Origin: a virus
IMG/VR virus record: IMGVR_UViG_3300043465_000197
Span: 1 to 36,132 of that record
DNA length: 36,132 nucleotides
Direction: 5' to 3' (one strand)
The position numbers were made by a program, and so were the translations under genes. Positions 1 to 36,132 of this stretch are shown here, in pieces (position 1 is the stretch's first letter; each line of letters starts with the position of its first letter). Below the pieces are notes generated by a model. The model did no database searches, was not told where the DNA came from, and worked only from the letters and a program-made list of their open reading frames with translations.

Positions 1-127
1 TCATCAGCTGTGTTAGCTAACAACTTAACCTCCTTAACAACCTTGTCTAAGCTTTTAACTAATGTTAAAGATTCAACATTAATGTTCTTTAATGCCTTCT
101 TAACATTCTCTCCTGCAAATGCGCTAC
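1..127. repeat. Terminal direct repeat (left copy), circular-assembly overlap
   Basis: These 127 bases are identical to 36006-36132. The repeat lies inside the tape-measure coding sequence, and joining the two ends restores one continuous reading frame. An overlap of exactly 127 nt matches a common maximum assembler k-mer, so I read it as a circular contig and not as a biological terminal repeat. Confidence 0.95.
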
Positions 128-287
128 TCAGTGACTCTCCAACTTTCTTAAACGCATCGGCAGATTGCTTGGCTGCTTTCTGCGCCCCTTCTACTACCTT
201 GTCGTTAATCTGATTAATCTCATTGACAGTTGCCTTGAGACTGGATGTTTCCGCTTCATAAGCGACTTGAATAGTAGCTGTTGCCAT
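1..287 (-). CDS. Tape measure protein, 5' part (N-terminus)
   Basis: This is the first part of the tail tape measure gene, which continues at the right end of the window after circularisation. The ATG at 287-285 overlaps the TAA of the upstream chaperone frame by one base (TAATG), which suggests translational coupling. The N-terminus begins MATATIQVAYEAETSSLK, a beta-strand-like opening usual for phage tape measures, followed by a charged helical region. The joined product (287 to 1, then 36005 to 33830) is 820 residues. Confidence 0.93.
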   Translation of the reverse strand, partial: MATATIQVAYEAETSSLKATVNEINQINDKVVEGAQKAAKQSADAFKKVGESLSSAFAGENVKKALKNINVESLTLVKSLDKVVKEVKLLANTAD

Positions 288-502
288 TACTTCTGAGCTT
301 TGATGTTGGCCTCAAATTTACGCAAATAAAAATCAACATCACCATTCATCATCTCATTATACTCAACTACGCTGCCACCGCTGAGAATCATCACTTGCTC
401 CCTCATGTAGTCTCCTGCTTTCTGCGCCCTGACTCTCGGTGAGAATTCAGCCGGAACAAGGACTCTTTGAGATTTCTTTGCTGCACCAGGTTGTACTCCC
501 AT
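287..502 (-). CDS. Tail assembly chaperone, -1 frame extension (T-like)
   Basis: This 71-aa frame starts at an ATG inside the preceding chaperone gene and ends at the tape-measure start. The frame is open further upstream, to a TGA at 604-602, so it can be read as a -1 frameshift extension from the slippery site at 574-568. That gives a fusion of 247 residues (154 from frame 0 plus 93 from this frame). Position and arrangement match the lambda G/GT type of tail assembly chaperone. Independent initiation at 502 is possible but has no clear ribosome-binding site. Confidence 0.8.
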   Translation of the reverse strand: MGVQPGAAKKSQRVLVPAEFSPRVRAQKAGDYMREQVMILSGGSVVEYNEMMNGDVDFYLRKFEANIKAQK

Positions 503-1029
503 AATGTCTGAAAGTCTTCTGGAGACATAGTTAACAAGGGCATCAGCGGATCGATACCCAAGCTTGAGAAAAAATCTTTCGCACCTCCCTTGCTCAGCTG
601 CTCAAATAACTCGAGCTTATAGTTGTGGATGTCGCTGTTCACTATGTTCGGGTCTTCGTCATCGCGCACCAACCATGTCGCCGCAATGTTGAGAAGGATG
701 TCACGATGTATCACAGTATCCTGCCGCTCACGTATCACATGGATGTATGCGCCGATCAGTGCTGCGTTCTTTGGATTGCTTAACCCTGCGCCCAATGCCT
801 TCTCCATCTCGCCAAGTATCAGCTCCATCTCGCCGCCGCTGACTCCAGAGCTCAACCGCTCGAGCAGACTCATCGACATGCTGAAGCGTTCAAGCGGTAG
901 GTTGACTTCTTTAGGGAAGCGGTAGTAGGTGTGACCCTCGTGAGTGAATACCTCAACGAGGTTATGGGTTGTCTTATTACTGCCCCATAAAGAGCGCAGT
1001 CGTCCTTTTAATTCTTTGATGTACTTCAT
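403..1029 (-). CDS. Tail assembly chaperone (G-like, frame 0 product)
   Basis: This 208-aa protein lies directly upstream of the tape measure, where tailed phages encode the chaperone that keeps the tape measure soluble during tail assembly. Residues 1-150 are mixed helix and strand. The tail contains MSPEDFQTLWEYNLVQQRN, which resembles the short helical tails of other tail chaperones. It overlaps the 85-aa gene upstream by 53 nt and the -1 frame downstream by 100 nt. A slippery heptamer at codons 152-154 with a hairpin 8 nt further on would send some ribosomes into the -1 frame. The family call rests on synteny and the overlap, not on a recognised domain. Confidence 0.78.
   Translation of the reverse strand: MKYIKELKGRLRSLWGSNKTTHNLVEVFTHEGHTYYRFPKEVNLPLERFSMSMSLLERLSSGVSGGEMELILGEMEKALGAGLSNPKNAALIGAYIHVIRERQDTVIHRDILLNIAATWLVRDDEDPNIVNSDIHNYKLELFEQLSKGGAKDFFSSLGIDPLMPLLTMSPEDFQTLWEYNLVQQRNLKESLFRLNSHRESGRRKQETT
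538..574 (-). promoter_or_regulatory. Programmed -1 ribosomal frameshift signal
   Basis: In frame 0 the mRNA reads GAT TTT TTC, giving a perfect X XXY YYZ heptamer T TTT TTC at 574-568. After an 8-nt spacer (567-560) comes a stem GGGTATC (559-553), an 8-nt loop, then GATGCCC (544-538). This gives seven base pairs including one T-G wobble. The -1 frame is open from 601 to the tape-measure start. Heptamer, spacer and stem-loop are all in the usual geometry. Confidence 0.8.
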
Positions 1030-1234
1030 GTATTGATTCTTTTACTTGTAGTTCGTTGGCATTCGACATCTTGATGATTGTGTTATGCCCATCGTCAAAC
1101 ACGTACATAATCTCATTGACATTTACAATGATGTCTGTGTATCCCATCTCTTCCGCTGTCAACTCTTGCAGCTGCTCGTCATCAGTATCCATGAACTGGA
1201 TTAACTTCGTGCGCACAAGGATGAAGCCTGCCAT
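977..1234 (-). CDS. Small virion-module protein, FlbD-like pattern
   Basis: The 85-aa product starts MAGFILVRTKLIQ; I chose this ATG because it follows the upstream stop by one base (TGACATG). The pattern of an early strand, IIVNVNEIMYV, TIIKMSNANELQVKES and a final amphipathic helix resembles small FlbD-like phage proteins, which have a beta-sheet core then VKES and a helix. I cannot give a function. It sits between the cysteine-rich protein and the tail chaperone, overlapping the latter by 53 nt. The reading frame is open further upstream, but that part lies inside the neighbouring gene. Confidence 0.7.
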   Translation of the reverse strand: MAGFILVRTKLIQFMDTDDEQLQELTAEEMGYTDIIVNVNEIMYVFDDGHNTIIKMSNANELQVKESIHEVHQRIKRTTALFMGQ

Positions 1235-1235
1235 G

Positions 1236-1442
1236 TCACCAGTATCCGAAAGGGCACTCTGCATCCTCCACTCTGGTCTTCGCAGGAAGGAAGCAGCCGC
1301 ACGCATTGCATGAGTTCAGCAGCTTGTCCTTGTGTTGGCACAGCGAACAGATAGCCGTCCGTGGCTTGCTCATCTCCGTCTTTGCCTTGTTGCTCGTTAG
1401 ATAGTACCACCACCCCTCGAGAATTGCTCCGATGCGTGTCAT
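1236..1442 (-). CDS. Small cysteine-rich putative zinc-binding protein
   Basis: The 68-aa protein has C32-x2-C35, C45-x2-C48-x-C50 and C63 followed by PFGYW at the very C-terminus. This looks like a compact zinc ribbon of the type I know from Bacteroidota phages, with an N-terminal ILEGWWYYL helix then CxxC, CxxCGC, K and CP-G-W. The ATG overlaps the upstream stop (ATGA), which fixes the start. Function is unknown; its place between terminase and tail genes suggests a role in packaging or morphogenesis. Confidence 0.75.
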   Translation of the reverse strand: MTRIGAILEGWWYYLTSNKAKTEMSKPRTAICSLCQHKDKLLNSCNACGCFLPAKTRVEDAECPFGYW

Positions 1443-1774
1443 GGTATTACCACAGGACTTTGCCCAACCGAAGCAGCCGAGAATGATAAGCACTTGTAGA
1501 TATCGCCATCGACCGTGATGTCGAGCTGCACGTTTGATTCTGCGGAGTCGGTAACCCATATCGTATAGCCTTGAAGTGGATCGAGTTGAATGCCTTCGAT
1601 GGTGATGTAGCCTTCGGCATCACTCGTTGCAGTGAACTGCATTATCTTCTGCGTGGCATTGTGTTGCAGCCAGACAGTGAACTCTGTCTCTGCTTCAACT
1701 ATGCCAAAGCTGAATTCTGTCAGGCAAGCGTTGACATAACTGCCTGCGTCATAACATGGTGAACATACGCTCAT
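1439..1774 (-). CDS. Hypothetical beta-rich virion-module protein
   Basis: The 111-aa product starts MSVCSPCYDAG; the ATG overlaps the large-terminase stop codon (ATGA). Alternating hydrophobic strands (EFTVWLQ, YITIEGIQL, YTIWVTD, VQLDITVDGD) suggest an Ig- or carboxypeptidase-regulatory-like beta-sandwich. Two cysteines lie near the N-terminus and one near the end. Possible roles are capsid or tail decoration, but no specific family is recognised. Confidence 0.65.
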   Translation of the reverse strand: MSVCSPCYDAGSYVNACLTEFSFGIVEAETEFTVWLQHNATQKIMQFTATSDAEGYITIEGIQLDPLQGYTIWVTDSAESNVQLDITVDGDIYKCLSFSAASVGQSPVVIP

Positions 1775-3048
1775 AGGTATCTCTTTAAGATTGCGTTGAC
1801 AAAGTAACGAAAACAATCCAAGAAGTCAGCACGCTCGGATAAGATTCTTCTATTCGATTTGATGATGCTGCCATTCGCATCGCATTGCACTTGCTTTGCA
1901 TCGAACACGAACCCCTTACACCGCACCGAGTTGGCTCTGATGTCCAACTTGCGCAGTGCTGCATTGCAATCGATGCGGCTGTTGTAGTGGGTCGGATTAG
2001 CCGGAATGATGATCTGCGAATCGCTGAGGTGCAAACGCCGTTTTATCTGCGTGTAAGCACTCGAGTTGTCGCGCTGTTGCACTGTGCCACCTTTGCCCAT
2101 TGCATCGCCTGTAATTCGCAGCAAGCCCATTGGGATACCCATGCGCTCGATGTGGTCGCAGAACGCATCAACGCTGCCCTTCTCAATCTTAATCTCATCA
2201 ACCACCACGCAGCCCCTCGGTAGCTGTTGGATGACCAGTGCGCAAAGTGGGTTGATGTTGAAATCGACTGAGATGAATATCGGTATATTGCGATTAAGTG
2301 CAACGCTGTCATCGATGTGCCTATCGTCTTGCCACTCGTACAAGAAAGGATTCGCAACATCATCGAGTATATCCCAATCGCCTTCCACGAATCTTTGGTA
2401 CTGGACAGGCGGCAACTCCTTCAAGCTCTCGAGGTACTCGGCAGGGATGTGTGGATTGTCTGTGATTTTGCTCGGTATGTAACTCCACTTCTCAGGCAGA
2501 CTGTTGTCGCGATAGCGGTCGTAGATGATGCTTTTCACCCAATTGTTGGCAGGATTGCACGTGGCAAGGCAAACAATCGGCGGCTTGCCATGAGCCTTGT
2601 TCCAGGATCCAATCCTTTCCTGCACCTTGTAGAAGGTGGGCTCTTGCAGCTCGTTGACCTCATCGAGCCCTGCGCCGTTCACCTCGAGACCACGGAAGCG
2701 GTTGAGGTCTTTGTCCTCGTCAAAGCTTTCCGCCATAAAGATAAGCTCGCTGCCGTTGTTGAATGTCACAACATTGGTATCTCTGTTCCAACTCTTGATA
2801 TGTGCGTTCAACCCATCGCCGAGCAATCCAGTGAAGCTCGGGAAGGTTGTACGCTTAAGGTCAGGTAAGCTCTTGCGGATTATAACCCATCGACTGCCGC
2901 CGTAGTGCAGCGCGAGATGGCTAATGGTAAGAAGCAGCCAGTAAGTCTTGCCGCCTCGAATCGCGCCGCCAAAGACAATGACACGCTTCTCGCCACTTAT
3001 TGCCTGGTCAAATGCAACTGTCTGTGTCTCGGTTAGCGTATAGCTCAT
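1771..3048 (-). CDS. terL: Terminase large subunit
   Basis: This 425-aa DNA-packaging motor has an N-terminal ATPase and a C-terminal RNase H-like nuclease. The Walker A-type loop GGAIRGGKT is at residues 27-35, Walker B GLDEVNE at 127-133 with E130 as the likely catalytic base, and the coupling motif ATCNP at 162-166. In the nuclease half, D262 (VDFN), D315 (TGDA) and D408/D411 (ADFLDCF) are candidate metal ligands. It overlaps the small-subunit stop by 4 nt and the next gene start by 4 nt. Length and motif order are normal. The enzyme cuts concatemeric DNA and pumps it into proheads through the portal. Confidence 0.97.
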   Translation of the reverse strand: MSYTLTETQTVAFDQAISGEKRVIVFGGAIRGGKTYWLLLTISHLALHYGGSRWVIIRKSLPDLKRTTFPSFTGLLGDGLNAHIKSWNRDTNVVTFNNGSELIFMAESFDEDKDLNRFRGLEVNGAGLDEVNELQEPTFYKVQERIGSWNKAHGKPPIVCLATCNPANNWVKSIIYDRYRDNSLPEKWSYIPSKITDNPHIPAEYLESLKELPPVQYQRFVEGDWDILDDVANPFLYEWQDDRHIDDSVALNRNIPIFISVDFNINPLCALVIQQLPRGCVVVDEIKIEKGSVDAFCDHIERMGIPMGLLRITGDAMGKGGTVQQRDNSSAYTQIKRRLHLSDSQIIIPANPTHYNSRIDCNAALRKLDIRANSVRCKGFVFDAKQVQCDANGSIIKSNRRILSERADFLDCFRYFVNAILKRYL

Positions 3049-3344
3049 TCACTCTTTGGCTCTGTGCGAATGATCACCAATGGATCGGAACTTGTAATGT
3101 TGGTTTCAGTTGTTTGCCTTGGCTTGCCATAGCCGTAACCAAATACGAATTCAGCTGCTTTAACATCTCCCTTCTTCGCTTTGGCTTTCATTGCATTCAA
3201 TATCGCCTCTGCATCGGTTACTCCATCTTTCTCATCGCCCAACGAGTTAGCTATTATTATACTAAGCTCGGGCAGTTCTTTCTTGCGCCCTACGTTTTTC
3301 GTATTGCCAGACTTTAACTTACCTCCGTTTCTACCCTCTCTCAT
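3045..3344 (-). CDS. terS: Putative terminase small subunit
   Basis: The 99-aa basic protein sits immediately upstream of the large terminase with an ATGA overlap. It has a lysine/arginine-rich start (residues 1-22), then TDAEAILNAMKAKAKKGDVKAAEFVFGYGYGKP. This resembles the helical repeat segment seen in small DNA-recognition proteins that precede terminase genes. No clear helix-turn-helix is visible. Synteny is the main argument for this call. Confidence 0.65.
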   Translation of the reverse strand: MREGRNGGKLKSGNTKNVGRKKELPELSIIIANSLGDEKDGVTDAEAILNAMKAKAKKGDVKAAEFVFGYGYGKPRQTTETNITSSDPLVIIRTEPKSE

Positions 3345-3364
3345 AGTACGAGATATTTACGAGA

Positions 3365-3496
3365 TTATCGCTTCTTAAACTTAGCTGCTTCTGCATTAGC
3401 AATCGCCACTGCTTGCAATGGTGCATAGCCTTCATCGATTAGCTTCTTGATGTTCATCTGGATGATTTGTGGCGAGTCGCCTTGAAATAGTGGCAT
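3365..3496 (-). CDS. Small conserved-type phage protein (43 aa)
   Basis: A short gene starting MPLFQGDSPQIIQMNIKKL and ending in a stop at 3367-3365. The pattern of MPL, a short loop, NIKKLIDEGY, PLQAVAIANA and a basic tail resembles very small proteins common in phages near packaging genes. Function is unknown. A TATCTTTG -7 box ends 5 nt before the start codon. The gene has a normal coding pattern and fills an otherwise empty gap. Confidence 0.68.
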   Translation of the reverse strand: MPLFQGDSPQIIQMNIKKLIDEGYAPLQAVAIANAEAAKFKKR

Positions 3497-3498
3497 GA

Positions 3499-3798
3499 TT
3501 ACAAAGATAGTGTTTTGCTGCGCTTTATATCGTCCTCAGTCAATTTCAATCTTACAACCTTGTTATAAATTATAACATCGGCATTAAAGAAGCCGTCATC
3601 ATTTTGTCGCAATGAGCCGATAAGATATTCATTGGCGACTTCCATCTGGATATCTTCCGATTGTTCCATGATCTGCTGCATCACCTTAAGCTTGAACGTA
3701 ACCTCAACGTCTTGCACTGATCCGATTGGAGTCAGGTATCCAGTGAAGCTATCATCTTGCAGCCTCATGTATCCACTTCGCCATCTGTTAGCAGCCAT
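3499..3798 (-). CDS. Hypothetical protein (99 aa)
   Basis: Starts MAANRWRSGYMRLQDD; upstream codons in this frame overlap the preceding gene and are less likely. The protein has strand-rich stretches (VEVTFKLKVMQQIM, DVIIYNKVVRLKL) and an acidic middle. I do not recognise it. It overlaps the 64-aa gene upstream by 11 nt, as expected in this compact operon. Confidence 0.65.
   Translation of the reverse strand: MAANRWRSGYMRLQDDSFTGYLTPIGSVQDVEVTFKLKVMQQIMEQSEDIQMEVANEYLIGSLRQNDDGFFNADVIIYNKVVRLKLTEDDIKRSKTLSL
3502..3509 (-). promoter_or_regulatory. Candidate Bacteroidota promoter -7 box (terminase operon)
   Basis: TATCTTTG matches the TAnnTTTG -7 consensus. No TTG is visible at 17-23 nt upstream. 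It overlaps the last codons of the 99-aa gene and lies just before the 43-aa gene and the terminase pair. Transcription would start very near the ATG. Confidence 0.45.
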
Positions 3799-3982
3799 AG
3801 TCGTCTGTGCGTTTTGATTTATATTGCTCAAGGTATTGCTTAACAAGGCGCTTGATATCTTCTTTTTTGCTTTTCGGTATGCGCAAAGTCACGTTGCAAG
3901 TCTCCTCGCCATATTTAAATGGCGGGCCTGCTCCTGCACGCTTGCCTCCTCTGCGCTCAATCTTTTGTTCCATTGGGCACAA
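3788..3982 (-). CDS. Small basic putative DNA-binding protein
   Basis: The product is 64 aa from MCPMEQK, or 61 aa from the internal MEQK at 3973. A GGKRAGAGPPFKYGEET segment is followed by a strand NVTLRIPKS and a helix KKEDIKRLVKQYLEQYK. This order resembles short ribbon-helix-helix-like phage regulators with a GG-R-GAGRP leader. A role in regulation is inferred only. Confidence 0.62.
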   Translation of the reverse strand: MCPMEQKIERRGGKRAGAGPPFKYGEETCNVTLRIPKSKKEDIKRLVKQYLEQYKSKRTDDYGC

Positions 3983-4211
3983 AGATAGGAATTAACTTTT
4001 GATTATGCAATTTAAGAAGTTTAATCCATTTTGCGCATCGTTTCAAATAATAACCATAGACAATGCTATCGGGGTCGGCGTTCATCAAGTGCATTCTGAA
4101 GCTCTCATGCGTGCGCTGTGTTGAATGATAGGTCACGCATCCATCCACAATCTTTCCCTCGATAGGATACCACTCGTTCATCGTCTTAATTATCTTCTCC
4201 TCTGTCGTCAT
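3957..4211 (-). CDS. Hypothetical protein (84 aa)
   Basis: Starts MTTEEKIIKTMNEWYP and is followed by strand/turn-rich sequence containing HSTQRTHESFRMHLMNADPDSI and KRCAKWIKLLKLH. It overlaps both neighbours, as most genes here do. No family is recognised; position in the replication operon suggests an early function. Confidence 0.6.
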   Translation of the reverse strand: MTTEEKIIKTMNEWYPIEGKIVDGCVTYHSTQRTHESFRMHLMNADPDSIVYGYYLKRCAKWIKLLKLHNQKLIPIFVPNGTKD

Positions 4212-4530
4212 GGTTTATGATTGCTAAAAATTCTGCTTCATTTCTTACAATGTGATACTCATGGCCCAGTGATCGGCAGAGCTTCTCAAAGGTGATCTGT
4301 TGAGGTGACTGTCTTCCGGTGTCTGTCTTCCACTCAATCCAACAAGTCTTACCTTCTGGCTTCAAGTAGCACATGTCGGCAACTCCTGCGATGACTCCCA
4401 TGGCTTTGTTCATTGCTCCCTTAATGCCGTTGATGGAGTTGTTATTGATCGCAAATATGCGTCCTCTTAAGTCTGGGCGGGCGTTCCAAAGGTTTTGGAA
4501 GGCTTTCGCTTGTGTCGCAACTTCGCTCAT
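4186..4530 (-). CDS. VRR-NUC domain nuclease
   Basis: The 114-aa protein has the compact VRR-NUC (PD-(D/E)XK) motifs: GVIAGVADMCY with D52, then CWIEWKTDTGRQSPQQ with E66-x-K68 and Q77. These form the metal-dependent nuclease core. Phage versions act as stand-alone structure-specific nucleases, possibly on replication or recombination intermediates. I start at the MSEV methionine (4530) because the longer frame runs through the GT-repeat region and encodes Thr-His repeats unlike a real protein. It overlaps the 84-aa gene by 26 nt. Confidence 0.88.
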   Translation of the reverse strand: MSEVATQAKAFQNLWNARPDLRGRIFAINNNSINGIKGAMNKAMGVIAGVADMCYLKPEGKTCWIEWKTDTGRQSPQQITFEKLCRSLGHEYHIVRNEAEFLAIINHDDRGEDN

Positions 4531-4586
4531 AATGGACAGGCGGACATGATGGACATCCGACATTTCGCACTTTGGAGGGTGACATA

Positions 4587-4633
4587 ATGTGTGCGTGTGT
4601 GTGTGCGTGTGTGCATGTGTGTGTGTATATATA
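4587..4633. repeat. GT-rich alternating purine-pyrimidine tract
   Basis: 47 nt of unbroken purine-pyrimidine alternation, mostly GT with a few GC, AT and TA steps. Such tracts can flip to Z-DNA under negative supercoiling and are prone to slippage. The tract interrupts no convincing gene. Confidence 0.9.
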
Positions 4634-4704
4634 GTTATTATTAGATAAGTAGGGTGTCCCCTGTCCAAATGCTCTGAGCACTTAGAGTAGCATTGATTTC
4701 CGAT

Positions 4705-4732
4705 GGACAGCTTTGAAAATAGTAAGCTGTCC
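4705..4732. repeat. Perfect 9-bp inverted repeat next to primase gene
   Basis: GGACAGCTT (4705-4713) and AAGCTGTCC (4724-4732) are exact complements separated by 10 AT-rich bases. A tandem direct repeat of GCTGTCCAAT follows at 4726-4735 and 4736-4745. Candidate operator or origin stem. Confidence 0.7.
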
Positions 4733-4744
4733 AATGCTGTCCAA

Positions 4745-6877
4745 TTATAATGGATTGCGGCTAACGAAGTACATCATGACCTTAGATTGGTTTAGCATTT
4801 TACGTTGCTTTTCATATCCAAGAGATGTGAGGATTGAGCCAATGCGCTGAATGCTGAGATAGTTAAATTTGGTTTCGACCATCAAATACTGTTGGATTTC
4901 GGTGAGTGACATCCATTCGCCATAGGTTGTGTATCCACCTGGTTGAAGCTTCTTGTGAATCAAGTCCTCTTCAGGTGTCGATAGCTTAAACATCTCTGTT
5001 GCTTCGTTTAGCTTCATGATATCTTCTTTGAGGATGGTGTACTCGCATCCTGCTTGGAACATGTGAAAGAGCTCGCGCCAAAGTGCAGCCTTGTCGCACT
5101 GGTTGTATAGGTCGTGGTCGATGTCAAGTACGTGCAGTGGTATTTGTCTGCGGTTTCCTGTCGGATCATTAAGCAGCTGCGTTTCGTTTGATGTTCCGCA
5201 GAATACTGCAAGCCTTCTAAGATCATTAGATACTCTTCCGTATGGCTCGCGCACGTTTATAAATTCTTTTGATGTTAGTTCCTTAAGTCGCTTGTCTTCC
5301 TTCTTTGATTTTCCGCCGTACTCATCGTCAAGGATAAACCACTTCTTGCACATTAGTATCTCGTCATCTTTGCCGGCATCCATCTTGGATTCCGCAAATA
5401 GGTAGCGCAGTTCTTTTGGAAGAAGATACCGGAACCAATGTGTCTTTCCAGTGCCTTGCTTTTCGCCGCATAATATCAGCACTAATGGAGAATGGATTCC
5501 GTAAGCGGATGCGACAGCCGATAGAAGCCATCGCGTGATGTACATGTCGTAATTTGGCGTGTCAGAGATAACACTGGCAAGAAGCAGCTGAAGGTTAGGA
5601 TATTGAAAGTTGGTAGGTTGGAAGAGATCCTGCTCAAAGAATTCGTGCAATGGGTTGTAGGTTGATATTCGATTGGAGAATAGGATAGAGCTCACCAGGT
5701 CTTTTGTTGATTCTTTGAACACTGCTTTTGAATCAAGGAAGATGGAGTTGATGTCATTATCATCGATCGGCTTTCCGCTGAGCTCGATGTTGCGAGTGAT
5801 AAGATTTCTGCGAAGGTCGTAGGTGTTAACAAAAGCAGCAATGTCTGTGCTTACCGAATCCGATTTAAATTTAATATCCTTGCTTACTATCTGCTCAACT
5901 ATTTCTTTTGACTCTTCAGGGCTGAAGCCACCTTGCTTTTCCAGTGTCTCGATGATGGCATCTTTAGACAGTCCTGCGGCCTTTTGCGATGTGGTGAATC
6001 GCGCAATTGCCTTGGTGTGCTCTGAGTAGATGTCGATGCCGTTCTGCTTTGCATGGAAGTAGATGGTGCCGATTGTAGACTTCTTGCCTTTTGTCTCGCT
6101 GTGGTTTTTAAGGCAAGCATCGAACTGGCTATCGCAATCGATGGAGTTGTATTTGGAGGAGTGGGATGATAAGGTGTGGAAGTATTCGCGGCCATGCTCT
6201 TGGAACTCGGAAACGATGGCATAGCAGATGCGCACCCAATCGGAGTAGTCCTCGCATAGGTTGATGCCTTTCTCATCCATCTGCTTAATCATTGCATCAA
6301 AGTCGGTTTTGATGACCATTACCTTTGGATGCTTGGGCTCTTTCTTTTTAGGAAGATACTTCTTGAATGTTGCTGATTTTTTGTTGATAAGTAGGAATGG
6401 ATCGTATGAGACAAAGCGAGCTCTGGAAACATCCTTTCCGGACTGATCCACGATTAGTTGATACTCGTTGTAGAGGTATGCAGCGATTGCATTGAACGCA
6501 TCAAGATGCCGAGTGCCATCAATCTTGATAATTAAGCAAAGACCTTGGCCGCTGATGGAGATGAATGCTGAATATACATAGGCGTCACCACCTATGCGAG
6601 CCTTGGTCGATTGTGGATCATCGAGGTTGTCGATGTCAATGGCTATGAAGTTAGAGTGCTTTCGGAGTCCATCGACTTTGCGCTCTGAGAATGAGCCGCT
6701 TGGTGTTACCAATGGAGCTTTCTTTTTTATTATGTCCTTGATTTCTTTGTTGGGAGCATTGCGGACTTCGAGGGCGATGTCTTGCCATTTTCCTGTTTGG
6801 ACTCCTTCAAGGAAGCTATCTATTTCGATGTCGACATCTTGCTTGTCGTGCACGTTCTTATAGTGTGATATCAGCAT
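4745..6877 (-). CDS. Primase-helicase (BT4734-like AEP + PriCT + VirE helicase)
   Basis: This 710-aa replication protein has three parts. Residues 1-160 match the BT4734/VirE N-terminal primase-like domain, with TPSGSFSERK, the DxD of FIAIDID (D81, D83) and the downstream SRARFVSYDP segment. Residues about 200-280 look like a PriCT-type linker (DYSDWVRICYAIVSEF). Residues 430-640 form a VirE-type P-loop helicase with Walker A GEKQGTGKT (471-479), Walker B FILDDE (514-519) and FCGTSNE...TGNRR. It would prime and unwind DNA using the host polymerase. It overlaps the SF2 helicase gene by 20 nt. The origin-like repeats begin at its stop codon. Confidence 0.9.
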   Translation of the reverse strand: MLISHYKNVHDKQDVDIEIDSFLEGVQTGKWQDIALEVRNAPNKEIKDIIKKKAPLVTPSGSFSERKVDGLRKHSNFIAIDIDNLDDPQSTKARIGGDAYVYSAFISISGQGLCLIIKIDGTRHLDAFNAIAAYLYNEYQLIVDQSGKDVSRARFVSYDPFLLINKKSATFKKYLPKKKEPKHPKVMVIKTDFDAMIKQMDEKGINLCEDYSDWVRICYAIVSEFQEHGREYFHTLSSHSSKYNSIDCDSQFDACLKNHSETKGKKSTIGTIYFHAKQNGIDIYSEHTKAIARFTTSQKAAGLSKDAIIETLEKQGGFSPEESKEIVEQIVSKDIKFKSDSVSTDIAAFVNTYDLRRNLITRNIELSGKPIDDNDINSIFLDSKAVFKESTKDLVSSILFSNRISTYNPLHEFFEQDLFQPTNFQYPNLQLLLASVISDTPNYDMYITRWLLSAVASAYGIHSPLVLILCGEKQGTGKTHWFRYLLPKELRYLFAESKMDAGKDDEILMCKKWFILDDEYGGKSKKEDKRLKELTSKEFINVREPYGRVSNDLRRLAVFCGTSNETQLLNDPTGNRRQIPLHVLDIDHDLYNQCDKAALWRELFHMFQAGCEYTILKEDIMKLNEATEMFKLSTPEEDLIHKKLQPGGYTTYGEWMSLTEIQQYLMVETKFNYLSIQRIGSILTSLGYEKQRKMLNQSKVMMYFVSRNPL

Positions 6878-8360
6878 TATATATTGTTTTAAGGGTTGTT
6901 TTTAATTTTTCGTCAACCAAGTCTTTGTGGAAGCGGTTGAATTTTCTGTTGCGTTCACGACACCAGAGCCTCGCAATTTCGTGATTCTTTTTCTCAATGT
7001 GCAAGTAGTTGTCTTTATTTAATTTCTTAATGTTCTTTTTTGCAATAAGGGCAAGGTGTTCAACTGCTACGAATAGCGATCGGTATTCTTTGTGGTGCTC
7101 GTTCATTTTAATAAGCTTTTTGATGTCGACTGAATCGGTCATTAGTATGAAGTCCTCGATGCCTTGATCGAGCACAATCTTCTTGGGGAACTCGTAGCCG
7201 CAAGGGAAGAGCATGCCGAGGTGTTGCGCATCGCACTTCATCTTCGATGTGTGCAAGAGAGCTGCACACTTGGGGCATTCTTTTACTGGGGCAACTCCTG
7301 CTCCTGGCTTCTTCGGGTTGTGGAAGATATCCTCCCAATTTCGGGGCGATGCCCATGAGCCATGCGTAAGGCAATTTCCGCCAAGGTCGATGATAGTGAA
7401 CGCGAGCTTGATTGGATGCGGCCTTGCTCCTCTGCCGCACATCTGAAGCCAGAGCGGCATCGATGCTGTTGCCTTGTTAACGATGACGGTCTCGATGTCG
7501 GGTTGGTCGAAGCCTGTTGTTGCAATACCGATGTTGTTAAGAATGGCATCTGGAGTGTTGGCGAACCACTCGAGGATTTCTTCGCGATCTGTTGAGGTAG
7601 CATCCAGATGGCGCGAGTTGAATCCTTCGGCAAGAAAGGCGGCATTGACTGCCATCGAGTGCTCGACATTGCAGTTGAAGATGATTGTCTTGCGCCCGAG
7701 TGAGTTCTTCTTGTAGGCGTTGATTGTTGTGTCGATATACTTGGGCTCTTTGTACATTGCGCCCATTTGTGCTTGGTCGAATTCGCCTGCTTTCATCTTA
7801 AGCTTGGCACGTTCCACAATGGAAGATGCGGAGTAGGTCTGCTCAGGGCACAGGAAACCTTGTTCGATTAAGTCTGGTATGTCGATGCCGCACACGATGT
7901 CATCAAAGTAGTTGCGGAGCGGATTGGTCTTCTTGGCGGCAAGTGGTGTGGCAGTAAAGCCGATTATGTACTGCTCTTTGAAGTGCTCAATCACCTTAGT
8001 GAAGTTCCCAATATGGCACTCGTCAACGATCACCATGCCGATGTTGCTGAACATCGCAAGCCGCTTATGTGCCGACTCAACCATTGCGACATAGACGCGA
8101 GCTTTGGGGATTGACTTCATTCCGGCAACAACTTTCTGCACTGGAAGTTTAATGGCTTTGCTCGCTTGTGTGAGCAGTTCTTCGCGGTGAACGAGTATAA
8201 GTATGTCCTGCTCACTTCGAGCGCAGAAGCGGTCACATATCGCGGCGAAGCATACCGTCTTGCCTCCGCCAGTTGCGAGCTGAGCAACCACCTTGCGATG
8301 GATGCGCAGCTTCGCAGATATGTTGTTGATGAATCGCTCTTGGTAGGGTCGCAGGATCAT
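6858..8360 (-). CDS. SF2 DEAD/DEAH-type helicase
   Basis: The 500-aa protein has the superfamily-2 helicase motif series: RPYQ near the start, motif I ATGGGKT (29-35), motif II DECH (113-116), motif III FTATP (135-139), motif V ATTGFDQPD and motif VI QMCGRGARP. A cysteine cluster (ECPKCA...KMKCD...FPCGYEF) after motif VI looks like a zinc-binding insertion. Similar helicases in phages aid replication or recombination. It overlaps the previous gene by 4 nt and the primase-helicase by 20 nt, so it is part of one operon. Confidence 0.93.
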   Translation of the reverse strand: MILRPYQERFINNISAKLRIHRKVVAQLATGGGKTVCFAAICDRFCARSEQDILILVHREELLTQASKAIKLPVQKVVAGMKSIPKARVYVAMVESAHKRLAMFSNIGMVIVDECHIGNFTKVIEHFKEQYIIGFTATPLAAKKTNPLRNYFDDIVCGIDIPDLIEQGFLCPEQTYSASSIVERAKLKMKAGEFDQAQMGAMYKEPKYIDTTINAYKKNSLGRKTIIFNCNVEHSMAVNAAFLAEGFNSRHLDATSTDREEILEWFANTPDAILNNIGIATTGFDQPDIETVIVNKATASMPLWLQMCGRGARPHPIKLAFTIIDLGGNCLTHGSWASPRNWEDIFHNPKKPGAGVAPVKECPKCAALLHTSKMKCDAQHLGMLFPCGYEFPKKIVLDQGIEDFILMTDSVDIKKLIKMNEHHKEYRSLFVAVEHLALIAKKNIKKLNKDNYLHIEKKNHEIARLWCRERNRKFNRFHKDLVDEKLKTTLKTIYNADITL

Positions 8361-8776
8361 GAAAAATCATTGTTTAATGTTAGCATAATACCAGTAATTG
8401 AATGATAAATATTTTGTAATTCATGCACATATTTAATGCGATTAGTAGTCCAAACATCCTTTTGATTTATACAGATACCAACTGTTATTCCATCAAAATC
8501 TTCATCATAAGAATTAACAAATAAAGAAGTGTTTTCATATTCATCAATCCATTTATTATATTGCTGACCATTGCCAGGCCTAAAACATAATTCTCCCATC
8601 CAAAACTCACTTATTTTACGTGGAGAATAAATTGTGTTAAATGCTTCTTGGTTTCCTGTAATCATTCTTAAATGATTCCAATCAACTATTACATATTCAA
8701 TACCTGTTTGTTCATCTTTGGTGTCGTAATCTATAATGTTTCCGCATTTAAGATCTTGTAAGGATAGCTTTTTCAT
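8357..8776 (-). CDS. Hypothetical protein, AT-rich (139 aa)
   Basis: Begins MKKLSLQDLKCGNIIDY and ends with a KYVHELQNIYHSITGIML motif. That C-terminal segment is typical of small uncharacterised proteins in Bacteroidota phages and mobile elements. The gene is visibly more AT-rich than its neighbours, suggesting recent transfer. It is joined to both neighbours by 4-nt overlaps. Function is unknown. Confidence 0.72.
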   Translation of the reverse strand: MKKLSLQDLKCGNIIDYDTKDEQTGIEYVIVDWNHLRMITGNQEAFNTIYSPRKISEFWMGELCFRPGNGQQYNKWIDEYENTSLFVNSYDEDFDGITVGICINQKDVWTTNRIKYVHELQNIYHSITGIMLTLNNDFS

Positions 8777-9030
8777 TGGTATTTCTTTTTATAAAGTTGC
8801 TCACCGGCGGACTTTCCGACGGCTAAATTTCCGCTCATCATATCCTTTGCGCACTCGTTGCAGATATCGATAAGCATTTGTTTTTCGTTTGGAATTTCAA
8901 TCTCGCATAGTAGCGCGACTTGTTCGTAGACCATTGCCATTGCATGAGCGTACTGCTCACTGGACTTGCTCATCTGTTCCGCTCTGTCTCGGCAGAGATA
9001 AAGGATTTTTTTCAATGAAGTAGATGTCAT
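8773..9030 (-). CDS. Hypothetical helical protein (85 aa)
   Basis: Almost wholly helical, with four cysteines (LYLCRD, ALLCE, DICNEC). It overlaps the next gene start by 4 nt. I do not recognise the family. Confidence 0.62.
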   Translation of the reverse strand: MTSTSLKKILYLCRDRAEQMSKSSEQYAHAMAMVYEQVALLCEIEIPNEKQMLIDICNECAKDMMSGNLAVGKSAGEQLYKKKYQ

Positions 9031-9214
9031 AAATGTTATGAGGTTTGTATTTGGTTTTAATTCTTCCAGGTGTGCTCCATACTATTTCAACAAACTTGGT
9101 ATCTTCAGCAAGGCTGATGAATACTGTTGCATCATCAAAGTGATTGTACATCATCTTAAGATGCTTAAAGTTTGTCTCTATATATATGAAGTCGCGATGC
9201 AGGAAGTAATACAT
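8957..9214 (-). CDS. Hypothetical protein (85 aa)
   Basis: I start at MYYFLHRDF (9214), the first methionine after the nuclease stop; the frame is open further upstream, to a possible start at 9325. The protein is rich in aromatic and strand residues (FIYIETNF, VFISLAEDTKFVEIVW). It overlaps the downstream gene by 74 nt, which lowers confidence, but it fills a gap of about 200 nt between convincing genes. Confidence 0.5.
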   Translation of the reverse strand: MYYFLHRDFIYIETNFKHLKMMYNHFDDATVFISLAEDTKFVEIVWSTPGRIKTKYKPHNIYDIYFIEKNPLSLPRQSGTDEQVQ

Positions 9215-9236
9215 CACGTTGGTAAAGGAATAATTT

Positions 9237-9800
9237 TCAAAGCCCTCTGTGCTCCAAGTATTCTCTGATGAGGTTTTCTGCTGTGTCAATTTCGTCAGCT
9301 GTATGTCGGTGAATAAAAAGTTCACCCTTGAACTTATTGGGCACTCCTATGTAATAGAAGTTTGTCGGCGAATATCCAGTGAGGTACGAATACCATACAG
9401 CTTGAATGTGGTTGTAGTGCTTAGTCATGTCTTTGGCGAATGCTCGAAGCGTTGTGCAGGATGTCGTCTTGATGTCTGCATTGATGGAGTACATCGGGCA
9501 ATGCAAGTCGAGGATGCCTTTTGCTGCCACCTTGCGCCCATCAATCTCAATCTCCTTGATAAACGTGATCTCCTTTGCTGACTTATCGAATACCAAGCGG
9601 AGCATCGGGTGCTTCATGATGGCATCATAAACTTGGCGAGCATTGGGCGGCATGTCTTTGGGATCCATCTCAAGCAGGTTACGATGGAACTCCGCACCTC
9701 TCTCGAGAGCACCGGCAGCGTATTGGATGCTGCCAGTGTAGTGCCTCTTTATGCTTGATGCGTTGATGGCTTCGATGCTGTTGTAGATGTCGCGGCTCAT
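9237..9800 (-). CDS. RecE/ExoVIII-like PD-(D/E)XK exonuclease
   Basis: The 187-aa protein carries the compact PDDEXK exonuclease motifs: RGAEFHRNLLE with H39, an EIEIDGRKVAAKGILDLH block with catalytic D98, ADIKTT with D109-x-K111, and YNHIQAVWY with Q133. This matches the nuclease core of RecE-type 5'-3' exonucleases used with a single-strand annealing protein. It is shorter than most, consistent with a bare catalytic core. The start ATG overlaps the methyltransferase stop, and its first 13 coding bases are duplicated at the methyltransferase start. Confidence 0.85.
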   Translation of the reverse strand: MSRDIYNSIEAINASSIKRHYTGSIQYAAGALERGAEFHRNLLEMDPKDMPPNARQVYDAIMKHPMLRLVFDKSAKEITFIKEIEIDGRKVAAKGILDLHCPMYSINADIKTTSCTTLRAFAKDMTKHYNHIQAVWYSYLTGYSPTNFYYIGVPNKFKGELFIHRHTADEIDTAENLIREYLEHRGL

Positions 9801-9801
9801 T
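9787..9801. repeat. 15-nt direct repeat, copy 1 (methyltransferase flank)
   Basis: Plus-strand ATGTCGCGGCTCATT, identical to 10554-10568. It covers the start of the exonuclease gene (encoding MSRD). Confidence 0.9.
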
Positions 9802-10567
9802 GGTCAGAGTTTGTATTTGAAAAAAGACCAATTGCACTTTGTATGCGATTTCGTGCGATTTTAGAATATTCTTCTGTTATTTCGCTTCCAATCCAGTTCC
9901 TTTCAAGTTTATGAGCAACAATACCAGTTGTTCCACTTCCCATAAAAGGATCATAAATTAAATTTCCTTTTTCACTAAATGCGTTAATAAGTAAACCAAC
10001 TAACATTTCAGGGTAAATAGCTCCGTGAACATCACTTATTTTTTCACCTCTACCTAATCTTAAAATGTTATTCATTTCACCTCTTTTAAATTTAGCGTTT
10101 TGAATTGCTCTTCCTGCTCTTTTATCATCTTCAAGAATTAAAATCATTTCATAGCAACTATTCATTACTTGTCCGTGCATAGCAGGTTGCCCATGTCCTT
10201 TATCCCAAATAATAATATCCTTTATGTCCTTATTAAAATCCCCAATTATTTTGAAAAAGGCTTCCTTGCTTCCAGTTACTATTTGAAAGTTATAGCAAAT
10301 GATTTTTGATACTCTTAGCAATTCATTTAAAACTTCGGTGTGAAATGAATAAAATTCATCAATGGGCAAATCATCGCTAAAATGCTTATACTTTTTACTA
10401 AAATGTTCGCTTTTTTCTCTTGTGGTGTATTCGCCATTCCTTATCCTTGTTCGCATATTGTAAGGTGGTGAAGTAACTACCAAGTCTACAAACTTAGAAG
10501 GCATGCGTTTCAAAGTGTCAAGGCAGTTTTCGGTATAAAGTTTATTTAATTGCATGTCGCGGCTCAT
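9797..10567 (-). CDS. DNA adenine or N4-cytosine methyltransferase
   Basis: The 256-aa enzyme has the amino-methyltransferase catalytic motif TSPPYN at 32-37 and, later, the SAM-binding motif DPFMGSGTTGIVA from residue 206. The order IV before I fits the beta class. No restriction partner is adjacent, so it probably protects phage DNA from host nucleases. It is clearly more AT-rich than neighbouring genes. A 15-nt direct repeat (9787-9801 and 10554-10568) flanks it; deleting one copy plus the gene would join the 70-aa gene cleanly to the exonuclease gene. The target base cannot be told from sequence alone. Confidence 0.93.
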   Translation of the reverse strand: MSRDMQLNKLYTENCLDTLKRMPSKFVDLVVTSPPYNMRTRIRNGEYTTREKSEHFSKKYKHFSDDLPIDEFYSFHTEVLNELLRVSKIICYNFQIVTGSKEAFFKIIGDFNKDIKDIIIWDKGHGQPAMHGQVMNSCYEMILILEDDKRAGRAIQNAKFKRGEMNNILRLGRGEKISDVHGAIYPEMLVGLLINAFSEKGNLIYDPFMGSGTTGIVAHKLERNWIGSEITEEYSKIARNRIQSAIGLFSNTNSDQ

Positions 10568-10568
10568 T
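10554..10568. repeat. 15-nt direct repeat, copy 2 (methyltransferase flank)
   Basis: Same 15 bases at the methyltransferase start, also encoding MSRD. The two copies are 767 nt apart and bracket the gene. Confidence 0.9.
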
Positions 10569-10781
10569 TTACCCTATCTGTCTAACATCGGCCGGAATGA
10601 AACCTGATCCGTTGCCGTGTACCACTTTCATCATATCAACCTCAACCTTAGCTGAGTTGACAATCACCTGAGCGATGTCTGCGATTGCTTTTGCTTTGTC
10701 GAGCTCCATGTCGTTTTCTTTGAGCATCTCGATGATTTCGAATAGGTGATCCCTTAGATCTTCAATTTTATTTCTTGCCAT
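10569..10781 (-). CDS. Small helical phage protein (70 aa)
   Basis: Begins MARNKIEDLRDHLFEIIEML and contains ELDKAKAIADIAQVIVNSAKVEVDMMKV. This pattern of a short helical protein with an AQ-IVNSAKVEV segment is common in phage replication regions, but no function is assigned. It overlaps the HNH gene by 28 nt and its stop is 1 nt before the methyltransferase ATG. Confidence 0.75.
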   Translation of the reverse strand: MARNKIEDLRDHLFEIIEMLKENDMELDKAKAIADIAQVIVNSAKVEVDMMKVVHGNGSGFIPADVRQIG

Positions 10782-11359
10782 AACTTGTTTAGTGTTTTGA
10801 TTGTGTCTCTAATTGGTTTAGGATATTTGGTGATGGTGTTGCGCTGCATGTTCTCCACTTTCGTGATTGCTTCAAGGTTTTCTATCTCGAAATTTGAAAT
10901 GTTTTTATCTCGAAATGTCACTATCATGTGCGGCTCAAGCTTGCCGTGATGCTGCTCGTAGATGTGCCGATGTTTCAGCACCCACCTCGTATGCTCTGCA
11001 ATCTTGATGTATGTATATCCATCTTCATCGATGCGCTCTGAGCCAACCTCTCGGTGATTGGGCGGCACAGTGCCTTTCTTAAATTGCGATTCCTTACCAC
11101 CTATGTCAAGCCCTTTCATTCCTTTGTTCCAAGGCTTATGCCCTTTGTGGAACTGCGTTGCTTGGTTTCCTTTTTGCAGCCTACCACTTGCTTCTGTTGC
11201 CAGGTACTCTGGAGTCTTATGCAGCTGAAGTGCGAAGGCTTTGGAGTAACACTGGGCGATTGATTTCCCAGTTATGAATGCCACCTCTTTTGTCGACCGG
11301 TGCGGATAGTATTCAATCAGCAACTCGGTTTCTTCCATCGTCCAGTTAGAGCGACTCAT
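10754..11359 (-). CDS. HNH endonuclease with DNA-binding N-terminus
   Basis: The 201-aa product starts MSRSNWTMEETELLIEYYP, a Myb/SANT-like helix set. Two basic repeats follow (QFHKGHKPWNKG and QFKKGTVPPN), similar to NUMOD-type DNA-contact repeats. An HNH_3-type core is at about residues 126-165, with KHRHIYEQHHG, then D151-x-N153 and N156...NLE. It is either a free-standing homing-type endonuclease or a phage recombination/packaging nuclease. The frame is open upstream of this start, but the 78-aa gene occupies that region. It overlaps the 70-aa gene by 28 nt. Confidence 0.88.
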   Translation of the reverse strand: MSRSNWTMEETELLIEYYPHRSTKEVAFITGKSIAQCYSKAFALQLHKTPEYLATEASGRLQKGNQATQFHKGHKPWNKGMKGLDIGGKESQFKKGTVPPNHREVGSERIDEDGYTYIKIAEHTRWVLKHRHIYEQHHGKLEPHMIVTFRDKNISNFEIENLEAITKVENMQRNTITKYPKPIRDTIKTLNKLWQEIKLKI

Positions 11360-11582
11360 AATACTCGCGTCCTCCTTCTTCGCCTCCTTGTGATGACGGC
11401 CTTGGAAAGCGGTCGATGATTGCCTTCTGCCCATCGTGATAGCCATTGGAGTAGGCTTGGATGATTGCTTCTTTTACCTTGGCTTCCATGGTGTCATTGT
11501 CTGCTTCTCGCGGATCAATGATTGCATCAAGGTAGCGGTTGAATTGCGTGAATTCATAGTGGATGTTGTCGAATGTGCTCAT
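11346..11582 (-). CDS. Hypothetical protein (78 aa)
   Basis: A helical N-terminus (NIHYEFTQFNRYLDAII) precedes a typical EAIIQAYSNGYHDGQKAI motif and a polar C-terminal tail. Start and stop overlap neighbours by a few bases. Function unknown. Confidence 0.68.
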   Translation of the reverse strand: MSTFDNIHYEFTQFNRYLDAIIDPREADNDTMEAKVKEAIIQAYSNGYHDGQKAIIDRFPRPSSQGGEEGGREYYESL

Positions 11583-12235
11583 CGGATTACTTGTGTTTTA
11601 ACTTCTGTTAGTTCAATGCCTCTAATTTCTGTGATGTTGGTAATCTCCATTGCTTTTGGCAGCTTGCGGAGTAACTCGGCCACATCAAACATCTCTGCTT
11701 GCATTAGTGTCCACAGCACTGTTGCCCAATCTACCTCGCCAACTATCTCCGCTTTCTTAGATATGCGGATGTTCTTGGTATGGTCGAGCTCAAGTGTTGT
11801 GGTTGTGGTTGCATCGGTGAATGTTGCGAAGATGCCTGAGACATCGCTTGTGATTGCCGACTTAAGCGCATCGGCTGCATCCTGTGCAATCTTTGCATCT
11901 GCTTCTGCCTTCTTGCGCTCGAGCTCGTTGGAGTAGTCAATCATCATCTGCTTGCGCTCTTCTATGTAAGCTCTAAGCGGAGCAGTGGCATCGCGCTCGA
12001 CTTCCATGATCTCCTTCTTGTAGGTATCCAGTGGAAGAGTTACGAGCTTTCGGTTAGTCTCGATGTGCTTGATTGCATCGTTAGCTGCTTTGATGGATAC
12101 GGCACTCATGTCGTATGTCAGCTTATCTTCGATGGCAGATGGTGCACCTTTTATCATGCTTTGCGCCTCAAGCATCTTGGTTGAGTTCAGCGACTTGTAG
12201 AAGTCGGTGATATTGTCTATATTTGCTGCGTTCAT
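11579..12235 (-). CDS. DUF1351-like coiled-coil protein of the recombination module
   Basis: The 218-aa product starts MNAANIDNITDFY. Its central part, ETNRKLVTLPLDTYKKEI followed by about 60 residues of charged coiled coil (ERDATAPLRAYIEERKQ...), resembles DUF1351-type proteins that lie near phage exonuclease and SSB genes. The C-terminal third is mixed helix and strand (KKAEIVGEVDWATVLWTL). It may be an accessory factor for recombination; no catalytic motif is seen. It overlaps the 78-aa gene by 4 nt. Confidence 0.65.
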   Translation of the reverse strand: MNAANIDNITDFYKSLNSTKMLEAQSMIKGAPSAIEDKLTYDMSAVSIKAANDAIKHIETNRKLVTLPLDTYKKEIMEVERDATAPLRAYIEERKQMMIDYSNELERKKAEADAKIAQDAADALKSAITSDVSGIFATFTDATTTTTLELDHTKNIRISKKAEIVGEVDWATVLWTLMQAEMFDVAELLRKLPKAMEITNITEIRGIELTEVKTQVIR

Positions 12236-12264
12236 AGCGATTGTTTTATTGATTGTTTTTAATG

Positions 12265-12287
12265 AAGGGCGGCTTACCACCGCCCTT
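12265..12287. other. Perfect 8-bp intergenic hairpin
   Basis: AAGGGCGG (12265-12272), a 7-nt loop, then CCGCCCTT (12280-12287). On the coding (minus) strand no T-run follows, so it is not a standard terminator in that direction. It lies between the SSB-like and the DUF1351-like genes and may be an RNA processing or attenuation site. Confidence 0.7.
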
Positions 12288-12294
12288 TGTTATT

Positions 12295-12930
12295 TTAGAA
12301 CGGAAAGCCGTCATCTTCAACTTCGAATGCAGCGGAATCCATCGAAGCTACTACAACTCGAGTCAATGGCTTAGAAACTCGCGCAATCCACTCATCAGAC
12401 ATCTTGATTTTATCTTGGATAAACTCGGGCAGCTGCGCAAAGATTGCATCATCATGCTCCTCGGTGTTGTAGCATAGCGGCGTGTTAAATGCAGGAGGAC
12501 AAACTAACCCTTTTGGCACTGGAGATATTCCAATAATGTTGGCATAGGTCATGTCGCCTTTAGTTACATGAGTCAAGTTGACCATGCAAGGTCTTCCAAT
12601 CAGCGTAAAGATGTCAAAGTCTTCAGCAACGCCGTTTGTCATCTTCTTTCCTGCCCAAGATTCGATATCTCTGCGGAGCACCGCCTTCTCGTTCATCGAG
12701 AGGTTGTAAATGCTGCGAGCATAGAACGGCTTTTCTTCGCCGCCTTCCTCAAATGCGTGGGTTTCAGTGGGCAGTTCGAAGATAAACTGCACTTTGCGTT
12801 TTTTGCCTGGAAACTGACCAGTTTGCATCGTTGTTCCAAGGTCAACGATTTGGTAACATCTTGCCACGAATGCTCCCTCGGGAGCGATTTGGCGGGAGGT
12901 GTTATTCCCTGAAGGTGCTTTTAAAGCCAT
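12295..12930 (-). CDS. Single-stranded DNA-binding protein-like
   Basis: The 211-aa protein begins MALKAPSGNNTSRQIAPEG and has an OB-like beta region (FVARCYQIVDLGTT...KVQFIFELP, then CMVNLTHVTKGDMTYANIIGISPVP). It ends in the acidic tail EVEDDGFPF. That tail matches the DD-x-x-PF ending used by SSB proteins to recruit partners, which is the best evidence. It is positioned at the head of the replication operon. Overall similarity to known SSB families is weak, so the function remains a strong suggestion. Confidence 0.75.
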   Translation of the reverse strand: MALKAPSGNNTSRQIAPEGAFVARCYQIVDLGTTMQTGQFPGKKRKVQFIFELPTETHAFEEGGEEKPFYARSIYNLSMNEKAVLRRDIESWAGKKMTNGVAEDFDIFTLIGRPCMVNLTHVTKGDMTYANIIGISPVPKGLVCPPAFNTPLCYNTEEHDDAIFAQLPEFIQDKIKMSDEWIARVSKPLTRVVVASMDSAAFEVEDDGFPF

Positions 12931-12940
12931 AGTTTAAAAA

Positions 12941-13228
12941 TTAGAATTGAGTTATTAATTGATTGAATGATACTTGAGTATTGTGCAGTGTCTTCTGATA
13001 CATTCTGAAGAATTCGTTGACATCCGATGGATGATAAGTGCGAACCGATTCGTGAAGCCCTTGGGTCATCTCCTTCGAGTATTGTCGAACAAGTACAAGT
13101 GAGTTCTTGTCGCATCTTTGGAAGAGTCCTTGGTGGCAACCGTCTTGCACAATTGTGAGCATGATGCCAGATAGATGGTCGTAGTTAAAATACTGCGTTG
13201 AGTCGTGGGATTTGAAAAATGTGTTCAT
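12941..13228 (-). CDS. First gene of the early operon, hypothetical (95 aa)
   Basis: Begins MNTFFKSHDSTQYFNYDHLSGIM and contains FRMYQKTLHNTQVSFNQL near the end. It is the first gene after the best promoter in the window. No family is recognised; an early regulatory or host-takeover role is only a guess from position. Confidence 0.68.
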   Translation of the reverse strand: MNTFFKSHDSTQYFNYDHLSGIMLTIVQDGCHQGLFQRCDKNSLVLVRQYSKEMTQGLHESVRTYHPSDVNEFFRMYQKTLHNTQVSFNQLITQF

Positions 13229-13268
13229 AGGAAAAGATTAATGAGTAAATGATTGAATGATTGATAGG

Positions 13269-13298
13269 CAAATGTATTTCTTTATTTGATTCCCACAA
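13269..13298 (-). promoter_or_regulatory. Early promoter, TTG-N19-TACATTTG
   Basis: On the minus strand TTG (13298-13296), a 19-nt spacer and TACATTTG (13276-13269) match the Bacteroidota/Flavobacterium consensus TTG-N17-23-TAnnTTTG. It lies in the 126-nt gap before the replication operon. A tandem TCAATCAT repeat follows in the leader and could be an operator. Confidence 0.72.
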
Positions 13299-13354
13299 TA
13301 TACATTCAAAACTATTTACACGCAATTATCCTAACTCGCACAGAATCAGCACGA

Positions 13355-14002
13355 TTATTTTGCAGCACTAACTGCCGCAACTCCAATCAGCACTCCAACT
13401 CCCACCTTGAATGCGGTTGTCTGATGCCATTTCTTGTCTTGCTTGATGTAGATATTCTCCAACCCTACCACTTGCACATTCGGATTGTCGACTCTCAGGC
13501 GCACAACAGTATCCTTCTTCTTGAGGAGTCGGTTGACGAAGCCAGTGCGCATGGTGTCACCAACTGCATAGGTGAACTTAGCCGGAATCACTAAGCTATC
13601 AATCTGCAACCACCCGAGGCGGTTAATCATGCCGCCGATTGTATACCACTCGGTTTTCTTGAGGAATGGCTTTGGCAGTTGGATGTATGGCTGCTTGTCA
13701 ATCATCACGGTATCGCCTAACTTGATTTGCGTTTTGATGATTGTGCGAGTCTCAATCTTAACCAGCTCTGATGCGTTCTTGACTTTGACTTCTAACTCTG
13801 CAATCTGTTGTGCTTGTTTGGCTGCATCTGAGCCCGCCTGTGCGATTATCTTCTTCTGCGAGGCTATAACTATGCTGTCCTCATAAATCGTGTGCTTAAG
13901 GCGGTAATCATCCGCGATGTTTTCTCCGCAAGTTTTTAGCAACAAGAACAAGAGCACAATCAATGCGCCCAAATAAATCGTCTCAGTACGTACAGATGCC
14001 AT
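13355..14002 (-). CDS. Spanin-like membrane coiled-coil protein (DUF6808-like)
   Basis: The 215-aa protein has an N-terminal TM segment (about residues 9-23, YLGALIVLLFLLLKTCG). A charged coiled coil with KTQIKLGDTVMID follows, then a strand-rich part and a C-terminal glycine/alanine hydrophobic stretch. This layout resembles i-spanin-like proteins at the end of lysis clusters in Bacteroidota phages. Spanins link inner and outer membranes in the last step of lysis. The call rests on layout and place; no outer-membrane partner is seen. Confidence 0.65.
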   Translation of the reverse strand: MASVRTETIYLGALIVLLFLLLKTCGENIADDYRLKHTIYEDSIVIASQKKIIAQAGSDAAKQAQQIAELEVKVKNASELVKIETRTIIKTQIKLGDTVMIDKQPYIQLPKPFLKKTEWYTIGGMINRLGWLQIDSLVIPAKFTYAVGDTMRTGFVNRLLKKKDTVVRLRVDNPNVQVVGLENIYIKQDKKWHQTTAFKVGVGVLIGVAAVSAAK

Positions 14003-14165
14003 CTTGAATGAGTTTAATCAATGTCTTTGATGATTCCCAGAATAGTCGCTTGTCATTGAGCTCTGCTTGCAGGATTTGCAATGCCACGCATATAGGCATC
14101 TCACGCTCGATGACGTACCAAGCGGCAACCTTAACAAGTCTCTCGTCCGCTTCTTGGTCTGTCAT
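13983..14165 (-). CDS. Hypothetical small protein (60 aa)
   Basis: A short helical protein starting MTDQEADERLVKVAAWYVI. The ATG overlaps the stop of the PAS-DHp gene (ATGA), and its end overlaps the spanin-like gene by 20 nt. The tight coupling suggests a shared task with the PAS-DHp protein. Function unknown. Confidence 0.6.
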   Translation of the reverse strand: MTDQEADERLVKVAAWYVIEREMPICVALQILQAELNDKRLFWESSKTLIKLIQDGICTY

Positions 14166-14728
14166 AATTCTCGAGCGGCTTTTTTAACCAATGCCTTGAT
14201 GGCATCATCAAGCTTGTTAACTGATGAACTAATCATGCCGAGCAGTTCCTTGCGATCAATATCATCTGCCACATGATGCTGAATGAGCATTTGCACAAGT
14301 CCTGCGATGTTGGTCAGTGGCTGCCTTAACTCATGGCTAAGCATAAACCGGAACTCCTCAAGTAGGTTCTTTTGCCGCTCATGCTCATGCGAGCTTATTG
14401 AAGTTACATCGACTATCTGGATGCCAACAAAGTGTAAAGTGTCATCAATCGCAAAGCAATTCCAAACATTATATCTGTCGCTTGTGTTCTTCTGTCTTGT
14501 GCGAGCATACACTCTTGAAGGCTCAGGCGAATGCTTGCGAGCTCTATTAATGGCTTCGATAAAGTCTGCTTTGTCGCCTTCGATGCTGATGATATCAGTA
14601 ATCTTGTTTGGCTTGATATGGCTGACATAGTTCTTGAACAGTTCATTGTTCGTGAATATCTTACCTTCAAGGTCTGTGACCACATAAAAGAGGTCAATGG
14701 ATCTTTCTAAGATGAAGAGCGAAGACAT
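14162..14728 (-). CDS. PAS + DHp (HisKA) protein lacking the kinase ATPase domain
   Basis: The 188-aa protein has a PAS-like sensor domain at about residues 8-112: IDLFYVVTDLEGKIFTNNELF, then WNCFAIDDTLHFVGIQIVDVTS. A DHp/HisKA region at 118-185 carries the H-box FMLSHELRQPLTNIAGLVQML with H132 as the expected phospho-acceptor. Sensor kinases would continue with an HATPase domain (N, G1, G2 boxes), but the gene stops right after the second DHp helix. The stop is a real TGA overlapping the next ATG, so this is not an assembly cut. It overlaps the upstream TM-protein gene by 22 nt, inside the lysis cluster. It could accept phosphate from a host kinase or mix with host kinase dimers. Confidence 0.88.
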   Translation of the reverse strand: MSSLFILERSIDLFYVVTDLEGKIFTNNELFKNYVSHIKPNKITDIISIEGDKADFIEAINRARKHSPEPSRVYARTRQKNTSDRYNVWNCFAIDDTLHFVGIQIVDVTSISSHEHERQKNLLEEFRFMLSHELRQPLTNIAGLVQMLIQHHVADDIDRKELLGMISSSVNKLDDAIKALVKKAAREL

Positions 14729-15183
14729 GCCGAGAGTTCGCTATATAGATTATTCCATGCCGACATTGAGTTCCATGCCCAATGTGCAGTGATGTAAATT
14801 GTAAACACAAGCAGCGTTCCCATCACAGGCCCATCCATTGTCGGCTTGTACTCGGCGAACTCAGTGCGAGGCTTAATGATTATTTTTGCCTCTGGCTTAG
14901 GAGCAAGCAAGAATGCAGATGTGGTTGGTGTGATTGTATCGCTTGCGTAGGTTTGCTGCATAAGAGTCGGCTCTGGTATTGGCTCATCGGCAGGAAGCTC
15001 ATAAGTTTGCCCCCACTGATTAGTGCAATATTGCTTGCCAAAGATAGTGAATTTCACCATCGATTGGTAAACGATTTGCGGCTCGATATGAATTGTGTGA
15101 TGATGAGTATGGACTTTGCACCCAATGCCCACTACGCAGCCCTCGTCAATTGTAGTATACGTTGAGTCTCTTCCTTCATCCAT
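14707..15183 (-). CDS. Membrane protein of the lysis cluster (158 aa)
   Basis: I start at MDEGRDSTYTT (15183), overlapping the holin stop by 8 nt. Features are a His-rich KVHTHHHTIHIEP segment near residue 25, a proline-rich middle and one TM segment at about residues 118-137 (GPVMGTLLVFTIYITAHWAW). The large N-terminal part would lie on one side of the membrane with a short C-terminal tail. It may be an accessory or antiholin-like protein. Nothing identifies a family. Confidence 0.62.
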   Translation of the reverse strand: MDEGRDSTYTTIDEGCVVGIGCKVHTHHHTIHIEPQIVYQSMVKFTIFGKQYCTNQWGQTYELPADEPIPEPTLMQQTYASDTITPTTSAFLLAPKPEAKIIIKPRTEFAEYKPTMDGPVMGTLLVFTIYITAHWAWNSMSAWNNLYSELSACLRSSS

Positions 15184-15376
15184 TGTCGTTTGCTTTAGGG
15201 ATATAACCTGCTGCCACCATTGCGGCCACAATAGCTGCAAGAGTCTCTGTGGTTATCTGCTTAAAGATAAGCGCAAACACACTTGAGAGAATCACCAATG
15301 AGCCAATTGTCGGCCTCCAATACTTGATAAAAATATCGAGCACTTGCCTGGGCTTATTGACTCTTCTTGCGGCCAT
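15176..15376 (-). CDS. Holin
   Basis: The 66-aa protein has a basic N-terminus (MAARRVNKPRQ) and two hydrophobic stretches (about 23-38 and 44-58), ending AAGYIPKANDNG. Size, two-span topology and position right after the endolysin make it a good holin candidate, opening the inner membrane for endolysin release. The start at 15376 was preferred over the longer frame that runs back into endolysin coding sequence. Confidence 0.78.
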   Translation of the reverse strand: MAARRVNKPRQVLDIFIKYWRPTIGSLVILSSVFALIFKQITTETLAAIVAAMVAAGYIPKANDNG

Positions 15377-15381
15377 AATTG

Positions 15382-15837
15382 TCAAACGATTTTTGTAAAG
15401 TATAGTTGCGCCTCTTTTTTTCTTCTTCTTACAAGCCCAGTTGAAACCTCGCCGCCTGCCCTGTTCCACTTTGCGAACTCAGCTGCAATCTTCGGGTCGT
15501 TTGGGTTGGCTTTGATAAACCGCAACAGCTGAGACTTTGCAAGGTTTGCAGCACCGAGGTTGAATGCAAAACTTACAAGAGCATCAAACTGATTCTGATT
15601 GACCTTGGTTGTGTTAAGCAATCCAATAACACTTGCCTCAAACTCCTTAACATGATCCTTAAGAAGTTGCCCAGCTTGAGCATTAGTGATTGTCTGCCCG
15701 AGTTTTACCTTGCTGCCATCTGCATAGTAGGTCGCGCCGTAGCCAATTGTGGGCACTGATGCACTGCATAGGTAACTGGTCAAGCGCAAGCCCTCAAATT
15801 CCTGTATGAGGCGCAGGCCGTTGTCAGAGGTTTTCAT
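15382..15837 (-). CDS. Endolysin, GH24 lysozyme
   Basis: The 151-aa muramidase has the T4/lambdoid-type catalytic signature E15-8aa-C24-5aa-T30 (EFEGLRLTSYLCSASVPTIGYGAT). It is followed by the usual helical half with NQFDALVSFAFNLGAANL and a basic RRRKKEAQLY end. It cuts peptidoglycan for lysis. Cys replaces the more usual Asp at the second catalytic position, a known variant in this family. I start at MKTSDNG (15837), whose ATG overlaps the stop of the fibre gene upstream (TAATG). No signal peptide or SAR domain is visible, so the holin is needed for export. Confidence 0.95.
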   Translation of the reverse strand: MKTSDNGLRLIQEFEGLRLTSYLCSASVPTIGYGATYYADGSKVKLGQTITNAQAGQLLKDHVKEFEASVIGLLNTTKVNQNQFDALVSFAFNLGAANLAKSQLLRFIKANPNDPKIAAEFAKWNRAGGEVSTGLVRRRKKEAQLYFTKIV

Positions 15838-16319
15838 TAGATGATAATATATTGCATAGTACAATATACTGGAGTCAAGCCTAAAACTAATGATGAATTA
15901 TCAGTATTAACTTTTAAAACATTGCCAGAAATTGTAACATTAATATTTTCTTCAGTATCTACAACTCCGACTCCATATCCAGTACCAGTACCAATTGCAA
16001 ATGGCAAAGTAAAATTTAAAGTGCCAGTTAAAGCAATTGTAAAATCTAATTCAATATTTAAAAAAAATGTTAATGTTACTACATTCCCATTTTTTGAATA
16101 CATTCCATCTGGTCCTCCAGTTGATACAATTGCATCTGTTAAACTACTTAAAGTAGGTGCAAATGCAGCACTTGCATTAGCAGCCAAATTCCCCACCTCA
16201 ATGCTCTTCGATGTACCTTGAGGGGATTCCGTTGTGTCGGATATATCAACGATATATAATAGGTCTCCACTGGCTGCCGTAGCAAGTGGTGTTAAGTCGG
16301 TTATCTTTACTCCTGCCAT
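15837..16319 (-). CDS. Tail fibre-module protein B (160 aa)
   Basis: Residues 1-46 (from MAGVKITDLTPLATAASGDL) are nearly the same as the start of the adjacent 166-aa protein. The rest is a different beta-rich domain (TLTFFLNIELDFTIALTGTL, NVTISGNVLKVNTDN). The C-terminal part is strongly AT-rich while the shared N-terminal part is not. This is the look of small fibre or adhesin subunits with a common attachment domain and exchangeable tip domains. It lies just before the endolysin, where host-recognition genes often sit. Confidence 0.72.
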   Translation of the reverse strand: MAGVKITDLTPLATAASGDLLYIVDISDTTESPQGTSKSIEVGNLAANASAAFAPTLSSLTDAIVSTGGPDGMYSKNGNVVTLTFFLNIELDFTIALTGTLNFTLPFAIGTGTGYGVGVVDTEENINVTISGNVLKVNTDNSSLVLGLTPVYCTMQYIII

Positions 16320-16323
16320 GATT

Positions 16324-16824
16324 TTATGCGATTAGGTAAGTGCCTTGAATGATGATGTTATATCCAGTTAAAGCTGAACTATTAATCATTGAATGAACAA
16401 TACTTGTTCCATCTGTTCCAACAGTATAAGATGTTGCATTTGAGTTGCAATTTGATACATTAGTTTTAAATGACATTGAACCAAGAAAATTGGTTGTAGG
16501 AGTTAATCCAGTAGGAGGTGTAAAAAATGTATCTCCGAAAAGTATTGGACTTGCAACATTAGTTAAACTAAAATTTATGCTGAAATTAACACAATCCCCT
16601 AATTTAGTATATAACGCTTTAAACAATACTGATGATTGATAACTTGTTGTAATTACTGGTGTCCATGTTCCACTTTCAATTAATGCAAGATTCCCCACCT
16701 CAATCTTCTTGCTTGTGCCTTGCGGACTTTCGGATGTATCGCTAACATCAACGATGTAAAGCAAATCGTCACTCGCTACTGGTGTAGTTAGTAGTTCTAA
16801 GTCGGTAATTTTTACTCCTGCCAT
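16324..16824 (-). CDS. Tail fibre-module protein A (166 aa)
   Basis: A paralogue of the next gene by its first 47 residues (shared cores MAGVKITDL, DLLYIVD, ESPQGTSK and IEVGNLA). It has an unrelated, AT-rich C-terminal beta domain containing SINFSLTNVASPILFGDTFF and ending GYNIIIQGTYLIA. It ends 4 nt before the paralogue starts. The likely role is receptor binding or fibre assembly with an exchangeable tip. Confidence 0.72.
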   Translation of the reverse strand: MAGVKITDLELLTTPVASDDLLYIVDVSDTSESPQGTSKKIEVGNLALIESGTWTPVITTSYQSSVLFKALYTKLGDCVNFSINFSLTNVASPILFGDTFFTPPTGLTPTTNFLGSMSFKTNVSNCNSNATSYTVGTDGTSIVHSMINSSALTGYNIIIQGTYLIA

Positions 16825-17015
16825 GTTGTTAGTTTTGGGTTGTAGGTTATCAAAGGTAAGAATTTAACCCAATCGAGTGACGACTGCTCGACCTCTTCGA
16901 TTGATATTATCCAGTTGCCATCTGAATCTTGGATTGGGTTGAAGTAATTATCAGCAACAAACTCGACACCATCGAGCCATCCTGCTTGTTCTTCTGTGAG
17001 TAGGTGAACTTCCAT
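16812..17015 (-). CDS. Hypothetical small protein (67 aa)
   Basis: An acidic protein starting MEVHLLTEEQAGWLDGVEFV, with DSDGNWIISIEEVEQ in the middle. The start overlaps the LamG-like gene stop (TAATG) and the end overlaps the fibre gene by 13 nt. It looks like a small chaperone-like protein next to fibre genes, but this is inference from position only. Confidence 0.6.
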   Translation of the reverse strand: MEVHLLTEEQAGWLDGVEFVADNYFNPIQDSDGNWIISIEEVEQSSLDWVKFLPLITYNPKLTTWQE

Positions 17016-17788
17016 TATACTTGACGAGATAAGGTTGTTTGAAACGCTTGAACATCGGTGTACATTGATGCTACTTCAGAAGGTGTCAATCCGCTTCCGA
17101 TAGTTGCAAAAGCTAATTGTCTATTTGTGTATAAAGAATTTGCACCTCCCATTCTACCAATGTTAAGTGTCGAAATGTTAGTGCTTATAAGAACAGCAGA
17201 TGTATTTAATTGAATTCCATTTTTAAACAATCTTGATGTATTGCTTATAATTGTTCCAGTAAAAAATCCTAATGCAGAGCCAGTTGATGCTACAGCAGGA
17301 TTTCCAAATCCAGCAGTTGGTGAATTTGTATTTGTCAATCCAGCAGTTATATAATATCTATCTGCTGCTATACTTCCAGCACCTAAGTCTACCGATTGTG
17401 CAGTTGCTAAATTGCTTCTTGAATAAATTGATAAATGCCCTGATGCAATTGGATTTGTATTATAGAATGTATTAGCAAATGTATTTAATGCGTTACCTAA
17501 AATTCCATTTGCAGAATGAGTCCATCCACCTGAGAATAATAAGCGGAATGCAGCATTTGTATCAGCAGGATTCTTAAGGTTAAACTTATGTGTTGTAGCT
17601 GTTCCACCCACAAAAGGATAAATCGCACTACAATTCGACCAAGTTCCATTTATTTTCATGTTTGTCACCAATGTGCAAACAGCTGATGTGATAGTTGCAT
17701 CTGTGATTCCTGCCGCTGCTAAGAATGCAACTGCATCTGCATCACCGCATCCAGTAGAATAAGAATATGGATTGACTAAGAAACTCAT
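17015..17788 (-). CDS. LamG-like (concanavalin-fold) tail protein
   Basis: The 257-aa protein has an N-terminal helical part (DADAVAFLAAAGITDATITSAVCTLV) and then a beta-rich body. It closes with RLFKNGIQLNTSAV, LNIGRMGGANSLYTNRQLAFATIGSGLTPSEV, the pattern of LamG/concanavalin-like domains. Such proteins bind sugars at the host surface. It is AT-rich compared with the large fibre gene, whose stop it overlaps by 4 nt. Fibre or receptor-binding component. Confidence 0.72.
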   Translation of the reverse strand: MSFLVNPYSYSTGCGDADAVAFLAAAGITDATITSAVCTLVTNMKINGTWSNCSAIYPFVGGTATTHKFNLKNPADTNAAFRLLFSGGWTHSANGILGNALNTFANTFYNTNPIASGHLSIYSRSNLATAQSVDLGAGSIAADRYYITAGLTNTNSPTAGFGNPAVASTGSALGFFTGTIISNTSRLFKNGIQLNTSAVLISTNISTLNIGRMGGANSLYTNRQLAFATIGSGLTPSEVASMYTDVQAFQTTLSRQV

Positions 17789-20076
17789 GCGTATGTTCCG
17801 ATTAACATTATCTTTAATCCTTTCGCACTTCCATTACCAATTTGGTCAATGTCGATGGTAATCTCTGCATCATCTGCAAGAGCATTATCGCTGATCACTG
17901 GAGGAGTGGCAGCCGTTGTGCTTGTCTTTTCGGTGTTGTCGATTGTCAGCTTAGTGCTTAAGATGCTTGTTCCGCCTTCATTGATGTCAACTGTGAAGAT
18001 GCTACCACTTGCTTGAGCAGTTGTTAGCGATGCTCTTACTGCTGTTAATGTCACAGCCCTTGGCATTCTGAAAGTTATCTTCGCTGCTCCGGTAGTTAAC
18101 GCAGTAGTCTCATCTGATGCAGCAACAACAAGCTCGAATGGAGTGGCAAAGTTGCCACTGCCAAGCAATGATGTCGAGTTGATGGTCTTGATGTTTGTGC
18201 CGCTTACAAGTGCATCCTGCTTGGCTGTAAATGTGTTGAAGTCAGCAACACTTAATGCTCCTCTGTTGGATGCTGATGCAGTTGGTAGGTTAAAGGTATG
18301 AGTCGCAGTTGTGGATGATATCGCGAAGTCAGTGCCTGCCGTTCCAACTGCGAGCAGCTGAGTCTGAGCAGTCAGTCCATTAAGCGAAGTCAAGCCAGTG
18401 GAGAAGGTGGTAATAATCTGACTCAAGTGATTATCCTCTGTGTGCATCGTTATTGTGCGCCCACTATGTATCACATAAAATCGCACTGCAAGTCTGTCTG
18501 TTGTAGCAAGTGTTGTCTGTGGTACTGCCAATGCAGTTAAGTATAAATCAATCGTTGTGCCTCCTGTAATATTCTCAGGTGTTGCTGAGTTTGATGCAAT
18601 CAATGTCAATGCTGCCCCATCCCACTTATAAAGTTCAATGTAGAATCTTGGATTACCTCCGTTGCTTGATGCGCTGAAGTAAGTTTCAAAGTTCCAATTA
18701 CCTGCCGGAATCTCCAACTGATTTGGATCGTTGGCATCGGTTATGAATGACTGAATATAGCCATCTGCATTGATAGTGAAATCTGTTCCTGCTCCAATGA
18801 TTGGCACTTTGTTAATCTCACGCATTGCCACACCGCCAAATGTACCTTGACTTACTGAGCCGTTGAGGTAGTAGCTAACTGATGCGCCACCTCCCGTTGA
18901 TGTCGGAAAGTTTGCAAGCTGCCCATCGCCTCTGATATACTGCGTTGCAACTCCTGCCGCTGCAACCGCTAATGTTCCGCTCGATGTTACTGGGTTGCCA
19001 GTGACAGAGAATGCAGCAGGCATCGTAAGGTCGACAGAGGTAACAGTGCCTGTTGGTATTGCAGGGAATGCAGTCGGTGTTCCTGTGCCATCAAGGTAGT
19101 CCGTGTTTGTGCCTGTTGGCACATCGAACTTGCCATCGAATGTATTCCAATCTAATAAGCTCAAGTATCCGTCAGTGCTGCCATCTGCTTGGCTGATGCT
19201 GATGTCTGGGTTTGCTCCGCCGCTCGATGCGATGGGTCCTGTGCCTGTTACCGATGCAACTCCGCCACCACTTCCGCCTGGTATATTTACCTCAACCACT
19301 CCAGGCGATGTCAGTGATGCCGTTACTCCTTCGCCTGTAAAGTTTAATGTCGTTGCAATCGGAGTCACCTCAACGCCTTCATCCTCCACTGCTATCGCAC
19401 CACCTTCGCCACCAACTGCCACCAATGGATCCGCAGGAGTTCCGTTGCCGGTGATTGTCACCCCATCAACAGCAACTTCCGTCAAGCATGGTGTGCAAGG
19501 TTGGAAGTCTGGAAGCGGAATGTCGCCTGTTGCACAAATGTCGTAGCAGCCATCCTCTGTGGTTGTGATCACTTGCACATCAAAGTCGACAGTCACACAA
19601 GCAAATTCGTAGTTTGCCGTTAGGCTTTTAATCTCATTGATGTAGCCACTTGGAATCACCTCGTAGTTGATAACACCTATGCTCTGCTTGAATTGTGAAT
19701 CAGTGCCAGAAGTCAGCTTGTATATTCTCGATGCAAGCCAGTCCTGTGCATCATCTCCATCGCATGGCAGATGGCTCTTGCGCACAACAGCATAAGCAGT
19801 TAGCGGAAAAGAGGTCACGTACAACTGCTTGCACCCACTCATCTTGTAGGCATCGGTCTTGACAACCGTTACCTTGCCACGCTTTGCCCAGAACAATGTG
19901 CCCTGCTTTGCATCGAAGTTGGTAACTACCTCCGCCTGACCATTGCCGATGTAATGAACCCAAGCCTTTTCGTTGCCGTTTGCATTAAGCTCGCAAAGGC
20001 CGAACTGCTTGTCAAAGATATTTGCTACCTCAACACGTTGGTTGAGCCGCTCGATAATGGTCTTAAGTAGATTCAT
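17785..20076 (-). CDS. Large tail or neck fibre protein
   Basis: The 763-aa protein has three zones. Residues 1-175 form a globular strand/helix domain with several cysteines and resemble a tail-terminator or connector-like domain. About 200-450 is glycine/threonine-rich beta fibre with one DGYLSLLDWNTFDGK unit (303-316). A second unit, RGALSVADFNTFTAK, is at 605-619; these are common fibre motifs. The C-terminal part, RMPRAVTLTAVRASL...DIDQIGNGSAKG, is a domain often found at fibre ends. It follows neck genes and precedes small fibre genes, so it may be a neck or tail fibre. Confidence 0.82.
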   Translation of the reverse strand: MNLLKTIIERLNQRVEVANIFDKQFGLCELNANGNEKAWVHYIGNGQAEVVTNFDAKQGTLFWAKRGKVTVVKTDAYKMSGCKQLYVTSFPLTAYAVVRKSHLPCDGDDAQDWLASRIYKLTSGTDSQFKQSIGVINYEVIPSGYINEIKSLTANYEFACVTVDFDVQVITTTEDGCYDICATGDIPLPDFQPCTPCLTEVAVDGVTITGNGTPADPLVAVGGEGGAIAVEDEGVEVTPIATTLNFTGEGVTASLTSPGVVEVNIPGGSGGGVASVTGTGPIASSGGANPDISISQADGSTDGYLSLLDWNTFDGKFDVPTGTNTDYLDGTGTPTAFPAIPTGTVTSVDLTMPAAFSVTGNPVTSSGTLAVAAAGVATQYIRGDGQLANFPTSTGGGASVSYYLNGSVSQGTFGGVAMREINKVPIIGAGTDFTINADGYIQSFITDANDPNQLEIPAGNWNFETYFSASSNGGNPRFYIELYKWDGAALTLIASNSATPENITGGTTIDLYLTALAVPQTTLATTDRLAVRFYVIHSGRTITMHTEDNHLSQIITTFSTGLTSLNGLTAQTQLLAVGTAGTDFAISSTTATHTFNLPTASASNRGALSVADFNTFTAKQDALVSGTNIKTINSTSLLGSGNFATPFELVVAASDETTALTTGAAKITFRMPRAVTLTAVRASLTTAQASGSIFTVDINEGGTSILSTKLTIDNTEKTSTTAATPPVISDNALADDAEITIDIDQIGNGSAKGLKIMLIGTYA

Positions 20077-20534
20077 GGTTTGCTTATCTGATTTGATATT
20101 TCCTCAACAAGTAGTTCTGCATGTAGCTGAAGCATTCTATCTTGCTCCTCTTTTGTAGGTTGGAAGATTGGGCCGTATAATTTTTGCAATCCTGCCGCCT
20201 TTCCAGATTCATCTGCTTGGATGTAGATTGCAACTCCAAAGCCTTCGCTAAAAACTGAGCCTTGGTCTGTTGCAAACGATCTCTTGAGGAATCCTGTCAG
20301 CTCCAATGGAGGACGGCCATTTGCTTGTTTTATTTTAGCGTATGCAGGCGTGTATGGCTTAGTCGGCAATGTCTGTCCTGCCGAATTAGTTCCACCGCTT
20401 GTGCCTGTTCCAAAGATTCTGATAAACATCTCCCTTCGCATATCGAGCACTGCTGCCGACAAAGGCGTAAAGCCGGAACTCCATTCGGAGAACAGCCCAT
20501 TGATGCGATCACTTATCTCCTTGGGCGTAGCCAT
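20073..20534 (-). CDS. Neck / head-tail completion protein (gp10-like)
   Basis: The 153-aa product starts MATPKEISDRINGLF, overlapping the upstream stop (TAATG). PLELTGFLKRSFATD in the middle is the hallmark of HK97 gp10-like or virion morphogenesis proteins (L-G-L-R-S). The N-terminus is helical and the C-terminus has LLVEEISNQI. Such proteins close the head-tail interface. It overlaps the fibre gene by 4 nt. Confidence 0.7.
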   Translation of the reverse strand: MATPKEISDRINGLFSEWSSGFTPLSAAVLDMRREMFIRIFGTGTSGGTNSAGQTLPTKPYTPAYAKIKQANGRPPLELTGFLKRSFATDQGSVFSEGFGVAIYIQADESGKAAGLQKLYGPIFQPTKEEQDRMLQLHAELLVEEISNQISKP

Positions 20535-21571
20535 TAAGGTAGAGCAGTTACATACTTCATGTTGCGGCGGCAATCAAAGCACGTATTGTCGTCAGGCATT
20601 CTCATGTTCTGCAACATGGCCGTGAGCTCTTCGCTGTATCTCGTTGCTGCAATGTCTCGTCCTGCAATCATTCCATCGTTAGGGTCGGAAGTTGCGAAGC
20701 CAGTGTTCACGCTAACTGTTGTATTCACTCTTTGGTTAGGGCTGATTGTTAAGCCATAGTTATAAATCTCAACCGCCGTTGCATAAGCAAGCGGCATCGC
20801 CATCAATCCACCTATGCTGCACAGCCAAGCTTCTCTGTCGCAGTTCACATTATAAACCATCGACATCCCTTGCGTGTACTTCTTAGATTTTGATGATAGC
20901 ACGTTAGTGCCGTCCGTTGTCAATTCAATTCCGATGGCATCAACAAATGGGCAAACGTGAACCGCTCTTAAGTTACCTCCGCAATCAGTGCAGCTGCCCC
21001 TCTTAGGAACCATCCTTGTTGTGTCGTACAATGACTCATAAACAAATGCGAGATCCATCTTGCGGCGGTTTGCTCTAAAGGTCTTGCCGATGAACTCCTC
21101 AACTGCTTCCGATTGGTAGAAGAAAGAATCAATCAGCTTTAGCGTTGCCATGTCGTATACAAATATCTCCACTGGCGTTTGCATTGTGTAGATGTCAATC
21201 TGAAAGTTCGATAAGTAGAAGTTCAAGAAGCTTGCAGTGTTCGGGTCGATTGTCACTCTGATGCCTGCATACTTTCCTGCACCAAGTGCCAAGTCAACAT
21301 TGCTTGAGTTGGTTACCACTTGTCCGATGCGCTTTGACTCCACAACCGTGTCCGCCTTCATCATTGGATTTAATCGGCTTAAGATATCAGTCGACATCTT
21401 ACGCCAAGCGAATGCTCGCTTTGCTTCAAAGAGCTCAACACCGCTATTGTATTGGTCAGTGATTAGCTGCCCGAGTAAAGTCTGATTAATGCCGAGGTCG
21501 TCAATGTAGAGGCCTGTCGTTGGCTCTGGTCTGTCGCACCCTTGAAGGCCAAGAAGTTTTTCGTAGCACAT
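20534..21571 (-). CDS. Head-module structural protein with CxxC clusters
   Basis: The 345-aa protein sits between the major capsid gene and the neck gene. It has C194-x2-C197 and C207, and C331-x2-C334 close to the C-terminus; these may bind zinc or form disulfides. Much of the middle is beta (IDIYTMQTPVEIFVYDMATLKL). I do not recognise the family; a connector or capsid-associated role fits its place. It has its own -7 box just after the capsid terminator. Confidence 0.65.
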   Translation of the reverse strand: MCYEKLLGLQGCDRPEPTTGLYIDDLGINQTLLGQLITDQYNSGVELFEAKRAFAWRKMSTDILSRLNPMMKADTVVESKRIGQVVTNSSNVDLALGAGKYAGIRVTIDPNTASFLNFYLSNFQIDIYTMQTPVEIFVYDMATLKLIDSFFYQSEAVEEFIGKTFRANRRKMDLAFVYESLYDTTRMVPKRGSCTDCGGNLRAVHVCPFVDAIGIELTTDGTNVLSSKSKKYTQGMSMVYNVNCDREAWLCSIGGLMAMPLAYATAVEIYNYGLTISPNQRVNTTVSVNTGFATSDPNDGMIAGRDIAATRYSEELTAMLQNMRMPDDNTCFDCRRNMKYVTALP

Positions 21572-21589
21572 TGGCTGTTGATTTTTTTA

Positions 21590-21597
21590 CAAAGATA
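21590..21597 (-). promoter_or_regulatory. Candidate promoter -7 box after capsid terminator
   Basis: TATCTTTG on the minus strand, about 18 nt before the start codon at 21571 and immediately after the terminator T-run. No TTG at the expected spacing. Confidence 0.45.
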
Positions 21598-21600
21598 AAT

Positions 21601-21626
21601 AAAAAAGGAGAGGCTTGCACCTCTCC
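21601..21626 (-). terminator. Rho-independent terminator after major capsid gene
   Basis: On the minus strand GGAGAGG, a 6-nt loop and CCTCTCC form a perfect 7-bp stem followed directly by six T. It lies about 84 nt after the capsid stop. Confidence 0.9.
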
Positions 21627-21709
21627 CTTAATTCATTGTGAAAGCAAATTGTCGCCTCCTTGACCCAACAAATCATCCGAGCCTTCGCTCAGTAGAAATT
21701 GTGGGCTAT

Positions 21710-22753
21710 CTATGGGTTTACGATTGATACGCAATTCACGTAGTTAACACCTGCATACTTATCCGCAGACTCGTAGATATCAGTTGGCAATGTTGCAAGG
21801 ATACCAGTTGTAGTCAATACAATTGATAAGTTACCGCAATCATCCTTCATAGTCAAGTCAACTGGAACTCCTGCCGGTGTGAACACCAAAGTCTTAGAGT
21901 AGTTGCTTCCTGCTGTTGGAGTGATGCCTGTGTTCCACTCAGCTAAGTTAAATGACAACCACTGGATTGCTCCTGCTGTTGTAACCAAAGCCTTAGTCTG
22001 TGCACCTTGAGCAGCAGCCAATCTTGAATCATAAGCAAAGCCGAAACCGTTCTGCTGAGTGATTGCAAGTAAGTCGATTCCGTACTGCGTGCAGCATCCT
22101 GCTGCCATCGCGTTAGCATAACGCTGCATCTCTGCTCCACCGAATGCAACTGGTGCACCTGGGTAGTTAGCCATTCTTGTTGCTTGCTGAATGTCAGCGA
22201 TAGCGAAAGCATTAGGCTCGTTAGTGCCAGCCATTGTTGAAATCACCAAGCAATCAGATGTAACTGTGTAGAAACCTTCTACTTCAGTTCCCCAGTTACC
22301 GATTGCAGCAACAGCTTGAACAGCCGCAGCAGATGCAATCTTACGATCAAGAACATCCATCAAACGCATGATTGATTCTAATACGTAGCGGCTGTTCTCT
22401 TGGCAATGGCGAGCGATGTCCGCTGCATTGATCAATTGAGATGCAGTGTACGTATCAGTTACATCAACTGTATAAGTTGCTGTGGTGTCTCCGTAAACAT
22501 TGTCAGAAGTACATGTTAAGATGCTGCCTTCTGTTTCAACTTCTGTTTCTGGTAAACGCTGAATCCAACGAGCTTGAACCGTCTTAAGTTTTCCATTGCC
22601 TGGAGAAACTTCAGTGCGGATTAATTTCGCGTTTTCAGGAGATAAGATGTATTCAAGAAAAGGAAGTTGCTCGCGCTGTCCAACCTCGATGAATAATTCG
22701 CCCAGTGACATCTGCACGTTAGGGCATTCGGAAAGTATTCTGTCTATTGACAT
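21710..22753 (-). CDS. Major capsid protein (HK97-type candidate)
   Basis: The 347-aa protein lies directly downstream of the scaffold-like gene. It has an N-terminal arm with helix (LGELFIEVGQREQLPFLEYIL), a beta E-loop-like region, a long spine-helix segment (SRYVLESIMRLMDVLDRKIASAAAVQAV) and a beta-rich C-terminus. Size, location after a scaffold and isolation as a unit with its own promoter and terminator all fit a highly expressed capsid protein. No direct motif defines the HK97 fold, so the call is contextual. Confidence 0.85.
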   Translation of the reverse strand: MSIDRILSECPNVQMSLGELFIEVGQREQLPFLEYILSPENAKLIRTEVSPGNGKLKTVQARWIQRLPETEVETEGSILTCTSDNVYGDTTATYTVDVTDTYTASQLINAADIARHCQENSRYVLESIMRLMDVLDRKIASAAAVQAVAAIGNWGTEVEGFYTVTSDCLVISTMAGTNEPNAFAIADIQQATRMANYPGAPVAFGGAEMQRYANAMAAGCCTQYGIDLLAITQQNGFGFAYDSRLAAAQGAQTKALVTTAGAIQWLSFNLAEWNTGITPTAGSNYSKTLVFTPAGVPVDLTMKDDCGNLSIVLTTTGILATLPTDIYESADKYAGVNYVNCVSIVNP

Positions 22754-22862
22754 GATAGTCGTTTTTGAAATTGTAGAATTTTTTGCAACTTATTCTGAAG
22801 GCTGTTGCTTTGATGCCTACTTTTTTGCAGCTGAAAGTCCTGCCGACTACCATAGAGAATCA

Positions 22863-22870
22863 CAAAGGTA
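22863..22870 (-). promoter_or_regulatory. Major capsid gene promoter -7 box
   Basis: TACCTTTG on the minus strand, just after the scaffold terminator. A TTG lies 22 nt upstream, inside the terminator stem, within the accepted N17-23 range. About 110 nt of leader precede the ATG. Confidence 0.6.
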
Positions 22871-22874
22871 AAAT

Positions 22875-22902
22875 AAAAAAGCCGCACTCTCACAAGCGCG
22901 GC
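22875..22902 (-). terminator. Rho-independent terminator after scaffold gene
   Basis: On the minus strand GCCGCGCTT, loop GTGA and GAGTGCGGC give a 9-bp stem with two wobble pairs, followed by six T. Confidence 0.9.
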
Positions 22903-22935
22903 CTAAAATTAAACATTAACCCCGAGGCTAATATA

Positions 22936-23757
22936 CTACTTTGTATAGAATCTCGGGTTAATTCCTTTTAACTTTTTTTCTCCTTGAGTTTCCATCTGCG
23001 GAATCAGTGGGCTGCGCATTGGAATCTTGCTACCTGCATGCGGATTCTTTTGGATGATGCCTGCCTCTGTTGCTTCCTTGATAAGCACATCGCTCATCGT
23101 TAGGAATGAGCCTGCCTTCTCCTTGCTCTTCAAGCGCTCGCCTGTTGCCTTATCCTTAACCACAAATGCGCCATCTTCCTCAAGGTCGATTGCGTACTTA
23201 TCAGTCACCGCCGACTTGAAGCCGCGAATGGTGTACTCGTTAACACTTGGGTCAAGCTTCAATGCTCCGAGTTCTTTCTCGAATGATGAATTGATCTTGC
23301 TCGTCTTGATGTCGGTTGCAACTTGCACCTTGTAAGACTCGAACTGATTCATCACATCTTGGCGAGCGGAGTCAAGCTCGTTAGTCTTGCGCTCAAGTGA
23401 CTTGTACTTCTTCTCCCACTCTTGCAGTAATGCCTCTGAGCCATTGCCCGATGCACGCTTCTCCCAATCTTCGCGCTGCTTTTCAAACTCGCTCTTTGCT
23501 CTTTCCGATGCGCTGCGGATTACCTCCTCAACCTTCTGCCCTTTGAAATCCTCATCAGTTAGCACGATGCCAAATGGCTCAAATGCTTTGCGAGTCACGT
23601 TGGCAATTGTGCCAGTAAGCTTTCCGATCTTGCCGGAAACTTCTTCTTGCTTAATCCAGTTTTCCTGAAACTTTTCTTTTGCGGCTTCGAGATCCGCTGC
23701 TTCTTCGAGGTTTAGGAACTTCATCAGCTCCAGTGCTTCCTCCGATTTGATTGCCAT
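22936..23757 (-). CDS. Scaffold-like capsid assembly protein
   Basis: The 273-aa protein is highly charged, with a long coiled coil at about residues 70-145 (SERAKSEFEKQREDWEKRA...). A more compact part (ALKLDPSVNEYTIRGFKSAV) and a basic C-terminus follow. This is the usual layout of scaffolding proteins that guide prohead assembly and bind capsid protein via a basic end. It directly precedes the capsid gene. Confidence 0.78.
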   Translation of the reverse strand: MAIKSEEALELMKFLNLEEAADLEAAKEKFQENWIKQEEVSGKIGKLTGTIANVTRKAFEPFGIVLTDEDFKGQKVEEVIRSASERAKSEFEKQREDWEKRASGNGSEALLQEWEKKYKSLERKTNELDSARQDVMNQFESYKVQVATDIKTSKINSSFEKELGALKLDPSVNEYTIRGFKSAVTDKYAIDLEEDGAFVVKDKATGERLKSKEKAGSFLTMSDVLIKEATEAGIIQKNPHAGSKIPMRSPLIPQMETQGEKKLKGINPRFYTK

Positions 23758-23872
23758 AGTCTATTGTTATTGGTGTTAGTTTTAATTCTCTTGCGCCTCG
23801 CTTGATAAGATATGCAGCGAGTACATCATCTGCACGTTTAATCGTGCCGTCTGCCATGATGTAGTAAGTCAT
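23651..23872 (-). CDS. Hypothetical small protein overlapping scaffold start
   Basis: The 73-aa frame starts MTYYIMADGTIKRADD and has LAAYLIKRGARELKLTPITIDYGN, then a basic SSGSRSRKRKVSGK tail. It overlaps the scaffold frame by 107 nt. A promoter box lies 4 nt upstream of its ATG, so the mRNA may be nearly leaderless. It is the first gene after the divergent promoter; function unknown. Confidence 0.6.
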   Translation of the reverse strand: MTYYIMADGTIKRADDVLAAYLIKRGARELKLTPITIDYGNQIGGSTGADEVPKPRRSSGSRSRKRKVSGKLD

Positions 23873-23876
23873 AAGG

Positions 23877-23904
23877 CAAAGATAGTAAAGTATTGCTTAA
23901 TCAA
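23877..23904 (-). promoter_or_regulatory. Promoter, TTG-N17-TATCTTTG, scaffold/head unit
   Basis: On the minus strand TTG (23904-23902), a 17-nt spacer and TATCTTTG (23884-23877). It fires away from the plus-strand glycosyltransferase gene and restarts head-gene transcription after that insertion. Confidence 0.62.
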
Positions 23905-23905
23905 T

Positions 23906-23913
23906 TATCTTTG
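23906..23913 (+). promoter_or_regulatory. Divergent promoter -7 box for plus-strand glycosyltransferase
   Basis: TATCTTTG on the plus strand, 24 nt before the ATG at 23938. No TTG at the expected spacing. It is the only promoter-like box serving the plus strand. Confidence 0.5.
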
Positions 23914-23937
23914 TAAATAATTTGAACTTATTCAACT

Positions 23938-25320
23938 ATGATAGGAGTTGCAATCACTACACACAACCGCAGAGATGTTGCACTGGATACTTATTCTATG
24001 TGGAAATTAATGCTTCCAGAAGGATCACAGATTGTTGTGGTAGATGATGCAAGTGATCAGCCTTATCCAAATGCAGATTATAGATTTAATGAAAATGTTG
24101 GAATCTCCAAAGCAAAAAACAAGTGCATTGAATTGCTTATTGAAAAAGGATGCGATGAAATTTTTTTAGCTGATGACGACACTTACCCAACCAATTATGA
24201 TTGGTGGAAAGCGTATGTTGAAAGCCCTCATCCATTGCTGTCGTATACATTCTCAATTGTAGGAAGAGGTACTCACAATGGCAACCGTCTAATAAAAAAT
24301 GATGGTGCACATAAGTGGTATTCTAATCCATGCGGATGTATGTTGTACATTAATAAGATTGTAGTCGACACCATTGGTGGATATGACACCGATTATGCGC
24401 TTTATGGTGATGAGCATCTGGACTATGCAATTCGAGCAAAGAATGCAGGCCTTATTCCATTCGAGTTTATGGATGTTTCAGATCCTCTTTTTTATTGTCA
24501 TGACCAAGCAGGCAACTATAAGACTTCTCGATTAGATGTTGCAGCTCAAAGCTATTTGAGCCACAGAAGACTTGCTCAGCAAAAAGAAAGCAAAGCTTTT
24601 ATTGATTATAAAGAAGTAGCAAATAAATTGCAGAAGCCTTATGTGCTGACAAGTTATTTTAACTATCTCAAGGATCCACAGCGCAGAAGTTTATTGCCTA
24701 ATTCAATCGAGCCACTTTTGCCGCTTATAAATAGCTGTGATATTTTAGGAGTGCGCTTAGTGATATTGACTAATTGCGACTTAGAGAATCAAGGGCACAC
24801 TGAATTTGTAAAGATTGAAAATCCGGATCATCAATTTACGCCAAATGATTTCCGATGGTTAGTGCAATTGGATTACATCCAAAAGAATAAAGCGAGCCAT
24901 GTTTGGTGCGTTGATTCAACAGATGTTGAGGTGCTTCGCAATCCTTTCGAGATTGATAAAAATGTTTTGTATGTTGGACATGAGCCAATGCAGACACTTG
25001 GCAGTGGTTGGCTGTGGCAGCATCAATGGAGATACTGCCAAAACAAAAACTATCAACAGAGGTTAAAAGAATCAAGGGCCTCAATTCTTTTGAACTGCGG
25101 TGTTGTAGGTGGCGAGTATGCTATTGCTCTTAGATTCTTTCAGCTAATGGCAAATGAAACATACTTTAATGCTAAGAAAGTTGGAAGAGCGATGGATATG
25201 GCCAGCTTTAATTATGTTGTGTATTCACACTTTGCTGATAGGTTTGTTGCAGGGCCTCACGTAGTGACTGAATTCAAAGCCTTTAAAAGAAACAACGTTG
25301 CAATGTTTAAGCACAAATAG
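23938..25320 (+). CDS. Two-domain glycosyltransferase (GT2 + GT-A-like), moron gene
   Basis: The 460-aa protein is the only plus-strand gene. Residues 1-210 form a GT2 domain: AITTHNRR at the start, VVVDDASD (33-40), the metal-binding FLADDD (76-81) and YGDEHLDYAIRAKNAG as the acceptor-side acidic motif. Residues 233-460 form a second GT-like domain with PYVLTSYFNY, a DSTD metal-type motif (326-329) and GSGWLWQHQW. Two domains suggest transfer of two sugars or a disaccharide. It is AT-rich, has its own promoter and ends 1 nt before the opposing head gene. Virion or host-surface glycan modification is inferred. Confidence 0.88.
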   Translation: MIGVAITTHNRRDVALDTYSMWKLMLPEGSQIVVVDDASDQPYPNADYRFNENVGISKAKNKCIELLIEKGCDEIFLADDDTYPTNYDWWKAYVESPHPLLSYTFSIVGRGTHNGNRLIKNDGAHKWYSNPCGCMLYINKIVVDTIGGYDTDYALYGDEHLDYAIRAKNAGLIPFEFMDVSDPLFYCHDQAGNYKTSRLDVAAQSYLSHRRLAQQKESKAFIDYKEVANKLQKPYVLTSYFNYLKDPQRRSLLPNSIEPLLPLINSCDILGVRLVILTNCDLENQGHTEFVKIENPDHQFTPNDFRWLVQLDYIQKNKASHVWCVDSTDVEVLRNPFEIDKNVLYVGHEPMQTLGSGWLWQHQWRYCQNKNYQQRLKESRASILLNCGVVGGEYAIALRFFQLMANETYFNAKKVGRAMDMASFNYVVYSHFADRFVAGPHVVTEFKAFKRNNVAMFKHK

Positions 25321-25321
25321 C

Positions 25322-26230
25322 TTAAGCAAACCCTTCCGCCTCCGCTCTTGCAATAACACTTGCAGGAACTCGTTGCTTAATTACTGGAACAAGGAAGTGG
25401 CGGCAGTTCCAACCACCAACAAAGGTGAAGATACTTCTTGAGTCAGTGCCCTCGATGCGGCCTGCCCATGTGCCATTGCGGATGTCGTTAATGCCTGCCG
25501 AGTTTTTGCCATCGCCCCATGCTTCAATCTCTCTGCGGTGATAAATCTCGCCTTCTCGATGTTCGCAGAACGGTCTTGTTGTTGGTATCTCTCCTCCAAG
25601 ATATTGAAAGTATTCAATGCCCAGCTCCTCGTTTACCGCCGCCGCATAGCTTCTATCGGCAATGGCTTGAGCGGTGTTGGCTGTTGTGCGCACATTGGCG
25701 AGCAGCCTACCATCGTTGGCATCTGTTCCCTCGATTACTCCTTGCAATGCAATTACCGCTTCGCGCAGTGGAGCACGAGCAGCTACGTTAGCAGTTAGCT
25801 GCTCAAGGAATGGCTGCGTCACATTCTCGCGCAGTCCAGAACCAAAGAAGGCATTGATTGCATTTTGCTTGGAGATGGCAAGTAGCTGCTTTTGTACGTT
25901 GTCGGGTTGGAATGTTCTGTCGATTTTCTTTGCAATCTCATCAGTGAGCTGCACACCTTCATCGATGGAAGCAAGGAACGACTGCACGGCGGCTCTGTAT
26001 TCACCGCCTGCAAGCACCTTGTTAAGCTCTTCTGTGATTAATCCAATTCTTCGAATGTTATCCTCGGTCTGTCTGATGTTGCCTGTTGCATCAACATCCA
26101 TCTCTGCGAGTAGCGGTGCAAGTTTGCGCCACGCATCTCGCTGTGCCTTCTCTGCCGCCGTAACAATAGTCTCCGGAACAGTCTCAAGCAGTTTGATTTT
26201 CTGTTTAACAAGTTCATCAAATGATGCCAT
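25322..26230 (-). CDS. Minor head / head morphogenesis protein (Mu gpF/SPP1 gp7-like)
   Basis: The 302-aa protein follows the portal with a 14-nt overlap. The N-terminal two thirds are helical. The C-terminal block RPFCEHREGEIYHRREIEAW...FVGGWNCRHFLVPV is the hallmark of Mu gpF-like/SPP1 gp7-like minor head proteins, with Cys and His that may form a metal site. It probably associates with the portal in the prohead. Its 3' end faces the plus-strand glycosyltransferase with only 1 nt between, so no terminator fits there. Confidence 0.87.
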   Translation of the reverse strand: MASFDELVKQKIKLLETVPETIVTAAEKAQRDAWRKLAPLLAEMDVDATGNIRQTEDNIRRIGLITEELNKVLAGGEYRAAVQSFLASIDEGVQLTDEIAKKIDRTFQPDNVQKQLLAISKQNAINAFFGSGLRENVTQPFLEQLTANVAARAPLREAVIALQGVIEGTDANDGRLLANVRTTANTAQAIADRSYAAAVNEELGIEYFQYLGGEIPTTRPFCEHREGEIYHRREIEAWGDGKNSAGINDIRNGTWAGRIEGTDSRSIFTFVGGWNCRHFLVPVIKQRVPASVIARAEAEGFA

Positions 26231-28124
26231 TCAATAGAGTTTGTTGTGCCTGCTGAATCGGATCCAATGTCACTGCAATCTTCTCAGCAGCTTTTGCTCT
26301 TAGCTGTGTAATCTGGTCAGACATCGGTTGGTCAAGGAATCTTTCTGCGCCTTCCGTTGGGATGAAGTCTCTGATGAGCTCCATGATTAACTGCGGCCCA
26401 GAGTTATGCAATACATCTTGCCACTTTTCAACGCTTCCGCTTGCAAGTCTTGCAAGGATATCGGCGTTGCTCATAAGTAGCAACTCATCTGCATTGATGA
26501 TTAGGTCGTATACTGCACTGGTCTCCTCATCGGTGTAGTGGATTGCTCTGATGTAATTGTAAACATTCGAGAATGTAATCGATGGCGGCACTCCTGCCTT
26601 AACCCCTTCGCTGATTACCGCAAGGTAATCACTCGGTGTGCTGATGTCGAATGAGGTTGGATAAACCAAGTTAACTCCGCCAAATAAATCGCCATAGCGC
26701 ATCTTCCCAATTGTCACCAAGCAGAACTCATAAATGGTAAACAGCTGATCGCTGATAGGCTTAATGAATGCGTAAAGACTTCGAAGCTTGTTAAGGCTTC
26801 CTGTTGCAGTCGATGCTTCGCCAATAGTTCCACTTTCATCGCTCGATGGTAAGTGCAGGATACGTCTTGATTTCGCCATCTGCTGCTCAATCTCAGTGCG
26901 CAGGAATGTTAGCGTGTCCATAGGAGGACTAACAAACTTTAAATACTCGCCAGTAAGTCCAGTGTCTCCTTCGCTTAGAGATGTTCTTGGCTTGATTAAA
27001 AGCATACCGGTTGGAGAGAATCGGCTCTTTACTCCGCTGCCTGAGCAGCTGCCGCAAGTTCTATATCCTCCATTGATTGGGTCGAATATCTGCCCATCAT
27101 TGCACTTGTTACCTTCGCGATCTACGAATTCGCATATCTCACCAAGTGCCACCATGAATGGGAATGCACTTGTTGCCTTGCTCATCTGCAAGTAAGACTC
27201 ATCGAGTACAACCTGGTCAAGCAATGGCACTGCCGTGATGAATGGCGATTGGAATGCAATCTCGTCATTGATAAGTTGAGGTGAGCCCATTAGCTTAATG
27301 CACGGAACATATCCCAAGTTGTGCTGAAAGTAAAGCATCGGCTCACCGAATGTCATGTCGCTCTTCTTGCCTGTCTGCTCAATCTTATAGATGGCCATTG
27401 AGTCATAAAGGTAAAGAACGATACCAGTCTCCTCCGTCTTGCTGCCGTTCTTAACGTAGCTGTGGTCATCGCTTATCACCAAGTAATACTCACCAAACTT
27501 CTGCCCGACAATGTTCTTGCAGTTATAGTAAGTCGGCATTGGGCGAAGCAGCTCGTTGCCAATCACTGGCTCCTCGAACTCGTCCTCATCTAAGTACTCG
27601 ATGTCATCTGGGTAGATGGCAATGATACCATTAGCATCGACAAGCTTTAGGGTTGGAAGCATGTTCTTAACAAACATCTCCAAGCTGCCGAACTTCTCAA
27701 TCTCGTTGTTAACGTATCGCTGAAAAGTCTCCTCACCAAATCGCTCATCCAACTCCGGCGAGTATCTGATGCTCCAGTTCTGATCGGCGAATGCTCTGCT
27801 AATAGTTGCACGGAAATCCTCAAACACACTCAAGGTTGTTGCCTTATAGTTCGCCTTAATATACAATGCCTGCGCATCTGTTTGATTGGGAGCACGCACC
27901 GAAAGCAAGTGCTCAGGATAAACATCGGAGCGGCTATGCGGCAAGATGCTATCATACATCTTCGCGGCATAATTGTAACCGCTCCAATATTCTGGATACT
28001 GGCTCGATGCTCGCTGCTTAGTAATTGGATTGAGCGGAGTAGATTGTGTCATCTGCTCCCAACCCTTTCGCTTTGTCGCGAATCGGTTTACGATCTTTTG
28101 GATATCCTCAGAACTTAGTGCCAT
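26217..28124 (-). CDS. Portal protein with DnaJ-like zinc insertion
   Basis: The 635-aa portal candidate follows the expected layout: an N-terminal wing region, a beta-rich centre (about 190-300) and the stem/clip with TFLRTEIEQQMAKSRRILH. It ends in a helical crown. A four-cysteine insertion (C331, C341, C357, C360) contains CGSCSGSG, an exact CxxCxGxG as in DnaJ zinc fingers. The portal is the dodecameric gate for DNA entry and tail attachment. The minor head gene directly follows. Confidence 0.9.
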   Translation of the reverse strand: MALSSEDIQKIVNRFATKRKGWEQMTQSTPLNPITKQRASSQYPEYWSGYNYAAKMYDSILPHSRSDVYPEHLLSVRAPNQTDAQALYIKANYKATTLSVFEDFRATISRAFADQNWSIRYSPELDERFGEETFQRYVNNEIEKFGSLEMFVKNMLPTLKLVDANGIIAIYPDDIEYLDEDEFEEPVIGNELLRPMPTYYNCKNIVGQKFGEYYLVISDDHSYVKNGSKTEETGIVLYLYDSMAIYKIEQTGKKSDMTFGEPMLYFQHNLGYVPCIKLMGSPQLINDEIAFQSPFITAVPLLDQVVLDESYLQMSKATSAFPFMVALGEICEFVDREGNKCNDGQIFDPINGGYRTCGSCSGSGVKSRFSPTGMLLIKPRTSLSEGDTGLTGEYLKFVSPPMDTLTFLRTEIEQQMAKSRRILHLPSSDESGTIGEASTATGSLNKLRSLYAFIKPISDQLFTIYEFCLVTIGKMRYGDLFGGVNLVYPTSFDISTPSDYLAVISEGVKAGVPPSITFSNVYNYIRAIHYTDEETSAVYDLIINADELLLMSNADILARLASGSVEKWQDVLHNSGPQLIMELIRDFIPTEGAERFLDQPMSDQITQLRAKAAEKIAVTLDPIQQAQQTLLNGII

Positions 28125-28178
28125 TGGGTCTTTCCATTATGTTTGAACCACATGATTTTGAACGACAGTAGTTTGGTT

Positions 28179-28715
28179 TCATCGGTGTATGATTGAGATG
28201 CCTCGCCCTTCAGTAGTGTTAAGCGTGACTGATTTATAATTCAATTGCTGTGCGTATTCAACTACCCTTAGTGGGCCTTCAAGATGTATGGTGTCGTGTA
28301 AAATAATTACACCGCCATCGCTCACAAGATTCTCCGCAAGTTTGAACTCTGTAAGAACATGCTCAAAGGTGTGATCTCCGTCCACAAAGATAAGGTCAAA
28401 ATGATTCTTAGGCAAGTTATTCAACTCATCAAGTGAATTGCCAAGTATAAAGTCAATCGATTTACCTCCAATGCTCATTGCTGCCTTGGTTACATCAGTG
28501 CGATAGTCATTGATGTCTATGCCAATAAACTGCCCACCCTTTGGCAGTGCTTTAATCAGATGCCTTGATGTTTCACCTTCAAACACACCAATCTCAATCA
28601 CAGTCTTGTACTTGCTCATCTTAATTAGCGATGCCAAAAATAAGCCGCACTCATCTTCAGAATTCCACTCATGTCGAGCAACTTTTTTCTTTGGCTTATT
28701 TTTTTCCATCGACAT
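28179..28715 (-). CDS. SAM-dependent methyltransferase (class I, O-methyltransferase-like)
   Basis: The 178-aa Rossmann methyltransferase has EIGVFEGETS (41-50) as the SAM loop, GIDIND (65-70) for ribose binding, DLIFVDGDHTFEHV (107-120) and GGVIILHDT. The VDGDH motif fits sugar or small-molecule O-methyltransferases better than DNA enzymes. It overlaps the upstream glycosyltransferase by 20 nt, so the pair probably acts together, with methylation capping an added sugar. A 54-nt gap follows before the portal. Confidence 0.85.
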   Translation of the reverse strand: MSMEKNKPKKKVARHEWNSEDECGLFLASLIKMSKYKTVIEIGVFEGETSRHLIKALPKGGQFIGIDINDYRTDVTKAAMSIGGKSIDFILGNSLDELNNLPKNHFDLIFVDGDHTFEHVLTEFKLAENLVSDGGVIILHDTIHLEGPLRVVEYAQQLNYKSVTLNTTEGRGISIIHR

Positions 28716-29622
28716 ATTTGTAATCTGTTATTCTGGTAAATAGATAATTATGCTTTTTGCCATCTTGCTGCATCCATGACTTCATCAATCTATCAAGCCA
28801 CTCTATGTAAAACATTGGAGTAAATCTCTTGCCGCCATAATAACTCATCACATAAAAGCTATTCTCAATCTGGTCAAAGGTCAATTCTCGTTTCATCTGG
28901 AAGCATACCGCTTCAATATTGTGCGGCGTTGTTTCTGTCAAGCATAGTGCAGCATTAAAATACAATTCATCTGGCTGCCCTCCGCCCCACTTCATTCGAA
29001 GCTTATGCAATGGCATTGGGTTATTTATAAACTGATCTGCTGCAACCTTAAAAAGATTAGCGCACACATCACCCTTCTTGATAAACTGAACGCTGCTATT
29101 GATGCCATACAACATAGCATCTTCCTTAATATTAAAGTGATTTATAAACTCATCAGCATAAGACCAAACCATCTGCTTAAAGTCGCGGCCATGATCTAAG
29201 GTATGAGTGCCGTGAATCGATGTGCCATAATCGATGCCGCTATCAACTAAGGTATCAATCAATGGCTGCAAATCTTTTAAGCAAACACCATCGACATCCA
29301 AATAAAGATTGTTGTCAAATGGTAGGTAATCGTAAAGCAAAACTTTCGCCTTGCCTGGATCTAATTTCTTATTCGTGTACATGTCCTGCGCTTGCAGTTC
29401 AACATGTAAATCGATGAACTGTGAAAGCTCGGGAACATAGTTAACTGCTCTTGTTCCAATATCCGAAACAAGTGCAATCTTAATATTTTTATTTGCTCGC
29501 TTAATTGAATAGGCGATATTGTAAACCATCCAAAAATATTGCGGCTTACCGAATGCAAGAAGCACCACTCCAGTTGATGGAGTGATGCTCTGAGTGGTTT
29601 GTGATTTAGATTCCTCGATCAT
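28696..29622 (-). CDS. Glycosyltransferase (GT-A fold)
   Basis: The 308-aa product starts MIEESKSQTTQ, its ATG overlapping the tail-gene stop (TAATG). It has VVLLAFGKPQYFWMVYNIAYSI at the N-terminus, KIALVSD and the metal-binding LYLDVDGVCL with D109-x-D111, like GT8-type or similar GT-A enzymes. An HGTHTLDHGRDF segment and WGGGQPDELYF follow. The product likely adds a sugar to a phage or host surface molecule. Confidence 0.82.
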   Translation of the reverse strand: MIEESKSQTTQSITPSTGVVLLAFGKPQYFWMVYNIAYSIKRANKNIKIALVSDIGTRAVNYVPELSQFIDLHVELQAQDMYTNKKLDPGKAKVLLYDYLPFDNNLYLDVDGVCLKDLQPLIDTLVDSGIDYGTSIHGTHTLDHGRDFKQMVWSYADEFINHFNIKEDAMLYGINSSVQFIKKGDVCANLFKVAADQFINNPMPLHKLRMKWGGGQPDELYFNAALCLTETTPHNIEAVCFQMKRELTFDQIENSFYVMSYYGGKRFTPMFYIEWLDRLMKSWMQQDGKKHNYLFTRITDYKYVDGKK

Positions 29623-30158
29623 TAGAATACACCTGGAGGCGCATCGTATTGTGCAGGAATGTTTTTGTTTCTCCAAGAGAAAGTCACCTCATAACGCTGA
29701 AGCTCGTTGTTCTGCTCAGGCAAGATGAAGTTTGCAGATGTTGTGATTCCAACTGGAGCAGTAATGTAGATTACCTTTCCGCTGTCACACATGTAAGCAA
29801 GTATCCAAGAGATACGGCGGTTGTTGACATCGTTCCAGAATACGCTGTTGCCATCAGTCACGTTAGCATCGTAAAGCGTAGCAGTACGATCTTCGTTGAT
29901 ACGTATTGCAGTACCGCAACCAATAGGTGAATCAACAGTAATAGGTGAACCGGCAGGAAGTGCAAAGCGGATGTCGCTAATCATTCTGGCTTCGCCAGAT
30001 AAAAGCAACGCCTCAACCTCAACTTCACTCGAAGGATTAACAAGCTCAGTGCCACAAGCACCGACAATGATGGCGGAAACTCCGCCCAGTTTATACTCAT
30101 TGCACACAACTAAGTCGTGCTCGAGCAATGAGGTATCGCAATATGATACACAGGCCAT
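29622..30158 (-). CDS. Putative tail tube or tail structural protein (178 aa)
   Basis: Beta-rich protein starting MACVSYCDTSLLEHDLVVCNEYKLGGVSAIIVGACG, with several cysteines and an acidic strand-loop pattern. Size and location near the tail genes suggest a tail-tube protein; no family motif proves this. It has its own -7 box in the gap upstream. Confidence 0.55.
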   Translation of the reverse strand: MACVSYCDTSLLEHDLVVCNEYKLGGVSAIIVGACGTELVNPSSEVEVEALLLSGEARMISDIRFALPAGSPITVDSPIGCGTAIRINEDRTATLYDANVTDGNSVFWNDVNNRRISWILAYMCDSGKVIYITAPVGITTSANFILPEQNNELQRYEVTFSWRNKNIPAQYDAPPGVF

Positions 30159-30235
30159 TTGTAGTAGAAGTTTGTGTTGTTGTTTCGCTGTTGGATAGGT
30201 CGCGGCAATACACCTACTTGGTCTCTATGTAATTG

Positions 30236-30243
30236 CAAAGTTA
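30236..30243 (-). promoter_or_regulatory. Candidate promoter -7 box (178-aa tail gene)
   Basis: TAACTTTG on the minus strand, overlapping the stop codon of the 546-aa gene. No TTG at the expected spacing. About 78 nt of leader precede the ATG. Confidence 0.42.
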
Positions 30244-31881
30244 CAAAATAAATTCTTGATATAGATTAACAGAATTTTCAGTTGTCAATCTTTGACCATC
30301 TTGCCCCAACAAGAACGGCTCATCGTTGTTATCCAATATCGATGGCAAGCAGTCAGCATCCGTGTTACTGCATATTGTCTTGCGCACCTTCGATGACTTA
30401 AGTGCAAGGTCGATGTTTAATGCGCCGAGATCATCGGCATCATTATACTCCACATCTGGGAACTCGCCATCGATGGCATAGTACAAGTCGCCATTCACAT
30501 AGCAGTTGTCATAGTAGAAGATAGTCGACAAGAAGTCGAGCACGTACTCAGGCAATCTGCCGAAAGCAAATGTCCATTTCTTCTCGCGGTCAACATAAGT
30601 CGTTTGATACTTGCCGGAAGCAAAGCGAAAGTTGTTAACCTCGGTAACATACTGCGCTCTAAACTTGCGCCCCTCAAGTCTGATGGCAGGCAAGAAGGAT
30701 GAGCCACCGAATGCAAGGTTGAACTGATCCTCTGCATTACAGCCTTCAATCTTGAAGTATTTGCACTCGTCATTGTAATCTCCGATAGCAAGCACATCTG
30801 AGAATTGATTCCACTGGATGGAATCGTTTTCGATGCTTACCTCAACAAGCTTGATGACGGCAGATGCAGGTGCTCCTCCGAACTCTTGAACAAATATCTC
30901 AAGTGGGTTGTTGCCATCAGCAGTGATAAGCACTGTCTGATATCCTGTTCCAGCAAACTGCTCTTGGTTTGCACCAACCTTTGCAAATATTTTAACATTG
31001 CTGCGGCTTTCAATAAATACGCTAACATAGTATTCTAATCCATCGCATAGGTCATTGCTTATGTTCTGCGTTATTGTGGCATCATCGCCTGCTATTGGAA
31101 GGTTAAATGCAGCTGTCCCTTCGCTTAATGTCACAAGGGCATTGCTTGTCGTCCATCCTGCCACTCCACCTGCATCTCTGAACACACCATTGTAGATGTA
31201 ATTCTGTCCGCAAGTGTTGGTGCAGAAGTCAGTCATCGCAAGTCGATAGCAGCCCTCTCCAAGTGTAACATCTGTCAATGCAAATGCAGCTGTAATCTTA
31301 TTGTCCTTAACCGTGTAAAGCGGAGTAAGGATATCAACCGTCTCCAGTGTCACCGCATCCACGATACCCACCTTCATCTGATTTGCTGATGCAAGGCCAT
31401 AGACCTTTATGCCTGCCGTGCTTAAGCATCCAATCCAACTATCACTACCAAAGCATAAAGTCACGCTGTCATTGGTCATCGTTGGATTGGCGAAGTATAG
31501 CGTGTAAGTGCCAGGCAATGTCAGCACATAACTGCTTGAGCCGTTCATACCAACTGTCAAGCTGCCTTCATCCAATGTCAAGATGGTGAACTCCACTTGA
31601 TAAAGCTGATAGATGAAGTTCGTGCGAAGCAGTTGGCAGTAGATGCCACTCTCATCCAAAGCAGTCGAGCATACTTGACCATCGACAGGAACACCCCAAT
31701 CACTTTCAACTGTGTCGTACTTGAATAGCACCGACAAATCGCAAGGCGTTGACTCCACCTGAAAGAAAACTTGATCGTTGAAGTCAAGCAGCTGCTTGTA
31801 ATCGCCGCCGCAATCTGGGCAGTCGACAACAGTGTTGCTTGTAAAGACAATAGGCTGATTCGGTATGGAAGTAAAGCTCAT
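30241..31881 (-). CDS. Tail / baseplate protein (546 aa)
   Basis: Beta-rich protein with a Cys-containing N-terminus (VDCPDCGGDYKQ) and repeated strand-turn segments. Around residues 227-350 is a jelly-roll-like carbohydrate-binding region (NYIYNGVFRDAGGVAGWTTSNAL), followed by RLEGRKFRAQYVTEVNNFRF. It overlaps the 653-aa gene by 4 nt. Its place after the tape measure suggests a distal tail or baseplate part. Family not recognised. Confidence 0.65.
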   Translation of the reverse strand: MSFTSIPNQPIVFTSNTVVDCPDCGGDYKQLLDFNDQVFFQVESTPCDLSVLFKYDTVESDWGVPVDGQVCSTALDESGIYCQLLRTNFIYQLYQVEFTILTLDEGSLTVGMNGSSSYVLTLPGTYTLYFANPTMTNDSVTLCFGSDSWIGCLSTAGIKVYGLASANQMKVGIVDAVTLETVDILTPLYTVKDNKITAAFALTDVTLGEGCYRLAMTDFCTNTCGQNYIYNGVFRDAGGVAGWTTSNALVTLSEGTAAFNLPIAGDDATITQNISNDLCDGLEYYVSVFIESRSNVKIFAKVGANQEQFAGTGYQTVLITADGNNPLEIFVQEFGGAPASAVIKLVEVSIENDSIQWNQFSDVLAIGDYNDECKYFKIEGCNAEDQFNLAFGGSSFLPAIRLEGRKFRAQYVTEVNNFRFASGKYQTTYVDREKKWTFAFGRLPEYVLDFLSTIFYYDNCYVNGDLYYAIDGEFPDVEYNDADDLGALNIDLALKSSKVRKTICSNTDADCLPSILDNNDEPFLLGQDGQRLTTENSVNLYQEFIL

Positions 31882-33839
31882 CGAAGTATCTTGTTTGATT
31901 TAAGTTGTATGGAAGCATCCTGCTTGATGATGCTCTTGATGTCTACCTTGTTGATGTATCCCTCAATCACTCGCAGCGGATCATCGAACTGCCCGAACTT
32001 AATCGGACTCGATGTGTTGTCAAGTATCGCCTCAATCTCCTCCATTCTAAGTGGGCGGTCGAAGGAGTAAACAAATCGCTTGATGCTGTTTGGATCAACT
32101 GGCTGCAACACATTAGGGAATGGCTCACCGATTGCATCGAATTGAGTTGTGTAGATGTCGTAGGTGTTTTCAATTGTTGCCGTGTCAGGCGGAAAGCCAT
32201 CATCCACTCGAGCAAAAACATTGGCAGTTACTTGGTCGCCTTCATTGCATACCACTTCCCATGTCAATGTGCAAACAGCAATCGATGTGATTGGGTCGGC
32301 TACTATCGGAGGGAACTCGATATAATTTTGAATGAATGCTCCACTACCATCAGCTCTTACTAATTCTGCATAAGCTTCATAAACATTGCTGACAATAATC
32401 GTGGTCTCAAAAGTATAAGTGCCGGTGTATGGCACAGTGTAAATGATGCCATCGAAGTTGTTGCTCGGGTCGATTATCTCATTGCCAAACTCCACATAAG
32501 GGCGGAAGGTCGCAAGGTAGTACGATGTGAACACATCGCTGATACTCCACGATTGCAATGGACTCGCATTGCTTGTCGCCTGAACTTGCGTGCTGCCAGG
32601 CACAAAGCCTTGAATGTATGAGTAGATGCCGTTCGGATATCCTCCTACCCAATTAAGTGCAGTGTTATCATTGGTAAAGCCGCCGTTATAAACAGTCTGC
32701 CCAATGCCGTAAGGATCGAACTGACGAGCATAGCCTTGGTCTTCATCAACAAACCAATACGACTCAATGATGAATGTATTGTTGTTGTAGTTCTCGTTGC
32801 TATGCACATAAGTATCTTCAATCACATTAGTATCGAACACAATCTCATTACTGCTTAAGTTAAGCACAGCCGTTGTGTTACACTCACCAATCAATCCAAA
32901 GGTCTCATCGCGGAATCCCTTGAACGAGTTCTGGAAGAATGTGCAAGCCGTCTCACCATTGTTGCATTCATGCTGCTCAAGAAATGGAGTTGATCCAAAG
33001 TTGATGGATGCGAATTGCTGAGCAACATCATACTTGAGCAGGATGTTTGGCTGATTGTAAAGATTAACCTGAGCACCTTGCTGATTGAAATATGTTGCAG
33101 GCTCGATGCGAAGCAGTGGACGGCCGTTTGCCTGTGTCTCAATTACCATCCCGAGTCTTAGCTTCTTGTTAAGTGCTGTGTATAACTCCTCAAAGGATAC
33201 AATCGCAGGATCTCTTGTCTCGTTGATAATTGATAGCCCAGTGCTCACAAGTATGAAGTTGCCATCAGCTGTGAAATCGAATGCAAAGTAATCGCTATCG
33301 AAATCGATTAAGTTATCACTCATGCAACTAACAAGCTGCTTGAAAGCATCGTAAACTCCAACGCCATAGCAAGGATACAAATATGCTCCTGTTGCAGGAG
33401 TAAACATTAACACCTTGCGCTGAACTGGAGGCACAACCGTCTGCAAGTTCTTTGTTATCGTACCATTCAATGGGAATGGGATGCTCTTGTTGTTGTTAAT
33501 CTTGCTGCTAAATGAATTGTCGTACAGCTTAGTTTGCACTGAGCATCTATCTAATTGGAAGGAGCACTCACTCGCAATGATGTAGCCATTCACCAATCGC
33601 TTCCATGTTCCGGCACATAGGTACTGCACCTCAACATCTATCAATGAGCATCCGCCTGTTTCAATTAAATTGTTGTACAAGTATTCAAACATGCCACCAA
33701 CAAACTTCAAGTCATTGTCAAAGGATACGATGCGAGTGTTGATTGCTGTGTCCTCGGTTATGTTAACGCTGAAGTCATCGGCATTGGTCGGCTGCCCTCG
33801 GTCAGCTCCATCGATTAGGAACTTTAACTCTACTGCCAT
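31878..33839 (-). CDS. Tail hub / baseplate protein (653 aa)
   Basis: Begins MAVELKFLIDGADRGQPTNADDFSVNITED, an N-terminal pattern seen in tail-hub-like proteins. The protein is mostly beta, with NGGFTNDNTALNWVGG resembling a carbohydrate-binding jelly roll in the middle. It lies right after the tape measure, overlapping it by 10 nt, the usual location of distal tail and hub proteins. Exact role undetermined. Confidence 0.7.
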   Translation of the reverse strand: MAVELKFLIDGADRGQPTNADDFSVNITEDTAINTRIVSFDNDLKFVGGMFEYLYNNLIETGGCSLIDVEVQYLCAGTWKRLVNGYIIASECSFQLDRCSVQTKLYDNSFSSKINNNKSIPFPLNGTITKNLQTVVPPVQRKVLMFTPATGAYLYPCYGVGVYDAFKQLVSCMSDNLIDFDSDYFAFDFTADGNFILVSTGLSIINETRDPAIVSFEELYTALNKKLRLGMVIETQANGRPLLRIEPATYFNQQGAQVNLYNQPNILLKYDVAQQFASINFGSTPFLEQHECNNGETACTFFQNSFKGFRDETFGLIGECNTTAVLNLSSNEIVFDTNVIEDTYVHSNENYNNNTFIIESYWFVDEDQGYARQFDPYGIGQTVYNGGFTNDNTALNWVGGYPNGIYSYIQGFVPGSTQVQATSNASPLQSWSISDVFTSYYLATFRPYVEFGNEIIDPSNNFDGIIYTVPYTGTYTFETTIIVSNVYEAYAELVRADGSGAFIQNYIEFPPIVADPITSIAVCTLTWEVVCNEGDQVTANVFARVDDGFPPDTATIENTYDIYTTQFDAIGEPFPNVLQPVDPNSIKRFVYSFDRPLRMEEIEAILDNTSSPIKFGQFDDPLRVIEGYINKVDIKSIIKQDASIQLKSNKILR

Positions 33840-36132
33840 AAGTATCTTGAATCTTGTTGGTTGATGTTGACCACCACGTTGCGTGCTTTTAAGTCTTTGC
33901 GCATTCCTCTGATCTCCTTCTCCATGCTCTTGCTGTTTAGCGATGCGTTAACAACTACACCCTCCTTACCTCTTCTGCCTGCTGAGTAACTCATCAACGC
34001 AGGTCGCACGTACTTTTCGTCAATCATTCGGCGGAAGGCTTCCGTTGAGGTATTAATCGCATCCAGTTCTCTGCGATGCTTTGCGCTCTGCCGTCTATTC
34101 ACCATGTACTCACCTTGCTCCGCTTCAATCAGCGTACCGCCTTGGCTGTGCAACTTGCCACCAATCAAACCACCTCGCTCAAACTTAGGAATAGGCTTGG
34201 CAATTACTGCTGCAATTTGTGCCGCTCCAGTAATACCTGCAAGCACTGACAAAGCAATACCTGGTGCGCCTCCTGGCTTATATAAGAACTGCATAATTGC
34301 TTGTGCTGTACTTAGACCAATGTTAAAAATTGCAAGTGCTTTATCCTGCACCGCTTGCTTGCGATTAATCTCTGCAATCTGTGCAGCCTTCTTTTTCTCC
34401 AGTGCAATTCGGCTTGTAACCTTATCGCGCTCAAGCAATGTGCTTTGATTAATAGCTTGAAGTTCCTTGTCGCTTACATCTTGAATCTCTTGAAGTCTTA
34501 TTTCATTTGCAACCCTACTCAAGTCATTAAGTGCAGCAAATGCTTGTGCTGTCTGTTGAACAAATTTATCAATGAGCTCTTGCCTCTTTTGAAATTCCGC
34601 ATTGGTCGCTTCAGTGATTGCTTTCTCAGCATCAGCAAATATCTTCTGTCGCTTAAGTGAATCTGCTTGAGTAACTCCAAGCGCATCAGACTCCGCCTTT
34701 GCCCTTGCGTTGATTGTGTCAATTGTATTTTGCAAACTTTCGCCATTGATTGACTTCTCGAGCTCAAGAACTGCGATTCGCTCCTCATTGTCTTTTTGTA
34801 TTTGCTCACGGTTAGCATTTGAAACTTCTGTATTTAACTTGAGCTCTTCTTCCTTAAGTTTTGTTCTACGATTAAATGAAATTGACTCAAGGTTTTCAAG
34901 CTGAACAATTTCAGCTCTTTTGTTTTGAATTCTTATGACTGCAATTGTATTCTCGCGATCTAAAATCTCAGAATCAATTGCTCTTCCAGTGTCTCTTACT
35001 TCTTTCCTTCCTTCAATGTCAAGCTTTATCAATTCATCTGTGCCGTCCTTAATAGCTTGTCTTTGACGTTTAAGACTTGCTATTTGTATTTGCTCTTTTT
35101 CAATCTCAAGTGCTGCCGTGTCTTTGTTCTCCGCCTTAAGTAAGTTTATTCTTCTATCAATGGCGGCAATTTGAAAATCAGTCTTTCTTTTTTCAGCACC
35201 AATTAGATTATCTAATGCAGCTTTACTTCTAGCACCACCATCATCAATACCGAAGAATTCTTTTGTCTTGTCAATTACTTTTCCAACAGCTTTAGCAACA
35301 TCATCGAATCCTGGTACTGCATCTGAGATTGCTTTTTTAACCTTCTCAAAGTTTTCAACAAGTGCTATTAGTGCAAACACAAGAGCACCAATGCCTGTTG
35401 CTGCTAATGCAATTCTAAATGCTTTTAATAATCCATTCGATGTTCCTACAACAGCATTATAACCACTTTGAGCAATTGCCGCGATGCCTGTCTTCTTCGC
35501 AGACTGCTCAATCAATATTGCTCTGGCTTGCTCAAGTGCTCCAGTAATTGCCAAGACAGCATTAAGCTTGACAAGTGTCTTTTGAAGCTCCTCATTCTCT
35601 TGCCCAAATGCAGCACTTACACCTTCAACTGCTTGGAATGCCGCACCAACCAATTGAACATTCTGAACAACAGTATTTAATTTTCTACCTCTCTCAACAA
35701 ATGAATCCACTTGCTGATCGGTTTCAAAGATTGCTTTTTTAAGTCTTGCAGATTCTTGAACTAAATCTTTAAACTCTTGCGTATTCTGCTGTCCTGCAAT
35801 TGCTAAGTCATAAAGCTTATCCTCTAATATACCTACACGACTACTTGCCGCATCAGTTGACTTTGCATAAGCTTCAACTGCTCTGTCCGCAGTTGTGATG
35901 GCTGACTTGTAAGTACCAACAGCCTTTGCAATTTTATCAAACTCTGCTGTGTTACTTTTGCCTGCAAGTGCAAGCTCTCTAAGTTGGTCTTCTAACTTAG
36001 CAACATCATCAGCTGTGTTAGCTAACAACTTAACCTCCTTAACAACCTTGTCTAAGCTTTTAACTAATGTTAAAGATTCAACATTAATGTTCTTTAATGC
36101 CTTCTTAACATTCTCTCCTGCAAATGCGCTAC
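33830..36132 (-). CDS. Tape measure protein, 3' part (C-terminal 730 or so residues)
   Basis: This is the main part of the 820-aa tape measure, which sets tail length and is threaded through the tail tube. It is alanine, lysine and glutamate rich with long helices. Near the start are two similar units about 56 residues apart, with cores LEDQLRELALAG and LEDKLYDLAIAG. A hydrophobic segment lies at about residues 295-312 of the full protein and another near the C-terminal third (around ALSVLAGITGAAQIAAVIA). The C-terminal GGLIGGKLHSQGGT...EQGEYMVNRR region is a pattern often seen at tape-measure ends. At about 0.15 nm per residue it implies a tail near 120 nm. It overlaps the downstream tail gene by 10 nt. 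The apparent truncation is an artefact of linearisation. Confidence 0.93.
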   Translation of the reverse strand, partial: SAFAGENVKKALKNINVESLTLVKSLDKVVKEVKLLANTADDVAKLEDQLRELALAGKSNTAEFDKIAKAVGTYKSAITTADRAVEAYAKSTDAASSRVGILEDKLYDLAIAGQQNTQEFKDLVQESARLKKAIFETDQQVDSFVERGRKLNTVVQNVQLVGAAFQAVEGVSAAFGQENEELQKTLVKLNAVLAITGALEQARAILIEQSAKKTGIAAIAQSGYNAVVGTSNGLLKAFRIALAATGIGALVFALIALVENFEKVKKAISDAVPGFDDVAKAVGKVIDKTKEFFGIDDGGARSKAALDNLIGAEKRKTDFQIAAIDRRINLLKAENKDTAALEIEKEQIQIASLKRQRQAIKDGTDELIKLDIEGRKEVRDTGRAIDSEILDRENTIAVIRIQNKRAEIVQLENLESISFNRRTKLKEEELKLNTEVSNANREQIQKDNEERIAVLELEKSINGESLQNTIDTINARAKAESDALGVTQADSLKRQKIFADAEKAITEATNAEFQKRQELIDKFVQQTAQAFAALNDLSRVANEIRLQEIQDVSDKELQAINQSTLLERDKVTSRIALEKKKAAQIAEINRKQAVQDKALAIFNIGLSTAQAIMQFLYKPGGAPGIALSVLAGITGAAQIAAVIAKPIPKFERGGLIGGKLHSQGGTLIEAEQGEYMVNRRQSAKHRRELDAINTSTEAFRRMIDEKYVRPALMSYSAGRRGKEGVVVNASLNSKSMEKEIRGMRKDLKARNVVVNINQQDSRYLWQ
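36006..36132. repeat. Terminal direct repeat (right copy)
   Basis: Second copy of bases 1-127. Removing one copy leaves a 36,005-bp circle. Confidence 0.95.

Follow-up and report, generated by a model that had tools for sequence, protein, structure and literature searches.

A conserved PAS-DHp protein without a kinase domain encoded in the lysis cluster of uncultured phages

Spo0B and ChpT are DHp-type phosphotransferases, in which a DHp-like acceptor without autokinase activity occurs with a degenerate ATPase-like domain and no PAS domain. In Mycobacterium tuberculosis, Rv0600c/Rv0601c form a split histidine kinase, with the HisKA and ATPase parts located on separate proteins encoded side by side. 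The DHp alone can suffice for phosphatase activity in known kinases, as in domain A of EnvZ, and viruses are known to carry longer kinases occasionally. RetS of Pseudomonas aeruginosa, an inhibitor of GacS, is a kinase-dead HisKA protein which controls another kinase by three routes (PMC5992135). The residues that follow the phospho-acceptor His were studied in CrdS, HK1190, HK4262, and HK853, in all of which the acidic residue directly after the His was needed for kinase but not phosphatase activity (Willett and Kirby, PMC3510030). In the same four proteins, T or N at H+4 was needed for phosphatase but not kinase activity, and an N-to-Q replacement at H+4 of CrdS left phosphatase activity no longer measurable (PMC3510030).

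The window, that is, the whole stretch of 36,132 nucleotides of viral DNA analyzed here, contained a PAS-DHp gene without a kinase (ATPase) domain at 14162–14728 on the minus strand. The gene was recognized from its ORF of 188 aa, its HisKA match, and its relatives, while the plus-strand reading of the same interval was stop-ridden. Pfam analysis of the window protein revealed HisKA (PF00512) on residues 129–179 with an E-value of 1.2e-8, above the curated cut-off; besides HisKA, no Pfam match exceeded its cut-off, and Hpt was absent among the matches in a scan up to E 1. Comparison with PHROGs matched residues 15–181 to a phage kinase family (9.1e-8). The ORF ended together with DHp helix 2, where the ATPase domain of a kinase would start.

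The AlphaFold2 models, which were of moderate confidence (pLDDT 70 with 16 family sequences and 72 with 25), predicted strands and helices in a PAS-type order and, after them, two long helices, placed at residues 113–150 and 156–186 in the second model. The predicted PAS fold covered residues 10–107 (14408–14701, minus strand), and residues 11–105 of the model could be superposed on ARNT PAS-B with a VIA-align Z of 13.4 and 2.0 A over 93–94 residues. The DHp part, residues 113–187 (14168–14392, minus strand), was predicted as a two-helix hairpin in the single chain. Foldseek analysis revealed LOV-histidine kinases as the best solved structures, matched jointly by PAS and DHp at 2.5e-5 over about 200 columns. 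The flavin-binding LOV Cys motif was absent, and the sole Cys of the window protein, C91, was located in a late strand of the model. Thus, PAS plus DHp is supported by the fold evidence of AlphaFold2, Foldseek, and VIA-align, and DHp is supported by sequence too. Profile and predicted fold together show the anatomy of a kinase-less protein composed of PAS plus DHp.

A sequence-only reading of this DNA had described a PAS-like sensor and a DHp H-box with H132 that ended before any ATPase domain, and this description agreed with the HisKA match, the predicted PAS fold, and the lack of an HATPase_c match in the protein. The same reading had named a fold other than a four-helix DHp as a ground for refutation; the predicted C-terminal part was the two-helix hairpin of DHp. 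Its proposed profile search was borne out for HisKA, whereas PAS was not detected by Pfam in the window protein; among family members, the PAS profile TIGR00229 was matched below cut-off in 5 of 27, and PAS_9 was matched in one of the 27 (0.0091).

Relatives were searched in IMG/VR using the protein, its alignment, and four divergent relatives as queries. PAS-DHp relatives were distributed on approximately 300 contigs, and a single search yielded 307 stretches. A total of 183 distinct full-length proteins with identities down to 50.5% could be collected, each 186 or 188 aa long, depending on two residues in the hairpin loop. All 183 shared the same domain end. The alignment contained 46 invariant columns, the last of which was the third-last residue, and these included L180, K183, A184, and R186 of the tail. 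HisKA was matched in 32 of 32 phage records, 31 of them over the cut-off and the remaining one just below it. Three loci, L350, L351, and L352 (G033, G034, and G035), displayed a second weak HisKA-like match of 15–17 bits, below the cut-off, about 2.4–2.7 kb from the PAS-DHp gene.

The H-box was nearly constant throughout the family. The phospho-acceptor His132 (codon at 14333–14335, minus strand) was invariant in the 183 distinct proteins, as were R135, P137, and the Glu at H+1, E133. The H+4 position, which is Thr or Asn in HisKA phosphatases (PMC3510030), was occupied by Gln136 (codon at 14321–14323, minus strand) in 182 of the 183 proteins and by His in one. Loss of the His in homologues had been proposed as a refuting observation; none was found among the 183, and a collection scan for H-boxes in which the His codon was replaced by one starting with A, G, or T was likewise empty. 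In a subset of 113 sequences, 74 had CAT and 39 had CAC as the His codon; the mean dN/dS was 0.075 overall and 0.058 for the H-box segment. The use of both His codons together with the low dN/dS indicates that the acceptor His is selected at the protein level. Purifying selection on the family is strong, and the His and domain end shared by 183 relatives are far beyond chance. PAS-DHp also diverged together with its neighboring genes (Mantel r 0.40–0.87), and 0 of 200 permutations reached values as high. Given the invariant Glu at H+1 and the Gln at H+4, the family resembles a phosphorylatable acceptor that lacks phosphatase activity; by analogy with the characterized kinases, the H-box residues favor such an acceptor and argue against phosphatase activity. 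Alternatively, the conservation of the H-box could stem from dimer contacts with a host DHp instead of phosphorylation.

The genes surrounding PAS-DHp were all located on the minus strand. Upstream, p177 (14707–15240) was poorly conserved with a likely C-terminal TM segment as judged by eye, followed further upstream by a holin-like protein of 97 aa containing a single hydrophobic segment (15176–15469; ORF and locus comparison) and an endolysin of the phage lysozyme type (15382–15864; Pfam 4.3e-41). Downstream were p60 (13983–14165), a small, helical-looking protein identified from its ORF and relatives, and p215 (13355–14002), which had hydrophobic segments at both ends and was weakly similar to Rz spanins. 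The sequence-only reading had placed PAS-DHp inside the lysis cluster, translationally tied to both neighbors, and both overlaps were found in the window: p177 and PAS-DHp shared 22 nt (14707–14728), and PAS-DHp and p60 were coupled by ATGA (14162–14165). The 4-nt overlap with p60 occurred in 163 of 168 loci scored. The 22-nt overlap with p177 occurred in 90 of 172 loci, and nearly all others had a gap of 14–41 nt.

The gene order was checked in 33 loci from all clades and was retained up to the limit of each locus, as tail/fibre-side genes, endolysin, holin-like gene, (p177), PAS-DHp, (p60), p215, p95, p211, and p233; p177 and p60 were not detectable by similarity in every one of the 33. In these loci, all found using the PAS-DHp gene itself as query, the gene kept one position within the lysis cluster, where the earlier reading had placed it for the window. 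Relatives of p60 were 52–73 aa long with the conserved pattern L..E..MP...A...L, and no known family was matched by p60. In several clades, the p177 sequence was undetectable while a similarly laid-out ORF occupied the same place, e.g., 9015–9413 in L250. The p211 protein was similar to a phage protein annotated as putative ssDNA-binding. Further downstream of the lysis cluster, a DNA methylase (N6_N4_Mtase; 9797–10567, minus strand) and an HNH endonuclease (10754–11446, minus strand) were encoded. Methyltransferase and weak glycosyltransferase genes occurred among the virion genes (28179–29676, minus strand), and a 460-aa ORF with weak glycosyltransferase similarity was present on the plus strand (23938–25320), the window's other large genes all being on the minus strand.

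An HATPase supplied in trans by a neighboring phage gene had also been named as a refuting observation. No HATPase_c match was obtained in the window protein, anywhere in the window, or in 37 phage records including the window; HATPase_c_2 was found in 0 of 29 phage records and receiver (response regulator) domains in 0 of 34. Some of the phage records may be incomplete. Of 14 control genomes from bacteria and archaea, 12 to 14 were positive in these HATPase, receiver, and HisKA searches. An HATPase or receiver elsewhere in the phage was thus rejected for the records searched, and any ATPase would have to be supplied by the host. The few relatives of the portal protein were from Polaribacter and Bacteroides phages, and the primase carried a BT4734-like domain; based on these similarities, the host is probably a member of Bacteroidota. 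A search for a Bacteroidota promoter pattern gave 0 matches.

Regarding origin, the PhoR and PnpS models were matched by 27 of 27 diverse members with the best E-values of the named profiles overall. However, the PAS-DHp segments of six unrelated plasmid-borne PAS kinases matched these models at comparable or better E-values, so the likeness to PhoR is uninformative, and a PhoR/PnpS origin or specific likeness was rejected. The true PhoR of E. coli scored 223 and 372 bits on two PhoR models. Using short exact patterns, which diverged relatives would escape, the conserved PAS-DHp stretches were found in none of the GTDB genomes, and only distant kinases were found on plasmids. The named phage collection gave no match, and a divergent member used as query gave insignificant ones only. 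Nothing relevant on phage-encoded histidine kinases or two-component proteins was found in the open-licence papers searched. Membership in a defence system was considered and rejected, the only match in PADLOC being a weak one (HEC-02B, 0.0048).

The explanation that we favor, at slightly less than an even chance, is that the free-standing phage PAS-DHp acts as an accessory module for histidine phosphotransfer in a two-component system of the host, that is, a phosphatase-dead acceptor to which a host kinase transfers phosphate in trans and which diverts or relays phosphoryl flow late in infection. The protein would dimerize via its DHp, and His132 would receive its phosphate from a host kinase's ATPase domain, with the protein either as a homodimer substrate or in a mixed dimer. 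In a two-domain reconstitution of EnvZ, a free DHp was reportedly phosphorylated by a separate ATPase domain, which is a precedent for such an acceptor in trans. The phosphate may be held or handed to a host response regulator. Since H+4 is Gln, PAS-DHp should not be a response-regulator phosphatase, and its effect would be to draw off or redirect phosphate, or to maintain the regulator in its phosphorylated state, rather than to erase the signal. An intracellular cue may gate the module through the PAS domain, and p60 is a possible partner of the protein.

Several other explanations were weighed against this acceptor role, the first two of them as serious rivals. The phage DHp may instead pair with the DHp of a host kinase in an inactive mixed dimer, blocking autophosphorylation with no phosphate needed on the phage protein. 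A dimerization domain that is wholly kept while the ATPase domain is lost suits such a dimer poison, RetS HisKA was among the weak PDB sequence matches of the phage protein, and the kinase-dead core of RetS inhibits GacS autophosphorylation (PMC5992135). Blocking alone, however, leaves unexplained the invariance of the acceptor His and of the kinase-specific Glu at +1 in 183 proteins whose other DHp positions are free to vary, and we regard it as rather unlikely. A phosphate-independent regulator, in which the PAS sensor and two-helix stalk would signal conformationally to p60 or the lysis membrane proteins and set lysis timing, with the H-box as a structural heirloom, is likewise judged unlikely. 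The fixed position between lysis genes, the near-universal 4-nt coupling to p60, and the lack of a phosphorelay partner in the phage records searched are in line with it, but few stretches of the protein are as conserved as the H-box, and its His is invariant despite synonymous codon change. Gene position is the sole tie found between PAS-DHp and lysis timing.

Dephosphorylation of a host regulator by the DHp would require no ATPase, and the absence of that domain is compatible with it; yet the required T/N is missing at H+4 throughout the family, and the Gln found there is the very replacement that abolished measurable phosphatase activity in CrdS (PMC3510030), which makes this role very improbable. 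The missing ATPase domain could also mark a degenerating, functionless remnant of a captured kinase. Near-constant length (186/188 aa) with the same end in 183 proteins, 46 invariant columns, a dN/dS of about 0.07, and divergence congruent with the neighbors contradict this, and the broken-kinase remnant, whose probability is negligible, was rejected on the evidence of purifying selection.

The conserved half-kinase in the lysis cluster suggests that these uncultured phages plug into the signalling circuits of their host. A stronger form, proposed only tentatively and considered somewhat unlikely, is that the phage lineage produces a phosphatase-dead, kinase-less PAS-DHp along with its lysis genes and uses it to intercept phosphoryl flow in a two-component system of the host, thereby coupling host state to late infection or lysis. 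If host kinases do feed PAS-DHp, the protein would connect the virus directly to two-component signalling, and the natural Gln at H+4 predicts a protein that is phosphorylatable yet phosphatase-dead. What is new here is the kinase-less PAS-DHp at one fixed site by the lysis genes of so many contigs, not found in the named phage collection or the open-licence literature searched, and a family in which the Glu at H+1 never varies while H+4 is almost always Gln.

Comparison with the known systems places the phage protein among them with clear differences. Like RetS, it is a HisKA protein incapable of autophosphorylation that would act on another kinase. In RetS, a membrane hybrid kinase, the ATPase domain is degenerate and is accompanied by two receivers and an HExxT phosphatase motif, whereas the phage protein has no ATPase domain, receiver, or TM helix, and its motif is HExxQ. 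The mixed-dimer route of RetS may also be available to the phage protein, while for the receiver and phosphatase routes its sequence lacks the needed parts. YF1 (4gcz), SB2F1 (8a7h), and ThkA (3a0r) have the same order of PAS then DHp but continue into an ATPase domain where the phage protein stops, and the phage PAS is without the LOV cysteine motif. By description, PAS-DHp is set apart from Spo0B and ChpT by having a PAS domain and no ATPase-like domain, and from Rv0600c/Rv0601c by the ATPase half, which the phage was not found to encode. Some histidine kinases of phages and giant viruses (e.g., BFVD A0A6J5L941, PHROG 10912) also match PAS plus HisKA, but these are much longer, e.g., 528 aa, and are annotated as kinases. 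PAS-DHp without a kinase domain is a real, widespread, and unusual phage family, and a variant of the known two-component modules.
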